Source: Rhodospirillales bacterium (GTDB lineage: Bacteria > Pseudomonadota > Alphaproteobacteria > Acetobacterales > Acetobacteraceae). From it: a stretch of DNA of 64,000 nt. Shown piece by piece: positions 1 through 64,000 of the stretch. Each line of letters begins with the position of its first letter. Position 1 is the stretch's first letter. The position numbers were made by a program, and so were the translations under genes. The stretch covers positions 1-64,000 of the forward strand of contig JANXTF010000034.1 in NCBI GenBank assembly GCA_025352565.1. Direction: 5' to 3'. Under the pieces are notes generated by a model that was not told the DNA's origin, did not search any database, and worked only from the letters and a program-made list of their open reading frames with translations.

Positions 1-9
1 GGTGCCTGG

Positions 10-46
10 GCAAAGTCGTGGAAGGTCGGCCTTCGCCGACCATGAC
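10..46. repeat. REP-like palindromic element
   Basis: Positions 24-41 form a perfect 7-bp stem (GGTCGGC / GCCGACC) with a four-base CTTC loop, inside a longer stretch beginning AAAGTCGTGG. A closely related palindrome lies at 12055-12074 (TGGTCCGC, GAAG, GCGGACCA), and both are preceded on one strand by GTCATGG. Two variant copies with compensated stem changes suggest a dispersed REP-type family. It follows the stop codon of the sugar permease, so it may act as a 3-prime mRNA structure. There is no U-tract, so it is not a classical intrinsic terminator. Confidence 0.6.
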
Positions 47-55
47 CGGGTATTA

Positions 56-1057
56 TCAGCCACGCTTCTCACCCTTCATGCCGCGCAGCTGGATCAGCGT
101 CAGGACCATCAGCACGCCCGCCAGCAGCAGCGAGGCGGCCGAAGCCAGCCCGTATTGCCGCACGCTCTGCGCGAAGCCCGTGGTGTAGATGTACTGCACC
201 AGATACACCGTCGCCGTGCCCGGCCCGCCGCCGGTCAGCACGTACACCTCGTCGAATATCTGTACCGCGCGGATCAGCCCCAGCACGAACACCACGACCA
301 GGCTCGGCATCAGCAACGGCAGAGTCAGCCGCCGGAACACCCGCATCGGCGGGGCCGCGTCCATCGACGCCGCCTCGTAGATGTCGGCCGGGATCGCCTG
401 CAATCCCGCAAGCAGGATCAGCGTGTAGAACCCCATATGTGCCCAGATGCTGACGAACACGGTCCACGAGAACGCCCAGGTCCCGTTTAGCAGCCACTCG
501 ACGGGCGAGAAGCCCATGCCCTCCATCGCCGCGTTCAGCACGCCGTTGCGCTGCAATATCCACTTCCAGATCAACGCCACCACCACCGGCGACAGCAGGA
601 CCGGGTAGAAGAACACCGCACGGAAGAAGCTGCGCCCGATGATTTTCCTGTTGAGCACCAGCGCCGTCGCCAAGCTGAACGTCAGCATCAGCCCGACTTG
701 CAGGACAACGAATTTCAGCGTGTTCCATACCCCGTACCAGAACAGGTCGCGGGTGCAACTGTTCGGATCGGTGTAGCTGCTGCAGGTCAACAGGTCGGTG
801 AAGTTGGCGGCGCCGACATAGGGCCGGTCGCCCGGCAGCAACTCGCTGCCGCCGGTTACCGCGAACCAGATGTCGATCACGATCGGCAGGAACGAGAACA
901 TCGCGAACACGAGCAGATTGGGCGCCACGAACAGCCACCCAAGCCGCCCGCCCGGCAGGCGCGACTGCGCCCACCGCATCGGGAGTTCGGGGAGATTCAT
1001 CACCGCCCCGAAGGCGCGCCCGCCGAGGCGCGAGAAATGGTTGCCGAAGCCGTTCAT
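56..1057 (-). CDS. Sugar ABC transporter permease (MalF/UgpA type)
   Basis: A 333-residue integral membrane subunit of a carbohydrate ABC importer of the MalF/UgpA (CUT1) class. About six hydrophobic segments are visible, the first at WLFVAPNLLVFAMFSF. The EAA loop that contacts the ATPase is recognisable near the C-terminal third (IYEAASMDAAPPMRVFRRLTL). The start at 1057 is chosen because a strong GGGAGGAG ribosome binding site lies seven bases upstream; an ATG further upstream lacks one. It follows the sugar-binding protein gene (1176-2438) in the same direction, separated by a large stem-loop. The second permease and ATPase expected for this class would lie beyond the left edge. The substrate is unknown. 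Confidence 0.9.
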   Translation of the reverse strand: MNGFGNHFSRLGGRAFGAVMNLPELPMRWAQSRLPGGRLGWLFVAPNLLVFAMFSFLPIVIDIWFAVTGGSELLPGDRPYVGAANFTDLLTCSSYTDPNSCTRDLFWYGVWNTLKFVVLQVGLMLTFSLATALVLNRKIIGRSFFRAVFFYPVLLSPVVVALIWKWILQRNGVLNAAMEGMGFSPVEWLLNGTWAFSWTVFVSIWAHMGFYTLILLAGLQAIPADIYEAASMDAAPPMRVFRRLTLPLLMPSLVVVFVLGLIRAVQIFDEVYVLTGGGPGTATVYLVQYIYTTGFAQSVRQYGLASAASLLLAGVLMVLTLIQLRGMKGEKRG

Positions 1058-1080
1058 CAGCGCGCTCCTCCCCGTCGCAA

Positions 1081-1157
1081 CCCTCCCCGCGTGGCTACCG
1101 CACTCGCCCATCTGGTCGCGGCAAGCGATGGGCTGATGCGGCAGCCGTGCGGGAGGG
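1081..1157 (-). repeat. Nested inverted repeat between binding protein and permease genes
   Basis: The outer arms 1081-1102 and 1137-1157 pair over about 21 bases with a few mismatches (CCCTCCCCGC... against ...GCGGGAGGG). An inner perfect 7-bp pair, GCCCATC at 1106-1112 and GATGGGC at 1127-1133, sits inside. The structure lies between the binding-protein stop and the permease ribosome binding site, all on the minus strand. In malE-malF-type operons such structures stabilise the upstream message and raise binding-protein yield relative to membrane subunits; that role here is inferred. Confidence 0.75.
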
Positions 1158-1175
1158 TCCGGGTGGGGGATTTGC

Positions 1176-2438
1176 TCACGGCTTGATTGCAGCCATCGCG
1201 TCCTTCACGTCTGCCGTGATCCGGTCATAGGCCTGGTCCAGCGTCAGTTGCCCCGCCATCGTCTGGCTCAGCCGGTCCGCGATGGGGTTCAGCAGCGAAC
1301 TGCTGTAGGGGAACCCCTGCAGCTGGTACGCCACCGGCGAAATCTTGGCGATGTTGGCGGTGAACGCCTTCATCGCCGCATTGCCCGAAGGCGTCAGCGC
1401 GTAGGTGACACCCATCTTCTGGACGCCCGCACTCGCCGGCAGGTTGGCCGTCATCGCCATGTACTCGGCATAGATCTTGTCGCTGCCGAGCCATTCGAGG
1501 AATTGGGCGCTTTCCTTGGGGCTCTTGCTGTCCTTGAACGTCACCAACGCCGCGCCGCCCGGCATCCCGCTGCACCCGGCCGGCCCGCAAGGCTCGCTCA
1601 CCACCTGCCACTCGAACGCGTCGCCGATCTGCGTCTCGAGGCGCTTCACCTGCCAGCTGCCGGAGAAATACATCACGATCTTGGCGTTCTTGAACTCCTC
1701 GAACGCATCGCGGTAGCCGCCCCCCGCGGCGACCCACACGTCCTTGTCGGCCGTGCCGTCCTTGGCCCAGCCCACGTAGCGCGACGCCATCGCCTTGAAG
1801 CCGTCATCGACCACGGCGGGCGTGCCGCTCGCGTCGAAGAACCTGGCACCCATGGAGATCAGCGGCCCTGCGAAACGATGCCCGCTGCGGTCGATGGCGA
1901 AGGCGTTCGGCGTCTTGGTCGCCTTGGCCACCTTCGTCAGTGCGGCCACCCATTCGTCCCAGGTGGCGCCCGGCGCCGGCATCTTCTCGGCAGCCTGGTC
2001 GAACAGGGTCTTGTTGACGATCGGGGCGGAAACCGTGGTCTGCGTCGGCAGGCCGTAGATCCCCTTGTCATCCTTGCTCTTGTGCATCCAGCCGAGTTGC
2101 GGTCCGAAATTCGCCTCGAATCCGGCCGCGTCCTTGAGGTTCGGGCGCATGTCGCCGAGATATTTCAGGATCGGCCCATACAGCGTCACGCGGGCGATAT
2201 CCGGGCCGTTGCCGGCGGCGAGCTGCACCGGAAGGCTTTCGAGAATCGCCTTGTACGGCATCTCGTCGATCACAATCTTGATGGTCGGATTTTGCTGCAT
2301 GAACCGCTCGGCCAGGGTCTTGGTGGCCGGACATTCGTTGCCGTCCGAGTAGCAGGCGATGCGGATGTCGGCGGCCCGCGCGGTGAAAGCGGCGGTCGAG
2401 GCGAGCAGCAATGTGGCAAAGCCGAGCCGGCGGGACAT
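1176..2438 (-). CDS. Sugar ABC transporter substrate-binding protein (family 1)
   Basis: A periplasmic solute-binding protein of about 420 residues. It starts MSRRLGFATLLLASTAAF with cleavage probable after ARA, then IRIACYSDGNECPATKTLAE. The family 1 pattern is clear: a two-lobed mature protein with AAGNGPDIARVTLYGPILKY near residue 80 and the FSGSWQ motif in the middle. The start at 2438 has an excellent GGAGGAAA ribosome binding site; an upstream in-frame extension to 2504 does not. It would deliver a sugar or glycerol-phosphate-like ligand to the permease encoded at 56-1057. Two cysteines near the N-terminus (CYSDGNEC) could form a disulfide. The ligand cannot be read from the sequence. 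Confidence 0.9.
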   Translation of the reverse strand: MSRRLGFATLLLASTAAFTARAADIRIACYSDGNECPATKTLAERFMQQNPTIKIVIDEMPYKAILESLPVQLAAGNGPDIARVTLYGPILKYLGDMRPNLKDAAGFEANFGPQLGWMHKSKDDKGIYGLPTQTTVSAPIVNKTLFDQAAEKMPAPGATWDEWVAALTKVAKATKTPNAFAIDRSGHRFAGPLISMGARFFDASGTPAVVDDGFKAMASRYVGWAKDGTADKDVWVAAGGGYRDAFEEFKNAKIVMYFSGSWQVKRLETQIGDAFEWQVVSEPCGPAGCSGMPGGAALVTFKDSKSPKESAQFLEWLGSDKIYAEYMAMTANLPASAGVQKMGVTYALTPSGNAAMKAFTANIAKISPVAYQLQGFPYSSSLLNPIADRLSQTMAGQLTLDQAYDRITADVKDAMAAIKP

Positions 2439-2558
2439 GGGGTTTCCTCCACGAATGATGCTGCCGGGCACCCGCCAGGCAGTGCGATCTTCATCGTTGG
2501 GCAAGAGTTTTCATCACATTGCGTTCCGCGTCGAGCCCTCTCGCGCTATATGCCCGCC

Positions 2559-3434
2559 ATGGCAGATCCCTACGAAACCCTCGGCGTCGCCCGCGACGCC
2601 ACCGACGACGCGATCCACAAGGCCTACCGCAAGCTCGCCAAGAAGCTCCACCCCGACCTTAACCCCGGCAAGCCGGACGCGGCCGAGAAGTTCATGGCGC
2701 TGAACGCGGCCAACGACCTGCTTTCGGACAAGGAGAAGCGCGGGCGCTTCGACCGGGGCGAGATCGACGCCGCAGGGCAGGAGAAGCGTCCGCATCGGGG
2801 CCACCCGCGCGACTTCAACGGCACCGGGCTCGACCCGGACGAGCTGGCCGACCTTTTCGGCGCATTTGGCGGCAAAAGGCGGCGTCCCGCCCATGCGCGT
2901 GGGCGAGACGCGCAGTATACCTTGACCATCGACTTCGTGGAGGCGGCCACTGGCGGCAAGCGCCGCCTGTCGCTGCCCGATGGCAAGTCCCTCGACCTAA
3001 CCATTCCGGAGGGTATCGAGGACGGCCAGATCCTCCGGCTCCGGGGCAAGGGTTCGGCAGGCATCGGCAACGGACCGGCGGGCGACGCGCTGATCGAGCT
3101 CAGCGTCGCCCCTCACAAGCTGTTCCGCCGCGTCGGCGACGACATTCTGATCGAGCTGCCGGTGACGCTCCAGGAAGCGGTGCTCGGCACGTCGGTCGAG
3201 GTGCCCACCGTCAAGGGCGCCGTGCGAGTCACCATCCCGGCCGGCTCCGGTCACGGCACCAAGCTTCGCCTGCGCGGCCGGGGCGTCAACGGCGGCAGCC
3301 AGGTGGTCGAATTGCGCTTGGTTTTGCCACCGGGCAAGGAGCCCGCCTTGGCCGCCTTCCTCAAGGACTGGCAGCCCGAGCATCCGTTCGACCCCCGCGC
3401 GGACCTCGAAGACAACCGCGCACCGGAGCATTGA
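2559..3434 (+). CDS. DnaJ-class co-chaperone (CbpA-like)
   Basis: A J-domain co-chaperone of about 291 residues that would stimulate Hsp70 (DnaK). The J domain occupies residues 1-66 with the diagnostic HPD tripeptide in KKLHPDLNPG. A Gly/Arg-rich linker follows, then two C-terminal substrate-binding beta domains (TLTIDFVEAATGGKRRL and the GDDILIELPVTLQEAVLG motif). The CxxCxGxG zinc-finger repeats of true DnaJ are absent, which makes it CbpA/DjlA-class. The ATG at 2559 starts the J domain directly; an in-frame ATG at 2550 would add three residues. It is divergent from the sugar transporter and abuts the next gene, so the two are probably co-transcribed. Confidence 0.88.
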   Translation: MADPYETLGVARDATDDAIHKAYRKLAKKLHPDLNPGKPDAAEKFMALNAANDLLSDKEKRGRFDRGEIDAAGQEKRPHRGHPRDFNGTGLDPDELADLFGAFGGKRRRPAHARGRDAQYTLTIDFVEAATGGKRRLSLPDGKSLDLTIPEGIEDGQILRLRGKGSAGIGNGPAGDALIELSVAPHKLFRRVGDDILIELPVTLQEAVLGTSVEVPTVKGAVRVTIPAGSGHGTKLRLRGRGVNGGSQVVELRLVLPPGKEPALAAFLKDWQPEHPFDPRADLEDNRAPEH

Positions 3435-3439
3435 TCGTC

Positions 3440-4750
3440 ATGGCACCCCGCGTCGATCCCGTCACGTCCGACGAGAGCCTGCCCCGCCGCACCTCCGTCG
3501 TGGTCATCGGCGGCGGCATCATCGGCGTCTCGACGGCGCTATTCCTGGCCGAGAAGGGCATCCCCGTGGTGCTCTGCGAGAAGGGCCACATCGCGGGCGA
3601 GCAATCCAGCCGCAACTGGGGCTGGACCCGCGTGATGGGCCGCGATCCGCGCGAGATTCCGCTCAGCCTGGAGAGCCTCAGGCTGTGGCGGCGGATGAAC
3701 GAGATCACCGGCGCCGAGACGGGATTTCGGCAATGCGGCATTGTCTATACCTGCGACACGCAACGCGAGGTCGCCGCCTACGAGGCGTGGCTCGAACAGG
3801 CCCGCGAATTCCAGCTCGACAGCCGCCTGCTGGCCCCGGACGAGATCGAGGCCATACTCCCCGGCGCCGCGCGCAAATTCGCCGGCGCCCTGCACACGCC
3901 GAGCGACGGCCGCGCCGAGCCCACCAAGGCCGCCCCCGCCATCGCGCTGGCCGCGCGCGCGAAAGGCGCCACCATTCTCACCGGCTGCGCGGTGCGCGGC
4001 ATCGAGACGAAGGCCGGCGCCGTCAGCGGCGTCGTCACCGAACGTGGGGCCATCGCCTGCGACAGCGTGGTGCTGGCCGGGGGCGCCTGGTCGCGCCTGT
4101 TCTGCGGCAATCTCGGCATCGACCTCCCCTCGCTGAAAATCCTCGGCTCCGTCATGCGCACCGAGCCCATCGCGGGCGCCCCCGACATCTCCGCCGGCGG
4201 CGCGGATTACTCGTTCCGCAAGCGCCTCGACGGCGGCTACACCGTGGTCCGGCGCAATGCCTCAGTCGCCGAGATCGTGCCGGACAGCTTCCGCCTGTTC
4301 AGCGACTTCATGCCGGCCCTGGTGCGCCAATGGAGCGAACTTCGGCTGCGCGTGGGCGGCCGCTTCCTCACCGAATGGAACACGCCCCGCCATTGGGCGA
4401 TGGATCAACGCACCCCGTTCGAACAGGTCCGCGTGCTCGACCCCGCCCCGAATGCCCGCCTCATCGCGCAAGGCCGCGACAACCTCGCCCGCACCTTCCC
4501 CGTCTTCGCCGGCATGAAGATCGCCGAGACCTGGGGCGGGCTGATCGACGTCACTCCCGACGGCGTCCCGGTGATATCCGCCGTCGAGTCGGTGCCCGGC
4601 TTCTTCCTCGCCACCGGCTTCTCCGGCCACGGCTTCGGCATCGGCCCCGGCGCCGGCCGCATGATGGCCGACATGGTGGCCGGCGACCCCACCGCCGTCG
4701 ACGCCACCCCGTACCGCTTCGACCGCTTCGCGCCCAGGTCGGTGCATTGA
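3440..4750 (+). CDS. FAD-dependent oxidoreductase (DAO/DadA family)
   Basis: A flavoprotein of 436 residues in the D-amino-acid oxidase/glycine oxidase family, which oxidises secondary or primary amines. An N-terminal dinucleotide-binding fingerprint (VVVIGGGIIGVSTALFLAEKG, then an acidic residue in CEKG) is followed by EQSSRNWGWTRV, a hallmark of this family near the flavin. The C-terminal flavin-contact motif is GFSGHGFGIGPGAGRMMADM. An in-frame TTG at 3431 is an alternative start, but it sits only two bases from the GGAG ribosome binding site. No ABC transporter or amine catabolic gene sits beside it, so the substrate cannot be inferred from context. Confidence 0.85.
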   Translation: MAPRVDPVTSDESLPRRTSVVVIGGGIIGVSTALFLAEKGIPVVLCEKGHIAGEQSSRNWGWTRVMGRDPREIPLSLESLRLWRRMNEITGAETGFRQCGIVYTCDTQREVAAYEAWLEQAREFQLDSRLLAPDEIEAILPGAARKFAGALHTPSDGRAEPTKAAPAIALAARAKGATILTGCAVRGIETKAGAVSGVVTERGAIACDSVVLAGGAWSRLFCGNLGIDLPSLKILGSVMRTEPIAGAPDISAGGADYSFRKRLDGGYTVVRRNASVAEIVPDSFRLFSDFMPALVRQWSELRLRVGGRFLTEWNTPRHWAMDQRTPFEQVRVLDPAPNARLIAQGRDNLARTFPVFAGMKIAETWGGLIDVTPDGVPVISAVESVPGFFLATGFSGHGFGIGPGAGRMMADMVAGDPTAVDATPYRFDRFAPRSVH

Positions 4751-4796
4751 GAGGGTGGGCAACGCCCGCGATCGTTCGTATGTAGGCGGCCCTTGA

Positions 4797-6962
4797 GTGG
4801 GAGAGCCTAAGTTGGACAGCGCGATCTTTGCCTCGACCCGCGAGGTCGAGCAGTTCGGCGGCCCAGTCGTTCGCCTGTATCAGACCGCGTTCGGCCGCGC
4901 GCCGGACGGCCCCGGCCTGCGGAGCTTCGTGGCCCTCCTGCGCGGCGGCGAGACCGTCGGCGGCATGGCCGAGCAACTCGTCGCAGCCGCCGAGTTCGCG
5001 GGCATCCACGGCACCGGCGTGCCGGACCTCGCCTATATCCGCCGCCTGCACACGAACGCCACCGGCGACGCGCCGCGCGACATCGACATCGCCGCCATCC
5101 TCGCCATGGCCGCCGGCGGCGCCTCCCGCGCGGACCTGCTCGCCGCGACGTCGGAGTCCGAAGCGGCCCGCGCCGGCATCAGCGTGCTCCGCGCCCTGGG
5201 CCCCGACCGCGTCCGCCCCGGCGATGACGACGCCTACCAGCTCTGGCTTGCCGAATACCCCGCGATCACCGAGGCCGACCGCGCCGGCATCGAGCGCCAC
5301 CTCGCCGCCATGGCGTCCCCGCCCGCGCTCACCCTGTTGATGGCGGCGCCCGAGTTCCGCGTCGACCTCGCGCTCGAGACCATCGCCTCGTTCCGCCGCC
5401 AGCTCTACCCCCACGTCGAACTGCGTGTGGCCATCCCCGCCGACACCTCGCCCGCGACCCGCGACGGCCTCACCCGCGCCGCGCGCGAAACTCCCGGCAT
5501 CGTGCTGGTCCCCGCCCCCGCCGCCGAGCCGGCCAGCCTGATCGAAGCCGCACTTGCCGGTGCCGACGGCTGCTTCGCCGGCATCCTCGAAGCCGGCGAC
5601 CAGCTCGCCCCCGAGGCGCTCTACCTCATGGCCGCCGCCATCGAGGCGAACCCCTCCGCCGTCATCGTCTACGGCGACGAGGACCGCATCGAGGGCACCG
5701 GCCGCCGCTATGCGGCGCGCCTCAAGACCGGCTGGAACCCCGACCTCCTGCTCGCCGGCGACGCGATCGGGCAGCTCGCCATGATCCGCGTGGAAAGCTG
5801 GCGCGCGGCCGGCGGCCTGCGCCCCGATCCGGCACCTTACGAGCGGTTCGACCTCGTGCTCCGCGTCCTCGGCGACGGCGCAACCGCGGCGCATGTCCCC
5901 TGGGTCCTGTTCCACCGCGGCCGCGGTGGCCGCAAGCGGCCGGCCGAATTCCCCGACGCCAGCGCCACCACCCTGCACCCGCGGTTGCTGGAAACAATCC
6001 GACGCCACCTCGCGCGCCACCCCTCCGCCGCGACGCTCGACGAGACCATCATCGGCGGCCGCCTCTGGCCCCGCATCGGCTTCGCCCTGCCCGACCCCGC
6101 CCCGCTGGTCTCCGTCATCATCCCCACCCGCGACCGCGCGGACCTGCTCGAGACCTGTCTTGCCGGCCTGCTCGGCCAGACCGACTACCCGGCACTCGAA
6201 ATCCTGATCGTGGACAATGGCAGCGTCGAACCGGCCACCCGTCGCCTGTTCGCCGAACTCGGCCGCGACAGGCGCGTCAGCGTGCTACCCTACGCGGAGG
6301 AGTTCAACTATTCCGCCATGAACAACATGGCCGCGCGCCAGGCGCGCGGCGACGTGCTGCTGATGCTGAACAACGATATCCGCGTCATCGAGCCGGGCTG
6401 GCTGCGCGAGATGGTCGGCCACGCCATGCGCCCCACGGTCGGCGCGGTCGGCGCGCGCCTGCTCTACCCGGAGGGCAACCTTCAGCATGGCGGCATCATG
6501 CTGGGCCCCGCCGGGCGTGCCAGTCACATCCTGCGCTGGTCCGGCCCCGATACCATCGGCTACCTTGGCCAGCTCGCCCTCACCCGCGACGTCGCCGCCG
6601 TCACCGGGGCCTGCCTCGCCATCCGCCGCGCGGTGTTCGAGGAAGTCGGCGGGCTTGAGGAGGACAACCTCCGCGTCACCTGGAACGACATCGACCTCTG
6701 CCTGCGCGTCCGCGCCCACGGCTACCGCGTGGTCTGGACGCCGCACGCGACGCTGACCCATGTCGAGCAGGCCAGCCGCCAGCGGGAGGACCAGGACCCC
6801 GGCCAGCTCGCGCGCTTCCAGGCCGAGCGCAACCATGTGTTATGGGCGTGGGGCGACGCCTTCGCGCAGGACCCGTTCCAGAACCCCGCGCTGCTTGCCA
6901 CCGACGACGACCTGCTGCTGGCCGAGCCGCCGCGCCGCCCGAAGCCGTGGCGGGAAAGCTGA
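4797..6962 (+). CDS. DUF4214 plus tandem GT2 glycosyltransferase
   Basis: A soluble protein of 721 residues for polysaccharide assembly. Residues about 20-75 match DUF4214 (LYQTAFGRAPDGPGLRSF), a domain common in surface-glycan and S-layer proteins. Residues about 190-370 resemble a degenerate GT-A domain (YGDEDRIEGTGRRYAARL). Residues about 435-680 are a full GT2 domain: PLVSVIIPTRDRADLLETCL, then the nucleotide-sugar metal site as LMLNNDIRVIEPGW, then the acceptor motif WNDIDLCLRVRAHGYRV. This resembles WbbL-type rhamnosyltransferases. The GTG start at 4797 is used; a TTG at 4812 is also possible. It ends just before the GHMP kinase, implying one operon. Donor and acceptor are unknown. Confidence 0.85.
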   Translation: MGEPKLDSAIFASTREVEQFGGPVVRLYQTAFGRAPDGPGLRSFVALLRGGETVGGMAEQLVAAAEFAGIHGTGVPDLAYIRRLHTNATGDAPRDIDIAAILAMAAGGASRADLLAATSESEAARAGISVLRALGPDRVRPGDDDAYQLWLAEYPAITEADRAGIERHLAAMASPPALTLLMAAPEFRVDLALETIASFRRQLYPHVELRVAIPADTSPATRDGLTRAARETPGIVLVPAPAAEPASLIEAALAGADGCFAGILEAGDQLAPEALYLMAAAIEANPSAVIVYGDEDRIEGTGRRYAARLKTGWNPDLLLAGDAIGQLAMIRVESWRAAGGLRPDPAPYERFDLVLRVLGDGATAAHVPWVLFHRGRGGRKRPAEFPDASATTLHPRLLETIRRHLARHPSAATLDETIIGGRLWPRIGFALPDPAPLVSVIIPTRDRADLLETCLAGLLGQTDYPALEILIVDNGSVEPATRRLFAELGRDRRVSVLPYAEEFNYSAMNNMAARQARGDVLLMLNNDIRVIEPGWLREMVGHAMRPTVGAVGARLLYPEGNLQHGGIMLGPAGRASHILRWSGPDTIGYLGQLALTRDVAAVTGACLAIRRAVFEEVGGLEEDNLRVTWNDIDLCLRVRAHGYRVVWTPHATLTHVEQASRQREDQDPGQLARFQAERNHVLWAWGDAFAQDPFQNPALLATDDDLLLAEPPRRPKPWRES

Positions 6963-6964
6963 CC

Positions 6965-8011
6965 ATGGCGTTCGACGCCCCCTTCCCCACCGCCACCATC
7001 CGCGCACGCGTTCCCCTGCGCCTCGGCCTGGCGGGCGGCGGCACCGATCTCAGCCCCTATTGCGACGAGTTCGGCGGCGCCGTGCTCAACACCACCATCG
7101 ACCGCTATGCCTATGCCTTCATCGAACCCTCCGACGATGGCCGCCTGCATTTCGTGGCCCCCGACCTCGAACGCTCCGAAAGCTTCGAGCCGGACGACGC
7201 CGCTCTCGATGACGCGACACTCGCGCTGCACGCCGGCGTTACGCGGCGCATGGCGCGACAATTCAACGATGGCCGCATCCTGCCCTGGCGCATCACCTCG
7301 TTCGTCGATGCCCCGGCCGGCTCCGGCCTCGGTTCCTCATCGGCGCTGGTGGTCGCACTGGTCGAAGCTTTCACGACGCTGCTTTCCGTGCCCCTCGGCC
7401 CCTACGACATCGCCCATCTCGCCTTCGAGATAGAACGCATCGACCTCGGCCTCGCCGGCGGCAAGCAGGACCAGTATGCGGCCACCTTCGGCGGCACCAA
7501 TTTCATCGAATTCATGGCCGGCGACCGCGTCATCGTGAATCCGCTGCGGATCGCGCCCGCGGTGCTGAACGAGTTGGAGACATCAATGGTGATCTGCTTC
7601 ACCGGCGTGTCGCGCAAATCCGAGCAGATCATTGGCGAACAGCAGCGCGGCATGACGGCAGGCGGCAATTACGACAGCCTGCATCAGTTGAAATCCGACG
7701 CCATCGAGATGAAGGAGGCGCTGCTGCGCGGCCAGATCGCGCGCATGTCCGACATCCTCAACCGCTCGTGGCTGGCCAAGAAGCGCACCGCCAGCGGCAT
7801 CAGCACCGATCTGATCGAGAGCCTCCACGACGTGGCCTTCGCCCACGGCGCCACCGGCGGCAAGGTGTCGGGCGCCGGCGGCGGCGGTTTCATGATGTTC
7901 CTTGTGCCTCCGGCGCGCCGCACCTCCGTCATCCGCGCGCTGAACGCGGCCGGGGGTACCGCCTCGGGCGTTCACCTGACGCCGGACGGCGCCGAATCCT
8001 GGATCGCCTGA
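6965..8011 (+). CDS. hddA: GHMP kinase, D-glycero-D-manno-heptose 7-phosphate kinase-like
   Basis: A 348-residue GHMP-superfamily small-molecule kinase. Near the N-terminus it has RVPLRLGLAGGGTDLSPY, the HddA-type signature. The ATP-binding glycine/serine loop is PAGSGLGSSSALVVALVEA and the C-terminal motif is KVSGAGGGGFMMFLVPP. HddA phosphorylates D-glycero-alpha-D-manno-heptose 7-phosphate toward GDP-heptose for surface glycans. It sits two bases after the preceding glycosyltransferase and three bases before the next gene, so the operon probably builds a heptose-containing polymer. The companion isomerase, phosphatase and guanylyltransferase are not in the window, so another sugar 7-phosphate or fucose-type substrate remains possible. 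Confidence 0.8.
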   Translation: MAFDAPFPTATIRARVPLRLGLAGGGTDLSPYCDEFGGAVLNTTIDRYAYAFIEPSDDGRLHFVAPDLERSESFEPDDAALDDATLALHAGVTRRMARQFNDGRILPWRITSFVDAPAGSGLGSSSALVVALVEAFTTLLSVPLGPYDIAHLAFEIERIDLGLAGGKQDQYAATFGGTNFIEFMAGDRVIVNPLRIAPAVLNELETSMVICFTGVSRKSEQIIGEQQRGMTAGGNYDSLHQLKSDAIEMKEALLRGQIARMSDILNRSWLAKKRTASGISTDLIESLHDVAFAHGATGGKVSGAGGGGFMMFLVPPARRTSVIRALNAAGGTASGVHLTPDGAESWIA

Positions 8012-8014
8012 ACC

Positions 8015-11000
8015 ATGGGTGAAATTTTCAAGGCCGAGAAACCGCGCGCCACCATGGCCCATACCGGCGAACGCCTCAGCGCCGGCCATTCGCTCGAAAC
8101 CGAGGTCGAACATTTCCACCGCTACTACATGGCGCGGCATTTCTGCCGCGACATGCGCGTGCTCGATATCGCGTCGGGCGAAGGCTACGGCTCGGCTTTG
8201 ATTGCCCAGGTTGCGTCATCGGTCATCGGCGTGGACGTCGATCAGGCCGCCGTCGATCACGCGTCCATCAGCTACGTGCGCGGCAACCTCAGCTTCCGCC
8301 AAGGCTCGGCCACCGACATCCCGGTCGATGACTGCTCGATCGACGTGCTGGTCTCGTTCGAGACGCTGGAGCATTTCGTCGACCATGACCGCTTCATGTC
8401 CGAGGCGCGGCGCATCCTGCGTCCGGGCGGAAAGCTCATTCTCAGCACGCCCGACCGCGACATCTTCTCCCCCGTCGGCGCGCCCGCGACCGAGTTCCAC
8501 GTCCACGAACTCACCCGCGTCGAGTTCGCGACGCTCCTGTCGCGCTACTTTGCCAACTGCGCGTTCTTCTCCCAGCGCGTCATGGTCGGTTCCGCCATCC
8601 TGCGTGACGACGGTGACCCCGCGCGCGTGCCGCCGATGGTGTTCGAACGGCGTGGCGACACGCATATCGAAATGTGCGAGGGCATCCCGCGCGCCCGCTA
8701 CCGGCTCTGCGTGGCGTCCGACGCCAACGACGATCTGATCGCTGGCGGCCTGTTCATCGACACCAGCAATCTTGCCGACCCGACCGGGCGCACCGGCAGC
8801 CTCGAACGCGAGTTGCAGCGCACGCGCGACGAACATCGGCGCGACACGGAGACGATCCAGCGCGAGCACGACGCGCTCGTCCAGCGTATCGATCGCGACC
8901 GCACGGAACAGGTCACCGAGATCGATCGCCGGCATGGCGAGGAACTGGCGGCGGCGCACACGCAACGCGAAGACATCGCGGCGCTGCGCGCGTCCGAAGG
9001 CGAGCTTGAGGCCGCGCTGCGCCAAGCCTCCCAGCGCATCGCCGCTGTGGAACAGCAGGGTCGGGATGCGCGCTCCGATGCCGAGCAGGTAAAGGGACGA
9101 CTGGCGGAGGCGACGGCTTCCCTGGCCCATGCCCGCGCCGAGCTTGCCTCCGGCGCCTGGCGCGAACGCCAGTTGCACGCTCGTCAAGCTGAATTGGCGG
9201 CGCAAGTGGCGGCGCAAGTGGCGGCACAAGCCGGGGTCGCGCAGTCGCTACGGCAAGTCACCGCCGCGCATGACGCGGTCCTGCGGTCCGGCTCGTGGCG
9301 CCTTCTCGCACGTGCGCAGCGCGTCGCCACCCGCTTCCCGCGCGCGGCGCGCGCCGCGCGCACCGGGGCCAAGCTCGCCTTCTGGACCGCGACGCTGCAA
9401 CTCCGCCGCCGCACCCGCGCCCGTCGCCAGGCTCACGCCGACGGGGCGATCCTTGCCGCGACGCCTCTGTTCGATCGCGCGTGGTATCTGACCCGCTACA
9501 AGGAGGTCGCTGCCGCCGGCATCGATCCGGTGATGCATTACCACTGGACCGGCGCCGCGGTCGGCTACAACCCGCACCCGTTGTTCGATACCGCGTGGTA
9601 TCTCGCGACCTACCCGGCGGTCGGCCGCGCCGGAGAGAATCCGCTTGCGCACTATATCCGCACCGGAAATGCCGCGGGCCACGATCCGCATCCGCTGTTT
9701 GACAGCGCCTGCTACCTCGGCGGCCATCCCCGCCCCACGTCGGGCACGGTGCTCGAACACTATCTCGCGCATACCGGCACGCCGCTTTCCCCGAACGCGA
9801 TGTTCGACCCGAACATGTATCTGGCGGAATACCCCGCCGCGCGCGTTGCCGGCGCGGATGCGCTGCTGCACTACGTCACGGCCGGGGCCGACCTCGGCTT
9901 CGCGCCGCATCCGCTGTTCGATGCAAGGTGGTACGCCACGCGCTACCCTGGCTCCGCCGATTTCCCGGCGGACCCCGCCATCCGGGCCCTCGGGCATTTT
10001 CTGCGCGTGGGCCTCGCGGCCGGCAATTATCCCAGCGTTTTGCTGGAAAAGTGCGAAGTCGCGTTCTGGCCGGGCATGAAGTTCGCGTTCCCCGAAACCG
10101 AATCGCCCGATGTTTCGATCGTCATTCCCGCCTACGCCCATCTGCACGAAACGTTTCGCTGCCTCTGCGCGGTGCTGTGGCGCACCGGCTCCTTGTCGTA
10201 TGAGGTGATCCTGGCGGACGACAAGCCGGATGCGGCCATCGTGCCCATGCTCGCGCAATTCACCCGCCTTCGCACGCGCATCAACCACACCAATCTCGGC
10301 TTTCTCCGCAATTGCAACGAAGCCGCCAGGATCGCGCGCGGGCGCCATCTGCTGTTCCTCAACAACGACACCGAGGTCGGCGCCGACTGGCTGGCCCCCA
10401 TGCTCCGCATCGCCGACCGCGGCCCCGCTGTCGGCATGGTCGGCTGCAAGCTGCTGAACGCGGACGGCACCATCCAGGAAGCCGGCGGCATCTTCCGCAA
10501 CGATGGCTGGGGCGAACCCTACGGGCGCGGTGACGATGCCACGCACGGCGAATACAATTTCGTCCGCGATGTCGATTGCGTCACCGGGGCCTGCTTCCTT
10601 GTGCCACGCCAGCACTGGCTTGCCGTCGGCGGCTTCGACGACGGCTACGCCCCGGCCTTCTACGAGGAATTCGACCTCGCCGTCGCACTCCAGGAGGCCG
10701 GGCTGCGCGTGGTGTACCAGCCTGCCAGCGAAGTGACGCACCATGGCAGCGCCTCTTACGGCACCGAGATGCGCGACCGGCAATCCTCGATCAACCATCG
10801 ACGCTTCCGCCGCAAATGGGCGCGCTATCTCACAACGCGCCCGCTCGCCAGCGATGGCCTGTTCACCGCGCGCGACAGCCGCCACTACGCGGGCGTGGCT
10901 TTGGTGATCGACGACAAAGTGCCGGAACATGATCGCCACGCGGGCGGATTGACGCTGCACCAATACGTGACCTTGCTGCACGATCTCGGCCTCAAGGTGG

Positions 11001-11998
11001 TCTATTGCCCCGCGGATCTCGCGGCGAGCCAACCCTACACGGGCGCCTTGCAGCAACGCGGGATCGAGGTGGTGCTGGCGCCCGACACCATGCAGGCCTG
11101 GCTCAGCCGCAACGGCCGCCATGTCGATCGCGTGTGGATCGCGCGCCCCTCCATCGCGTCCGCATGGATCGAGGCGCTGCGGCGCGAAACCGGCGCCCCG
11201 ATTCTGTATTACACGCACGACCTGCATTATCTGCGCGAGATGCGCCGCTTCGAGCTTGAGGGCGATTGGTGGGCGCGCGAGGAATCCACGCGACTGAAGC
11301 GCGTCGAGTTCGATATCTTCGCCCGTGCCGACGTGGTGATGAGCCCGAGCGGCGAGGAAGCCGCCATCGTCCGCCGCGAGGTGCCGACCGCGACCGTGCG
11401 CGCCATCCCGCCCTATCTGTTCGCCTCATCCGACAACCCGCCCCCGCCGCTCACCGCCGAGGATTTCGCCGCCCGCCGCGACATCGTTTTCGTCGGAGGC
11501 TACGATCATCCGCCGAACGTCGATGCCGCCATCTGGCTTGCGGACGAAATTTTCCCGCTGATCCAGGCCCGCGTGCCACAGGCGCGGCTGGTGATCCTCG
11601 GCAATCGCCCGCCGCCTTCAGTGACGGCGCTGGCCAGCGACCACGTGCGGATCACCGGCTACGTGGCCGACCTGGCCCCCTACTACGCCGATGCCCGCAT
11701 GTCGCTGAGCCCGCTGCGCTACGGCGCCGGAGTCAAGGGCAAGGTCGTCGGCAGCCTCCAGGCGGGCGTTCCCGTCGTCACCACGCCGATCGGCAGCGAA
11801 GGCATCGGCCTGCGTGACGGAGAGGACGCGCTGATCGGCAACACCGCCGCCGAAATCGCGGCGTGCGCGATCCGGCTGTTCGAGGACCCCGAACTCTGCG
11901 CCCGCCTCGCCGCGTCAGGCGAGGCGGTGGTGCGGGAGAGGTTCTCGATCGAGGGAGCGACCAAAGCGATGCGCGCGTTATTCGGGCTGGACGGTTAG
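8015..11998 (+). CDS. Methyltransferase / coiled coil / repeat / GT2 / GT4 fusion protein
   Basis: A 1327-residue multi-domain protein. Residues 1-225 are a class I SAM methyltransferase (motif I VLDIASGEGYGSALIA). Residues about 260-430 are charged and heptad-like, a coiled coil. Residues about 480-675 hold five repeats of about 38 residues built on FDxxWYLxxYPxVxxAG and HYxxxGxxxGxxPHPLFD. Residues about 698-940 form a GT2 domain (DVSIVIPAYAHLHETFRCL, LLFLNNDTEVGADW). Residues about 960-1327 form a GT4-like domain (DIVFVGGYDHPPNVDAAIWL and a C-terminal GAGVKGKVVGSLQAGVPVV). It is likely a cytoplasmic processive polymer synthase/capping enzyme for the surface glycan of this operon. Which activities are live is not provable from sequence. 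An alternative start is the ATG at 8054. Confidence 0.85.
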   Translation: MGEIFKAEKPRATMAHTGERLSAGHSLETEVEHFHRYYMARHFCRDMRVLDIASGEGYGSALIAQVASSVIGVDVDQAAVDHASISYVRGNLSFRQGSATDIPVDDCSIDVLVSFETLEHFVDHDRFMSEARRILRPGGKLILSTPDRDIFSPVGAPATEFHVHELTRVEFATLLSRYFANCAFFSQRVMVGSAILRDDGDPARVPPMVFERRGDTHIEMCEGIPRARYRLCVASDANDDLIAGGLFIDTSNLADPTGRTGSLERELQRTRDEHRRDTETIQREHDALVQRIDRDRTEQVTEIDRRHGEELAAAHTQREDIAALRASEGELEAALRQASQRIAAVEQQGRDARSDAEQVKGRLAEATASLAHARAELASGAWRERQLHARQAELAAQVAAQVAAQAGVAQSLRQVTAAHDAVLRSGSWRLLARAQRVATRFPRAARAARTGAKLAFWTATLQLRRRTRARRQAHADGAILAATPLFDRAWYLTRYKEVAAAGIDPVMHYHWTGAAVGYNPHPLFDTAWYLATYPAVGRAGENPLAHYIRTGNAAGHDPHPLFDSACYLGGHPRPTSGTVLEHYLAHTGTPLSPNAMFDPNMYLAEYPAARVAGADALLHYVTAGADLGFAPHPLFDARWYATRYPGSADFPADPAIRALGHFLRVGLAAGNYPSVLLEKCEVAFWPGMKFAFPETESPDVSIVIPAYAHLHETFRCLCAVLWRTGSLSYEVILADDKPDAAIVPMLAQFTRLRTRINHTNLGFLRNCNEAARIARGRHLLFLNNDTEVGADWLAPMLRIADRGPAVGMVGCKLLNADGTIQEAGGIFRNDGWGEPYGRGDDATHGEYNFVRDVDCVTGACFLVPRQHWLAVGGFDDGYAPAFYEEFDLAVALQEAGLRVVYQPASEVTHHGSASYGTEMRDRQSSINHRRFRRKWARYLTTRPLASDGLFTARDSRHYAGVALVIDDKVPEHDRHAGGLTLHQYVTLLHDLGLKVVYCPADLAASQPYTGALQQRGIEVVLAPDTMQAWLSRNGRHVDRVWIARPSIASAWIEALRRETGAPILYYTHDLHYLREMRRFELEGDWWAREESTRLKRVEFDIFARADVVMSPSGEEAAIVRREVPTATVRAIPPYLFASSDNPPPPLTAEDFAARRDIVFVGGYDHPPNVDAAIWLADEIFPLIQARVPQARLVILGNRPPPSVTALASDHVRITGYVADLAPYYADARMSLSPLRYGAGVKGKVVGSLQAGVPVVTTPIGSEGIGLRDGEDALIGNTAAEIAACAIRLFEDPELCARLAASGEAVVRERFSIEGATKAMRALFGLDG

Positions 11999-12054
11999 TG
12001 TCCGTTGGTAAATAACTGAATCAGTTGGTATCGCGTACGAACTCCTCCACGTCA

Positions 12055-12074
12055 TGGTCCGCGAAGGCGGACCA
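12055..12074. repeat. REP-like palindrome, second copy
   Basis: A perfect 8-bp stem TGGTCCGC / GCGGACCA with loop GAAG, preceded by GTCA. It is a variant of the element at 24-41. It lies in the convergent gap between the giant glycosyltransferase gene and the aminotransferase gene. No T-run follows on either strand, so it is better read as a REP-type structure than as an intrinsic terminator, though it may stabilise both 3-prime ends. Confidence 0.6.
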
Positions 12075-12128
12075 AGACGGGATGATGCGACTGTGCGAAT
12101 CCTGAAGCGATTGATTGTCATCGAACCC

Positions 12129-13511
12129 TTACCCAAACTCGCCCTCCGCGCGCAACATCCGCACCGCTTCGCGGAACGCCGCGACCGCTTCGGCAACGTC
12201 CGCCGGCGTGTGCGTCGCCGACAGAAAGCCGCCGATACGCCCGTTCACATCGACTCCCTGGACCAGCAGCGCCAGACGCAGCTGACGCAGCAAGGCCTCC
12301 GGTTGGGCCTTCAACTCCTTCATCCCGTACGAATACATATCGAAATTTGTGGGATCGATGTCATGTTCATGGGCATTCATGAACAGGTGAAACCCCGAGA
12401 AGGTGCCATACGCCGCCCATGGCACGCCTTCCTCCACGAACATCGCGTTCAACCCATCGCGGAAACGCCCTGCCATCTCGATCGCCACGTCGCAGGCATC
12501 CGTCTCCGCCAGAATCCCCAGCGCCGCGATGCCGGCCGCGGCCGACACCGGATTGGCGTTGAACGTGCCCGGATGGCCGATCTTCTCGCGGCCGGCCCGC
12601 GCACTCGCCGCGAAGTCCAGGTGGTCGAGCACGTCCCGCCGCCCCGCCACCGCCGCACCCGGCATCCCGCCCGCCACGATCTTGGCAAACGTCGAAAGAT
12701 CCGGCCGCACCCCGAACGCCATCTGCGCGCCGCCGCGCGAGACACGAAACCCCGTGATCACCTCGTCGAATATCAACAGCGCACCCGCCGCCTCGGTCAC
12801 GCGCCGCAGGTCGTGCAGGAACTCCGGTCGCACCGGAACCTGTCCGAAGCTGGCACCCGTGGGCTCGATCAACACGGCGGCGACCTCATGCGCGCGCAAC
12901 GCCGCCTCCACCGCCGCGAGATCGCCCGGCGGCACCAGCACGGCACGCTCGGCCACGCCCACCAGCACGCCCGGCGTCGGCGAGCCGTCGAAATGGTTGG
13001 AGTAGCCGCTCGTCATGTGGTCGCTCCAGCCGTGGAAGTGGCCCTGGAATCGCACCAGCACCTCGCGCCCGGTGGCGGCGCGCGCGAGCCGCACCGCCAT
13101 CAGCGTGGCTTCCGTGCCGGACGACGTGAACCGCACCCGCTCGGCCGCCGGCACCAGGCTCTGGATGGCCCGCGCCCAGGCAATCTCGGCCGGATGGTTT
13201 GCGCCGAACTGCGTGCCCTCGCCCACGGCGGCGCGCACCGCCGCCACCACTGCGGGGTGCGAATGCCCCAGGATCAGCGCGCCATGGCCGCCGAAGAAGT
13301 CGATGTAGCGGTTGCCGTCCACATCCCATTTGTGCGGCCCGAAGGCGCGGGCGATGTAGGGCGAATACGGGTCCAGATACCGCGCGTCATGCGCGATCCC
13401 GCTTGGCAGCAACTCGGCCGCCTCGGCCGCGAATGCCGCCGAGCCGGGCGTGCGCTCACGATACGCGGCGGCGATGCGGGAATTGGTGCGAGCGGGGGCG
13501 GTCGCCGACAT
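12129..13511 (-). CDS. Class III PLP aminotransferase, glutamate-1-semialdehyde mutase-like
   Basis: A 460-residue fold-type I PLP enzyme of the class III aminotransferase family, closest in pattern to glutamate-1-semialdehyde aminomutase and beta-amino-acid transaminases. Visible motifs are the phosphate-binding FTSSGTEATLMAVRLARA, GHFHGWSDHM, the cofactor-binding DEVITGFRVS, and the Schiff-base lysine in STFAKIVAGGMPGAA. The start MSATAPARTNSRI at 13511 is favoured over an Arg-rich upstream extension. It is divergent from malonyl-CoA decarboxylase. A housekeeping hemL is unlikely in this context; a catabolic role such as beta-alanine or beta-amino-acid transamination feeding malonyl units would fit but is inference. 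Confidence 0.8.
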   Translation of the reverse strand: MSATAPARTNSRIAAAYRERTPGSAAFAAEAAELLPSGIAHDARYLDPYSPYIARAFGPHKWDVDGNRYIDFFGGHGALILGHSHPAVVAAVRAAVGEGTQFGANHPAEIAWARAIQSLVPAAERVRFTSSGTEATLMAVRLARAATGREVLVRFQGHFHGWSDHMTSGYSNHFDGSPTPGVLVGVAERAVLVPPGDLAAVEAALRAHEVAAVLIEPTGASFGQVPVRPEFLHDLRRVTEAAGALLIFDEVITGFRVSRGGAQMAFGVRPDLSTFAKIVAGGMPGAAVAGRRDVLDHLDFAASARAGREKIGHPGTFNANPVSAAAGIAALGILAETDACDVAIEMAGRFRDGLNAMFVEEGVPWAAYGTFSGFHLFMNAHEHDIDPTNFDMYSYGMKELKAQPEALLRQLRLALLVQGVDVNGRIGGFLSATHTPADVAEAVAAFREAVRMLRAEGEFG

Positions 13512-13629
13512 CGGGGGGGTCCTGAAACATTGCCGCGGGATAATGCCCCGCCGCGCGCGCGTTGCCAAAGGGAAGCCTCACGCGGCCGCGCATTTGGCGC
13601 TATGATCCATTCACCACGCAGGAGCCCCC

Positions 13630-15063
13630 ATGAGCGATGTGACCGCCCCGGCCATCCTTCCCGTCTCGTCTCCGGGCCTGTTCGACCGCGCCATCCGCCG
13701 TATCACGACCGCCTGGCGCGACATGGCGGCCGGCGTCGCGCGGGATGAGGACGACAGCATCGCGGCCCAGATGCGCGCCTGCCTCGCCGGTCGGGGCGGC
13801 GAGGTCAGCGCCCGCAACCGCGCGGCCAAGCTCGCGCAGACCTATCTCACGCTCGACGCTGCGGGCCGCACCGAATTCCTCCGCACGCTGGCCGGCTTCG
13901 ACAGCGACCCTGAAGCCGTGGGCGTCGCCTACGAGGCGGTCCGCGCCGCCGCCGACCGCGCCGCCCGTGCCACCGCCAAGGCGGAGCTTCGCCGCGTTCT
14001 CGAACCGCCCCGCCTGCGCCTGCTGACCCAGTTCACCACCATCCCCGACGGTGTGAAGTTCCTGGTCGATCTCAACGCCTTCATGCTGACCGCCAGGCGC
14101 GGCGGCAAACCGGACGCGATGCTGGCAGCCCTTGGCAGCGATCTGCGGAGCCTGCTCGCCAGCTGGTTCGACGTGGGCTTCCTCGAACTCCGCCGCATCG
14201 ACTGGTCGAGCTCTGCCGCCCTGCTGGAAAAGCTGGTCGGCTACGAGGCGGTCCACGAAATCCGCTCCTGGCGCGACCTGAAAAACCGTCTCGACAGCGA
14301 CCGTCGCTGCTACGCCTTCTTCCATCCCCGCATGCCCGACGAGCCGCTGATCTTTGTCGAGGTCGCGCTGGTAAACGGACTCGCGGGCAGCGTGCAAAAG
14401 CTGCTGGACCAGAAGGCGCCGGTGCTGGACCCGAAAACCACCGACACCGCGATCTTCTACTCGATCAGCAACTGCCAGCGCGGCCTCGCCGGAATCAGCT
14501 TCGGCAACTTCCTCATCAAGCGCGTGGTCGATGTGCTGAGCGCCGAGTTCCGCGGCATCAAGACCTTCGCGACCCTTTCGCCGATCCCAGGCTTCCGCCG
14601 CTGGCTCGACGCGCGGCTGGGCGAGAGCGACGGCAATTTGCTGTCGGAGGAGGAAAGCAGCGCGCTCCGCACCGCCGCCCCCGCCGACCTGCCGGCCGCG
14701 TCCGACGGCCGCGCCGCCCTCATGGCCATCCTCGCCCGCCGTGCCTGGTCCCGCGACCCGGTCATGCTGCGCGCCGTCGAGCCAGTACTGATCCGCCTCT
14801 GCGCCCGCTATCTGTTGGCGGAAAGCCGTGGCAAGCGGGCGCTCGATCCGGTCGCGCATTTCCACCTGTCGAACGGCGCCCGCGTCGAGCGCGTCAACAT
14901 GCTGGCCGACACGTCGGACAAGGGCTTCAAGGAAAGTGCCAGCCTGATGGTGAACTACCTGTACGATCCTGCGAAGATCGAGTCCTACCACGAAGAATAC
15001 GCCGGCGAAGGCCGCCGCAACGCATCCACCATCGTACGCAAATTATCCAGAGGCTCGAACTGA
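13630..15063 (+). CDS. matA: Malonyl-CoA decarboxylase
   Basis: A 477-residue enzyme converting malonyl-CoA to acetyl-CoA and CO2, cytoplasmic. The length and conserved blocks match the MCD family: the helical N-terminal half, FFHPRMPDEPLIFVEVAL, TFATLSPIPGFRRWL, and the C-terminal catalytic region with VAHFHLSNGARVERVN and a histidine-containing block. The ATG at 13630 is preceded by CAGGAG. In rhizobia matA lies with matB (malonyl-CoA synthetase) and matC (malonate carrier); neither is here. Instead a DUF3830 gene follows within a few bases and an aminotransferase gene is divergent. It may remove malonyl-CoA made from malonate semialdehyde or from acyl catabolism. Confidence 0.9.
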   Translation: MSDVTAPAILPVSSPGLFDRAIRRITTAWRDMAAGVARDEDDSIAAQMRACLAGRGGEVSARNRAAKLAQTYLTLDAAGRTEFLRTLAGFDSDPEAVGVAYEAVRAAADRAARATAKAELRRVLEPPRLRLLTQFTTIPDGVKFLVDLNAFMLTARRGGKPDAMLAALGSDLRSLLASWFDVGFLELRRIDWSSSAALLEKLVGYEAVHEIRSWRDLKNRLDSDRRCYAFFHPRMPDEPLIFVEVALVNGLAGSVQKLLDQKAPVLDPKTTDTAIFYSISNCQRGLAGISFGNFLIKRVVDVLSAEFRGIKTFATLSPIPGFRRWLDARLGESDGNLLSEEESSALRTAAPADLPAASDGRAALMAILARRAWSRDPVMLRAVEPVLIRLCARYLLAESRGKRALDPVAHFHLSNGARVERVNMLADTSDKGFKESASLMVNYLYDPAKIESYHEEYAGEGRRNASTIVRKLSRGSN

Positions 15064-15065
15064 GA

Positions 15066-15476
15066 ATGACCGACATCCGCATCAGCGCCGGCCCGTACGT
15101 TTTCGGCGCGCGCTTCGAGGAGGCCGCGTGCCCGCTAACCTGCGCCAGGTTCCGCACGCTGCTGCCCTATCGTGAGCGGATCATCCATGTCCGCTGGAGC
15201 GGCGAGGCCTGCTGGATACCCCTGGGGGAGCTCGACCTCGGCCTGGATTACGAGAACCACACCTCGTACCCCGCCCCCGGCCAGATCATCGTCTATCCCG
15301 GCGGCATCAGCGAGACCGAGATATTGCTCGCCTATGGCGGCGTCCGCTTCGCCAGCAAGGTCGGCCAACTCGCCGGCAACCATTTCCTGACCATCACCGA
15401 GGGCCTCGAGAACCTTGCCGCCCTGGGCAAGATGACGCTGTGGCAGGGCGCGCAGGAGATCGTCTTCGGAGTCTAG
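15066..15476 (+). CDS. DUF3830 family protein (cyclophilin-like fold)
   Basis: A 136-residue protein that I match to DUF3830. The pattern is an opening beta strand (IRISAGPYVFGARFEE), TCARFRTLLPYRERIIHVRWSGEACWIPLG, a glycine/proline-rich turn around PGQIIVYPGGISETEILLAYG, and a closing motif ending EIVFGV. The family is predicted to have a cyclophilin-like barrel and often sits beside transporters or amide/acid catabolic genes; its biochemical role is not established. It begins two bases after the malonyl-CoA decarboxylase stop, so the two are probably translated from one message. No signal peptide is seen. Confidence 0.7.
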   Translation: MTDIRISAGPYVFGARFEEAACPLTCARFRTLLPYRERIIHVRWSGEACWIPLGELDLGLDYENHTSYPAPGQIIVYPGGISETEILLAYGGVRFASKVGQLAGNHFLTITEGLENLAALGKMTLWQGAQEIVFGV

Positions 15477-15500
15477 TTTTCCGGGCCTGGCTTTCGGGGC

Positions 15501-15629
15501 CTAATGGTAGCCCAGCAGCCGGGCGCCCACGCACAACGTCACGATCAGGCCGAACAGCGTTCCGGCCTGAACCGCCGAGAGCGACCATTCCCATAAGGCG
15601 TTGGCGGGGTCGTTGCGATCGTCGTTCAT
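15501..15629 (-). CDS. Small single-span membrane protein (42 aa)
   Basis: A 42-residue ORF beginning MNDDRNDPANALWEWS, with one hydrophobic helix (AGTLFGLIVTLCVGARLL) and a short polar tail. An AAAGGTG ribosome binding site lies about nine bases upstream of the ATG. Its start codon overlaps the stop codon of the 11-codon ORF at 15626-15661 in an ATGA junction. The upstream DNA is strikingly AT-rich for this genome. Function is unknown; small one-helix proteins of this form are often stress-related or membrane-complex modulators. The good start signals and the clean helix argue that it is translated. Confidence 0.6.
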   Translation of the reverse strand: MNDDRNDPANALWEWSLSAVQAGTLFGLIVTLCVGARLLGYH

Positions 15630-15661
15630 GGTGAAACACCTTTTGATAACGTGATATACAT
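15626..15661 (-). CDS. Eleven-residue leader peptide ORF
   Basis: A minimal ORF, MYITLSKGVSP then stop, with a strong CAGGAG ribosome binding site six bases before its ATG at 15661. Its TGA overlaps the ATG of the 42-residue membrane protein (ATGA), a geometry typical of translational coupling. It could be a leader whose translation opens the downstream start, or it could represent the real translation entry for the transcript. I see no attenuator hairpin or run of a regulatory amino acid. Short ORFs can arise by chance, so translation needs proof. Confidence 0.4.
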   Translation of the reverse strand: MYITLSKGVSP

Positions 15662-15761
15662 AACGGTCTCCTGAATTAATGTAAATAGGGGCATCGCGTC
15701 GCGGCATTGACGCAGCCACCGGCGGGCGCGACGCTCCCGTGAAATCTCGAGGGCAACGTTC

Positions 15762-16724
15762 ATGCGGCTAATTTTCGCTGTCATTCTGGCGCTGTGCGCC
15801 GGTTCCGCCGCGCACGCGCAGTGGCCGGGCCGCATCGAGATTCTTCCAGTACAAAGCCGCACCCTCGCCGGCGACGAATTCCTGCGCGCCAACGCTCCTG
15901 GCAAGGACGTTCTGCTGGGTGGCGAACTTCGCTTGCCCCTCGGCGCCACGGGCAAGGTGCCGGCGGTCATTCTCATCCACGGCTCCGGCGGCATCGGCGC
16001 GGGGCCTGATTTCTGGGCACGCGCGTTCAACGAAGCCGGCATCGCCGCCTTCATCCTGGATTCCTTCTCGGGCAGGGGCATCGTCAGCACGGTCGAGGAC
16101 CAGGAGCAGCTAAATTCACTGGCCATGACTGTGGATTCCTATCGCGCACTGGACGTACTCGCCGCCCATCCCCGAATCCGGGCGGACAGGATCGCGGTCA
16201 TGGGCTTCTCCAAGGGCGCCGTTCCCGCGATCTATTCAGCCATGGATCGTTTCCGGACGGCTTATGGCGCGGCGTCGGGCGCGCGCTTCGCCGCCCATAT
16301 CGGCTTCTACACGCCCTGCAACGTGGAATACGACGGCGACACGAAGCTGGCGCCGGTGCCGATCCGCCTGTTCCACGGCATCAGCGACGACTACGTCAAC
16401 ATCGTACCGTGCCGCGCCTACATCACCCGACTGAAGGCGGCCGGCGTCGACGTTTCGCTCACCGAATACCCCGACAGCCAGCATGGCTTCGACAGCCCCG
16501 TCAGCCCAGCCCTGCTCGCGGTGCCCAAAGCACAGAGCACGCGGAACTGCCTGCTGAAGGAAGCCGCCAACGGCCAGGTGGTCGATGCGGCCACGGGCCA
16601 GACCTTCGGGGTCAAGACCAGCCCGTGCGTCGCGATCGGCGCGCATGTTGGACACAACGCGGACGCCACCGGCAAGGCGCGGACGGCGGTGCTGGCCTTC
16701 GCCCGCGAGGTGCTGGCCCGATAA
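15762..16724 (+). CDS. Secreted dienelactone hydrolase-family alpha/beta hydrolase
   Basis: A 320-residue alpha/beta hydrolase with a signal peptide (MRLIFAVILALCAGSAAHA) directing it to the periplasm. The oxyanion-hole region is AVILIHGSGGIG, the nucleophile elbow is GFSKGA with serine as nucleophile, the acid is in HGISDDYVN, and the catalytic histidine is in DSQHGFD. This matches the dienelactone hydrolase/YghX-like superfamily. GAGGG upstream of the ATG serves as ribosome binding site. The last 16 bases including the stop codon are tandemly duplicated directly downstream. The substrate is likely an ester but is not identifiable. It is transcribed divergently from the small membrane protein. 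Confidence 0.82.
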   Translation: MRLIFAVILALCAGSAAHAQWPGRIEILPVQSRTLAGDEFLRANAPGKDVLLGGELRLPLGATGKVPAVILIHGSGGIGAGPDFWARAFNEAGIAAFILDSFSGRGIVSTVEDQEQLNSLAMTVDSYRALDVLAAHPRIRADRIAVMGFSKGAVPAIYSAMDRFRTAYGAASGARFAAHIGFYTPCNVEYDGDTKLAPVPIRLFHGISDDYVNIVPCRAYITRLKAAGVDVSLTEYPDSQHGFDSPVSPALLAVPKAQSTRNCLLKEAANGQVVDAATGQTFGVKTSPCVAIGAHVGHNADATGKARTAVLAFAREVLAR

Positions 16725-16740
16725 GGTGCTGGCCCGATAA
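16709..16740 (+). repeat. 16-bp tandem duplication across a stop codon
   Basis: The sequence GGTGCTGGCCCGATAA at 16709-16724 is repeated perfectly at 16725-16740. The first copy encodes the last residues and TAA stop of the hydrolase gene; the second lies in the gap before the thioredoxin-fold gene. Because the first TAA is intact the protein is unaffected. It looks like a recent slipped-strand duplication, or an assembly artefact. Confidence 0.9.
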
Positions 16741-16786
16741 TGTGATAACCGGCGGTTTGCCGACCGTTTGGAAACCAGGGGACTCG

Positions 16787-17392
16787 ATGGCGCCGCATGT
16801 CGACTATTTCTTCTCGCTGAATTCCCCCTGGACGTATTTCGGGGCCGCTCGCCTGGAGGCGATGGTCGCGCGCCACGGTGCCACGTTGCGGCCTTGGCCG
16901 GTCGATTTCGGGACCATTTTCGCGGCCTCGGGCGGCCTGCCGCTGCCGAAGCGGTCGCCGCAGCGCCAGGCCTATCGTCAGATGGAGATGCTGCGGTGGC
17001 GCGCATATCTCGGCATCCCAATCCACGTCCGGCCGAGACACGCGCCGATGAACGAGACGCTGCCGGCCTCCTGCGTGATCTGCGTGCGCGAGAGCGTGGA
17101 CGCTCCCTCCGCCGTGCGCCTCGCCCACCGCGTCATGCGCGCGCTGTGGGAGGACGAGACGGACCCGGCGGACGAAGCCACCTTGGCCGTGCTGATCGCC
17201 GATGTCGGCCTCGATCCCGTGCCGCTGCTCGCGGCGGCGCGCGACGAGCGATGGATGGAGCAACGCGCCGCCGACAGCGCGACGGCATTGGCGCGCGGCG
17301 TGTTCGGCGCGCCCAGCTACGTGATGGGCGAGGAGATCTTCTGGGGCCAGGACCGCTTGGAGTTTCTGGAACGCCATCTGGCGCAGCCGTAA
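16787..17392 (+). CDS. 2-hydroxychromene-2-carboxylate isomerase-like (GST kappa/DsbA superfamily)
   Basis: A 201-residue thioredoxin-fold protein. It opens VDYFFSLNSPWTYFG, in which the serine that replaces the DsbA cysteine pair is the glutathione-activating residue in HCCA isomerases. It ends GVFGAPSYVMGEEIFWGQDR, the family's cis-proline and C-terminal signature. HCCA isomerases (NahD) act in naphthalene-type catabolism with glutathione; many homologues have unknown substrates. The ATG at 16787 begins the conserved domain directly. The next gene starts two bases after its stop, so it may be the first gene of the following cell-wall recycling operon, or just tightly packed. Confidence 0.82.
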   Translation: MAPHVDYFFSLNSPWTYFGAARLEAMVARHGATLRPWPVDFGTIFAASGGLPLPKRSPQRQAYRQMEMLRWRAYLGIPIHVRPRHAPMNETLPASCVICVRESVDAPSAVRLAHRVMRALWEDETDPADEATLAVLIADVGLDPVPLLAAARDERWMEQRAADSATALARGVFGAPSYVMGEEIFWGQDRLEFLERHLAQP

Positions 17393-17394
17393 AA

Positions 17395-18381
17395 ATGAAC
17401 CTTGACCGACGCTGCGCCCGCGCGTTCGCGCCCGTGGCGGCGGCGGTCGCGGACGGGCGTATCCCCGGCGCCGTGCTGGGTCTGGTCGATGCCGGCGGCG
17501 CCCGTTCCGTGCGGTTTGCCGGCTCCGCCCGCCTCGCGCCCGCCGCGCCGGTGGCGGTCGGCACGTGGTTCGACCTCGCCTCCCTCACCAAGGTCATCGT
17601 CACCACCACCGCCATCATCGACCTCCTGGCCGTGGCGCGGATCGGCCTGGACACCCCACTCTCGGACGCCATCCCCGACCTGCGCCAATACGACCTGACG
17701 GCCGCCGAGCGCCGCCTCACCTTCCGTGAATGCCTTGCCCACCAAACCCATCTGCCGGCGGTGGAGCCGCTCTATACCTATGGCCAGGACGCACGAACGC
17801 TGCGGGCGTTCATCCTCCAGCGCGAATGGGCGCCGGGCCCCCCGGTCTATTCGGATATCGGCTTCATGCTGCTGGGCATCGCCATCGAGCGCCTGACCGA
17901 AAAGCCGCTCGGCGCGCGGCCATTGCCCGCGGGCCTGTCGTTCCGCCCGCCCGCCGCCGACTGCGCCGCCACCGAATTCTGCCAGTGGCGCGGACGGGTG
18001 ATGCAGGGCGAGGTGCATGACGAGAACGCCTATGCGCTCGGCGGCGCCGCCGGCCATGCCGGGCTGTTCGGCACCGTCGACGGCGTGCTGGATTTTGCCG
18101 CGACCGTGTTGCGATCCCCCGAGGATGCGCCGATCCGCCAGCGCCACGGCGCCGCCAACCGCACCCTCGGCTGGGAAGCGGCGCATGACGGCTGGGCGGG
18201 CGGGGATCGCGCCTCGCCCGACGCCATCGGCCATACCGGCTTTACCGGCACCGGCCTGTGGATCGATTTCAAGCGCGGGATCGCGTGGACGCTGCTGACC
18301 AACCGCGTCCACCCCAGCCGCTTCCTCGCCACCGGTATCGCCGCCGTGCGCCGCGAGACCGGCGACCTGGTTTGCGCGTGA
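17395..18381 (+). CDS. Serine hydrolase, class C beta-lactamase fold
   Basis: A 328-residue penicillin-recognising-fold hydrolase. The catalytic tetrad is visible as SLTK (Ser63, Lys66), YSD (Tyr152), and HTG near residue 285 in place of KTG, as in many esterase/DD-peptidase relatives. No signal peptide is present, so it should be cytoplasmic, unlike resistance beta-lactamases. It overlaps the start of the SIS-domain gene (GTGA) and precedes anmK, so a role on cell-wall fragments is likely. Related proteins (YbbE-type) neighbour muramidase and muropeptide-recycling genes in other bacteria. An actual antibiotic resistance function is improbable given location and motif. Confidence 0.8.
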   Translation: MNLDRRCARAFAPVAAAVADGRIPGAVLGLVDAGGARSVRFAGSARLAPAAPVAVGTWFDLASLTKVIVTTTAIIDLLAVARIGLDTPLSDAIPDLRQYDLTAAERRLTFRECLAHQTHLPAVEPLYTYGQDARTLRAFILQREWAPGPPVYSDIGFMLLGIAIERLTEKPLGARPLPAGLSFRPPAADCAATEFCQWRGRVMQGEVHDENAYALGGAAGHAGLFGTVDGVLDFAATVLRSPEDAPIRQRHGAANRTLGWEAAHDGWAGGDRASPDAIGHTGFTGTGLWIDFKRGIAWTLLTNRVHPSRFLATGIAAVRRETGDLVCA

Positions 18382-19400
18382 CCACGCTCATGCTGGCCGA
18401 GGCCCGGGAAGCCCCCGCCCGCGTGGCCGACATGCTGGCCGAGGACGCCACGCTCTACGCCGCCCTCGGCGAGCGGCTGCGCGCGCGGCCGCCCCCGTTC
18501 GCCATCACCATCGCGCGCGGCAGTTCGGACCACGCGGCGTCCTACGCGGCCAGCCTTCTGGGCATCGCCGCCGGGTGCGCCACCGTCACGCTGGCACCCT
18601 CGCTGGTCACGCGGTACGGCGCCCGCATTCACATGCGGGGCGCGCTGGCCATCGCGCTCTCGCAATCGGGCGCAAGCCCCGACATCGTCCAGGCGCTCGC
18701 CGCCGCGCGGCAGGCGGGGGCCATCACCGTCGCCATCGTCAACGCACCCGGCAGCCCGCTCGCGGCCGAAGCCGCGTTCGTGCTGCCCCAGCGCGCGGGC
18801 GCCGAATGCAGCGTCGCCGCCACGAAGAGCTTTGTCCTGAGCCTCGTCGCCGTGGCCCGCCTGATCGCCGGCTGGACCCGCGACGCGAAGCTGGAGGCGG
18901 CCCTCCCGCTGCTCCCGGCCACTCTGGCGGCGGCGCTCGAATGCGACTGGACGGCGGCACTTCCCCTGCTTGCGCGCGCCCAGGGCCTCTATGCGGTCGG
19001 GCGCGGTCCGGGCCTCGCCATCGCGCAGGAAAGCGCGCTGAAACTGAAGGAGACCTGCCGCCTCCACGCCGAGGCCTTCAGCGCCGCGGAAATCCAGCAC
19101 GGCCCGCGCGCGATTATCGACGCGGCCTTCCCGGTGCTCGCCTACGGCCTGGCCGATCCGGGTGGCGACGATGCCCGCGCCTTCGCCGCCGAACTCGCCG
19201 CCGCCGGCGTCCCGGTCATGCTCGCCGCCGCCGAACCGGGTGCCGGCTTGCATCTGCCCTTGCCGCCGCCGATCCATCCGCTGCTCGATCCGATCGCCGC
19301 GATCCTGGCCTTCTACCAGCTGGCCGAGGCGGTCTCTCGCGCGCGGGGTCTGGACCCGGACAAGCCCCGCGCCCTGCACAAGGTGACCCGCACCACATGA
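18378..19400 (+). CDS. SIS-domain aminosugar-phosphate isomerase/deaminase (NagB-II/GFAT C-terminal-like)
   Basis: A 340-residue protein with two SIS domains, like the isomerase half of glucosamine-6-phosphate synthase but without the glutaminase domain. First domain: ARGSSDHAASYAASLLG and ALSQSGASPDIVQAL for phosphosugar binding, then ECSVAATKSFVLSL. Second domain: YAVGRGPGLAIAQESALKLK followed by LHAEAFSAAEIQHGPRA. This architecture is that of NagB-II, which deaminates glucosamine-6-phosphate, and of AgaS. It is not MurQ, which has one SIS domain. GTG at 18378 overlaps the preceding stop; an ATG at 18390 is an alternative. It lies ten bases before anmK, pointing to amino-sugar salvage. Confidence 0.85.
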   Translation: MTTLMLAEAREAPARVADMLAEDATLYAALGERLRARPPPFAITIARGSSDHAASYAASLLGIAAGCATVTLAPSLVTRYGARIHMRGALAIALSQSGASPDIVQALAAARQAGAITVAIVNAPGSPLAAEAAFVLPQRAGAECSVAATKSFVLSLVAVARLIAGWTRDAKLEAALPLLPATLAAALECDWTAALPLLARAQGLYAVGRGPGLAIAQESALKLKETCRLHAEAFSAAEIQHGPRAIIDAAFPVLAYGLADPGGDDARAFAAELAAAGVPVMLAAAEPGAGLHLPLPPPIHPLLDPIAAILAFYQLAEAVSRARGLDPDKPRALHKVTRTT

Positions 19401-19410
19401 TCGTCACCGC

Positions 19411-20571
19411 ATGATCGTTTTGGGCATGATCTCCGGCACCTCCGTCGATGCGATCGACATTGCCGCCGCCGACCTGTCATGGGCCGGGCCGGACATCGTC
19501 CTCCGCCGCCTCGGCCACCGCGAGGTCGCGTGGCCCCATGCCCTCCGGGCGCGCATACTGGCCGCCCTCCCGCCGGCTCCCGTCGGCATGGCCGAAATGT
19601 GCGCGCTCGACGTGCTGGTGGGCGAAAGCTTTGCCGCCGTGGCGCGGGACGCCCAGGCCGAGTTCGGCGGCGACCTCGTCGCCTCGCACGGCCAGAACGT
19701 GTTCCACTGGACCGAGCACGGCCGCGCCCGAGGCACCCTCCAGATCGGCCAGCCGGCCTGCATCGTGGAGGCCACCGGCCTGCACGTGGTCTCCGATTTC
19801 CGCGCCCGCGACGTGGCCGCCGGCGGCCAGGGCGCGCCGCTCGCCAGCACGCTGGACGCGCTTTGGCTCGCCTCCGACGACGGACCGCGCGCGGCGCTGA
19901 ACCTCGGCGGCATCGCCAACATCACCGTGGTCGGCGGCGCCGGCGCGCCGGTCATCGCTTTCGACACCGGCCCGGCGAGTTGTCTGCTCGACGTCGAAGC
20001 GGCCCGCATCAGCAACGGCGCGCTGTCCTGCGACCTCGACGGGCGTCTCGCAGGCGCCGGCCAGGTCCGCCCCGATCTGCTCGATCGGCTGCTCGCCGAG
20101 CCCTACTACGCTGTCGCCCCACCCAAGAGCACCGGCCGCGAATTGTTCGATGCCGGCTATCTGGCATCCCGGCTGCACGGAATGCCGGAACCCACGCCTT
20201 CGGACCTCATGGCGACACTGACCGAACTCACCGCCCGCACAGTGGCCGATGCGTGCCGCGCGCACGGCGTGGTCGAGGTGGTCGCCAGCGGCGGGGGCAC
20301 CCGCAATCCGACGCTGATGGCCGCCCTCGCGCGGCGCCTCGCCCCCGCCGCCTTGGTCACCAGCGAGGCGCGCGGGCTGCCTTCGGGGGCCAAGGAGGCC
20401 TATCTCTTCGCGCTGCTGGGCTTCCTGACCTGGCACGGCCTGCCCGGCGTGGTCGGCGGCGCCACCGGCTCGGCCACGCCGCGCGTCCTCGGCCGCATCA
20501 GCCCCGGCAACCTGCCGCGACGCCTGCCCGAACCGGCATCCCCGCCACGCGCGCTCATCATCGTGGAATGA
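19411..20571 (+). CDS. anmK: Anhydro-N-acetylmuramic acid kinase
   Basis: A 386-residue sugar kinase that cleaves the 1,6-anhydro bond of anhydro-MurNAc and phosphorylates it to MurNAc-6-phosphate, the entry step of peptidoglycan sugar recycling. The family blocks are plain: [17 protein letters not shown] for phosphate binding, the catalytic region [26 protein letters not shown], and [23 protein letters not shown] replaces the more usual FDTGPGN. It ends in an ATGA overlap with the next gene. Its upstream neighbours (serine hydrolase, SIS enzyme) and the distant nagZ in this window make a recycling route plausible. No murQ, amgK or murU is seen here. Confidence 0.93.
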
Positions 20572-21167
20572 CCATGGACCCGAAACGCGTCTCCCCTTCC
20601 GCCGCGCGCAACCGCGACCCGATCCTGGCGGCCCTCCGCCGCCTTCTCGGCCCCGGAACCACCGTGCTCGAAATCGCCAGCGGCTCGGGCGAGCACGCGC
20701 TGCATTTTGCCCGCAATCTGCCGGACGTGACTTTCCAGCCCAGCGACCGCGACCCAGACGCCCGCGCCAGCATCGATGCCTGGGCGGCGGAGGCGGCCTT
20801 GCCGAACCTGCGCGCCTCCGTGTTCCTGGACGTCGCGGGTCCATGGCCGGAATTCCGCGCCGACACGGTGCTCAGCCTCAACATGATCCACATCGCCCCA
20901 TGGCAGGCGGGGCAAGGTCTGATCCAGGGCGCCGCGAGGCTGCTGCCGCCGGATGGAGCGCTCATTCTCTATGGCCCCTTCGTGCGGGCGGGCCACGCCA
21001 CGGCGCCATCGAATCTCGCCTTCGACGCCGATCTGCGCCAACGCGACCCGCGCTGGGGCCTGCGCCACATCGACGCCATCGCCGCCGAGGCGAGCGCGTT
21101 CGCGCCCCCGGAGATCCTCGACATGCCGGCGAACAACCTCATGCTCGTGCTCCGCCGCCGCGCATGA
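20568..21167 (+). CDS. DUF938 SAM-dependent methyltransferase
   Basis: A 199-residue class I methyltransferase of the DUF938 family. Motif I is [20 protein letters not shown], followed by PSDRDPDA as the acidic ribose contact, [17 protein letters not shown] as the motif IV region typical of DUF938, and [12 protein letters not shown]. The target is not known. It starts inside the anmK stop (ATGA at 20568) and its own stop overlaps the following gene in the same way, so translation of the three is coupled. It may be a bystander conserved by operon packing rather than part of sugar recycling. Confidence 0.82.
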
Positions 21168-21481
21168 CCGTGCTGCTCGGCCTGGCCGCCGCCATCGCCG
21201 AGATCGCCGGCTGCTTCGCTTTGTGGGGTGTCGTACGGCTGGGCCGTTCGGCATGGTGGCTGCTGCCTGCCGCCGCGAGCCTCGTCGCCTTCGCTTTGCT
21301 GACGACGCAGTTCCAGGCCGCCTATGCCGGGCGTGCCTATGCCGCCTATGGCGGCATGTACATTGCCGCCGCCGTTGCATGGCTTTTTCTGGTCGAGGGT
21401 CAGCCGCCGGACCGCTGGGATCTGATCGGCGCCACCCTCTCAGTCGGCGGCGCGATCCTGGTTCTCTATGGCAAGCGATAA
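21164..21481 (+). CDS. YnfA family (UPF0060) membrane protein
   Basis: A 105-residue integral membrane protein with four hydrophobic helices, matching UPF0060/YnfA. The N-terminus contains [20 protein letters not shown] and the third helix region [22 protein letters not shown] is characteristic. The fold resembles small multidrug resistance proteins, but the transport activity of YnfA proteins is debated. It is the last gene of the operon that starts at 17395, joined by an ATGA overlap to the DUF938 gene. Confidence 0.87.
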
Positions 21482-21685
21482 TTCATCCGTCGCCAGCAGC
21501 GTGCGCGACATCGCCAGATCGAACGCGGCGCGGATCGTATGCACCCCGCTCTCCTCGACATACTCGAGCGCGCGCTCGATTTGTTCGTCTGTCAAACCGC
21601 GTTCGCCGAGGAAGCGCACAAGGGTTGCGACCGCGGGACCACGAAGCGAGCGACGCCTTTGGGAGCGCACGAGATTTTCCGCCAA
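21440..21685 (-). CDS. Hypothetical small helical protein
   Basis: An 81-residue ORF from a TTG start at 21685. It has a basic N-terminus ([11 protein letters not shown]) and amphipathic helices ([20 protein letters not shown]). A GGAGAGG ribosome binding site lies four bases before the TTG. Its last 14 codons overlap the 3-prime end of ynfA on the other strand. It fills what would otherwise be a gap between ynfA and ada, and the residue composition is protein-like rather than Arg/Pro/Ala-skewed as in antisense shadows. I do not recognise a family. It could be transcribed with ada, 40 bases away. Confidence 0.45.
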
Positions 21686-21725
21686 CGCGCCTCTCCATGC
21701 CAGACAACGGACGGCCGTAACGACC

Positions 21726-22877
21726 TTAGCTATCTTCTAAGTGGGCATCATAGTGCTTTGGGCAAGACGTTGATTTCAGTGCGGCAGCAGGCGACGCCGG
21801 CGCGGCGGTTGCCGGGGCGATAGGACGGGACAGCATTTCTCGGTCCAGCAGAGCGCGTTTGCGCGCCACGCCCCAGCGATACCCGGCCAACTCGCCGCCT
21901 GTCCGCACCACGCGATGGCATGGGATCGCCACGGCCAAACTGTTGGCGGCACAGGCCCCGGCCACCGCGCGGACGGCCCGCGCCATGCCGATCCGCGAGG
22001 CGATCTCGGCATAGCTGGCGGTGCATCCCAGCGGGATTTCACGCAGCTTCTGCCAGACACGCTGCTGAAACGCGGTTCCCTGGATGTCGAGCGGCAGGTC
22101 GAGCGCCCCGCACGGCGTCTCCACTTCACCCACGACGCGGGCCACCATCCGCTCGAAGCCGGCATCCCCCCCCAGCAGCACGGCCTTGGGGAAGCGCGCG
22201 CCCAGACGCTCCAGGAGCATTTCGGGCGAATCGTCGAACTCGATCGCACAGACGCCCTTCGTGGTCGCGGCCACCAGCACCGCCCCCAGCGAACATTGCC
22301 CAATCGCGAATCGGATTTCCGCCGCGCGGCCGCCGTCGCGGTAGGCGGCGGGCTTCATCCCCAGCAAAGCGGAGGATTTTTCATAGAATCGGCTGCTCGA
22401 TCCGTAGCCGGCCGCATGAATTGCCTCGGTCACGCTGCCCGCGCCGCCAAGCTCCCGCCGCACCGCGCCCCCTCGTCGCGCGGCCCCGTAGGCACGCGGC
22501 GTGATGCCGGCGACGCGCCGGAACACGCGATGGAAATGAAACAGCGACATTCCCGCCGATCGCGCCAGCGTCTCGAGGTCGGGCGCCGGCTCGGCTTCCG
22601 CCATAGCGGCGTCGATCGCGCGGCACGCGGCCGCGACGAGTGCCGCGTGCCGCGCGGCCAGACCCGGCTGGTCGGGACGGCACCGCTTGCACGCCCGGAA
22701 CCCGGCGTGCTCGGCCGCCGCACCGTTCGGGTGGAACGCCACGTTCGCCCGCAGCGGCTGCCTTGCGGCGCAGGACGGGTGACAATACACCCCCGTGGTG
22801 CGCACGGAGTAGACAAAGCGCCCGTCCGCCGTCGCGTCGCGGCCTTGCACTGCTTTCCATTTCTCCGCCTCGGTCAT
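21726..22877 (-). CDS. ada: Bifunctional Ada: methyl-phosphotriester/O6-alkylguanine repair and transcription activator
   Basis: A 383-residue adaptive-response protein with all three parts. The N-terminal zinc domain has Cys32, Cys36, Cys63 and Cys66 (TGVYCHPSC and ACKRCRP); Cys32 is the equivalent of E. coli Cys38, which accepts methyl from phosphotriesters. An AraC-type DNA-binding domain covers residues about 85-170. The C-terminal O6-alkylguanine methyltransferase domain holds the acceptor Cys320 in IPCHRVVRTGGELAGYRWG. AAGGAGG precedes the ATG. An AAT-N6-GCAA Ada box lies about 62 bases upstream, so methylation-dependent autoactivation is likely. The C-terminal extension after the domain is slightly longer than usual. 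Confidence 0.95.
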   Translation of the reverse strand: MTEAEKWKAVQGRDATADGRFVYSVRTTGVYCHPSCAARQPLRANVAFHPNGAAAEHAGFRACKRCRPDQPGLAARHAALVAAACRAIDAAMAEAEPAPDLETLARSAGMSLFHFHRVFRRVAGITPRAYGAARRGGAVRRELGGAGSVTEAIHAAGYGSSSRFYEKSSALLGMKPAAYRDGGRAAEIRFAIGQCSLGAVLVAATTKGVCAIEFDDSPEMLLERLGARFPKAVLLGGDAGFERMVARVVGEVETPCGALDLPLDIQGTAFQQRVWQKLREIPLGCTASYAEIASRIGMARAVRAVAGACAANSLAVAIPCHRVVRTGGELAGYRWGVARKRALLDREMLSRPIAPATAAPASPAAALKSTSCPKHYDAHLEDS

Positions 22878-22924
22878 GGTCCGGCCTCCTTGATGACCGT
22901 CACGATGGGCCGGCTCCGCGTGCG

Positions 22925-22980
22925 CCGCGCTCCGTCGCTTGCGGCCGAATTCTCATGCCAGCGCAAGCATCGGAGCGCGG
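22925..22980. promoter_or_regulatory. Ada box and inverted repeat in the ada / MFS divergent region
   Basis: On the minus strand, 22951-22939 reads AATTCGGCCGCAA, which is AAT-N6-GCAA, the spacing of the Ada box in the E. coli ada promoter (AATTAAAGCGCAA). It lies about 62 bases upstream of the ada start. It sits in a large inverted repeat: arms 22925-22942 and 22963-22980 match at 16 of 18 positions around a 20-base spacer containing GAATTC. The second arm provides another GCAA. Methylated Ada would bind here; possible control of the divergent transporter is inference. Confidence 0.6.
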
Positions 22981-23030
22981 AGCTGGCCCGTGCCCTCCAT
23001 TATACCGCACTTCATAGCCGGACGATCCCC

Positions 23031-24245
23031 ATGCTGAACGCCGCCTTCCACCGACTCGCCTGGTCCAACCTCGCCGCCCAATCGGCCGAACAGCTCTCGC
23101 TGGCGGCGGTCCCGCTGGTGGCCGTGCTCGCCTTTGGCGCCGGCGTGACCGAGACCGGGCTGCTGGCGGCCGCCCAGTCGCTGCCCTTCCTCCTGCTCGC
23201 ATTGCCAATGGGCGTGCTGGCGGACCGGATGCCCCGCCGCCGGCTGATGGCGGCGGCCGAGATCGCGCGCGCCGCGGCATTGGCGTCCCTGCCGGTGCTC
23301 GCGTGGCTGGGCTGGCTGTCGCTGCCGATGCTTGCCGCCATCGGCTTTCTCTCGGCCACCGGCACCGTGGCATTCAGCGTCGCCGCCCCCTCCCTCGTGC
23401 CCTCGCTGGTGCCGCGCGCGGCGATGGCCGCCGCCAATGGCCGGCTGGAACTCGCCCGCAGCGCCGCCTTCGCCGCCGGGCCAGCGGTTGCCGGCGCCCT
23501 GGTCACCTGGAGCGGCGCCTCTGCCGCATTCGCGCTCGCCGCCGCACTCTCGGTGGGGGCGGCCATCCTGCTGCGCGGCATCGACGAGCCTGCCCGCCCC
23601 AGCAGCCCAAGGCGGCAGGTGGCGCATGATCTGCGCGAGGGCGCCAATTTCGTCTGGCGGCAACGCCTGCTGCGTCCGCTCCTGTTGACGGCGGTGGCCT
23701 GGAACATCTCGTGGTTCATCCTCCAGGCGGCCTACGTGCCCTATGCCGTGAGCGTCCTCGGCCTGTCGGCCCGGACCATCGGCCTGACGCTCGCCGCCTA
23801 CGGCATCGGCATGGTCGCGGGCGCGCTCGCGGCGCCGCGCATCGCGCGCGCCATGCGCTTCGGCCGCAACGTCGTGGTCGGCCCCTTCGTGTCCGTCCTG
23901 GCAGCCATGGCGATGGTGGCCACCCTTGCGTGGCCGGCGGCGCCTCTCGCCGGGTTGTCGTTCTTCCTGTTCGGCGCCGGCCCGATCATCTGGACGATCG
24001 CGCAGACCACCTTGCGCCAGGCGGTCACCCCCGGCGACATGCTGGGCCGGGTGTCGGCCATCATCACCATGGCAAGTTCTGGCGCCCGGCCGATCGGCGC
24101 CGCCATCGCGGCGCTGGTCGGCACCTATGCGGGCTCGGGTGCTTGCCTCGCTTTGGCCGCATGCGGCTTCCTGGTTCAGGCAATCGTCATCATCCTGTCG
24201 CCCGTCCCCGCCCTCGCCCGCCTTCCAGAGCCCGCCCTGGTGTGA
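23031..24245 (+). CDS. MFS exporter, DHA3/MFS_3 type
   Basis: A 404-residue transporter with about twelve hydrophobic helices. The first begins LAWSNLAAQSAEQLSLAAVPL, and the loop 2-3 motif is MGVLADRMPRRRLMAAAEIA, as in DHA3 drug or siderophore exporters. A basic central loop (RPSSPRRQVAHDLREGANFVW) divides the two halves. The ATG at 23031 begins the first helix directly; longer in-frame extensions upstream are coding noise on the ada antisense strand. It is divergent from ada across a 153-base regulatory region, and an orphan substrate-binding protein gene follows 30 bases downstream. The substrate is unknown. Confidence 0.83.
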   Translation: MLNAAFHRLAWSNLAAQSAEQLSLAAVPLVAVLAFGAGVTETGLLAAAQSLPFLLLALPMGVLADRMPRRRLMAAAEIARAAALASLPVLAWLGWLSLPMLAAIGFLSATGTVAFSVAAPSLVPSLVPRAAMAAANGRLELARSAAFAAGPAVAGALVTWSGASAAFALAAALSVGAAILLRGIDEPARPSSPRRQVAHDLREGANFVWRQRLLRPLLLTAVAWNISWFILQAAYVPYAVSVLGLSARTIGLTLAAYGIGMVAGALAAPRIARAMRFGRNVVVGPFVSVLAAMAMVATLAWPAAPLAGLSFFLFGAGPIIWTIAQTTLRQAVTPGDMLGRVSAIITMASSGARPIGAAIAALVGTYAGSGACLALAACGFLVQAIVIILSPVPALARLPEPALV

Positions 24246-24275
24246 GAAACTGGCCGGCCAGACCGAGGAACCCTC

Positions 24276-25847
24276 ATGCTCCGCACCTCCCGCCGCGACC
24301 TCGTGGGGCTCGGCCTTGCCGCCGCGGCCCTGCCGCGCGTGGCCATCGCGCAAGCCGACACCCGCCCCAGCATCACAGTGGCGGTCCAGAAGATCACCAA
24401 CACCAACACGCTCGACACCCTGCTGGAGCAATCCAGCAACCCGAGCGAGCGCGTCACCAACTCCATCACTGAATTGCTGATCGGCCGCAACTATCAGGGG
24501 CAACTCCAGCGCGTCCCGGCGCTGGCCACCGCATGGCGGCGGATCGACGACCGCACCGTCGAATTGACGCTGCGGCGCGGCGTGAAGTTCCATGACGGCA
24601 CCGAGATGACAGCCGAGGACGTGGCGTTCAGCTTCGGACCCGAGCGCATGTTCGGCGGCGCCGGCAGCAAGAAGCTGCCCGCCGAGGTGCCCGCCGTCGC
24701 ACGCCGCCATTGGCCGGCGCTGAAAGCCGTCGAGATCGTCGATCCTTACACCGTGCGCTTCGTCAACAACACGCCCGACGTCACCATGGAAGGCCGTATC
24801 TCGGCCGGCGGCAGCGAGATCGTCTCGCGGCGCGGTTTCGAGGCGGCGCCCACCTGGATCGATTACGCCCGCAAGCCGGTCGGCACCGGCCCCTACAAGG
24901 TGCGCGAATACAAGGCCGACAACACCCTGACGCTCGACGCGCATGACGAGTACTGGGGCGGCCGTCCGCCGATCAGGACGCTCCGCTTCGTCGAAGCGCC
25001 GGAAGTCGCGGCGCGCGTCAACGGCCTGCTTTCCGGACTCTACGATTTCGCCTGCGACATTCCGCCCGACCAGATCGGCGAGATCGAGAAAAGCCCGAAA
25101 TTCGAGGTGCAGGGCGGCACCATCCTGAACCACCGCATCGTCAACTTCGACATGCACCACCCCGCCTTGCGCGATCCGCGCGTGCGCCTCGCCATGGCCC
25201 ACGCGATCGACGGCCAGGCCATCGTGGACAGCCTGTGGGCCGGCCGCACCCGCGTGCCGCCCGGCCTGCAATGGGAATTCTACGGCGACATGTTCGTATC
25301 GGGCTGGACCGTGCCGCCGACCGACGTTGCGCGCGCGAAAACGCTGTTGAAGGATGCGGGCTACAAAGGCGACCCGATCCCCTACCGGGTCCGCAACGAC
25401 TACTACACCGCCGAGATCTCCACCGCCCAGGTGCTGGTCGAAATGTGGCGCGAGGCCGGGCTCAACGTGGTGCTCGAGGTGAACGAGAACTGGTCCCAGG
25501 TGCTCGACACCAGGCGCCCGCGCGGGTTGCGCGACTGGTCCAACGCCGCCACCTTCGACGATCCGATGAGCAGCATCGTCAACCAGGAAGGCCCCAACGG
25601 CGCGCAGCAGCAGGTCGGCGAATGGACCAACGCCGAGATGAACGCGCTGTGCGGCACGATGGAAGCCAGCACCGACCGCGCGGCCCGCCGCGCGATGTTC
25701 GCCCGCATGTTGCAAATATGCGAACGAGACGACCCAGCCTACATCGTTCTGCACCAGAACGCGACGTTCACGGCCAAGCGCCGGGACATTCGCTGGAAGG
25801 CGGCGCCGGCGTTCGCGATGGACTTCCGCGCGGCGAACTGGGGTTAG
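24276..25847 (+). CDS. Orphan ABC transporter substrate-binding protein (peptide/nickel family 5)
   Basis: A 523-residue periplasmic binding protein of the DppA/OppA class. The N-terminus SRRDLVGLGLAAAALP is a probable Tat signal ending at AIAQA. Family features include LATAWRRIDDRTVELTLRRG, FHDGTEMTAEDV, VGTGPYKVREY and DAHDEYWGGRPPIRTLRF. It is a close paralogue of the protein at 41515-43137: both begin the mature region with ITVAVQKI and end with AMDFRA plus NWG. No permease or ATPase gene adjoins it, so it may feed the Opp system of the paralogue. GAGGAA precedes the ATG. Confidence 0.88.
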   Translation: MLRTSRRDLVGLGLAAAALPRVAIAQADTRPSITVAVQKITNTNTLDTLLEQSSNPSERVTNSITELLIGRNYQGQLQRVPALATAWRRIDDRTVELTLRRGVKFHDGTEMTAEDVAFSFGPERMFGGAGSKKLPAEVPAVARRHWPALKAVEIVDPYTVRFVNNTPDVTMEGRISAGGSEIVSRRGFEAAPTWIDYARKPVGTGPYKVREYKADNTLTLDAHDEYWGGRPPIRTLRFVEAPEVAARVNGLLSGLYDFACDIPPDQIGEIEKSPKFEVQGGTILNHRIVNFDMHHPALRDPRVRLAMAHAIDGQAIVDSLWAGRTRVPPGLQWEFYGDMFVSGWTVPPTDVARAKTLLKDAGYKGDPIPYRVRNDYYTAEISTAQVLVEMWREAGLNVVLEVNENWSQVLDTRRPRGLRDWSNAATFDDPMSSIVNQEGPNGAQQQVGEWTNAEMNALCGTMEASTDRAARRAMFARMLQICERDDPAYIVLHQNATFTAKRRDIRWKAAPAFAMDFRAANWG

Positions 25848-25853
25848 GCGGCG

Positions 25854-27602
25854 TCAGGCGGCGCGAAGATCGGCCACGACGCCTTCCATTTCGCCGGACA
25901 GGCGGCTGGACTCACGTGACAGAGCGGACGCGGCCGAGAGCACGCGGGTCGCCGCGTGTCCGGTATCGGTCGCGGCCTGACTCACGCCGGCGAAATGACT
26001 CGTCATGGCTTCGGTGCCGGCAGCGGTCTGGCGCAGGTTGCGGGCGATCTCTTCGGTCGCCACGCCTTGCGACACCACCGCCAGAGCCATGCCGGAGGCG
26101 CCGTCCCTCAACGCGGCGATCGTTTCCGTGATGCGGCGGATCGCAGCCACCGCCTCCTCCGTGGCACCTTGGATTTGTGCGATCTGGCCACGGATTTCAT
26201 CGGTCGCGCGCGCCGTCTGTTGCGCGAGGTTCTTCACCTCGGCCGCAACCACGGTAAAGCCGCGACCGGCTTCGCCCGCGCGCGCCGCCTCGATGGTGGC
26301 GTTCAGCGCCAGCAGATTGGTCTGCCCGGCAACCTTGTCGATCAGCCCGACCACGGCGCCGATCTTTTCCGCGGCCCGCGCCAGCGCGCGCACGATGCCG
26401 TCGGTATGCAGCGCCTCGTCCACGGCAAGCCCTGCCATCGTGGTGGATTGCGAGGCCTGCGCGCTGATCTCGGCGATCGTACCGGTCAGCTGAGCCGCCG
26501 ATGCCGCGACGCCCTCGACGGCCAAACTGGCCGCATCGGCGGCGAGGGTGACGGCGCGCACCCGCCTGCCCGCCTCGCCTGCCGTGGCGGACATCGCCTC
26601 GGCGGTGTCGTTCAACAGCGCGGCGGCCGCGGTCACCGCCGCAAGCGCGCTGCCGACGCTGGATTGCAGACGCTCCGCCAGACGCCGGGTTTCGGCACGG
26701 CGTTCCTCGCGCGTGGCCGCCTCGAGCGCGGCCGCGTCATGTCGGGCGTGATCGGCCGCCAGCAATCCGACCCGAAAGCCTTCGACGATGTGCGCCATCG
26801 CGCCGATTTCGTCGCGGCGCCTCGTGCCCGGTATCACGGTCAGGTAATCCCGCCCCGCCAAGCCACGCATCGCCTCGCGCAGCCTGCCGAAGGCCGCCAT
26901 GGTCCGGCTGGTGGCATACCCGAGCATTGTCACACCCACCGCCATGGCGGTGGCGCTCGCGCCGAGGGCGGTCCAGGTCATGCGTGCGAGCACATCGGAA
27001 ATTTCCGCTTGCCCGACACCGACATGCAGGAGGCCGATGATGCTGCCTTCATCATCGCGAATCGGGTCGTAGGCCGAGACGTAGGGATCGCCAAGAACAT
27101 CCGCCATGCCACGGTATGGCCTGCCTTCACGGAACAGCGCGTCATGCAAGGCTCCGGCGGGGAGCCGTGTGCCGACCGCGCGTTCCCCGTTCGGCAGGCG
27201 GAGCGTGGTCGCGGTACTGACGTCTCCGATGAAGATGGTGACCGTCCCGCCGATGACCGAACGGATATGATCGACCACCTCGTTGGCACCGTTCAGCGTC
27301 GTGGTTCCCGCAAGCAGCAGGCCGGATCGCACGGAGAACCGCGTGAACCCGCCTCCCAACAGCCCCCATGCGACCCGCATATCGACATCGAGGTCGCGTT
27401 GGGCGGTCTCGACGATGTTGCGCCTGACTTCCCGCAAGAGAATGCCCGCCGCGAGGCCGACGGAGAACATGACCGTGACGGCGCCGATCAGAACCAGCCG
27501 CGCGCTGAGCGACAGGCCTCGCCGCCGCTGGCGACGTTCCGCGATCGGCCAGTTCGTCGAAATCGAGCGGGGCATCGGCCACCATCCAAGGTTGCCACCC
27601 AT
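25854..27602 (-). CDS. Methyl-accepting chemotaxis protein with periplasmic sensor
   Basis: A 582-residue chemoreceptor. It has an N-terminal membrane helix ([20 protein letters not shown]), a periplasmic single-Cache-like domain to about residue 200 (including [23 protein letters not shown]), a second membrane helix, a HAMP linker near 235-290, and a cytoplasmic signalling hairpin. The hairpin tip contacting CheA/CheW reads [20 protein letters not shown]. The Cache dCache/sCache_3 type usually binds small organic acids. An internal ATG at 27575 is an alternative start. It stands alone, convergent with the preceding binding protein; no che genes are nearby. Confidence 0.88.
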
Positions 27603-27628
27603 TCAAACACCGCGAGGTGAACAGCCGG

Positions 27629-28903
27629 TTAAGCGGCGGCGATGCGCTCCAACCCGCCCATCCACGGCCGCAGCACATCCGGCACCAATATCGAGCCGTC
27701 CGCCTGCTGGTGATTCTCCATCACCGCGATCAGCGCGCGGCCGACCGCGACGCCCGAGCCGTTCAGCGTGTGGACATGGGCCACGTTCTTGCCTTCGGCG
27801 GCGCGAAAGCGGGCGTTCATGCGGCGCGCCTGGAAGTCGCGCATGTTCGAGCAGCTGCTGATCTCGCGCCAGGCCTGCTGGCCGGGCAGCCAGACTTCGA
27901 GGTCGAACGTCTTGGCCGCGCCAAAGCCGGTGTCGCCGGCGCACAGGACCATGCGGCGGAACGGCAGGCCGAGCAGTTCCAGCACGCGTTCGGCGCACCC
28001 CGTCATGCGCTCATGTTCGGCATCGCTCGTGTCGGGGCGCGCGATCGAGACCAGTTCGACCTTGCGGAACTGGTGCTGGCGCAACATGCCGCGCGTGTCA
28101 CGGCCCGAGGCGCCTGCCTCGCTGCGGAAGCAGTCCGACAGGGCTGCCACGCGCAGCGGCAGCGTCGTCTCGGCGATGATCTCGCCGGCCGCCATATTGG
28201 TCAGCGGCACTTCCGCGGTCGGGATCAGCCACCGGCCATCGGTGGTCTGGAACAGGTCCTCGGCGAACTTCGGCAGCTGGTTGGTGCCATACACCGAAGC
28301 GGAATTCACCAGCAGCGGCACGCACACCTCGTCGTAGCCGTGTTCGCGCGTGTGCAGGTCGATCATGAACTGGCCCAGCGCACGCTCCATGCGCGCCAGC
28401 GGGCCGCGCAGGATGGTGAAGCGGGCGCCGGCGATTTTCGACGCGGTGGCAAAATCCATCATGCCGAGCGTCTCGCCGAGCTCGAAATGCTGACGGGGCG
28501 CGAAGCCGAGATCCGTGGGCGTGCCGACCTGCCGAACCAGCCTGTTGGCGTCTTCGCCGAAACCGTCCGGCACCGCGGCGTCGAGCATGTTGGGAAGGCG
28601 ATCCAGGATCAGCCGGATTTCGGCGTCAAGCTCGGTGGCCCGGCTTTCCAGCGCCTCCATCTCGCGGCGCAGATCGCCCCCCTCGACCTCGGCGGCGGCG
28701 GTGTCCTCGCCACGGCGGCGCCCCTCCCCCACCTGCCGGCTGAGCGCGTTGCGCCGCGACTGGCGGTCCTGCAACGCGGTCTGGGCGGCGCGCCACTCCG
28801 TGTCATGCACCAGCAGCCTGTCCGACTCGGGCGCCATGCCGCGTCGTGCCAGTGCCGCGTCGAACGCCGCCGGGTCGGCGCGAATGGTGCGGATGTCGTG
28901 CAT
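27629..28903 (-). CDS. serS: Seryl-tRNA synthetase
   Basis: A 424-residue class II aminoacyl-tRNA synthetase charging tRNA-Ser (and tRNA-Sec where present). The N-terminal coiled-coil arm spans residues about 30-100 ([16 protein letters not shown]). The catalytic core has motif 2 [20 protein letters not shown], then [13 protein letters not shown], and motif 3 in [20 protein letters not shown]. Its start shares a base with the tatC stop (TGATG), so it is co-transcribed with the tat/scp genes, as in many alphaproteobacteria. An essential housekeeping gene with normal length. Confidence 0.97.
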
Positions 28904-29685
28904 CAGTCTGCCAACGGCTTGGGTTCGACCAGCTTCGCCGTCAGGATCGAGATTTCGTACAGCCCGATCAGCGGAATCGCCAGGCCGAACTGCGTGATGA
29001 CGTCGGGCGGGGCCAGGATGGCGGCGATGATGAACATGCCGACATAGGCGTATTTGCGGTACTTCTTGAGCCCGGCGGACGAGACGATGCCCACCTTGGC
29101 CATCAGCGACAGCCCCACCGGCAACTGGAACGCGACCCCAAAGGCGAAGATCAGCTTCATCACCAGGTCGAGGTACTCGCCCACCTTCGGCATCAGCTGG
29201 ATCGGGATGCCGCCGCCGCCGGTCGGCGTCTCGAAGCTGAGGAAGAAGCGCCAGGCGGCGGGGAACACGAAATAATAGGCGAGCGCCGCGCCGGCCACGA
29301 AGAGCACCGGGGTCGCCGCCAGGAACGGCAGGAAGGCGCGCTTCTCGCTGCGGTACAGGCCGGGCGCGATGAACAGCCAGATTTGCGTCGCGATCACCGG
29401 GAAGGCGATGAAGGCGGCGCCGAAGAACGCGACCCGGATATAGGTGAAGAACGCCTCGTAAAGCTGCGTGTAGATCAGCGTGCGGTTATAGCCGCCCTTG
29501 CTTTCCAGGATGTCGGCCAGCGGCCTGGCCAGGAACGAATAAATCTCGGACGAGAAATGGTAGCAGATGAAGAACGCCACCATGAACGCCGCCCCCGACC
29601 ACAACAGGCGGCGGCGCAGTTCGACCAGATGCTCGAGCAGCGGCATCGGCTTGTCGTTGATGGTGTCTTCTTCGGTGGTGGCCAC
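28903..29685 (-). CDS. tatC: Sec-independent protein translocase subunit TatC
   Basis: A 260-residue inner membrane protein with six predicted helices that binds twin-arginine signal peptides. Features include the N-terminal cytoplasmic [16 protein letters not shown], which is the diagnostic region with the conserved glutamate, followed by [18 protein letters not shown] and [20 protein letters not shown]. It forms the receptor with TatB, encoded 15 bases upstream, and uses TatA for pore formation. Several binding proteins in this window carry RR-type signals and could be its clients. Confidence 0.96.
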
Positions 29686-29700
29686 TGGGGTGCTGTCCGG

Positions 29701-30171
29701 TCAGGCGGTGCGAGACGCCGAGGGTGGGATGAAGGCGGGAGGAACCGGCGGGCGCGCGATGGCGGGCGGGATGAAGGCGGGCAGGCCGTCCGGCGCATCG
29801 ACCGCGATGGGCGCCACGGCGACGGGTTCAGGCGGCAGGACGGGCGACGCGACGTCGTGGGCGGGGGTGGAGGCCGACAGATCGGCCAGCGGGTTCTCGT
29901 TCATGGTCCGCCGGATCGAGCCGTCGGAATCCACCGCGCGCTCAAGGGTGCCCTTGATGTCGAGGTTGCGCAGCTTGCTGAACTGGTCGCGGACCTCGCC
30001 GAGATCGGCGTCCTTGACCATCTCGTCCACATGGGTCTGGAACTCACCCGCCATGCGGCGCGCCTTCTTGATCATGGCGGCAACCGCCTTGATCGCGACA
30101 GGCAAATCTTTGGGGCCGATGGCGACGAGCGCCACGACGCCGATCAAGGCTATTTCGGTCCATTCGAACAT
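29701..30171 (-). CDS. tatB: Sec-independent protein translocase subunit TatB
   Basis: A 156-residue protein with the TatB plan: a short N-terminal membrane helix (EIALIGVVALVAIG), the hinge GPKDLP with the acidic residue in TatB fashion, an amphipathic helix (VAAMIKKARRMAGEFQTHV), and a long Pro/Ala-rich tail. TatA would show FG near the hinge instead. Its start overlaps the scpB 3-prime end by 22 bases. No tatA gene lies beside it, which is unusual because the common alphaproteobacterial order is scpB-tatA-tatB-tatC. Confidence 0.93.
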   Translation of the reverse strand: MFEWTEIALIGVVALVAIGPKDLPVAIKAVAAMIKKARRMAGEFQTHVDEMVKDADLGEVRDQFSKLRNLDIKGTLERAVDSDGSIRRTMNENPLADLSASTPAHDVASPVLPPEPVAVAPIAVDAPDGLPAFIPPAIARPPVPPAFIPPSASRTA

Positions 30172-30773
30172 GGTGGCTCGTTATCAGGATTGGCGGGTGC
30201 GCGCGACTCTGGGGGTTCGCGCGCTTCGGAGGAGGCTACGGTCTCGGTAGGCGGGAACGGGTCCGCCAGCAAATCCTCGCGCCGGGGCAGGTCGCGCAGG
30301 TCGCGCAAGTTGAACTGGGCCAGGAAGGCCGGCGTGGTCGCCCACAAGGTCGGCCGTCCCGGCGCCTCCTTGCGGCCGCGCGGCGCGATCAGCCCGGCCT
30401 CCAGCAGCGCGTCCATGGTGGCCTGGGAGAGGCTGGCGCCGCGGATTTCCTCGATCTCGGGGCGGGTGACGGGCTGGTGGTAGGCCACGATCGCCAGCGT
30501 CTCCATCGCCACGCGCGGCAGGCGGCGGGGCATCTGGACCACGCGGCGAAGCTGGGCCGCAAGGTCGGGCGCGGTGCGGAACTGCCAGCCGCCGCCCACC
30601 TCGGCCAATTCCACGCCGCGCCCGGCGGTCCGCTCGCGCAGGGCCGCCAGCACCGCCTCCGCCTCCACGCCATCCGGCAGCAATTGGCCGAGCGCCCGGG
30701 CCGTGACCGGGGACGCGGAGGCGAACACCAACGCCTCCGCAAGCCGCAGATGCTCGTCGGCAATTTCGCTCAT
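30150..30773 (-). CDS. scpB: Segregation and condensation protein B
   Basis: A 207-residue protein with two winged-helix domains that dimerises and joins ScpA and SMC in the chromosome condensin. The core contains LRLAEALVFASASPVTARAL, the PRRLPRVAMETLAIVAYHQP block that is the family signature, and IRGASLSQATMDALLEAGLI. The ATG at 30773 overlaps the scpA stop by four bases (ATGA), so the partners are translationally coupled. The C-terminal tail after about residue 170 is Pro/Glu-rich and disordered. Confidence 0.95.
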   Translation of the reverse strand: MSEIADEHLRLAEALVFASASPVTARALGQLLPDGVEAEAVLAALRERTAGRGVELAEVGGGWQFRTAPDLAAQLRRVVQMPRRLPRVAMETLAIVAYHQPVTRPEIEEIRGASLSQATMDALLEAGLIAPRGRKEAPGRPTLWATTPAFLAQFNLRDLRDLPRREDLLADPFPPTETVASSEAREPPESRAPANPDNEPPCSNGPK

Positions 30774-31540
30774 GGTGCCTCGGCCGCCGCCCCGGCGCGG
30801 ACCAGGATGGGGCCGAACGCCTCCTGCTGACGCAGGCGCAGATGGCCGTCGCGCGCCAGTTCCAGCCCAGCGATCAACGTGCTCGCCAGCGCGGCGCGGC
30901 GCGCGAGCGGCGTGCCCGCCAAGTCCGGCAGGTCCGGCAGGAAAAGCTCCAGGCTGGCCCAATCCGGCACGCTGCCCAGCAGGCTCGCCAGCCGCGCCAG
31001 GGCGTCCTGCACGCTCCAGTATGTCACCGGGACCGGCCGGTAGGCGCGGGTGCCGGCCGCGCGGTGCAGGGCGGCCAGATAGGCGCGCATCAGGCCGGGC
31101 AGGTCGGCGGCGAGGCGGGAACGGTCGATATCCGCCAAATCCTCGGGCACCGCGCGCGCGAACACGTCGAAGCCGAGTGTGGGGCGCTGGGCGAGCCATG
31201 CGGAGAGCGCGCGCACGGCTTGCAGGTCGCGCAGGCGGGAGGCGAGGGTTTCGGCGGCAAGCTCCGCCTCCTCCGCCTCGGGGCCGGACGGCAGCAGCAG
31301 GCGGGATTTGAGCCAGGTGAGCCAGGCGGCCATCACCAGCCAGTCGGCCGCCAGTTCCAGCCGCACGCGGCGGGCGCCCTCGATGACGGCCAGAAACTGC
31401 TCGACCAGCGACAGGATCGAGATGCGCGCGAGGTCGAGTTTTTGTGCGCGCGCGAGGTCGAGCAGCAGGTCCATCGGGCCGTCGAAGCCGTCGAGATGCA
31501 GCACCAGCGCGTCGGTGGGGCCGTCTTCAGCCACCGACAT
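30770..31540 (-). CDS. scpA: Segregation and condensation protein A
   Basis: A 256-residue kleisin bridging the SMC head domains. The N-terminal signature LHLDGFDGPMDLLLDLARAQ is followed by LVEQFLAVIEGARRVRLELA and the helix AADWLVMAAWLTWLKSRLLL, all typical of ScpA. The C-terminal winged-helix region is shorter in pattern but present (LASTLIAGLELARDGHLRLRQ). The start at 31540 is chosen over an upstream Cys-rich extension. It overlaps the M50 protease gene by 14 bases, part of a tightly packed operon with nagZ upstream and scpB downstream. Confidence 0.95.
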   Translation of the reverse strand: MSVAEDGPTDALVLHLDGFDGPMDLLLDLARAQKLDLARISILSLVEQFLAVIEGARRVRLELAADWLVMAAWLTWLKSRLLLPSGPEAEEAELAAETLASRLRDLQAVRALSAWLAQRPTLGFDVFARAVPEDLADIDRSRLAADLPGLMRAYLAALHRAAGTRAYRPVPVTYWSVQDALARLASLLGSVPDWASLELFLPDLPDLAGTPLARRAALASTLIAGLELARDGHLRLRQQEAFGPILVRAGAAAEAP

Positions 31541-32234
31541 CGTTCCCCGACAGGCGCAGCACAAGATCGAGCGCCCGCGGCAGCACGTTGTTCAGCGCGG
31601 CCCCCACCGGGTCGAACGCGATGCCGAACTCGCGCAGCGCCTGGGGCAGCAGGAACACCACCATCAGCACCACGAAGATGCCGGCACGTTCCGTGCGCGC
31701 CCAGATGCGCGCGGCGGGCAAAGGCAGCAGCCCCACCGCGATGCGCCCGCCATCGAGCGGCGGAATCGGCAGCAGGTTGAACAGGCCGAGCACGAGGTTG
31801 TAGCCGATGAACGCGCCCAGGAACTCGGCGGCGGGGTGCGTGGCGTCGTCGGGCAGGAGTTCGAGCCCGTGCCACGCCAGCCCACCCAGCCAGGCGAGGC
31901 AGAAATTCATCAGCGGCCCGGCGGCGGCCACCAGCATCATGCCCCGGCGCGGGTCGCGGAACCGCCAGGCGGCGACCGGCACGGGCTTGGCCCAGCCGAA
32001 CATGAAGCCGACATGGCCCATGGTCAGCAGTTGGGACACGAGCAAAAAGCCCGGCAGCAGGATGGTGCCGACGCGATCGACATGCACCAGCGGGTTCAGC
32101 GACAGCCTTCCTGCGAGCTTGGCGGTGTCGTCGCCCAGCGCCCATGCAGCATAGCCATGCGCCGCCTCGTGCAGCGTGATGGCCAGGATCGCCGGGATCG
32201 CGGCCAGCGCGAAAGAGAGGATGGTGTCGATCAA
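31527..32234 (-). CDS. Site-2 protease family membrane metalloprotease (M50)
   Basis: A protein of about 235 residues with several membrane helices. The zinc site is TLHEAAHGYAAW near residue 20 (HExxH) with the third ligand in NLLPIPPLDGG (LDG motif). This short form without PDZ domains matches the Rhomboid-adjacent FtsH-like/YwhC subgroup of site-2 proteases. The likely start is TTG at 32234, which forms a TTGA overlap with the nagZ stop; no ATG lies near the first helix. Substrates are unknown. It is an insertion relative to the usual nagZ-scpA adjacency, and may serve envelope stress signalling. Confidence 0.87.
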   Translation of the reverse strand: MIDTILSFALAAIPAILAITLHEAAHGYAAWALGDDTAKLAGRLSLNPLVHVDRVGTILLPGFLLVSQLLTMGHVGFMFGWAKPVPVAAWRFRDPRRGMMLVAAAGPLMNFCLAWLGGLAWHGLELLPDDATHPAAEFLGAFIGYNLVLGLFNLLPIPPLDGGRIAVGLLPLPAARIWARTERAGIFVVLMVVFLLPQALREFGIAFDPVGAALNNVLPRALDLVLRLSGNDVGG

Positions 32235-33217
32235 GAGAGCAGCGTCGTCCGTTCGCGTTCCAGTTCGCCCCCGTCTAGCGCCAAAACATGGGCGCAAGCG
32301 AGGGCCGCCGCGCGGGCGAGCCTCGAAACGGCCACGGGCGTGAGCGCTGGCACCGCCGCCAGCACCGCCCGGTTGTCCGCCATGTCGCCAGGGCAATGCA
32401 GCGCGATGTCGCAGCCGGCGGCGATCGCCGCGACGGCCCGCTCCGCCGGGGGCCCGGACAAAGCGCGCATGGCGAGGTCGTCGCTCACCAGCACGCCATC
32501 GAACCCGATCCGCGTCCGAATCGTGCCCGCGATGACACGCAGGGACAGCGTGGCCGGCCGCGACGGGTCGAGGGCCGCGAACACCACATGGGCGGTCATC
32601 ATCCAGGGCAGGTCGGCGTTGGCCGCGAACGGCGCGAGATCATCCGCGAGGTCCACCGCCGCGACGGTCGGCAGCGCGAGATGGGTGTCGAGGCCGGCCC
32701 GGCCATGGCCGGGCGCGTGCTTGCCGACCGGCTGGATGCCGGCGGCCAGCAATCCTTGCGCCATCGCCCGGCCCAGCGTGGCCACCCGCGAGGGATCGGT
32801 CCCGAACGAACGGTCGCCCACCACGTCGCTGGCGCCTTCGTGCAACAGATCGAGCACCGGCGCGCACACCACGTCGAACCCGGCATCGGCGCAATCGAGC
32901 CCGATCAGCGCCCCGGTGATCCAGGCGGCGCGATGCGCGTCCGGGTCAGGCAGCCCGCCGATCCGGCCGGCGGAAGGATGCGCGCGCCAGTGCGGCGGCC
33001 GCAGGCGGGCGACGCGGCCCCCTTCCTGGTCCACCATCAGCACGGCACATGGCGGCAGCACGCGGCGGAGCGCGGCGTTGAGCGCACGCAGCTGCACCGG
33101 GTCCGCCACGTTGCGCGCGAAAAGGATCACGCCCGCCGGAGGGCAGGCGCGAAGCAGGTCGGCTTCGTCAGGAGTGAGGACTAAGCCGGAAATTCCGACG
33201 ATCGCGGCGAGGGTCAC
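32231..33217 (-). CDS. nagZ: Beta-N-acetylhexosaminidase, GH3
   Basis: A 328-residue cytoplasmic glycosidase that removes N-acetylglucosamine from GlcNAc-anhydro-muropeptides in wall recycling. Family blocks are MVDQEGGRVARLRPPHW, the GKHAPGHGRAGLDTH loop carrying the His-Asp acid/base dyad (usually KHFPGHG), and the nucleophile aspartate in FDGVLVSDDLAMRAL. No signal peptide. It heads the scp/tat operon in Alphaproteobacteria and here is joined to the protease by TTGA. Its product, anhydro-MurNAc after amidase action, is the substrate of AnmK encoded at 19411-20571. Confidence 0.95.
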   Translation of the reverse strand: MTLAAIVGISGLVLTPDEADLLRACPPAGVILFARNVADPVQLRALNAALRRVLPPCAVLMVDQEGGRVARLRPPHWRAHPSAGRIGGLPDPDAHRAAWITGALIGLDCADAGFDVVCAPVLDLLHEGASDVVGDRSFGTDPSRVATLGRAMAQGLLAAGIQPVGKHAPGHGRAGLDTHLALPTVAAVDLADDLAPFAANADLPWMMTAHVVFAALDPSRPATLSLRVIAGTIRTRIGFDGVLVSDDLAMRALSGPPAERAVAAIAAGCDIALHCPGDMADNRAVLAAVPALTPVAVSRLARAAALACAHVLALDGGELERERTTLLS

Positions 33218-33242
33218 GCGCGGCGTGTAGCATGCCTCCGCC

Positions 33243-36200
33243 TCACCACGTCAGCCGCACCCCGCCGGTGACCGATTGCAGCGTCTCGCGCCGAGCCAGC
33301 GCGGCATCGTAGCCGATGAACACGGCCAGACGTTCGCCGGCCTGCAGGGTGGCCGAGGCACCCATCAGCGCCGAGTCGCGCCCCGGCGCCGTGCCGTCGA
33401 TGCGGAAGCCGGTGCCGCCGGCCACGAAGGCCGCGTTCAACACGGCGCCCCGGTCGGCGAATTCATGCGCCCAACCGAGGCTGACCGCCGGGGTCAGCGT
33501 CACCCCCGTCGCCACAGCGAAGGCACGGCTCGCGGCGGCGCCGATCACCGTGCGGGCACCGATGCGGGACCGGCCGGCCACCGCCAGTTCCGCACCCGTG
33601 GCGCCGCCCTCGACGAATGCGCCCTGGTCGTAATGCAGCGCCTGGATCGCCGCCGTCGGGACAATGTCGAATCCGGCGACGGCGAAACGTTGCCCGATCC
33701 GCACCTGTCCCGCGACCGCATTGCCGTTCGGCTTGGCCGTGGTGACGCCGACCAGCGGATTGGGACCGTTGAGCCCGACGGCGAGCTGCCGGCCACCCCG
33801 CGCGATGCCGCGCGAATAGTCGATGCTGGCGCCGAGCCATGGGCCGCCTTCACCCAGGCTGGTGCGGCCATAGGCGGAAAGCCGGTAGGCATCGACCTTG
33901 GCGCCGGCGCGCAGGCCCTCGGAGCCGAGCGACGTGGTGTCATACGCCACGGCCAGACCCGCCAGCGTGCCGGGGCGGATAAGGGTGTCGGCGCCGATCA
34001 CCACGCCGCCGCCGGAGGTATGCACGCTGGGCGCGTCTCCGCGAGCGGACAGGTTGCCGAATGCGCCAGACCCCTCGATCCACAGGCGGCCGCGCGCGGT
34101 GGAATACGGCGACAGGCTTGCCGGCGCGTAAGCGCTGGCCGCGATCAGCAGCGACGGGTCGAGCGGCCCACCGGCGGTGCCCCCGCGCACCGCGCCCGCC
34201 GCCATCGCGATTTGCCGGGCCGGACTGCCGCCCATATCCATGCCGGCGATGTGGGCGCCGATGGTGTTCTGGAAACGCCGTGCGCCCGCCACGGCGGCGG
34301 TTTCGTAAGCGGTCAGCCCCACGCCGGACAGGGCGCGCAGGTCGGCCCCCTGCCCCGCCACGGTATCGGCCGCCACGGACAGCTCCAGCGTCGCGTCGCG
34401 ATTCGCGCCCAGCACGTCGGCGTCGATGGCCGACGCAACCGCCATCTGGAGCGGACCCTTCGCCAGATCGCGCTCGCCGCGCACCAGCATGATGGCGAAC
34501 ACGCCGGGCAGCGGGTCGGCCACCGGGCGCAGCGGGCCGCCGCCATTGACCACGAGCGCCCGGTTGTCGGTGACGGTGCTGCCGGTGATGAGCGGCAGCA
34601 CGGTGCCGGGCTCCTCCTCCTCCGGGGTGGGCGTGACCACGATGCTGCCCGCGAGCGTGACCGGGCCGGAGGAGGCGATGGACGGGCGGGAGCCTGCCGA
34701 GGGAATGACGTTCAGCGTGCTGCCGGGCATCGTGACCAGCCCGGCCACTCGCGCGGGTCCGTTGCCTGCGGAACCCGGCGCGGTGGCGAGCGTGGCGCCG
34801 GACTGCACCGTCACACTGCTGGCCAGGGCGCTGCCCGCGGGCAAGGCGAGCGTGCCGACATTGACGCTGGTGCCGCCGGTGTAGGTGCTGGCGCCGCTCA
34901 GGGTGAACACGCCGCCGCCGGTCTTGACCAAGCCGCCGGTCCCCAGGATCGAGCCGGAGAAATTGGTGCTGGCGCCGCTCCCGCCGGTGGTGAGCGTGCC
35001 GGCCCCGAGCGTCATTGCTCCCGCCCCCGCGAGGCTCCCAATGGTCTGGCTGAACCCCGCCAGATTGATCGTGGCACCTGCCGCAACCGTGTGATCGGAA
35101 ACGGCGGAGAACACATTGGCAGCCCCGGCGGCCATCGTGCCGGCCGAGACCGTGGTGGGTCCGGTGTAGGTCGCCGGCACGTTCAGCGTCAGCGTGCCGG
35201 TACCCTGCTTGACCAGTGTGCGCGCAAAGGCATTGCCGTTGGCGTCGGTGCCATCGATGAGCTGAGAGGCGATCGGCGCGCTGTCGTTGCCGGCGAAACC
35301 GAATTGCAGCCGGGTCGCGGTTGGGAAGTAGCTGGTCACATCATCGACGCCCCAGGCGCCGCGGCCCAGCGTGGTCACCAGCAGGAAATCGGCGTCGGGC
35401 GTGTAGGTGAGCTGGTTGACCAGCGCGTTCGGCAGCCCGGTGCTGAACGCCGACCATGTGGCAAGCGCGCCCTCCAACGAGACATAGACAGGGCTCTGCG
35501 CATTCGCCACCGCGTTGGAACCGCCCGCGAACAACGCATGCACGCCGTTCTCGTCGATGTACTCGACCGCGTTCACGTTCTGGAAGGTGGCCGGCAGGTT
35601 GCCACGCAGATTGGTGAAGCTGGCGCCGCCATCGGCGGTGCCCATGATGGTGGCGCCATTGGCGGCATAGAAATGCCTCGAGTTGCCGAGGTCGAAGGCA
35701 AGCTGGTTGACGCTGCCCCCGACGGTGCCGCCGGTCGCCGCGACTGTCCCAAAGGCAGGCCTGGCCGCCGTGCTGACATACACGATCCCGCCCACAGCCA
35801 GGATCAGGGCGCCGGTATTGTCGCGCGCGCCATAGGCCAGAGCCGTCACGTTGCCGCCGTTCATGCCCGCGATGTCGGTCAGGAACACATTGGCGCTGGG
35901 GTTGGCGTCGCCAAAGTTCTGCGGGTCGAGCGTCGCCGTGTAGGCGCGCTTGGTGCCGAAAACGGCCAGCTGCGGGTCGACCCGGTTGAGCGCGAACAGT
36001 GACGACAGCGGCAGGTCCGCCGGCGTGCCGCCCGGCGTCGCGGGCGGGTTCTCGTAGGCGCCGATCGCCACCGCGCCGCCGCTGGCCGGCCCGACCATCA
36101 GCTTCAAGGTGTCGAGCCGCTGGCCGTTGGCTTTCGCGTCGATCACGATGCGCTGGAGCGTCAGCGAGTTGGTTCCGACATAAACGATGGATTCGTTGTC

Positions 36201-37730
36201 TGCGGCCAGCGACTTCGCATCCACCGAGGCGTTGAAGCCGTCGCCGGTGCCGAGGTTGCTGTATTTCAATCCCGTCGGACTGACCTGGCCCGACACGCCG
36301 TTGTCCTGGGCCGCGATGAACACCCGCCCGCTGCGCGGATCGAACGCCGCCTGATAGCTCTCGATCGCCGCCAGCCCGCCATTGAGCCCGCTCCAGGCGC
36401 CGCTGGTGCTGTTGGGCTGGGCGCGGCTGTAGAGCCCGCCATCGGTGCCGAGCAGCAACTGGCCGGTGACTGTGAAAGCCATCGCCCGCGTGTCGGCATG
36501 GGGCGCGCTGTTGTTGCCGGCGAAATTGTCGGTCAGCGGCGTGAACAGGCTGCCGCCGTCGGCCTGCAGCACGATCTTGTAGACGGTGGCCGTGTATTCC
36601 TTGGCGCCGAGGCTGCTGGGCTTCTGTCTGGCGGCATCGATCGGGTCCTGCGTCTCGCTGGCAACGGTCAGCGCCTGGCGGTCGCCCGACACGTAGATGA
36701 TGTTCGGATTGTTCGGATCCACCGAGATGGCGAAGTTCGATCCAGCCTGCGCGCCGGGATTGAGGCCGAACACCAGCCCGTCGGCGGTGACGGCGCGCGG
36801 CAGGGCCAAGGAATTATAAGTTCCGCCGACAGGATTGCCCGACAGGAATATCCCGGCCGGCTGCTGACCATCCGGCGTCGTCGTGTTGTTGATCACGCCG
36901 ATCGCCAGTGCCCCGGTCGGTCCCACGGCGATGCGTACGGAATTGGTGTCGGCGGTGATGGTGCCACCCGATTGGGCGGCGCTGAACTTGGTGGACCAGG
37001 TGGCGCCGTTGTCCGGGCTCATCATCACCCGCGACTGCGTGGCGTCGGCGGGCACCACCGCCGCATAAAGGCGCCCCGGCTTGGAAGGGTCGGCCACCAG
37101 CCCGGTGACCGAGCCGTTCAACGCCGCCACCCGGTCGAACTTCGCGCCCCCGTTGATGCTGACGAATACGCCGCCGGTGGCGTCGGGCGAGGCGGCGACG
37201 ATGGTGCTGCCATTGGCCACGACCGCGCCCACGTTGAGCCCGGTCAATCCCACGCTGGCGAGCGGCGTCCAGGTCGTGCCGCTGTTATAGCTCACGATCA
37301 GCCCGTTGCGCGCGCCGCCCGAATTGCCGGCCGCGCTGAGATTGCCGAAGCCGGCCACCAGGGTCCGCGCGCCTCGGGCGCTCGTCGGGTCCAGCGCCAG
37401 CGCGCCGATCGAAAGGGAAGACTGGTTGTCGGTCAGCGGCGCGAAGCTCTGCCCGCCATCGGTGCTGCGCCAGACGCCGCCATTGGCGGTGCCGATCCAG
37501 ATGTTCGCCGCCGTGGTTGGGTCCGCCACGATCGAGGTCGCGGCACCGCCGGCGGAATTGCCGCCGATGAGGTTCACGCCGTTGCCGTTGTTGGCGGTGT
37601 CGGTGATCGGCGCCGGGCCGAGTTGAACAACGGGCGCGGCGAAGGTTTGTGCCTGGACCGGCTGCACGAGCGAGGCCCCCAGCATCGCGGCAGTCGCGAG
37701 ACGCGGCACGAAACGGAACGAGTGGGACAT
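33243..37730 (-). CDS. Autotransporter with BNR/sortilin-type propeller passenger
   Basis: A 1495-residue type V secreted protein. A signal peptide (MSHSFRFVPRLATAAMLGAS, cleaved after VQA) is followed by a passenger to about residue 830 rich in BNR/VPS10-like blades, for example VWIGTANGGVWRSTDGGQSF and VYVSLEGALATWSAF. Residues about 837-985 hold passenger-associated repeats (LVKQGTGTLTLN, GGLVKTGGGVFTLSGASTYT). The last roughly 285 residues are an autotransporter beta-barrel starting RLWIEGSGAFGNLSARGD and ending with the terminal tryptophan of VRLTW. The passenger may bind or cleave surface or extracellular ligands; no catalytic site is recognised. A TTGACA lies at 37767-37762 upstream. 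Confidence 0.87.
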   Translation of the reverse strand: MSHSFRFVPRLATAAMLGASLVQPVQAQTFAAPVVQLGPAPITDTANNGNGVNLIGGNSAGGAATSIVADPTTAANIWIGTANGGVWRSTDGGQSFAPLTDNQSSLSIGALALDPTSARGARTLVAGFGNLSAAGNSGGARNGLIVSYNSGTTWTPLASVGLTGLNVGAVVANGSTIVAASPDATGGVFVSINGGAKFDRVAALNGSVTGLVADPSKPGRLYAAVVPADATQSRVMMSPDNGATWSTKFSAAQSGGTITADTNSVRIAVGPTGALAIGVINNTTTPDGQQPAGIFLSGNPVGGTYNSLALPRAVTADGLVFGLNPGAQAGSNFAISVDPNNPNIIYVSGDRQALTVASETQDPIDAARQKPSSLGAKEYTATVYKIVLQADGGSLFTPLTDNFAGNNSAPHADTRAMAFTVTGQLLLGTDGGLYSRAQPNSTSGAWSGLNGGLAAIESYQAAFDPRSGRVFIAAQDNGVSGQVSPTGLKYSNLGTGDGFNASVDAKSLAADNESIVYVGTNSLTLQRIVIDAKANGQRLDTLKLMVGPASGGAVAIGAYENPPATPGGTPADLPLSSLFALNRVDPQLAVFGTKRAYTATLDPQNFGDANPSANVFLTDIAGMNGGNVTALAYGARDNTGALILAVGGIVYVSTAARPAFGTVAATGGTVGGSVNQLAFDLGNSRHFYAANGATIMGTADGGASFTNLRGNLPATFQNVNAVEYIDENGVHALFAGGSNAVANAQSPVYVSLEGALATWSAFSTGLPNALVNQLTYTPDADFLLVTTLGRGAWGVDDVTSYFPTATRLQFGFAGNDSAPIASQLIDGTDANGNAFARTLVKQGTGTLTLNVPATYTGPTTVSAGTMAAGAANVFSAVSDHTVAAGATINLAGFSQTIGSLAGAGAMTLGAGTLTTGGSGASTNFSGSILGTGGLVKTGGGVFTLSGASTYTGGTSVNVGTLALPAGSALASSVTVQSGATLATAPGSAGNGPARVAGLVTMPGSTLNVIPSAGSRPSIASSGPVTLAGSIVVTPTPEEEEPGTVLPLITGSTVTDNRALVVNGGGPLRPVADPLPGVFAIMLVRGERDLAKGPLQMAVASAIDADVLGANRDATLELSVAADTVAGQGADLRALSGVGLTAYETAAVAGARRFQNTIGAHIAGMDMGGSPARQIAMAAGAVRGGTAGGPLDPSLLIAASAYAPASLSPYSTARGRLWIEGSGAFGNLSARGDAPSVHTSGGGVVIGADTLIRPGTLAGLAVAYDTTSLGSEGLRAGAKVDAYRLSAYGRTSLGEGGPWLGASIDYSRGIARGGRQLAVGLNGPNPLVGVTTAKPNGNAVAGQVRIGQRFAVAGFDIVPTAAIQALHYDQGAFVEGGATGAELAVAGRSRIGARTVIGAAASRAFAVATGVTLTPAVSLGWAHEFADRGAVLNAAFVAGGTGFRIDGTAPGRDSALMGASATLQAGERLAVFIGYDAALARRETLQSVTGGVRLTW

Positions 37731-37840
37731 GGCGGGGTTGTAGAACCGCCGACCGTAGGGTTGTCAATCCGCTGTCCCAATGTCATGCGGCACGGTGTGG
37801 AAGCCTATTTCAAGGGTCGTCGGGCCACTGCCAACGCCCC

Positions 37841-38665
37841 TTACTCCAGCGTCGGGTCCAGCCGATCCCGCAGCCAATCCCCCACCACGCCCACGCAAAA
37901 CGTCGTCAGCACGATCACCACGCTCGGCGACAGCAATATCCAGGGCGCGCGCTGCAGATATTCCCGCGCATACCCCACCATGTTCCCCAGGCTCGTCAAC
38001 GGCGGCTGCACGCCGAGCCCCAGGAACGACAGCCCGCTTTCCAGCAGAATCACCTCCGGAAACGACAACGTCGCCGACACGATGAGCGTGCTCGCGATGT
38101 TCGGCAGCACGTGCCCCATATACACCCGCCACGCCCCTGCGCCGAGTTGGCGAACGCTCGCCGCATAGCCCTGCCCGCCCGCCGCGATCGCCAGACCGCG
38201 TGCGATCCGGGCGTGCCGCTCCCACCCGTACAGCCCCATCAGGCATACGAACAACGGCAGCGAGTTGCCGAAGAACGCGAGCACAGCGAGGGCGACGATC
38301 AGGAACGGCAGCGCCGCCTGGAAGTCGATCAGCATCAGCACCGCCTGCTCCACCCATCCTCTGAAATGGGCGGCGAGAAACCCCAGCGTCGTACCCAGAA
38401 CGGCGCTGATCGTGGTCGCTCCGAACGCGATCAGCAGCGACACGCGCACGGACACGATCAAGCGGCTCAGCACGTCCCGCCCAAGCTCGTCGGTGCCCAG
38501 CGGATGTGCCCCCACGCCGCCGAAACCCAAAGGCGGCGCCAGACGATTTTTCAAATCGAATGCGGTGATGCTGTACGGCCGCAGCACATCGGCCAGCAGC
38601 GCCATCAGCAGAATGCCCGCCAGCCACAGCATCGCCAGCATCACGACCGAAGGCGGCCGTTTCAC
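37841..38665 (-). CDS. Peptide-type ABC transporter permease (DppC/OppC)
   Basis: A 274-residue inner membrane subunit. It has an N-terminal helix (VMLAMLWLAGILLMALLADV), the periplasmic PLGFGGVGAHPLGTDELGRD block that is the DppC signature, and an EAA-type loop near ASVRQLGAGAWRVYMGHVLP. It overlaps the DppB-type gene by four bases and is the last gene of the operon that starts with the phosphodiesterase at 44690. Together with the partner permease it forms the channel for a peptide-like or glycoside ligand. Confidence 0.93.
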   Translation of the reverse strand: MKRPPSVVMLAMLWLAGILLMALLADVLRPYSITAFDLKNRLAPPLGFGGVGAHPLGTDELGRDVLSRLIVSVRVSLLIAFGATTISAVLGTTLGFLAAHFRGWVEQAVLMLIDFQAALPFLIVALAVLAFFGNSLPLFVCLMGLYGWERHARIARGLAIAAGGQGYAASVRQLGAGAWRVYMGHVLPNIASTLIVSATLSFPEVILLESGLSFLGLGVQPPLTSLGNMVGYAREYLQRAPWILLSPSVVIVLTTFCVGVVGDWLRDRLDPTLE

Positions 38666-39585
38666 TTATGCACCGCGCGCAACCGCGGGTCGAGCACGCC
38701 GTACAGCAGATCCACCACGAGGTTCGACATCACCATCGTGCTCGCCACCAGCAGCAATATCGTCTGCACTACAGCCAGATCCCGGTTCGACACCGCAATC
38801 ACCAGCAGCCGCCCCACGCCGGGCCAGCTGAAAACGCTCTCCACCACCACGGCACCCGCGATCAGGCTCCCCACCATGAAGCCCACGATCGTCACCGTTG
38901 GGATCGCGGCATTCGGCAGCGCGTGGCGGCGCACCACCGCGCCCCACGGCAAACCCTTGGCGCTCGCGGCGCGGATGTAAGGCTGTCCCAGCACCTCCAG
39001 CATGGCGCTGCGCGTGAACCGCGCCAGGATCGCGGCCCCGCCCGCTCCGAGCGTGATCACCGGCAGGATGACGCTCCGCCAACTCTCCTGCCCGCCCGAG
39101 GGCAGCCAGCGCAGTTGCACCGAGAATACCAGCACCAGCACCAGCCCAAGCACGAAACTCGGCACCGTGAAGCCCGCCGTCGCGAGCGCCATCACCGCGC
39201 GGTCGATCCAGCCCCGCCGGTGCAGGGCCGCGAAAATCCCCGCCGGGATGCCGATGCCCACCTTCAGCACAAGTGCCGTCACCGTCAGCACCAGCGTCGC
39301 CGGAATGCGCTCGGCCACCAGGCTCAGCGCCGGCCGCCCGTCACGCATGGATTGGCCCAGATCACCATGCATGATGGCGCCGAAATAATGCAGGTATTGC
39401 TGCCAGATCGGCCGATCGAGCCCGTAGGCGTGGCGGAACGCGGCAATCGCCTCGGCCGGTGCGTCGGGCGACATGATCAGCAGCGCCGGGTCACCCGATA
39501 GCCGCAACACCACGAAGGCGAACGTCACCACCAGCAATATCGTCAAACACGCCCGCGCCACCCGGATCGCGACGAATCGGATCAT
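38662..39585 (-). CDS. Peptide-type ABC transporter permease (DppB/OppB)
   Basis: A 307-residue inner membrane subunit starting [20 protein letters not shown], with the DppB features RLSGDPALLIMSPDAPAEAI, the motif LDRPIWQQYLHYFGAIMHGD, and the EAA loop AKGLPWGAVVRRHALPNA. It has six predicted helices. Start and stop overlap the neighbouring operon genes by four bases. Function as for the DppC partner; the specific substrate is open. Confidence 0.93.
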   Translation of the reverse strand: MIRFVAIRVARACLTILLVVTFAFVVLRLSGDPALLIMSPDAPAEAIAAFRHAYGLDRPIWQQYLHYFGAIMHGDLGQSMRDGRPALSLVAERIPATLVLTVTALVLKVGIGIPAGIFAALHRRGWIDRAVMALATAGFTVPSFVLGLVLVLVFSVQLRWLPSGGQESWRSVILPVITLGAGGAAILARFTRSAMLEVLGQPYIRAASAKGLPWGAVVRRHALPNAAIPTVTIVGFMVGSLIAGAVVVESVFSWPGVGRLLVIAVSNRDLAVVQTILLLVASTMVMSNLVVDLLYGVLDPRLRAVHK

Positions 39586-40541
39586 CCCGCGTCACCCTGG
39601 GCCACGTGGCACGCCACTTCCCGCCCATCCGGGCGCGCCTTCAACACCGGAGGCTCCACGCGGCACATCGCCACCGCGACCGGACACCGCGGATGAAACG
39701 CGCACCCGCTGGGGCGATCGGCCGGATTAGGCGGATCGCCCGCCAGCACCACCCGTCCCACGAAGCTGCCCGGAATGGCGCTCACCAACGCCTGCGAGTA
39801 CGGATGCGCGGGCTCGGAAAACACCGCGTCCGGGTCGCCGCGCTCGATCACGCGGCCCAGATACATCACCGCCACCACGTGGCTCACCTGCCGCACCACC
39901 CGCAGGTCATGGCTGATGAACAGCATCGCGATTCCCCGCTCGGCCTGGATATCGCCCAGCAAATTCACGATCTGCGCCTGGATCGACACATCCAGCGCCG
40001 ACACCGGCTCGTCGCACACCAGCAAATCCGGCGCCGTGGCCAACGCCCGCGCCAGCACCGCCCGCTGCCGCTGCCCGCCTGACAGCGCATGTGGGTGCCG
40101 CGCCGCCTGGTCCGCCCGCAATCCCACGGATTCCAGCAGCGCCGCCACCCGGTCCGCCCGTTCGCCGGCGTTTCCGATGCCATGGATCGCCAGCGGCTCG
40201 CCGATCTGCCGGCTCACCGGCAGCCGCCGGTCCAGCGCGCCCAGCGGGTCCTGCGGCACCAACTGCATCCGTGCCCGCAACCGCCGCCACGCGGCATTGC
40301 CCGGCGCCGGCATCGCGCCCGCGGCGAACACAACCTCACCCGCATCCGGCACCTCCAGCCCCAGCGCCAGCCGCCCGGTGGTGGATTTGCCGCAGCCCGA
40401 CTCTCCCACCAGGCCCAGCGTGCGTCCCGCCTCGACGTCAAGGCTCACCCCATCGACCGCCCGCACGACGGCCGCGCGGCCGAACAGCCCCCGCCGCATC
40501 GCGTAGCTCCGCGACACCCGATCCAGCGACAGCAGCGTCAT
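39582..40541 (-). CDS. Peptide-type ABC transporter ATPase (OppF/DppF)
   Basis: A 319-residue ATPase with Walker [10 protein letters not shown] near residue 50, signature [15 protein letters not shown], Walker [13 protein letters not shown], and switch histidine in FISHD. The C-terminal cysteine block [16 protein letters not shown] is the oligopeptide-transporter extension, which in DppD/DppF coordinates an Fe-S cluster. The ATG at 40541 overlaps the OppD stop by four bases (ATGA). It pairs with the OppD-type ATPase. Confidence 0.93.
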
Positions 40542-41524
40542 GCGGCAGCCCGGATGCACGCGACCCGGCGCGCATCGCCCTGCGGCGCATCGCCCCGCAG
40601 CGCGTTGCCCCGCAGCGCCGGCACCGCCGCGTCGCAGGCCTCGATACGCTCGGGGCAACGCGGCGCGAAGGCGCAGCCTGGCGGCATCGCCCACGGCTCC
40701 GGCACCCGCCCAGGGATCGCCGTCAGCCGCCGGCGCGGCCCGCTGATCGGCGGCAGGGCCCCCGCCAGCCCGCGCGTGTAGGGATGCAGCGGCGCCTCGA
40801 ACAGCGCCTCGGTCCGCGCCTCCTCCACGATGCGGCCCGCGTACATCACGCAGACCCGCTCGCACATCTCGCCCACCACGCCAAGATCATGGCTGATGAG
40901 CACCAACGCCATCCCATGCTCCCGCCGCAGCCGCCGCAGCAGGTCCAGAATCTGCGCCTGGATGGTGACATCCAGCGCCGTCGTCGGTTCATCGGCGACC
41001 AGCAGTTCCGGCCGCCCGGCCAGCGCCATGGCGATCATCACCCGCTGGTTCTGCCCGCCCGACATCTCGTGCGGATAGGCCGCCATCCGTCCTCCGGCAT
41101 CGGGGATGCCCACCTCGTCGAGCAGTCGCCGCGTCTCCGCACGCGCCGCCGCACCCGACAGCCCGCGATGCAGCGAGACCGCCTCGCCCACCTGCCGCCC
41201 GATCCGATGCACCGGGTTCAGCGCGCTCGCCGGGTCCTGGAAGATCATCGCCACCCGCCCGCCGCGCATCCGCTCCAGCACCGAGACCGGCGCCCCCACC
41301 AGTTCCTGCCCATCCAGCCGAACGCTGCCGCTCACGGCGGCGCTCCCCGGCAGCAGGCCAAGCGCCGCCAGCCATGTCACCGACTTGCCGCAGCCGCTTT
41401 CCCCCACCAGCCCCAGCGTCTCACCGGTCGCCACCGAAAGATCGATCCCCAGCAGCGCCGGAACACCGCCGAACGCGACCGACAGCCCTTCGATACGAAT
41501 GAGATCGGGGTCGATCAGCCCCAA
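40538..41524 (-). CDS. Peptide-type ABC transporter ATPase (OppD/DppD)
   Basis: A 328-residue ATPase: Walker [10 protein letters not shown]-loop [12 protein letters not shown], signature [15 protein letters not shown], Walker [19 protein letters not shown], and histidine in LISHD. The C-terminal extension has the cysteine motif [17 protein letters not shown]. No ATG lies near the start of the domain; TTG at 41524 is inferred, overlapping the binding-protein stop by ten bases. A rare or unusual start codon could keep it at lower level than the binding protein. The C-terminal tail is Ala/Arg-rich and low-complexity. Confidence 0.88.
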
Positions 41525-43137
41525 TTGTTCGCTCGGAAATCCATCGCAAAGGTCGGTGCCGCCTTCCACTTGATCGATTTCGGCTTGGCGGTGAACGTCG
41601 CGGTCTGGTGCAGCACGGTATAGGCCGGGTCTTCCCGCTCGCAAATCATCAGCATCCGCCCGAAGATCGCGTGGCGGCGCGGCCGATCCGTGCTGGTCTC
41701 CATCTCCACGCTCAGCGTGTTCATCTCGGCATTGGTCCATTCGCCGTATTGCTGCTGCTCGCCGTTCGGGCCGTGCTGGCTGACGATCGAGGAGACCGGG
41801 TCGTTGAAGCTGGCGCTGTTGGACCAGTCATGGATGCCGCGCGTCGGCGAGCGTTCGAATATCTGCGTCCAGTTCTCCTTCATGCCGATCTCGACGTTCA
41901 AGCCAACACCCTTCCACATTTCCACCAGAACCTGCGCGTTAGCGACCTGGTTGGTGTAATAGTTGCTCAGCAGCCGGTAGGGAATGGGATCGCCCTTGTA
42001 GCCGGCGTCCTTCAGCAGCCCCCGCGCCTTCGCCGGATCGAATTCCGGCACGGTCCAGCCCGGCACATACATTTGGTCGTAGAACGGCCATTGCAGGCCG
42101 GCGGGCACGATGGTCCGCCCGCCCCACAGGCTCTCCACGATGGTCGTCCGATCGATCGCATGGGTCATCGCCTGGCGCACGCGCGGGTCGCGCAACTGGG
42201 CATGGGTCTTGTCGAACGTGGTGATGCGCATGTTCGGGATGGTCCCGCCCTGCACCTCGTAGCCCGGATTCCGCTCGATCTGCGAGATCTGGTCGGGCGG
42301 TATGTCGCAGGCGAACTGGTATTCGCCGGCCAGCAGCCCGTTCACCCGCCCACTCACCTCCGGCACCTCGACGATGCGCAGCGTGCGGATCGGCGGCCGC
42401 CCGCCCCAATACTCGTCGTGCGCGTCGAGGATAAGCATGTTGTCAGGCCGATACTCGCGGATCTTGTACGGCCCGGTGCCGACCGGCGCGCGCGCGTAGT
42501 CGAGCCAGCTCGCCGCCTCATCGAACGCGCGACCGGAGATGATGCCGCTCGACGTGGTCGAGAGACGGCCCTCCAGGGTCACGTCCGGAGTCGCGTTGGC
42601 GAACCGCACGGTATACTTGTCGACGATCTCGACACGGTCGAGCGCCGGCCAGAAGCGGCGCGCCACCGGCGGGATTTCCGGCGGCAGGACCTTCGTCCGC
42701 GCGGTGGTGACCATGGCGCCGGTCAACGGCAGGGTCTTGCCCTGCACCGTCGGGCGCGTGTCGCCGAACATCCGGGCCGGGCTGAAGCTCGCCGCCACGT
42801 CCAGGGCGGTGAATTCGTCGCCATTATGCATCTTTACGCCGCGGCGCAGATCGAGCTCGACAGTCTTGTCGTCGATCCGCCGCCACGCAATGGCGAGGCC
42901 CGGCTTCGGCTTCAGTTGCCCCTGGTAATCAAGGTCGATCAGCCGCTCGGTGAAGAGCGTGCTGAGGCGGGTCCCGACATTGGACTGCTCGCGCAGGAAG
43001 TCCAGCGTGTTGCTGTTGCTGATCTTCTGCACCGCGACGGTGATCACGGGCCGTTCGTTCGATTGCCCGATGGCGAAACGCGGGATTGCGGCAAGCCCCG
43101 TGACGGCCAATAACGCACGACGCGGCAGATGCGGCAT
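41515..43137 (-). CDS. ABC transporter substrate-binding protein (peptide family 5)
   Basis: A 540-residue periplasmic binding protein. The N-terminus PHLPRRALLAVTGLAAIPRF is an RR-type export signal ending at IGQS. Family features include FTALDVAASFSPARMFG, VGTGPYKIREYRPDN, and the C-terminal [10 protein letters not shown] shared with the paralogue at 24276-25847. The start at 43137 lies two bases past the phosphodiesterase stop at 43140. It belongs to the same transcription unit as the ATPases and permeases, so this protein delivers the operon's substrate. Confidence 0.92.
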   Translation of the reverse strand: MPHLPRRALLAVTGLAAIPRFAIGQSNERPVITVAVQKISNSNTLDFLREQSNVGTRLSTLFTERLIDLDYQGQLKPKPGLAIAWRRIDDKTVELDLRRGVKMHNGDEFTALDVAASFSPARMFGDTRPTVQGKTLPLTGAMVTTARTKVLPPEIPPVARRFWPALDRVEIVDKYTVRFANATPDVTLEGRLSTTSSGIISGRAFDEAASWLDYARAPVGTGPYKIREYRPDNMLILDAHDEYWGGRPPIRTLRIVEVPEVSGRVNGLLAGEYQFACDIPPDQISQIERNPGYEVQGGTIPNMRITTFDKTHAQLRDPRVRQAMTHAIDRTTIVESLWGGRTIVPAGLQWPFYDQMYVPGWTVPEFDPAKARGLLKDAGYKGDPIPYRLLSNYYTNQVANAQVLVEMWKGVGLNVEIGMKENWTQIFERSPTRGIHDWSNSASFNDPVSSIVSQHGPNGEQQQYGEWTNAEMNTLSVEMETSTDRPRRHAIFGRMLMICEREDPAYTVLHQTATFTAKPKSIKWKAAPTFAMDFRANNWG

Positions 43138-43139
43138 TA

Positions 43140-44690
43140 TCACGATTTTTCTCCAGAGGTTCGCGTCTCCAGCCCGGCGGGCGTGGAGCGATGATGGGTC
43201 AGCGTTCGTTCGACATGCCGCAGCCGCCACGTCAGCGCACGCTGGGCGTAGTCGCGCACCAGCTCAGCCACCGCCGGATCGTCGGCCAGGTTGCGGAACT
43301 GGCGCGGGTCCGCATTCAGGTCAAAGAACAGTGGCGGCAGCGCGGCGAAATGCACGTATTTGTAATTGACGTCCTGCACCACGCACAGGCTGGCGGAATC
43401 CATATCCAGTTCCAACGCCGTCTCGGGCCGCGAGTAATGCACGTCGCGGAAATCGTATTCATAATGTAGTTCGGTACGCCAATCTCGCGGCCGGGTGCCG
43501 CGCACGAAGTCCATCACGCTGGCGCCGTCGCAGGCGCGCGGTACTTCTGCGCCAAGCCAGTCCAGCATCGTCGGCATCAGATCGATGCTCTCGGTCGGCT
43601 CCGCAACGATCAGGCCACCGATTTCACCAGGGGCCTTTACCACCAACGGAATGCGGAAACTCTCGTCGAAATAGCCGATCTTGCCGAGAAGGTGGTGATC
43701 GCCCAGTTGCTCGCCGTGGTCGGACGTGAACACGATCAGCGTCTCGTCCCATTGCCCTGTCTCGTCGAGATAGGCGAACACGCGGCCGAGTTGGTCGTCC
43801 ACCTCGGTCATCATGCCGAAATAGGTCGCCCGCATCTGGCGCAACGTCGCGTCGTCCATCTCCGCCACCATGCCCTCGCCGGAGCGGAAGAACTTCGATT
43901 GGTGCGAGTTCTCCAGATAGAATTGCAGCAATGGATGTTGTGCCGCCTCGGCCACGGCATCGGCGGCGCGCACCGGCGCGTCCATGTCGGCCGGGCTGTA
44001 CATCGCGTGATACGGCGCGCTGGCAACAAACGGCGGATGCGGACGGTAATACCCGAGATGCAGGAAGAATGGCTTTCCGTCACGACCTTTCAGATAGCTT
44101 AGCGCGCGCTCGGTGAAATACGCGCTGTCGGACAGATGCGCCGGGATACGCGCGGGGCGGTCGGTGGCACCGGGAACCGCATCCTCACCCTCCGGCAGCC
44201 AGATATCGTCGCGATGCGCCGGCAATTCAAAACCCTGCTGTGCCACCCAGCCGAAATACGCATCGTGGTCGGGGCCGAACTCGCCCACCGGACGCCAGCC
44301 GTCCATCATGTCGCCGAGCACGGTGAAGCGCGGGTCCGCCGGTCCCGTGGTGCGCGGGTCCGGCGTGGTGGTGGTGTAGCCGACCAACGCGGGCTCGTAG
44401 CCGGCGCGGCGCAGCGCGCGGGGCAACGTGTCATGCCGTGCATCCAGCGGGATCGTGTTCTGACAGGCCCGATGGTTCATCTGGTACAGTCCGGTCAGCA
44501 GGCTGGCCCGCGCCGGGCCGCAGGGCACGGTCACCGTCACATGGTTGCGAAAGGTCGTTCCCTCCGCACACAACCGGTCGAGGTTGGGCGTCCGCAATAT
44601 CGGCAAGCGCCCGTCGGCACGCTGCAGATGCGGGACACAATCGCCCCGCCACTGGTCGACGACAATCAGCAGTATGTTCTTTTTCATCAT
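43140..44690 (-). CDS. Phosphonate monoester hydrolase / phosphodiesterase (sulfatase superfamily)
   Basis: A 516-residue enzyme of the alkaline phosphatase/sulfatase superfamily. With the ATG at 44690 (MMKKNILLIVVDQWRGD) the modified cysteine falls at Cys57 in VPCGPARASLLTGLYQMNHR, exactly the formylglycine position of the characterised Rhizobium and Burkholderia phosphonate monoester hydrolases. Metal ligands are seen in VDQ at the start and FTSDHGEQLGDH. Such enzymes hydrolyse phosphonate monoesters, phosphodiesters and sulfate esters promiscuously. No signal peptide, so it is cytoplasmic and would process what the downstream ABC system imports. A formylglycine-generating enzyme must be encoded elsewhere. 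Confidence 0.85.
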   Translation of the reverse strand: MMKKNILLIVVDQWRGDCVPHLQRADGRLPILRTPNLDRLCAEGTTFRNHVTVTVPCGPARASLLTGLYQMNHRACQNTIPLDARHDTLPRALRRAGYEPALVGYTTTTPDPRTTGPADPRFTVLGDMMDGWRPVGEFGPDHDAYFGWVAQQGFELPAHRDDIWLPEGEDAVPGATDRPARIPAHLSDSAYFTERALSYLKGRDGKPFFLHLGYYRPHPPFVASAPYHAMYSPADMDAPVRAADAVAEAAQHPLLQFYLENSHQSKFFRSGEGMVAEMDDATLRQMRATYFGMMTEVDDQLGRVFAYLDETGQWDETLIVFTSDHGEQLGDHHLLGKIGYFDESFRIPLVVKAPGEIGGLIVAEPTESIDLMPTMLDWLGAEVPRACDGASVMDFVRGTRPRDWRTELHYEYDFRDVHYSRPETALELDMDSASLCVVQDVNYKYVHFAALPPLFFDLNADPRQFRNLADDPAVAELVRDYAQRALTWRLRHVERTLTHHRSTPAGLETRTSGEKS

Positions 44691-44808
44691 GGGCGGCTGC
44701 CTAGCAGCCACTCAGCGACTTCCCGATGTCGCTATCTTTGCAACACGATGACAACCGCGGCCGGGCGCCACCTTGTCAGGCGGCACCTGGCCTCCGGCGA
44801 AATCAGCC

Positions 44809-46191
44809 TCAGGCGTTGGCGGTCGCCCCGTCGGCCTGGCTCCAGCCCCCGCGCTCGGCCACCGCCGCATCCAGGAGTGCCTGTTCGCGTGCCTTGTGCC
44901 CGGGTGCGAACCGCACCGCGATCGCGCACAGCGACGTCGCCGCCACGATGATGCCGAGGATCGTCAGCGATTGCTGCGTGGACGAGGCACCCTTGTTGAT
45001 GAACCCCGCCACCACTGCGCCCATATTGCCGCCAGCGCCGATCAGCCCCGCGACGCCTCCGAGCGCCTTGCGGTCGACGAACGGCATCAGCGCGTAGGTC
45101 GCACCGCACGCCATGTGGGTGAAGAGGCCGAAACACGACATGGCGGCAATGGCGAGCCCAAGGCTCTCGGCATGGCTGAACAGCAGCAGGCCCACGCCCT
45201 CGCCAAGCATCAGCCCGAACAGCAACGTGGTACGGCCGTCGAGACCCTTGAGCACCGCGATGCGGTCGCTGGCGATCCCGCCGAACGCGCGGGCGAACAG
45301 CGCGAGAATGCCGAAGATGCCCGCGGCAAGCCCCGCGCTTTGCAGCGAGAGGCTGAACTTGTCCACGTAGTAGGTGGTCACCACGTTGTGGATGAAGATC
45401 TCCACCCCGAAGCTCGCCGCATACACGATCGCCAACATCCAAACGCGGTAGTTCGACGCCGCCTGCCTGAAAATGGCCCACCCGCCCTTCTTGCCAGCAT
45501 CGACGCTGATGCCGCGCGCCCGCATGTCGACGATGTCGCCCTGCGGCGTATCCTGCGTGAAACGCGCATAGACGAACGCCATGACGACCATGGCGACGCC
45601 CGGCACGAGCAGCGCCGCGCGCCAGCCATAGGCCTGCTCGATGCCGAAGCTCACCATCAGTGTCGCGATCAGCGGCATCAGGCTTTGCGCGACGCCGCCG
45701 CCGGCATTGCCCCAGCCGCCCACAGTCGCGTTCGCGGTGCCGACCACGTTGGGCGCGAACATCACGCTGGTATGATACTGCGTGATGACGAACGAGGCGC
45801 CGATCGCGCCGATGCACAGGCGGAAGAACAGCAACGTCTCGTAGCTGTTCGCGAACGCCAGCCCGAACACGGGAAGGGAGCCGAGGAACAGCAGCCAGGT
45901 GTAAGCCCGGCGTGGGCCGAACCGGTCGCACAAGGGTCCGATGATCATCCGCACGGCGATCGTCACCGCCACCGAGGCGATGTTGATGTTGGCAACCTGG
46001 TCGCGCGTCAGGTTCATCTGCTTCGCGATCACCGGCATCAGCGGCGCCGCCGCGAACCACGCGACAAAGCATACGAAGAACGCCATCCACGTGACATGAA
46101 ACGCCCGCATCTGCGGCGTCTTGAAGCTGAACAAATCGATGCGCGTGGCCTTTGGGCCGGTCGCGTTCACGGCGGGAGAGTCAAACAGCAA
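44809..46191 (-). CDS. Nitrate/nitrite transporter, NarK/NRT2 family MFS
   Basis: A 460-residue MFS protein with twelve helices. The NNP family signature is plain: QYHTSVMFAPNVVGTANAT then GWGNAGGG, matching the nitrate signature loop of NarK and NRT2; a second such motif appears as AGLIGAGGNMGAVVAG. The start is TTG at 46191, five bases after a strong AGGAGG; the first ATG upstream lacks one. It lies between the phosphodiesterase and box operons, transcribed like both, so it could instead carry an aromatic acid, but the signature argues for nitrate or nitrite. A bulged palindrome at 46235-46266 sits just upstream. Confidence 0.78.
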   Translation of the reverse strand: MLFDSPAVNATGPKATRIDLFSFKTPQMRAFHVTWMAFFVCFVAWFAAAPLMPVIAKQMNLTRDQVANINIASVAVTIAVRMIIGPLCDRFGPRRAYTWLLFLGSLPVFGLAFANSYETLLFFRLCIGAIGASFVITQYHTSVMFAPNVVGTANATVGGWGNAGGGVAQSLMPLIATLMVSFGIEQAYGWRAALLVPGVAMVVMAFVYARFTQDTPQGDIVDMRARGISVDAGKKGGWAIFRQAASNYRVWMLAIVYAASFGVEIFIHNVVTTYYVDKFSLSLQSAGLAAGIFGILALFARAFGGIASDRIAVLKGLDGRTTLLFGLMLGEGVGLLLFSHAESLGLAIAAMSCFGLFTHMACGATYALMPFVDRKALGGVAGLIGAGGNMGAVVAGFINKGASSTQQSLTILGIIVAATSLCAIAVRFAPGHKAREQALLDAAVAERGGWSQADGATANA

Positions 46192-46234
46192 GGCGTCCTC
46201 CTGAGGATTGGAAAGGGCCGCGCCCGGCCGGCGC

Positions 46235-46266
46235 TGCAGTGGTTCGGCCCCGCACCGACCACTGCA
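46235..46266. promoter_or_regulatory. Perfect 9-bp inverted repeat upstream of the narK-like gene
   Basis: TGCAGTGGT at 46235-46243 and ACCACTGCA at 46258-46266 are perfect complements. Pairing can extend inward by CGG/CCG with one bulged T, leaving a seven-base loop. It lies 44-75 bases upstream of the transporter start, in the 217-base gap after boxA. It lacks a following T-run, so an operator or 5-prime mRNA structure is more likely than a terminator. Confidence 0.5.
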
Positions 46267-46408
46267 ACCCGCGTGCCACATTCCCGGAGGGTCGGCGGAC
46301 TGCAGGCCGCTCGTTAGGGAGGCATGACTCGATCAATGCCGCCTTTCTTTTCTGCAAACGCCCGCTAAATCAGCGCCGGTTCAACGGGAGCGACACCCGC
46401 CGGTCGCG

Positions 46409-47590
46409 TCAATACGTCTCGACGTGATACCGCCCCTGGTCGCGCATCGCGTCGCGCAGCGATGGCCAATCGAGCGCGTGGGCCTGTGCGATCTCGGTGA
46501 ACGCCTGCTCCACGCCCTCCTCCAGCCCGCGCAGGCCGCAGACGAAGACATGCGTCGAATTTCGCCCGAGCAGTGCAGCGAGATCGGTGGCGCGGGCGCG
46601 CATCCGGTGTTGCACGTATTCCTTCGGCGCACCGGGCAGGCGGGAATACACCAACTCCCGATCCAGCAAACTGGCCGGGACCTTCTGCAACGGACCGAAA
46701 TACGGCAATTCCCGCGGCGTACGGGCGCCGAAGAACAGATAGAGGCGGCCCTTGGCCTTGGGGTTGGTGCGGCGGCGGCGTTCGGTAAAGCCGCGGAACG
46801 GCGCGCTGCCGGTGCCGGTGCAGATCATCACCAGGTCGGCGTCGGGATCGTCGGGCATCAGGAAGGTGGCGCCGAACGGCCCCACCACAGGTACATGGTC
46901 GCCGAGGCGGAGATCGCACAGATAGTTGGAGCCGACGCCGCTTCGCTTGACCGTCAGCGCCAGGTTGTTGGTGTTCGGCCGCTCGCCGTCCCGTGCGCTG
47001 CACACGGAATAAAGCCGCATGGCGTGCGGCTGCCCCGCTGCATCGAGGCCGGGCGGCAGGATCCCGATGCTCTGGCCCTCCAGCACGGGGAACGCGACCG
47101 CGCCGAAATCGAGGATGATATGGCGCACGTCGCTTTCAGTTTCTGCCCCGGTGAGGCGGAAATTACCGACGACGGTGGCCTGGGCCGGGCTCGCGCGGTT
47201 GAACTGATTGATGCGCGGTTTCGCGGCTGTCGCGGGCGCCCGCGCCCGCCCGCCAGCGCGGGCGTGCGCCTCGGCGATGAGGGCGGCGGCCTCGTCATCG
47301 AGCGCGTCGATCTCCTCGGTGGTGTCGTTGGCAGGCTCGGGCTGCGGCGGCAGCTCGGTCCAGCCGAATTGCTCATCGAGCGAGAACGGTGCCTGGACGG
47401 CGAACCAGTGGTCGATGGAACCGGTCGGACATGGGGCCACGCAATCCATGCAGAAATTACAGATCGCCGCATCGACCACGTAGTTGTCGTCGTTGTGCGT
47501 GATGGCGTCGATCGGACACGTCGCCTCGCACGTGTTGCAGCGGATGCAGACCTCGGGGTCGATCAGATGCTGTTTCTGGGCGGATGGCAT
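46409..47590 (-). CDS. boxA: Benzoyl-CoA 2,3-epoxidase reductase component BoxA
   Basis: A 393-residue iron-sulfur flavoprotein that passes electrons from NADPH to BoxB. The N-terminal ferredoxin domain has two 4Fe-4S sites (CIRCNTCEATCP and CNFCMDCVAPCP). A linker rich in Ala and Glu follows, then a ferredoxin-NADP reductase domain (MRLYSVCSARDGE for FAD, VMICTGTGSAPFRGF and HVFVCGLRGLEEGVEQAF for NADP). The order boxC-boxB-TA-boxA is all on the minus strand. The aerobic benzoyl-CoA route avoids ring hydroxylation of free benzoate. The benzoate-CoA ligase is not in the window. Confidence 0.95.
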   Translation of the reverse strand: MPSAQKQHLIDPEVCIRCNTCEATCPIDAITHNDDNYVVDAAICNFCMDCVAPCPTGSIDHWFAVQAPFSLDEQFGWTELPPQPEPANDTTEEIDALDDEAAALIAEAHARAGGRARAPATAAKPRINQFNRASPAQATVVGNFRLTGAETESDVRHIILDFGAVAFPVLEGQSIGILPPGLDAAGQPHAMRLYSVCSARDGERPNTNNLALTVKRSGVGSNYLCDLRLGDHVPVVGPFGATFLMPDDPDADLVMICTGTGSAPFRGFTERRRRTNPKAKGRLYLFFGARTPRELPYFGPLQKVPASLLDRELVYSRLPGAPKEYVQHRMRARATDLAALLGRNSTHVFVCGLRGLEEGVEQAFTEIAQAHALDWPSLRDAMRDQGRYHVETY

Positions 47591-47604
47591 GGGCGGGCTC
47601 GCGA

Positions 47605-47880
47605 TCAGGGGTATTGCTGGCGGGCGTGAAAGACGGCCATCACGCGGACAACGTCCACTTCCACTCGGTAGATCAAGATGTATTTGGGATGCACAACTGC
47701 TTCACATGTCCCATGCACCCGTCCAGAGCGGTGGAGAAAAGGATGGTCCGGCAGCCGCTCGGCACTCTGCTCGATCAACTCCTGCAGGCGGTCGGCAGCC
47801 GCAGGGTATCGACTATTGATATATTCAATGATCCGGCGCAGGTCCGTCCGAGCCTCACGAGCCCAGGCCAGTCGCAACAC
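47605..47880 (-). CDS. Type II toxin, RelE/ParE family
   Basis: A 91-residue protein from a GTG start at 47880. It matches the RelE/ParE plasmid-stabilisation fold: a first helix pair (WAREARTDLRRIIEYINSRYP), a basic loop, and the C-terminal strands ILIYRVEVDVVRVMAVFHAR. These toxins inhibit translation or gyrase; which of the two cannot be read here. Its start overlaps the antitoxin stop by 26 bases, the usual arrangement of such modules with antitoxin first. It sits 14 bases before boxA. Confidence 0.85.
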   Translation of the reverse strand: MLRLAWAREARTDLRRIIEYINSRYPAAADRLQELIEQSAERLPDHPFLHRSGRVHGTCEAVVHPKYILIYRVEVDVVRVMAVFHARQQYP

Positions 47881-48049
47881 GGCGCTTGCTTTCCAGCATT
47901 TCGCGGATCTCCGCCATCACCTCATCGTGCGGCATTCCAGGGTCGGTGCTCTTCATCCGCGCCTCGATCTTCGCACGGAACCAACGATCATACGCCTCGG
48001 CCTCCTCCGTGGTGGCGAACTCCGACTCGATCGGCGACAACTCGGGCAT
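47855..48049 (-). CDS. Antitoxin of the RelE/ParE pair
   Basis: A 64-residue protein starting MPELSPIESEFATTEEAEAY at 48049, with AGGAG about six bases upstream. It is acidic in the first half and helical, as antitoxins usually are: EEAEAYDRWFRAKIEARMKS. It matches the stability-type antitoxin group (often annotated as type II antitoxin of RelE/ParE systems) by position and overlap with the toxin rather than by a strong motif; no ribbon-helix-helix sequence is obvious. It lies 23 bases after the boxB stop. Confidence 0.75.
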   Translation of the reverse strand: MPELSPIESEFATTEEAEAYDRWFRAKIEARMKSTDPGMPHDEVMAEIREMLESKRRVATGLGS

Positions 48050-48072
48050 GGCGATCTCCTCGCACGGGGCGG

Positions 48073-49524
48073 CTAGGCCTCCCACAGCTTAACATACTCG
48101 AAATCGCCCGGCTTGTTGTCGATGCTCACGCGGGGCGGCGCGATCCACCCGGTATAGGCGCCAGTGGCGTTGACCGGCTTCATCAGGCTCTCGATGAACG
48201 CCCGGTCATCCTCGCCCGGCAGCGTGGCCGCGCGCACCATCTCCCACTCAACCTCCGACAACACCCGCCCATCGGTATCGGCGTGAATGCGCGCGAACTC
48301 GCCGATATGGCGATAATAGGCGACGTGCGGCAGCTTGAGGTGGAAGGCGATGCCGGCTTTTTCGATCACCTTGTTCCAGCGCCCCACGCCGCCCTGGCAA
48401 TCGGCCACGTAGTCGTCGCGCAGGCGCATGTTGAGCGCCGACAGGGCCGGCACCGGCTCCTCGACGAGTGCGCCGTCGATGCAGCGCAGCACCGGGTAGG
48501 TCGCGTCGAGCAGCCGGTGGTCGTCGGCCAGCTTATCCTCGCGATAGCGGCCCTTCAGCCCCGAGTTGAAGGCGTTGGCGGCATTGGTGCTGATCTCGTT
48601 GCCGAACAGGTCGAGCGTCAGAGAGAAGTGCAAATTCATTTTGCGCTGGATCGTGGGAAGATCGATCACGCCAAGCGCGCGCACGGCAACGACGTCATAC
48701 GGGTCCGCGATGCCGGCCTCCTTCATGGCCGCGACGGTGCGCTCCACCACGCGGCTCACGCCGGTTTCGCCCACGAACATGTGGTGGGCTTCCTCCGTCA
48801 GCATGAAGCGCGCGGTGCGGCTGAGCGGGTCGAAGCCGGATTGCGCCAGCGCCTCCAGCTGCATCTTGCCATCGCGGTCGGTGAAGAAGGTGAACATGAA
48901 GAAGCTGAGCCAGTCGGGCGTCGCCTCGTTGAACGCGCCCAGCATCCGCGGCGTGTCCTCATGGCCGGAGCGGCGGCGCAGCAGGTCGTCGGCCTCCTCG
49001 CGGCCCTGCGCGCCGAAATATTTCTGGAGGAGATACACCATGGCCCAGAGATGGCGGCCTTCCTCAACGTTCACCTGGAACAGGTTGCGCATGTCGTACA
49101 ACGAGGGGGCCGTGGCACCGAGATGGCGCTGCTGCTCGACCGAGGCGGGTTCGGTGTCGCCCTGGATCACCAGCAGGCGCCGCAGCATGGCGCGGTATTC
49201 GCCCGGGACTTCCTGCCAGGCGGGCTCGCCCTTGTGGGCACCGAAGCCAATAATGCGGCCTTCCACGGCGGGTGCCAGCAGAACACCCCATTTGTATTCC
49301 GGCATCCGCACGTAGTCGAATTTGGCCCAGCCCTTCGGGTCCACGCCGATCGCGGTGCGGAGATAGACCAGGCTCTCCTGGAACCCCACTGGCCCCATGT
49401 CCTTCCACCAGTCGATATAGCCGGGGTGCCAGGTCTCCAGCGCCTTGCGGACGCGGGCATCCTCGTTCAGGCCCACATTGTTCGGGATCAGGCCGTCATA
49501 GTTGACGCTCATGCCGTCGGGCAT
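48073..49524 (-). CDS. boxB: Benzoyl-CoA 2,3-epoxidase oxygenase subunit BoxB
   Basis: A 483-residue non-haem di-iron oxygenase that forms 2,3-epoxybenzoyl-CoA. Two Exx(H) helices carry the metal site: VNVEEGRHLWAMVYLLQKYF and RFMLTEEAHHMFVGETG. The N-terminal region SVNYDGLIPNNVGL and WHPGYIDWWKDMGPVGFQ is the BoxB signature. AAGGA lies before the ATG at 49524. Together with BoxA it forms the epoxidase; BoxC acts next. It follows boxC by 12 bases. Confidence 0.96.
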   Translation of the reverse strand: MPDGMSVNYDGLIPNNVGLNEDARVRKALETWHPGYIDWWKDMGPVGFQESLVYLRTAIGVDPKGWAKFDYVRMPEYKWGVLLAPAVEGRIIGFGAHKGEPAWQEVPGEYRAMLRRLLVIQGDTEPASVEQQRHLGATAPSLYDMRNLFQVNVEEGRHLWAMVYLLQKYFGAQGREEADDLLRRRSGHEDTPRMLGAFNEATPDWLSFFMFTFFTDRDGKMQLEALAQSGFDPLSRTARFMLTEEAHHMFVGETGVSRVVERTVAAMKEAGIADPYDVVAVRALGVIDLPTIQRKMNLHFSLTLDLFGNEISTNAANAFNSGLKGRYREDKLADDHRLLDATYPVLRCIDGALVEEPVPALSALNMRLRDDYVADCQGGVGRWNKVIEKAGIAFHLKLPHVAYYRHIGEFARIHADTDGRVLSEVEWEMVRAATLPGEDDRAFIESLMKPVNATGAYTGWIAPPRVSIDNKPGDFEYVKLWEA

Positions 49525-49536
49525 CTTTCAGGTCCT

Positions 49537-51195
49537 TCAGACGCGGGTTTGATCGAATTCGGGTTTCTGGCCGGTGCCGTAGCGTTTGAGCGCGCCGGTC
49601 TCGCCCACCGCGTTGGGGCGCTGGAATATCCAGTTCTGCCATGCGGTGAGCCGGCCGAAGATGCGGGTTTCCATGGTCTCGGGGCCGGGGAAACGGAGAT
49701 TGGCCTCCATGCCGGTGAGCGCGTCGGGCGAGTAGGCCACGCGCTCCTCCAGCATGATGCGCACCTCATCGGCCCAATCGGTGTCGTCATAGGCGAAGGT
49801 GACGAGGCCGAGTTCCTCCGCCGCCGCGGCGTCAAGGCTCCGGCCGATGGCAGCCTTGGCACGGCCGACGCTGTCGGGTTCGCCGAGGAAGCGGGTCTGC
49901 AGGCGGGTGAGGCCGTTGCCCATGAGGTAGGGACCGAAATTCATCGCGCTGAGCTGGATCGCGGCGGGCGGGCGGTTGTCGCCGCTCGCCTGGCCGACAT
50001 GGATCAGCGAACGGTCGGCGGCGAACAGGATCTCGGCCAGCGTGCCGGCGAAGCAGCTGCCGGGCTCGATCAGCGCGATGAGGCTGCGGGCCGTCATGTC
50101 GAGGCGCTTGAGCACACGCTTGAGGTAGAGGCGGGTTTCGCGGACGAACCAGTCGGTCGCATGGGCCTCGAGCAGCGCGTCGGCGGCGAGCACCTGGGCC
50201 GGGTCGCCCTCCGTGCGGAACACCAGGAGGCCCAATTGAGGTTCGTTGGTTCGCAGGTGCAGGATGGCGTCGTCCAGTTCGCGCGCCATCAGCAGCGGCC
50301 AGAACCGCGCAGCCGCCGACTTGATCCCGGCGAGGTCGGTCGGAAGCGGCGATCGCGGCGCGAGAATCGTGACTGTGGCACGCCGGCCTGGGCGGTCGAG
50401 CGCCACGCGGACATGGGAGTAGGTGACGGCGTCCTCGCCGAACACGCGGTCGATGGGCGGGAGCGTTACGCCCCCCTCGCCTTCCGGCCGGTCCGATTTC
50501 GCGGCCATCTCGAGCGCCCGCGCACGCACGGCCTGGGTCCAGCCCGAGGGTGGCACGATCTCGTCCACCAGCCGCCAATCGACGGCCTTGCGGCCGCGCA
50601 CGCCTTCCTCGACCGAGCAGAACACGTCAGCGAGGTCGCGCCGCACGCGGCGCTTGTCGGTCACGCGGGTCAGGCCGCCAGTGCCGGGGAGCACCGCCAG
50701 CAGCGCCGTCTCCGGCAGCGAGACGGTCGAGCGGCGGTCGTCGATCAGCATGATGTGGTCGGCCACCAAGGCCAGCTCATAACCGCCGCCAGCCGCGGTG
50801 CCGCTGACCGCGCAGAGATAACGCTGGCCGGAATTGTCGCAGGCATCCTCGATCGAAAGGCGCGTCTCGTTGGTGAACTTGCAGAAATTCACCTTATGGG
50901 CATGGGTCGCCCGGCCAAGCATCCGGATGTTGGCACCCGCGCAGAACACGTTCTCCTTGCCGGATTTGAGCACCACGGCGCGCACCTCGGGGTGCTCGAA
51001 GCGCAACCGCTGGACCGCATCGTACAGCTCGATGTCGACGCCGAGGTCGTAGGAATTGAGCTTCAGCTCATAGCCCTCGAACAGGCCGCCCGCGGCGTCC
51101 ACATCCATCACCAGTTCCGCCACCGGCCCATCGATCGCGATCGACCAATGGCGATAGCGGGACGGGTCGGTCTGAAACTCGATGCGCTGCTGCAT
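49537..51195 (-). CDS. boxC: 2,3-epoxybenzoyl-CoA dihydrolase BoxC
   Basis: A 552-residue crotonase-superfamily enzyme that opens the epoxide ring with two waters to give 3,4-dehydroadipyl-CoA semialdehyde and formate. It is a double-length crotonase: the first half has the oxyanion-hole regions GKENVFCAGANIRMLG and CAVSGTAAGGGYELALVADH, the second half a degenerate repeat ending with a family-specific tail (LTAWQNWIFQRPNAVG). The ATG at 51195 has AAGG eight bases upstream and lies just downstream of a TGCA-N6-TGCA site and a probable promoter. It is the first gene of the box operon. Confidence 0.95.
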   Translation of the reverse strand: MQQRIEFQTDPSRYRHWSIAIDGPVAELVMDVDAAGGLFEGYELKLNSYDLGVDIELYDAVQRLRFEHPEVRAVVLKSGKENVFCAGANIRMLGRATHAHKVNFCKFTNETRLSIEDACDNSGQRYLCAVSGTAAGGGYELALVADHIMLIDDRRSTVSLPETALLAVLPGTGGLTRVTDKRRVRRDLADVFCSVEEGVRGRKAVDWRLVDEIVPPSGWTQAVRARALEMAAKSDRPEGEGGVTLPPIDRVFGEDAVTYSHVRVALDRPGRRATVTILAPRSPLPTDLAGIKSAAARFWPLLMARELDDAILHLRTNEPQLGLLVFRTEGDPAQVLAADALLEAHATDWFVRETRLYLKRVLKRLDMTARSLIALIEPGSCFAGTLAEILFAADRSLIHVGQASGDNRPPAAIQLSAMNFGPYLMGNGLTRLQTRFLGEPDSVGRAKAAIGRSLDAAAAEELGLVTFAYDDTDWADEVRIMLEERVAYSPDALTGMEANLRFPGPETMETRIFGRLTAWQNWIFQRPNAVGETGALKRYGTGQKPEFDQTRV

Positions 51196-51215
51196 GGTCG
51201 TCGCCTTCGACTTTA

Positions 51216-51229
51216 TGCAATATAATGCA
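51216..51229 (-). promoter_or_regulatory. TGCA-N6-TGCA operator (BoxR/BzdR type) overlapping the box promoter
   Basis: TGCA at 51216-51219 and 51226-51229 are separated by six AT bases. A minus-strand promoter candidate has TTGCGG at 51248-51243 and TATATT at 51224-51219 with 18-base spacing, so the operator straddles the -10 element. BzdR/BoxR-type repressors of benzoyl-CoA catabolism bind TGCA-N6-TGCA and are released by benzoyl-CoA. The predicted message would begin about 15-20 bases before boxC. Confidence 0.65.
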
Positions 51230-51260
51230 TTTTCAGGGATGGCCGCAAGCGCAATATGAC

Positions 51261-52061
51261 TTATCGTGCAGGTTTCTCGTGAGCGGCAATCCGCTCGACG
51301 AAATCCGCGATCGCGTCCATCGCCGGTGCGGGGGATTCAAGGTGTGGTGCGTGACCGGCGCCCGCGAGCATCACGGTTTCGACCGGGCAATAGGCCGCGT
51401 CTTCGGCGAACCGCGGCTGGTCCAGGCTGCCATACATATCCTCCGTGCCCTGGATTTGCAGGATGGGAACACGGATATGGGCGATATGGCCGTGCAGGTC
51501 GAGGACCGCCGGGAAGCCGGGGTTGAGCCAGGCGCCGTTCCAGCCATGGAACAATTCGTCCACGCCGTCGTGGTGACGCGCCATGCGTTGCCGAAGGCCG
51601 CCCTCCTCGTAGGCGACCCGTGCCGCCGCGATGGCGGCGACCGTCACGGTTTCGACGAAATAATGCGGCGCGATCAGGACGAGTCCGCGCACCCGTGGGT
51701 CCCATGTGCCGCCTGCGTACAGCGCGGCGATGGTGGCGCCATCGGAGTGGCCGACGAGTATCGCACGGCCAATGCCGGCCGCGTCCAGAACCCTGCCCAC
51801 GACGCGTTCCGCTTCGAGGTGCAGGTAATTCAAGGGACGGGGCGAGGGTGCGAGGCCCGATCTCCCGTGTCCCGCACGGGACCAGGCGAAAACGCCCAGG
51901 CCGGTGCGCGCCGCGAGCCTGGCCGGAAAATCGCGCCACAGGCCGACCGAGCCGAGGCCCTCGTGGAGAAGCACCAAGGTCGGGTCGGACTCACAACCCC
52001 ACCAGCACGCCTCCAGGGCAATGCCGTCAATATCCAGGATCAGTCGGGTTTCAGAGATCAT
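51261..52061 (-). CDS. Alpha/beta hydrolase of the box region
   Basis: A 266-residue cytoplasmic alpha/beta hydrolase. The oxyanion region is LVLLHEGLGSVGLWRDFP, the nucleophile elbow is LVGHSDGATIAALYA with serine, the acid is in QGTEDMYG, and the histidine is in AGAGHAPHLESP. Alpha/beta hydrolases are frequent in box clusters and may relieve CoA-thioester or lactone dead ends. It lies 65 bases upstream of boxC on the same strand. Its ATG directly follows the T-tract of a strong terminator and has no clear ribosome binding site, so expression may be low or leaderless. Confidence 0.82.
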   Translation of the reverse strand: MISETRLILDIDGIALEACWWGCESDPTLVLLHEGLGSVGLWRDFPARLAARTGLGVFAWSRAGHGRSGLAPSPRPLNYLHLEAERVVGRVLDAAGIGRAILVGHSDGATIAALYAGGTWDPRVRGLVLIAPHYFVETVTVAAIAAARVAYEEGGLRQRMARHHDGVDELFHGWNGAWLNPGFPAVLDLHGHIAHIRVPILQIQGTEDMYGSLDQPRFAEDAAYCPVETVMLAGAGHAPHLESPAPAMDAIADFVERIAAHEKPAR

Positions 52062-52063
52062 CG

Positions 52064-52109
52064 AAAAGACGGCATTGCCGCCGGCCTGACCGGGCCGGCG
52101 GCAATGCCG
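52064..52109 (-). terminator. Intrinsic terminator after the helix-hairpin-helix gene
   Basis: A perfect 17-bp stem: arms 52070-52086 and 52093-52109, with loop TGACCG. On the minus strand it is followed by TCTTTTC. It lies ten bases after the stop of the gene at 52120-52677, so it should end that transcript. The next gene's ATG begins three bases after the T-tract. Confidence 0.88.
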
Positions 52110-52119
52110 CGGCGTATCG

Positions 52120-52677
52120 TCAGCTCGCGGTGATCTGCGTCTTGATCTTGTTGTAGACGCTCATCGGCAGGACCTTCTTGCTCACCAGTTCGTCCGTGGT
52201 CTTGTACGGGCGCATCTTGATGATCTTGGCGGCACGTGACTTGCCGATCTGCGGCACCTTGTCGAGTTCGGAGGCGCTCGCGGTGTTGATGTTGGTCATC
52301 GACATCGCGGGCATCGCGGTGCTGCTGGTGGCCGGCATCGCTCCAGTGGACGACATCGCACCGGTGGCCGGCATCGACGACGCGGGCATGGCCGGCCCTG
52401 GGCGGGTTCCCGTGGCGTAGGAGCCGTTGGTGGTCGTGGTGACGTTGCCGTTCGGCGCGGAACCGATGCCGGCCGGCGCACCAGGGATGCCGACGGAGCC
52501 GCGGGCCGCGGGAACCACCGTTGTGGTAGAGCCGCCGCTGCTGGTCGTGGTGGTGATGTTGCCGTTCGGCGCAGAGCCGATGCCGGCCGGCGCCGGGGCG
52601 GGGGACACCTGCGCGAATGCGGGCGCCGCGATCATCGTGCCGCAGAGCAGGGCCACGGCGAGTTGTTTGAGCTTCAT
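52120..52677 (-). CDS. Secreted helix-hairpin-helix protein (ComEA-like)
   Basis: A 185-residue protein with a signal peptide (MKLKQLAVALLCGTMIAAPA). A low-complexity middle contains two copies of AGIGSAPNGN followed by TTTT, then a Met/Pro/Ala/Ser-rich stretch. The C-terminal 60 residues are a helix-hairpin-helix domain of the ComEA/T2SS-K type: NINTASASELDKVPQIGKSR then a second unit. Such periplasmic domains bind DNA in competence or act as structural modules. No competence genes are nearby. A 41-bp DNA direct repeat (52439-52479, 52553-52593) encodes the duplicated middle. Confidence 0.78.
   Translation of the reverse strand: MKLKQLAVALLCGTMIAAPAFAQVSPAPAPAGIGSAPNGNITTTTSSGGSTTTVVPAARGSVGIPGAPAGIGSAPNGNVTTTTNGSYATGTRPGPAMPASSMPATGAMSSTGAMPATSSTAMPAMSMTNINTASASELDKVPQIGKSRAAKIIKMRPYKTTDELVSKKVLPMSVYNKIKTQITAS
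52439..52593 (-). repeat. 41-bp direct repeat inside the helix-hairpin-helix gene
   Basis: Copies at 52439-52479 and 52553-52593 differ at only a few positions, beginning GTGA(C/T)GTTGCCGTTCGGCGC. They encode the repeated AGIGSAPNGN segment. It reflects internal duplication of the flexible linker and could vary in copy number between strains. Confidence 0.85.
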
Positions 52678-52818
52678 GTGGGGCTTCCTATGGGGTCGGG
52701 GTCGATTCGCGGAACACGGTCGTTCCGGACACAGTGAGTCTGGCCCCGACAGCGCGGCGGGACAATGACAGGTTTGCGGCAAGCGTGTGTCTCACGTGGT
52801 GGTGATGAGAAAAATGCC

Positions 52819-54027
52819 TCAAACGATGCCCCGCGCCCGTAAATCGACCATGTCGAGGCCACCCAACGCCCCCAGCACCTCGTCGGTATGGGCGCCGAGC
52901 AACGGCGGGGGGATGCGGTAATCGGCCGGCGTCTCGCTCAACCGCACCGGATTGGCGATCACCCGCACCCCATCCGGCGAGGCCGCATGGGGCATCGTGA
53001 CCACGGTGTTGCGCGCGATCACCTGGGGGTCGGCGAAGACTTCGGCGAGCGTGTTGATCGGGCCGCAGCCGATTTTCAGGGCCTCCAGCGCCGCCACCCA
53101 ATCGGTCGTAGGGCGGGTGCGCATGACCGGCGTGAGGGTGTCGGTCACCAATTGGCGGTTGCCGACGCGGGCCGCGTTGGTGGCGAAGCGTTCATCCTCC
53201 AGCAGATGGGCCAGGCCGGTGTTCTGGCAGAACCGCGCGAAGGTCGGATCGTTGCCGATCGACAGCACGATGTAGCCGTCGGCCGTCGGAAACACCTGGT
53301 AGGGCACGATGTTGGGGTGCTGGTTGCCCAGGCGGACCGGGTTCTCGTTGGTGGCGAGGTAGTTCATGCCCTGGTTGGCAAGCCAGGCGACATGGGTGTC
53401 GAGCATGCCGATATCGATCTGCTGTCCCTGCCCTGTCGCGTCGCGGTGGCGCAAGGCCGCAAGGATGCCGATGCAGCCATACAGGCCCGCGAACAAATCG
53501 GCCACCGGCACGCCGACCTTCTGCGGCAGCCCGTTCGGCTCCCCGGTCAGGCTCATCACGCCGCCCATCGCCTGGATCAGGCTGTCATAGCCGGGGCGCG
53601 GCGCGTAGGGGCCGGTCTGGCCGAAGCCGGTGATCGAGCAATAGACGAGGCGGGGATAGGCCGCGTGAAGCTGCGTGTAGCCGAGGCCGTACTTGGCGAG
53701 CGCCCCGACCTTGAAGTTCTCCACGAGCATGTCGCAATCGGCCAGCAGGCGGTGCGCGATGGCCTGCCCCTCGGGGGTGGCGATATCCAGGGTCACGGAT
53801 TTCTTGTTGCGGTTCACGCCGACGAAATAGGCGCTCTCTTGCGTGCCGGGCATGTGCGGCGGCGCGAAGCCGCGCGTGTCGTCGCCGCTGCCGGGCTTCT
53901 CGATCTTGATGATGTCCGCCCCGAGATCGCCCAGCATCTGCGTGCAGGTGGGCCCGGCGAGCACGCGGGTGAGGTCGAACACCCGCAGCCCCTTCAGCGG
54001 GCCGGTCGGGGTCTGGTCTGAGGTCAT
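52819..54027 (-). CDS. Class III (CaiB/BaiF) CoA-transferase
   Basis: A 402-residue CoA-transferase that moves CoA between acyl groups. Family features: GLRVFDLTRVLAGPTCTQML with the CoA-binding arginine, ADIIKIEKPGSGDDTRGF, VNRNKKSVTLDI, and the catalytic aspartate at about residue 177 in GVPVADLFAG. It is divergent from the aldehyde dehydrogenase gene with a 71-base gap. It could activate an aromatic or dicarboxylic acid for the catabolic region around the box operon, but the substrate is not readable. Confidence 0.92.
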   Translation of the reverse strand: MTSDQTPTGPLKGLRVFDLTRVLAGPTCTQMLGDLGADIIKIEKPGSGDDTRGFAPPHMPGTQESAYFVGVNRNKKSVTLDIATPEGQAIAHRLLADCDMLVENFKVGALAKYGLGYTQLHAAYPRLVYCSITGFGQTGPYAPRPGYDSLIQAMGGVMSLTGEPNGLPQKVGVPVADLFAGLYGCIGILAALRHRDATGQGQQIDIGMLDTHVAWLANQGMNYLATNENPVRLGNQHPNIVPYQVFPTADGYIVLSIGNDPTFARFCQNTGLAHLLEDERFATNAARVGNRQLVTDTLTPVMRTRPTTDWVAALEALKIGCGPINTLAEVFADPQVIARNTVVTMPHAASPDGVRVIANPVRLSETPADYRIPPPLLGAHTDEVLGALGGLDMVDLRARGIV

Positions 54028-54098
54028 GTTGTGCTCGCGTTCGGTTGGATTTTCATGGACAGCCGCTTATAGGTCTGCCGTCCATGGAGGAAAACCCG

Positions 54099-55613
54099 AT
54101 GCTCGATACCGTGCAGGCCGCCACGCCCATGAAGCCGTCTCTCGATGAGAAGGCCCTGGCCCGCGCGCTATCGGGCCACCACTTCATCGGCGGCCGGTTC
54201 GTGGCGCCACGTTCGGGCACCAGCTTCGCCGTGGTGAACCCTGCCACAGGCCACGAAGTCGCCCGCGCGGCCGAAGGCGACGCCGACGACGTCGATGCCG
54301 CCGTGCAGGATGCCGCGCGGGCGCAGAAGGAATGGGCCAGGATGCCGGCCCGCAAGCGCGGCGCGCTGGTGGCGCAATGCGCCGGCGTGATCCGCGAGCA
54401 TGTCGAGGAGCTGGCGCGCCTGATCGCGCTCGAAACCGGCAAGGCGCTGCGGACGGAAAGCCGCGTCGAGGCCAACACGGTGGCCGACGTCCTGGAGTTC
54501 TTCGGCGGCCTGGGCAGCGAGTTGAAGGGCGAGAGCGTGCCGTTCGCGCCCGGCGTCCTGAGCGTGACCGTGCGTGAGCCGCTCGGCGTGGTGGGTGCGA
54601 TCATCCCGTGGAATGTCCCGCTGCTGCTGATGTCGCTGAAGATCGCGCCCGCCTTGGTCGCCGGCAACACCGTGGTGGTGAAGTCGGCCGAGGAAGCGCC
54701 GCTGACGGTGCTGCGGATCTGCGAGCTCATGGCCCGCGTGCTGCCCGCCGGCTGCTTCAACATGCTGTCAGGCTTCGGGCCGGAATGCGGAGCGCCGCTG
54801 GTGGCCCACCCCAAGGTGCGCAAGGTGACGTTCACCGGCAGCGTCGAGGTCGGCCGGATCGTGGCGAAGGCGGCCGCCGAGAGGCTGATCCCGACCACGC
54901 TCGAACTTGGCGGCAAAAGCCCGATGTTGATATTCGCCGACTGCGATTTCGAGGCCACGCTGGCCGGAGCGGTCACCTCGATGCGCTTCACCCGCCAGGG
55001 CCAGAGCTGCACGGCCGCGAGCCGCATCTATGTGGAACGCCCGATTTTCGACCGCTTCGTGGCCGAGCTCGCCAAGCGTGTGGACGCGATGGTGATGGGC
55101 GATCCGCTGGACGAAAAGACCGATATCGGCACCATCATCAGCACCGAGCAGCTCGCCAAGGTGCGCGGCTTCATCGACGAGGGCTGCGCCACGGCGGGTG
55201 CCACCGGCCGCGCGTGCTCGGCCATGCCGACCGATCCGGCGCTGGCGAACGGCCTGTTCATCCAGCCGCACATCTTCACCGGGCTGTCGAATGACAGCCG
55301 ACTGGTGCGGCAGGAGATCTTCGGGCCGGTAACCTGCGTGTTCCCGTTCGACGATGTCGAGACGGTGCTGGCCGAGGCGAATGACAGCGAATACGGCCTT
55401 GCCGCCTCCGTGTGGACCAACAACCTTAAGGTCGGGCTGGATCTGGCGCACCGGCTGGAGGCAGGGCTCGTGCAGATCAACCAGAATCTGGTGGTGCAGG
55501 CGAACCTGTCCTATGGCGGCGTGAAAAGCTCGGGGCTGGGCAAAGAGGCGAGCCTGGAATCCATGCTCGAACACTTCATGCACAAGAAGACCATTATGGT
55601 GAAATACACCTGA
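54099..55613 (+). CDS. NAD(P)-dependent aldehyde dehydrogenase
   Basis: A 504-residue aldehyde dehydrogenase. Cofactor and active-site motifs: IIPWNVPLLLMSLKIAPALV, FTGSVEVGRIVAKAAAE, general base glutamate in LELGGKSPMLIF, and the nucleophilic cysteine in RQGQSCTAASRIYVE. GGAGG eight bases before the ATG at 54099 supports that start over upstream ATGs. It might oxidise an aldehyde formed near the box pathway, such as 3,4-dehydroadipyl semialdehyde, although the known BoxD is a different family member, so this is inference. Confidence 0.9.
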   Translation: MLDTVQAATPMKPSLDEKALARALSGHHFIGGRFVAPRSGTSFAVVNPATGHEVARAAEGDADDVDAAVQDAARAQKEWARMPARKRGALVAQCAGVIREHVEELARLIALETGKALRTESRVEANTVADVLEFFGGLGSELKGESVPFAPGVLSVTVREPLGVVGAIIPWNVPLLLMSLKIAPALVAGNTVVVKSAEEAPLTVLRICELMARVLPAGCFNMLSGFGPECGAPLVAHPKVRKVTFTGSVEVGRIVAKAAAERLIPTTLELGGKSPMLIFADCDFEATLAGAVTSMRFTRQGQSCTAASRIYVERPIFDRFVAELAKRVDAMVMGDPLDEKTDIGTIISTEQLAKVRGFIDEGCATAGATGRACSAMPTDPALANGLFIQPHIFTGLSNDSRLVRQEIFGPVTCVFPFDDVETVLAEANDSEYGLAASVWTNNLKVGLDLAHRLEAGLVQINQNLVVQANLSYGGVKSSGLGKEASLESMLEHFMHKKTIMVKYT

Positions 55614-55637
55614 ACTCCCCCGGAGACCGACCTGGCG

Positions 55638-56354
55638 TCAGCGTCCTTGACGCCGGCGCCAGTCGGCGAATGCAATGAGGTTGGCCTCGTCGGTGGGGGG
55701 ATAGAGGCCGAAGGTCTTCTGCCCGCCCCGCACCTGCTCGATCACGAAATCCTCGAACACCGTCATCTCGACCGCCTCGGCGGCGATTTCGTCCGCGATT
55801 TCGGCGGGGATGACGATCACGCCGTCGGCGTCGCCCACGATGACGTCACCCGGAAACACCGGCGCGTCGCCGCAGCCGATCGGCACGTTGATGTCGATGG
55901 CCTGATGGAGCGTAAGGTTGGTGGGCGCCGAGGGGCGGCTGTGAAAGGAGGGCATGTCCAGCAGCGCGATTTCGGCGGAGTCGCGAAAGCCGCCATCGGT
56001 CACCATGCCTGCGACGCCGCGCACCATCAGCCGGGTGGCGAGGATGCCGCCGGCCGACGCGGCGCGCGGGTTCTTGCGGCTGTCCATGACCAGCACGGCG
56101 CCGCCCGGACATTCCTCGACGGCGCGCCGCTGGGGATGGCTGTGGTCGCGGAACACCGTCATTGGGTTGAGGTCTTCCCGCGCCGGAATGTAGCGCAGCG
56201 TGAAGGCCGCCCCGACCATGCTGCCGCCGCGCGGCAGGCTGAGTGGACGGACGTCCTGGATCATCTGGCCGCGGAGTCCGCGCTTGTAGAGGGCGCTGGC
56301 CAGGGTGGCGGTACTGACCCCGCGCAGCTTGTCGCGAGTGGACGTGCTCAACAT
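55638..56354 (-). CDS. RraA/HMG aldolase-like family protein
   Basis: A 238-residue protein of the RraA-like fold (4-hydroxy-4-methyl-2-oxoglutarate aldolase / regulator of RNase E superfamily). Recognisable parts are STATLASALYKRGLRGQMIQ, the Gly/Asp-containing GMVTDGGFRDS, and DVIVGDADGVIVIPAEIADE. Catalytic versions bind a divalent metal through a DxxxD or R motif in this region; activity cannot be confirmed. It is convergent with the aldehyde dehydrogenase and lies 93 bases downstream of the decarboxylase gene in the same direction. Confidence 0.85.
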   Translation of the reverse strand: MLSTSTRDKLRGVSTATLASALYKRGLRGQMIQDVRPLSLPRGGSMVGAAFTLRYIPAREDLNPMTVFRDHSHPQRRAVEECPGGAVLVMDSRKNPRAASAGGILATRLMVRGVAGMVTDGGFRDSAEIALLDMPSFHSRPSAPTNLTLHQAIDINVPIGCGDAPVFPGDVIVGDADGVIVIPAEIADEIAAEAVEMTVFEDFVIEQVRGGQKTFGLYPPTDEANLIAFADWRRRQGR

Positions 56355-56447
56355 CGGCGTCGCTTTCCCGGTGGTTGGGGAGACATCAAGCCTGCTTATA
56401 CCGCGGACGGCTTCGGTCGAGATGAAGCGCCTCTCGCCCCGAGGTAA

Positions 56448-57890
56448 TCAAGCCCGGTCTGGCCGCGACTCGTCCAACAATCCGTCAGCAGCCGCCCGCA
56501 TCGCCTCCCAAACGAACGCCACGTCCGCCGCCTCGGTCGGCAGCGCGCCGATCGACACACGCACCATCCAGCGTCCATCGAGCATCGCGGGCGTGAGATA
56601 CGCGGCCCCGGAGCGGTTGACCGCCTCGGCCCATGCCCTGGTATGGCGGTCGAGTGCCTCGCCCTCGATGCCGGGCGGCTCGTGGCGGATGCACACGGTT
56701 TGCAGCGGCACCGGCGCCAGCACCCGCCATCCGGGTTCGGACGCCACCTGCCCGGCCAGCATCCGGGCATTCGCCAGGTCGCGCCGCAGCCGCGCCTGCA
56801 GCCCGGCCACGCCCTGTTCGCGGATGAGGAACCACAGTTTGAGCGCCCGGAAGCGGCGGCCCAGCGGAATGCCCCAGTCGCGGAGATTCTTCACCTGGCC
56901 GTCCACCGGGGATTGCAGGAAGCTCGGGTTGGTGGACATCACGCGCATCAGGTGCCCGGGGTCGCGCACGTAGTACAGCGAGCAGTCGAACGGAGCACCG
57001 AGCCATTTATGCGCGTTGATGACGAGGCTGTCCGCCGCCTCCACGCCGTGCCACATCCAACGGCACTCAGGCAGGATCATCGCGCTTCCGGCCATGGCCG
57101 CGTCCAGATGCAGCCATATCCCGTGGCGCCCGGCGATCTCGGCGATGGCCGCCACCGGGTCGAGCGCTGTGGTGGCCGTGGTGCCGGTGGTGGCCACGAT
57201 GGCGCATGGCACGATGCCGGCGGCGAGGTCGGTCTCGATCATAGCCGCGAGAGCCTCGGGGCACATGGCGTACGCGGCGTCGAACGGCACCAGGCGCAGA
57301 TTGTCGCGGCCGAAGCCGGCCAGCAGCGCCGCCTTGTCCACTGAACTGTGGCTGTGGGCGCAGACATAGACGGCCAGCGGACGCGGCTCGGCCTGAAGAC
57401 CGCCGCGCGACAAGGCGTAGCCGGTGGCGCGTTCGCGGGCGCAGATCAGCGCCACCAGCGTGCTGGTGGAGGCGGTGTCCTGGATCACGCCGCTCCAGGC
57501 CGACGACAGGCCGGTCATCTGGCGGACCCAGTCGGTGACGACCTCCTCGATCTCGGTCAGGGCGGGGCTGGATTGCCACGACAGGCCAAGCACGCCGAGG
57601 CCGGTGCTGACCAGGTCGCCCAGCATGCCGGCGCGCAGCGCGTTGGCGGGGAAGTAGCCGAAGAAGCGTGGGTGCTGCCAGTGCGAGAGCCCCGGCACGA
57701 CCAGCCGGTCGAGGTCGGCGATGACCTCGGCGAACGCTTCCGGCTGATCGGGCGGACTCGCGGGCAGCGCGTCACGGATCTCGCCAGGGCGGGTCCTCGC
57801 CATCACCGGGCGCATGTTCATGTCGGTTTGATGATCGGCAAGCCAATCGATCAGAACGTGGCCATAGCGGCGAAACTCATCAGGGTTCAT
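56448..57890 (-). CDS. PLP-dependent aromatic/amino-acid decarboxylase (group II)
   Basis: A 480-residue PLP decarboxylase of the aromatic-L-amino-acid decarboxylase group. Markers are FGYFPANALRAGMLGDLVST, the PLP phosphate region TASTSTLVALICARERATG, HLDAAMAGSAMILPECR, and the Schiff-base lysine in INAHKWLGAPFDCSLYY. It makes an amine such as tryptamine, tyramine or phenethylamine from an amino acid. Length and blocks fit plant/animal-like TDC/AADC relatives common in soil bacteria. It is divergent from the SNF2 gene across 144 bases. Confidence 0.9.
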   Translation of the reverse strand: MNPDEFRRYGHVLIDWLADHQTDMNMRPVMARTRPGEIRDALPASPPDQPEAFAEVIADLDRLVVPGLSHWQHPRFFGYFPANALRAGMLGDLVSTGLGVLGLSWQSSPALTEIEEVVTDWVRQMTGLSSAWSGVIQDTASTSTLVALICARERATGYALSRGGLQAEPRPLAVYVCAHSHSSVDKAALLAGFGRDNLRLVPFDAAYAMCPEALAAMIETDLAAGIVPCAIVATTGTTATTALDPVAAIAEIAGRHGIWLHLDAAMAGSAMILPECRWMWHGVEAADSLVINAHKWLGAPFDCSLYYVRDPGHLMRVMSTNPSFLQSPVDGQVKNLRDWGIPLGRRFRALKLWFLIREQGVAGLQARLRRDLANARMLAGQVASEPGWRVLAPVPLQTVCIRHEPPGIEGEALDRHTRAWAEAVNRSGAAYLTPAMLDGRWMVRVSIGALPTEAADVAFVWEAMRAAADGLLDESRPDRA

Positions 57891-58034
57891 AATGGTGGAT
57901 TACCGCAGGCGGGCACGTGCGATCAAACGCGCGGCCTGGGCCCCGTCCCTCCTATTCGACGGAACTTCATGACGCGCCAGTGATTGGCGGGCCGTGAGCC
58001 TGTGTTCATGTGTTGGCCAAAGAGTTCTGTCCGT

Positions 58035-61000
58035 ATGTCCACGCCTTATTCCTCCGACGATCTTGGCCGCCTGTTCGACGCGGCGACCCTCACGCGCGGC
58101 CGCACGCTGGTGCTGCTCGGCGCCGTCGAAGTGAAGCTGGCCGGCGACGTGGTGAGCGCCGCCGTGGAGGATCGCGGTGTCAGGCGGACCACGCGGGCCG
58201 AGCCCGCCATCCGCGGGCGGCGCGTGGTGTTCGACGCCACCTGCACCTGCCGGAACCCGGCCTGCATTCACGTGGCGGCGACGTTGCTTGGCGCGCTCGA
58301 CCGTTTTCCCGCGCTGCGCGCGACCGAGCAGAAGAGCCTGTTCGAGAAGCTCGGCGGCACGGCGCCGGCGGAACGGCGCCTGGTGATCTTCGACCTGGAG
58401 CCCGGGCGGGCGCCGGATGCCTGCTTCGTGACGACCTCGACCGTGGGCGAGCGCGGCGGCGCACCGGCGGCGACGACTCCGGCCAGGATCGTGGGCGACC
58501 CGACCCACCCCGCCACCTTGGTGGCGGTCGCGCGGCTGCTGGGCGCGGGCGACGCCTCGCGCACCGGGGTTTCCACCGCCGATGTGCCCGAATTGCTGCC
58601 GCTGCTCGCCCGATCCGGGCGGGCGCGCTGGGCGGCGACGGGCAAGACGCTGGCCGCCGGGGAGGACCGGGTGTTCGACGGCAGCGCGATCCCTCGCCTG
58701 CCGCCGAAATCGGCCATCCTGCTGGGCCGCACCGGACCCTGGTACGTGGATGCCGCGACCGGCAATGTCGGGCGCGTCCGGGTGCGCGCGGCGATCGCGG
58801 CCAAAGCCGCGCCCGCGAAGGCGGAGCGCGGCCGCCGCCAGCCGCTTGCGGTGCGCACGCCAGTCGTCGAGCAGGCGATCATCGAGCATACGCCCACGCC
58901 GATGCTCCGGCTGCGAAAACTGCATTGCCCGGACGATTTCGGCCGGCTGGCATTGCTCGACGCGCTGACGGTGGATTTCGACTATGGCGGCGAGATCACC
59001 TCGGGCGACGACGAACGCCAGTTCGTGCCGTCGGCCACCAAGGGCGGCAGGTCGTTCATCCGGCGCGACCCGGCGGCCGAGGCGTCGGCGTTCGAGATGC
59101 TGAAGCAGGACGGCTTCGTGACCATGCGGGTGGCCGACCCGGCGGCCCCCAAGGGGCGGCGGGTGTTCGTGTACCGGGGCCGCGAGGCCGGCGAGCACTG
59201 GCACCGCTTCGTGTCCGACCGGCTGCCAGCGCTGGAATCGCTTGGCTTTCGCAGCATGATCGACCGCGATTTCGGTCCTCGCCCGGCCCAACGGGTAGGT
59301 GCGTTCGACGTGCGCGTGGCGGATGCCATGAAGGGCAGCTTCTCGCTCGATTTCGGCATCGAGATCGAGGGCGTGCGCTGCCCGCTGCTGCCGATATTGA
59401 GCCATCTGCATGCGCGCGGCGGCATCGACAACGCGCAGATCGTCGGCGACGACCTCATCACCAGCCTCGCGGACGGTCGGGTGGTGAAGCTGCCCGCCGA
59501 ACGCATCCGGCGCCTGCTGTCGATCATGGGCGACCTGATCGAGGCGGCCGGACGCACCGGGGACGCGACCATCGTGCTGCCCGAGGCGGAAGCCCCCACG
59601 GTGCTGGAACTGGAGGAGGTGCTGGCGACGCGCTGGCAGAACGCGGCCGCGATCGAGAGTTACGTGGCCCGCTTCCGCGCCGACCCGAACATCGTGCCCG
59701 TGGTGGTGCCGGCGGCCTTCAAGGCGACGCTTCGCCCGTATCAACAACAGGGCGTGGACTGGCTGCAGCATCTGATGGCGCACCGGCTGGGCGGGTTCCT
59801 CGCCGACGACATGGGCCTGGGCAAGACCGCGCAGACCATCGCCCACATCGCCGTCGAGCACGCGGCCGGGCGGCTGGACCGCCCTGCCCTCATCGTGCTT
59901 CCGACCAGCCTGATCCCCAACTGGATCGCGGAGCTGGGCAAGTTCGCCCCCTATCTGCGGTCGGTCGTGCTGCACGGCATGGAGCGGCACCAGAAGCGCG
60001 AGAACCTCGATGGCTACGACGTGGTCATCACCACCTACACCGTGCTCGCCCGCGACATCGCCATGATGAAGGCGATGGAGTGGCACATCGTGGTGCTGGA
60101 CGAGGCGCAGGCGATCAAGAGCCCCGACGCCAAGACCACGCGGGCCGTCGGGCTGCTGCAGGCCCGCCAGCGCGTGTGCCTGTCGGGCACGCCGATCGAG
60201 AACAATCTCGGTGAGCTGTGGTCGCAATTCACCTTCCTGATGCCCGGGCTGCTGGGCGACCGGCGAGGGTTTGCCAAGCGGTTCCGCACGCCGATCGAGA
60301 AGAAGGGCGACGATGTGCGCCGGATGCAGCTGGTGAGCCGCATCCGCCCGTTCATCCTGCGCCGCACCAAATCCGAGGTGGCCACCGAGCTGCCGCCCAA
60401 GCACACCATTTTGCGCCGTATCACGCTGGCGCCGGACCAGCGCGAGCTGTACGAGACCATCCGCCTGACGATGCACGAGAAGGTGCGCGAGCAGGTCGCG
60501 GAAATGAGCCTCGCCCGCAGCCGCATCGTGGTACTCGACGCGCTGCTGAAGCTGCGGCAGGCGTGCTGCGACCCCAGGCTGGTGAAGCTGGCCTCGGCGC
60601 GAACCATCGAGACCTCCAGCAAGCTCGACGATTTGCTGGAAATGCTGGGCGAGATGATCCCCGAGGGCAGGCGCGTCCTGCTGTTCTCGCAGTTCACCTC
60701 GATGCTCGACCTCATCAAGCCGCGGCTGGAGGCCGCCGGCATCGCGTTCGTGGAGCTGCGCGGGGACACGCGGGACCGGGCGGAGCCGGTTCGGGCGTTC
60801 CAGGCGCTCGAGGTGCCGGTGTTCCTTATCAGCCTCAAGGCCGGCGGGCGCGGGCTGAACCTGACAGCCGCCGATACCGTGATCCATTACGACCCGTGGT
60901 GGAACCCGGCGGTCGAGGATCAGGCGTCGGACCGGGCGCATCGCATCGGGCAGACGAAATCTGTGTTCGTCTACAAGATGATCGCCGAGGACACGGTGGA

Positions 61001-61142
61001 GGAGCGCATCCTCGAATTGCAGCAACGCAAGGCGGAGCTGGCCAACCTCGCCTTCGACGCGGAGGGCGACCTCGCACGGCTGGAATTCGACGAGATCGAG
61101 TTCCTGTTCGGCGACGGCGACCCGCAAAAGAAGGCCGCCTGA
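58035..61142 (+). CDS. SNF2-family helicase with SWIM zinc finger
   Basis: A 1035-residue DNA translocase. The N-terminus has a SWIM zinc site, CTCRNPACIHVAATLLGALD (CxC...CxH). The helicase core begins near residue 575: FLADDMGLGKTAQTIAHIA (Walker A), VLDEAQAIKSPDAKTT (DEAQ box), LSGTPIENNLGELWSQF, and C-terminal RVLLFSQFTSMLDLIKPRLE and QASDRAHRIGQTKSVFVYK. Such proteins remodel protein-DNA complexes or aid repair and transcription. The ATG at 58035 is within the expected distance of the SWIM domain. No partner gene is adjacent. Confidence 0.92.
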   Translation: MSTPYSSDDLGRLFDAATLTRGRTLVLLGAVEVKLAGDVVSAAVEDRGVRRTTRAEPAIRGRRVVFDATCTCRNPACIHVAATLLGALDRFPALRATEQKSLFEKLGGTAPAERRLVIFDLEPGRAPDACFVTTSTVGERGGAPAATTPARIVGDPTHPATLVAVARLLGAGDASRTGVSTADVPELLPLLARSGRARWAATGKTLAAGEDRVFDGSAIPRLPPKSAILLGRTGPWYVDAATGNVGRVRVRAAIAAKAAPAKAERGRRQPLAVRTPVVEQAIIEHTPTPMLRLRKLHCPDDFGRLALLDALTVDFDYGGEITSGDDERQFVPSATKGGRSFIRRDPAAEASAFEMLKQDGFVTMRVADPAAPKGRRVFVYRGREAGEHWHRFVSDRLPALESLGFRSMIDRDFGPRPAQRVGAFDVRVADAMKGSFSLDFGIEIEGVRCPLLPILSHLHARGGIDNAQIVGDDLITSLADGRVVKLPAERIRRLLSIMGDLIEAAGRTGDATIVLPEAEAPTVLELEEVLATRWQNAAAIESYVARFRADPNIVPVVVPAAFKATLRPYQQQGVDWLQHLMAHRLGGFLADDMGLGKTAQTIAHIAVEHAAGRLDRPALIVLPTSLIPNWIAELGKFAPYLRSVVLHGMERHQKRENLDGYDVVITTYTVLARDIAMMKAMEWHIVVLDEAQAIKSPDAKTTRAVGLLQARQRVCLSGTPIENNLGELWSQFTFLMPGLLGDRRGFAKRFRTPIEKKGDDVRRMQLVSRIRPFILRRTKSEVATELPPKHTILRRITLAPDQRELYETIRLTMHEKVREQVAEMSLARSRIVVLDALLKLRQACCDPRLVKLASARTIETSSKLDDLLEMLGEMIPEGRRVLLFSQFTSMLDLIKPRLEAAGIAFVELRGDTRDRAEPVRAFQALEVPVFLISLKAGGRGLNLTAADTVIHYDPWWNPAVEDQASDRAHRIGQTKSVFVYKMIAEDTVEERILELQQRKAELANLAFDAEGDLARLEFDEIEFLFGDGDPQKKAA

Positions 61143-61216
61143 CGCAAAATTCGGCTTTTCCAACCCATCCTTCGCGTGCCACCCTTGTGTTTAACGCATG
61201 TCGCTGCGCTTTATGT

Positions 61217-61228
61217 GCATTCGAATGC
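61217..61228. promoter_or_regulatory. Perfect 12-bp palindrome before the ribose-type ABC operon
   Basis: GCATTCGAATGC is fully self-complementary with a central CG. It lies 22 bases upstream of the ATPase start, between it and the SNF2 stop. LacI-family sugar regulators use even palindromes with a central CG, so an operator is plausible; a chance occurrence is possible. No regulator gene is visible nearby. Confidence 0.45.
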
Positions 61229-61249
61229 GTTTGTGCCAGGAGGGCGTCG

Positions 61250-62062
61250 ATGCGTCAGGATATGGGTGCTTCGGGCGTACGCCAGGGCAATGCGCCGATC
61301 CTTGAGGCGCGTGGGATCGTGAAGCATTTCGGCCATGTGCAGGCGTTGCAGGGGGTGGATTTCGAGGCCCATGCCGGCGAGATCACCGCCATGATCGGCG
61401 ATAACGGCGCCGGCAAGAGCACCTTGGTGAAAATCCTGTCCGGCGTGTTCAAGCCGACTTCCGGCACCATTTTCGTCAATGGCCGCGAGGTGTCGTTCTC
61501 CTCCCCGGCCGATGCGCACGCGCAAGGGCTGGAGACGGTCTATCAGGACTTGTCGGTGGCGCAGGATCTGAGCCCGGCGGCCAACATGTTCATGGGCCGC
61601 GAGAAGAAGCTTCCCGGCCTGCTGGGCAAGCTCGGCTTTCTCGACAACGTGACCATGCGGCGTGACAGCGTGGCGGCATTCGAGCGGCTGAAGGTGAGCC
61701 TGAAGGATATGGAGACGCCGATCTCCAGCCTGTCGGGCGGCCAGCGCCAGAGTGTGGCGATCTGCCGCTCGATCATGTGGGCGAAAAGCGTGGTGTTCAT
61801 GGACGAGCCGACGGCGGCGCTCGGCGTGCTGCAGACCGCGCGCACGCTGGAGTTGATCCGCCGTATCCGCGACACCGGCGTGGCGATCGTCCTCATCAGC
61901 CACAACATGCGCGATGTGCTCGAAGTGGCCGACGTCGTCGAGGTGCTGCGGCTGGGCCGGCGCATCGCCCGCTACAAGAACGACGGCACGACCTCGGTGC
62001 AGGACCTCGTGGGTGCCATGACCGGGGCGCTCGACCCGGTCGCCGAGGAGTTCGCCGCATGA
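61250..62062 (+). CDS. Ribose-type ABC transporter ATPase (single domain)
   Basis: A 270-residue ATPase with one nucleotide-binding domain: Walker A GDNGAGKSTLVKILSGV, signature SLSGGQRQSVAICRS, Walker B SVVFMDEPTAALG, histidine in LISHNMRDV. E. coli RbsA/XylG have two such domains; single-domain versions occur in fructose-type systems like FrcA. CAGGAGG precedes the ATG at 61250. It overlaps the permease start by four bases (ATGA), so they are coupled. Confidence 0.92.
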   Translation: MRQDMGASGVRQGNAPILEARGIVKHFGHVQALQGVDFEAHAGEITAMIGDNGAGKSTLVKILSGVFKPTSGTIFVNGREVSFSSPADAHAQGLETVYQDLSVAQDLSPAANMFMGREKKLPGLLGKLGFLDNVTMRRDSVAAFERLKVSLKDMETPISSLSGGQRQSVAICRSIMWAKSVVFMDEPTAALGVLQTARTLELIRRIRDTGVAIVLISHNMRDVLEVADVVEVLRLGRRIARYKNDGTTSVQDLVGAMTGALDPVAEEFAA

Positions 62063-63087
62063 GCATTCCCGACACGGCGGTCGAACCCGTCACCTACATG
62101 GCCGGCGCCGCCGCGCCCACGACGGGCAAGAAGCTGCGGGCGGCGATGAACTCGTCGCCGTTCTACATGCTGCTCATCCTCATCGTGCTGGTCGGGTTCT
62201 TCTCGTATGTCAGCCCGAATTTCGCGACCACGTTCAACGTGCGGAACGTGTTCCTCGACGCGTCCACGCTGATGATCCTGGCGATCGGGATGACCTATGT
62301 GATGATCTCCGGAGGCTTCGACCTCTCGATCGGGTCGGTGCTCGTGTTCAGCGGCGTGCTCGCCGCCAAGACGATGGAGTGGATCGGCACCGACAATGCC
62401 ATGACCGTGGGCGCGGGGCTGCTCGCGGCCCTCGTCGGCGGCCTCGCCTGGGGCCTGTTCAACGGGTTTTGCATCTCGCGCCTTCGCGTTTCGGCGCTGA
62501 TCACCACGCTTGGCTCGATGGGCTCCGCCCTCGGGCTGTCCTACCTGCTGACCGGGGGCAGCGATGTCCGGACCGTGCCCAACACGCTGATCAAGATCAG
62601 CACGGGCAGTTTTTTCAACGTTCCCTACCTCGTCATCATCACCGTCGTGTTCACGATCATTGGCATGGTATGGCTGCACATGACCCGCTTCGGGCGGCAC
62701 ACGTACATCGTGGGCTCGAACCCCGAAGCGGCACGCCGGGCCGGCATCAACGTGGGCAACCACCAGATGCGCCTGTACGCGCTGAGCGGCCTGCTGGCCG
62801 GCGTCGCCGCGATGCTGTCGCTCGGGCGGTTCGCCACCACGACGCTGGAGGGCCACGGCAACGATCCGCTCGATGCGATCACGGCCGTGGTGCTCGGCGG
62901 CACCAGCCTCGTCGGCGGGAGCGGGACGATCATCGGCACGGTGATCGGCGTGTTCATTCCCGCCGTTCTCTCCAACGGCTTCATCATCATGGGGATCGCG
63001 CCGTTCTGGCAGATGGTGGTGATCGGCTTCGTCGTGATCGCCGCCGTCTACGCCGACCAGATCAAGCGCAGCCGACGCGCCGCCTGA
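62059..63087 (+). CDS. Ribose-type ABC transporter permease
   Basis: A 342-residue inner membrane permease of the RbsC/FrcC family. It has about eight to ten hydrophobic helices, the signature MTYVMISGGFDLSIGSVLVF, and the conserved GGTSLVGGSGTIIGTVIGVF block in the C-terminal half. The N-terminus is cytoplasmic and polar for about 30 residues. It pairs with the ATPase encoded upstream and the binding protein encoded downstream. Confidence 0.93.
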   Translation: MSIPDTAVEPVTYMAGAAAPTTGKKLRAAMNSSPFYMLLILIVLVGFFSYVSPNFATTFNVRNVFLDASTLMILAIGMTYVMISGGFDLSIGSVLVFSGVLAAKTMEWIGTDNAMTVGAGLLAALVGGLAWGLFNGFCISRLRVSALITTLGSMGSALGLSYLLTGGSDVRTVPNTLIKISTGSFFNVPYLVIITVVFTIIGMVWLHMTRFGRHTYIVGSNPEAARRAGINVGNHQMRLYALSGLLAGVAAMLSLGRFATTTLEGHGNDPLDAITAVVLGGTSLVGGSGTIIGTVIGVFIPAVLSNGFIIMGIAPFWQMVVIGFVVIAAVYADQIKRSRRAA

Positions 63088-63114
63088 AATCCACGAGTCA
63101 ACAAGGAACCTGCA

Positions 63115-64000
63115 ATGCGCCTCAAACTGACCACCGCCCTCACGCTCTCGCTCGCGGCGTTCGCCTCCGTGACCCCCTCGTCCGGAGCGCGGGCCGCCGA
63201 CAAGGCCCCCTTCAAGGTGACGTTCATCCAGAGCCTGACCGGGAACCCCTTCTATGACACCGTCGCCTGCGGCGCGGCCGAGGCGGCCAAGCGGCTGGGA
63301 ATTGACTTCAACTACCAAGGCCCTGCCCAGTACCAGGCCCAGTTGCAGATGCGTGTGCTGAACGCGGTGATAGCGGCCAAGCCCGACGGCATCCTGTTCG
63401 CGGCGTCGGACCCGATCGCGCTCAACCCGACGCTGCTGCAGGCCAAGGAGCTGGGCATCAAGATCATCTCGATCGACGGCGACGTCACCGACAAGAGCAT
63501 CGCGATCGCCAATGTCCAATCCGACAATGTGCTCGGCAGGCAGAAGGCGGCGCAGGCGATGGCGCAGCTGATCGGCGACAAGGGCAAGGTGATGGCGATG
63601 ATGAACACGCCGGCACCGACGGTCTCGGCGCAGCGGCTGGAGGGCTTCACCACCGAGATCGCCAAGCACCCAGGCATCACCTATCTCGGCGTGCAGTACA
63701 GCGCCAACCAGACATCCAAGGCCGCCTCGATCGTCAGCTCGACCATCGCCGCCCACCCGGACCTCGCCGGAGTGTTCACGATCACCACCAACAACACCGA
63801 AGGCGCCGCGACCGGCGTGCGCGAATCCGACCATATCGGGAAGGTGAAGATCGTCGGCTTCGACACCTCCGACCCGATCGTGGAAGCGATCCGCAACGGC
63901 ATCGTGGATGCGGACATCGTGCAATACCCGTATCGCGTCGGCCAACTCGGCGTCGAGATGATGAACGACGTTCTGAACAGCAAGACCGTCGAGCGGCAGG
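63115..64000 (+). CDS. Ribose-type periplasmic sugar-binding protein, partial at window end
   Basis: The first 295 residues of a binding protein of the RbsB/LacI-like class; the reading frame is open at the window edge. A signal peptide (RLKLTTALTLSLAAFASV) ends near AAD. Sugar-binding features are VTFIQSLTGNPFYDTVACGA, KPDGILFAASDP, ISIDGDV and VGFDTSDPIVEAIRNG. AAGGA precedes the ATG at 63115, 27 bases after the permease stop. The ligand is probably a pentose or fructose-like sugar. The C-terminus is cut by the window. Confidence 0.9.
   Translation, partial: MRLKLTTALTLSLAAFASVTPSSGARAADKAPFKVTFIQSLTGNPFYDTVACGAAEAAKRLGIDFNYQGPAQYQAQLQMRVLNAVIAAKPDGILFAASDPIALNPTLLQAKELGIKIISIDGDVTDKSIAIANVQSDNVLGRQKAAQAMAQLIGDKGKVMAMMNTPAPTVSAQRLEGFTTEIAKHPGITYLGVQYSANQTSKAASIVSSTIAAHPDLAGVFTITTNNTEGAATGVRESDHIGKVKIVGFDTSDPIVEAIRNGIVDADIVQYPYRVGQLGVEMMNDVLNSKTVERQ

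Follow-up and report, generated by a model that had tools for sequence, protein, structure and literature searches.

We found a toxin–antitoxin (TA) pair lodged between boxB and boxA in the window, that is, the whole 64,000-nucleotide stretch of Rhodospirillales bacterium DNA that was analysed. The pair is probably a passenger cassette of the PaaA2–ParE2 type that was inserted at the boxB–boxA junction and uses the box promoter.

Results

Gene coordinates and family profiles bear out the initial annotation, which had placed a TA pair within the box operon with all genes on a single strand. On the minus strand the gene order is boxC, boxB, antitoxin, toxin, boxA:

51216..51229, minus strand: predicted BoxR/BzdR-type operator TGCA-N6-TGCA, upstream of boxC (exact match, conserved placement)
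49537..51195, minus strand: boxC, 2,3-epoxybenzoyl-CoA dihydrolase (TIGR03222, 925.7 bits, cut-off 712.3)
48073..49524, minus strand: boxB, benzoyl-CoA 2,3-epoxidase subunit BoxB (TIGR03225, 850.4 bits, cut-off 499.1)
48050..48072, minus strand: boxB–antitoxin spacer, 23 bp, with the ribosome-binding-like word GAGGAG (read from the sequence)
47855..48049, minus strand: antitoxin, PaaA2-type, 64 aa, ATG start (PF21217 and structure model)
47605..47880, minus strand: toxin, ParE2-type, 91 aa, GTG start within the antitoxin gene (PF05016 and fold)
47591..47604, minus strand: toxin–boxA spacer, 14 bp (read by eye)
46409..47590, minus strand: boxA, benzoyl-CoA 2,3-epoxidase subunit BoxA (TIGR03224, 538.8 bits, cut-off 459.2)

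Re-measurement of the two spacers gave the same values as before, 23 bases from boxB to the antitoxin and 14 from the toxin to boxA. The former is too short for a full promoter, and the earlier view that there is no space for a separate promoter ahead of the antitoxin holds. The antitoxin and toxin reading frames overlap by 26 bp. No terminator-like sites were found between boxB and boxA in a sequence scan, and a clear ribosome-binding site for boxA was not seen by eye in the 14-bp spacer. Scanning for sigma-70-like promoters returned none in 46300–52200, where 0.8 would be expected by chance; since the scan, by which alphaproteobacterial promoters may be poorly detected, also overlooks boxC's own promoter, this absence is weak evidence against an internal promoter.

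The antitoxin scores above the curated threshold of the PaaA2 family (PF21217, 44.8 bits, cut-off 27), and its best sequence relative in the PDB is PaaA2 (E-value 1.2e-08). The entries closest to both proteins are 3zbe, 5cw7, 5cze and 5czf, all PaaA2/ParE2 from E. coli O157. Only three residues precede the conserved motif, and the structure model has two helices and no strands. As modelled, the antitoxin is composed of the toxin-binding helices alone, without an N-terminal DNA-binding domain. It thus lacks the feature typical of autoregulated type II antitoxins such as RelB or ParD, namely a ribbon–helix–helix (RHH) or similar DNA-binding domain. Because this domain is missing, self-repression of the classical type is not expected, and the pair probably does not control its own genes. 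Self-repression, which the initial annotation ascribed to most type II modules, is not expected of the PaaA2–ParE2 sub-family, in which the DNA-binding domain is absent. Its doubt over autoregulation at this locus gains support that it did not have, a PaaA2-like antitoxin without the domain (PMC8630535).

The toxin scores 61.2 bits against PF05016. Its structure model (pLDDT 92.4) has ParE2 chains as all five top fold matches, with query-normalised TM-scores of 0.91–0.93 and sequence identities of 40–41%, and ParE2 is also its best sequence match in the PDB. We rejected an mRNA interferase of the RelE type, as both sequence and fold rank ParE2 first and RelE/YoeB lower. Of the ‘RelE/ParE’ label used earlier, the ParE side therefore stands, refined to ParE2-like, and the RelE side falls, although at 41.7 bits, against a cut-off of 27.9, the toxin also clears the threshold of the RelE/StbE family (TIGR02385). 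Judged by sequence and modelled fold, the toxin is ParE2-like, and growth inhibition is predicted. At columns conserved in at least 90% of aligned relatives, the residues are retained in both proteins. PADLOC matched neither of them, and the pair was rejected as a defence system.

The TGCA-N6-TGCA site reported earlier in front of boxC is present at 51216–51229. It is the sole exact match in the window, where 0.93 are expected, so the count alone is at chance level. Of 73 box loci, 50 carry the motif within 250 bp upstream of boxC, against three matches over the same loci in the 491,114 bp that begin at the boxC start. In the remaining 23 loci (L023–L025 included) the strict operator is not present within 250 bp of boxC. 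The predicted operator of the box operon is supported by this conservation across loci, and the motif has been documented for BoxR/BzdR regulators (PMC6449761, PMC6678401). The word TATATT within it could serve as a –10 element. A candidate BoxR-like repressor is encoded in the same genome by a 323-aa ORF (L216:1027-1998) with an HTH_3 domain (42 bits) and a shikimate-kinase-like SKI domain (130.1 bits), on another contig than the box operon.

The comparison of boxB–boxA junctions proposed in the initial annotation was carried out. None of the 34 other junctions examined holds a homologue of the pair, and in 32 of them the gap measures 1–352 bp. TA-free junctions in relatives are a trait of operon-inserted TAs, and by this comparison the pair looks like a local insertion. 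Base composition falls from 0.683 GC in the window to 0.652 in boxB (GC3 0.876), 0.626 in the antitoxin and 0.591 in the toxin (GC3 0.652). By the box-trained codon score, boxA (0.302 per codon) does not exceed the antitoxin (0.333), and only the toxin looks foreign by codon usage. Apart from a 6-bp flanking repeat, CCGCCC, no insertion signature was found at the cassette edges; the repeat was rejected as a target-site duplication, as 973 of 5000 shuffles gave one of equal length. Relatives of the toxin are abundant on plasmids, with matches in 1957 PLSDB records. A phage origin was rejected: a single phage record matched, and among viral contigs, where the search could pick up no more than close relatives, none was confirmed.

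In other gene contexts, the nearest of the homologues found, at 64% identity, is flanked by an acyl-CoA dehydrogenase gene and a CoA-transferase gene. This junction was rejected as a special hotspot, since by eye nine other such gaps held other ORFs or short sequence and no pair. Further homologues are placed after ispG and between an FKBP gene and ispH; for PaaA2 together with fkpB/ispH, we found nothing in print in the open-licence PMC literature. Comparable in-line placement recurs at L176, L185 and L246/L247; at the first two and at L246, as at the box locus, the pair is preceded by a gene other than a regulator.

Discussion

These observations are best explained by a PaaA2–ParE2-type cassette of at most 482 bp that would have been acquired horizontally and entered the boxB–boxA intercistronic gap. 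Transcription of boxC, boxB, the pair and boxA from the boxC promoter is most likely, given an antitoxin devoid of a DNA-binding domain, a cassette that came without a regulator gene and a lack of promoter space before it; repression by BoxR would be lifted by benzoyl-CoA. For translation the pair would use a ribosome-binding site of its own, and the start of the toxin gene overlaps the end of the antitoxin gene. Going by the gene arrangement and the operator, the pair and the benzoate-breakdown pathway are probably switched on together. After insertion, cells that lose the segment could pay a penalty. We infer that the cassette was acquired horizontally, that it is co-transcribed with the box genes under BoxR control, and that its toxin is active and neutralised by the antitoxin.

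The pair would borrow the control of its host operon as PaaA2–ParE2 borrows that of a prophage. In paaR2-paaA2-parE2 of the E. coli O157:H7 prophage CP-933P, transcription of the pair belongs to the surrounding locus (PMC8630535), and by analogy the same is presumed at the box locus. The two systems share the toxin fold and sequence as well as a short antitoxin without a DNA-binding domain. Unlike in the prophage, no paaR precedes the pair: boxB lies upstream, and the genes called in 44.8–54.0 kb are an MFS transporter, the box genes, an alpha/beta hydrolase, a helix-hairpin-helix protein and a CoA-transferase. The presumed controller is instead a catabolic repressor of the BoxR/BzdR type on another contig.

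The earlier remark that such embedding is unusual needs the qualification that similar insertions are known, which makes the arrangement less of an exception than was proposed. In dinB-yafNO-yafP and relA-mazEF-mazG of E. coli, a TA pair is located between operon genes, and the operon is undisturbed in other strains that lack it (PMC7167474); yafNO is subject to the SOS control that acts on dinB (same source). The box locus resembles them in having a pair between operon genes and a TA-free operon in relatives, and differs in that the host operon serves aromatic degradation and the insertion splits two subunit genes of one enzyme. Among titles in the open-licence PMC literature we found no published TA pair within a box operon; the one paper that matched boxB and TA together is an actinobacterial genome study.

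A constitutive promoter of the pair's own, in the boxB 3′ end or the antitoxin, would make expression independent of benzoate and the operon position incidental. The boxB 3′ end may hold such an internal promoter, and a promoter close to the 5′ end may be presumed for the pairs at L177, L178 and L213, whose nearest upstream gene is on the opposite strand. The wealth of plasmid-borne toxin relatives fits this explanation as well, and plasmid ParDE, its toxin annotated in places as YacB, has been cloned with a putative promoter and ribosome-binding site of its own (PMC6614396). ParDE-I/YacB stabilisation pairs resemble ours in having two genes, a ParE-type toxin and toxin relatives common on plasmids, which does not imply sub-family kinship; they differ in being plasmid-borne and in those putative signals. 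Given that non-box DNA ahead of the antitoxin amounts to just 23 bp and that the scan found no promoter-like site in this spacer or the boxB 3′ end, we regard a private promoter as rather unlikely.

It is very unlikely that the arrangement is a selected catabolic wiring, in which on benzoate exhaustion the labile antitoxin would decay first and the ParE2-like toxin slow growth. The conserved operator, the antitoxin without an autoregulatory domain, the instability of PaaA2 through ClpAP/ClpXP (PMC8630535) and the closest homologue found, which also sits in a string of acyl-CoA genes, are all compatible with it. Yet the pair is missing from all 34 other junctions examined, which speaks against general selection for coupling growth control to benzoate use, and the review cited above, where it treats mazEF and yafNO, sees no functional link with their host cistrons (PMC7167474).

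A misjoin or a dying, non-functional relic is scarcely credible, and an assembly error at the junction improbable: the genome is a draft of 164 contigs, no second genome with the pair at a boxB–boxA junction was found, and the relative at another site (L330) is a toxin match of only 67 residues, but both frames are full length, the conserved residues are kept and the boxB and boxA spacers are short and clean.

By what route TAs spread and enter chromosomes, and whether their place confers function, has been described as unresolved (PMC7167474). The box locus offers a clear-cut natural example, in which a pair probably incapable of self-repression stands behind a promoter that has a known small-molecule switch; a single inducer is enough to probe it. 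The wider proposal that PaaA2–ParE2 pairs devoid of a DNA-binding domain are regulator-less cassettes that settle in line and adopt host control, so that here a growth-arresting toxin would answer to benzoyl-CoA and be freed when benzoate runs out or the operon is lost, is unlikely. A general rule of promoterless cassettes was rejected, as 18 of 27 sub-family pairs lack an upstream gene on the same strand within 100 bp. Some, such as L177 and L178, are antisense to their neighbours, so a promoter can lie just 5′ of or within such cassettes. Pairs sandwiched in line, with less than 100 bp on each side, numbered 5 of 27 in the sub-family and 0 of 34 among controls chosen for longer antitoxins, mostly of the RHH type; this excess is suggestive only. 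It hints that loss of the DNA-binding domain accompanies settling in operons, which, if so, would explain persistence without autoregulation.

Gene order at the box locus

The genes of the region all lie on one strand:
51195–49537, minus strand, boxC, identified above the curated NCBIfam cut-off
49524–48073, minus strand, boxB, identified above the curated NCBIfam cut-off
48049–47855, minus strand, antitoxin, PF21217 PaaA2
47880–47605, minus strand, toxin, PF05016
47590–46409, minus strand, boxA, identified above the curated NCBIfam cut-off

The antitoxin and toxin genes overlap by 26 bp and are separated from boxB by 23 bp and from boxA by 14 bp. The gene order, spacers and TGCA-N6-TGCA site from which the initial annotation had placed a RelE/ParE-type pair inside the box operon are all present. 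No clear ribosome-binding site for boxA was seen at 47591–47604.

The pair belongs to the PaaA2–ParE2 type

PF05016 is matched by the toxin at 61.2 bits (cut-off 23) and PF21217 by the antitoxin at 44.8 bits (cut-off 27); in NCBIfam the two also match the broader families RelE/StbE and RelB, respectively. When each protein was searched against PDB sequences, the nearest solved structures were ParE2 and PaaA2, both from one complex, whose source organism is given as E. coli O157 (PMC8630535). A toxin model built from an alignment of 15 toxins, including that of the window, reached a pLDDT of 92.4; five ParE2 chains headed its fold ranking (TM 0.91–0.93, 40–41% identity), further ParE toxins came next, and YoeB, YafQ and RelE ranked lower. 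In the antitoxin only three residues precede the conserved motif, and its model (pLDDT 84) consists of two helices only. The window's genome encodes one other ParE-family toxin (G000:C119:7365-7631, locus L002, 52.8 bits).

PMC8630535 describes PaaA2 as having no DNA-binding domain and being controlled by a separate regulator, as degraded by ClpAP/ClpXP, and as a possible insertion that makes use of the control already present in the surrounding region. Given this description, self-repression, which had been presumed for such a module, is not to be expected of this sub-family.

The boxB–boxA junction in relatives

We looked for boxB in 120 relatives, 19 of which, counting the window's own genome, had a match, and in a one-genome-per-species collection, where at least 590 relatives were confirmed and the best 80 kept; the two collections possibly overlap in species. 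boxA follows boxB at ≥50% identity in 36 rows, two of them the window itself. At the other 34 junctions the gap is 1–352 bp in 32 cases and 1.8–2.4 kb in two, and tblastn (E 1e-3) found no homologue of either toxin–antitoxin protein in these 34 loci. Remaining loci, where boxA did not adjoin boxB at ≥50% or the locus ended early, are uninformative on the junction.

GC content is 0.591 for the toxin and 0.626 for the antitoxin, versus 0.652 for boxB, 0.668 for boxA and 0.683 for the window. A codon score trained on box genes is neutral for the toxin (0.001 per codon) and for the antitoxin (0.333) close to that of boxA (0.302). The pair is flanked by a 6-bp repeat, CCGCCC; an equally long repeat arose in 973 of 5000 shuffles.

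Since four other members of the family (L005, L008, L009, L011) have boxA starting 1–14 bp past boxB, its translation may formerly have been coupled to that of boxB; in the window it would now be coupled to the toxin gene.

Directly after boxB in Bradyrhizobium tropiciagri, on the opposite strand to it, lies an independent pair of another type (L102:5636-6237, minus strand). Its antitoxin is a RelB of 102 aa (PF04221), and its toxin, of the ParE family, has 98 aa (PF05016, 72.8 bits).

Operator, candidate repressor and transcription of the pair

The TGCA-N6-TGCA site at 51216–51229 is the only one in the window, where 0.93 would be expected by chance. It occurs within 250 bp before boxC in 50 of the 73 loci extending that far, many of which are Bradyrhizobium and not independent; from the boxC start onward, the same loci contain 3 matches in 491,114 bp. 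This cross-genome comparison supports the site as an operator. It is absent from 23 of the 73, including L023–L025, the first three loci of the boxB list (best 80 of at least 590 relatives). The word TATATT inside the operator could serve as a −10 element. Another contig of the window's genome carries a 323-aa ORF (L216:1027-1998) that combines HTH_3 (42 bits) with a shikimate-kinase domain (130.1 bits), the domain make-up of BoxR/BzdR. TGCA-N6-TGCA is the motif given for BoxR/BzdR in PMC6449761 and PMC6678401.

The pair is most likely a passenger, with the boxC promoter driving its transcription and its own GAGGAG site serving translation; the rival reading is that it is served by a promoter of its own lying within boxB. 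Under transcription from the boxC promoter, benzoate-using cells would produce both toxin and antitoxin, and once the operon was shut, antitoxin decay could free the toxin.

Such an arrangement is of a kind already known: PMC7167474 lists mazEF between relA and mazG and the SOS-controlled yafNO in dinB-yafP as intercistronic insertions, judges both to be without functional link to their host cistrons, and places ccd in the folA-apaH gap. The present case differs from these in that the antitoxin lacks an autoregulatory domain, the host operon is catabolic, and the pair separates subunit genes of one enzyme.

Genomic positions of related pairs

In NF050103 searches, 29 places scored ≥58 bits with the match beginning at model position 1–9. 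With the window they form set A (30 loci; antitoxins of 59–68 aa, 3–11 residues before the motif), from which a few weaker matches also starting at position 9 were excluded (e.g. G203, G596, G1217; <31 bits). Set B comprises 38 loci that we picked from, without taking all, partial matches starting at position ≥11 (mostly ≥40 bits); 36 of them have ≥40 residues before the match, and most are RHH-type by eye. To call genes in the fetched regions we used a codon-model caller of our own making, for which box genes served as training set. By a simple rule, only 22 of the 30 set A loci have a toxin-sized ORF, some picks being doubtful (L179, L249).

Position counts were restricted to the 27 loci of set A and 34 of set B that have >300 bp of sequence to either side, and were compared by one-sided Fisher tests. 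A co-directional gene lies <50 bp upstream in 5/27 versus 0/34 (p 0.014) and <100 bp upstream in 9/27 versus 5/34 (p 0.08). In-line sandwiches with <100 bp on both sides number 5/27 (the window, L176, L185, L246, L247) versus 0/34 (p 0.014), and with <50 bp 2/27 versus 0/34 (p 0.19). L246 and L247 represent one site; counting it once gives 4/26 versus 0/34 (p about 0.03, hand arithmetic). The excess of in-line positions in set A is suggestive, with thresholds set after the list was seen, sets of differing taxonomic make-up, and one of the five sandwiched loci being that of the window.

Among aligned pairs, that of L176 is nearest to the window's (64% for both proteins) and sits between genes for an acyl-CoA dehydrogenase and a family III CoA-transferase. 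Of 23 further rows that have the two genes in the same order, 13 place them −15 to 17 bp apart and ten 47–1065 bp apart. In G015, of the same genus as L176, the match runs to the dehydrogenase stop and is followed by an unrelated ORF of ~1 kb.

The L246 and L247 pairs lie between an FKBP-type gene and ispH/lytB. A genus search at this fkpB–ispH junction returned 30 loci from 40 genomes: in 27 the gap is 5–226 bp and the pair absent, one further locus lacks an FKBP match, and two carry the pair, namely L327 (same genome as L246) and L330 (toxin match of only 67 residues). With L247, which came from a separate search outside this set, the junction holds a PaaA2–ParE2-type pair in three genomes (L246, L247, L330). 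The L185 pair is downstream of ispG (GcpE) and upstream of a glutathione-transferase-like gene.

Two genomes of the window's family have such pairs in urease clusters, in both cases antisense: one (L177:4546-5019) separates the gene for urease alpha from ureE, and the other (L178:5251-5714) has an ABC-transporter ATPase gene on one side and the urease genes on the other. Being antisense to their neighbours, they presumably depend on promoters of their own, which counts against a general in-line rule.

At L179 (~4600–5088, minus strand), the ORF that follows a PaaA2-type antitoxin looks, by eye, more like a nucleotidyltransferase than a ParE toxin, so the partner may have been swapped here.
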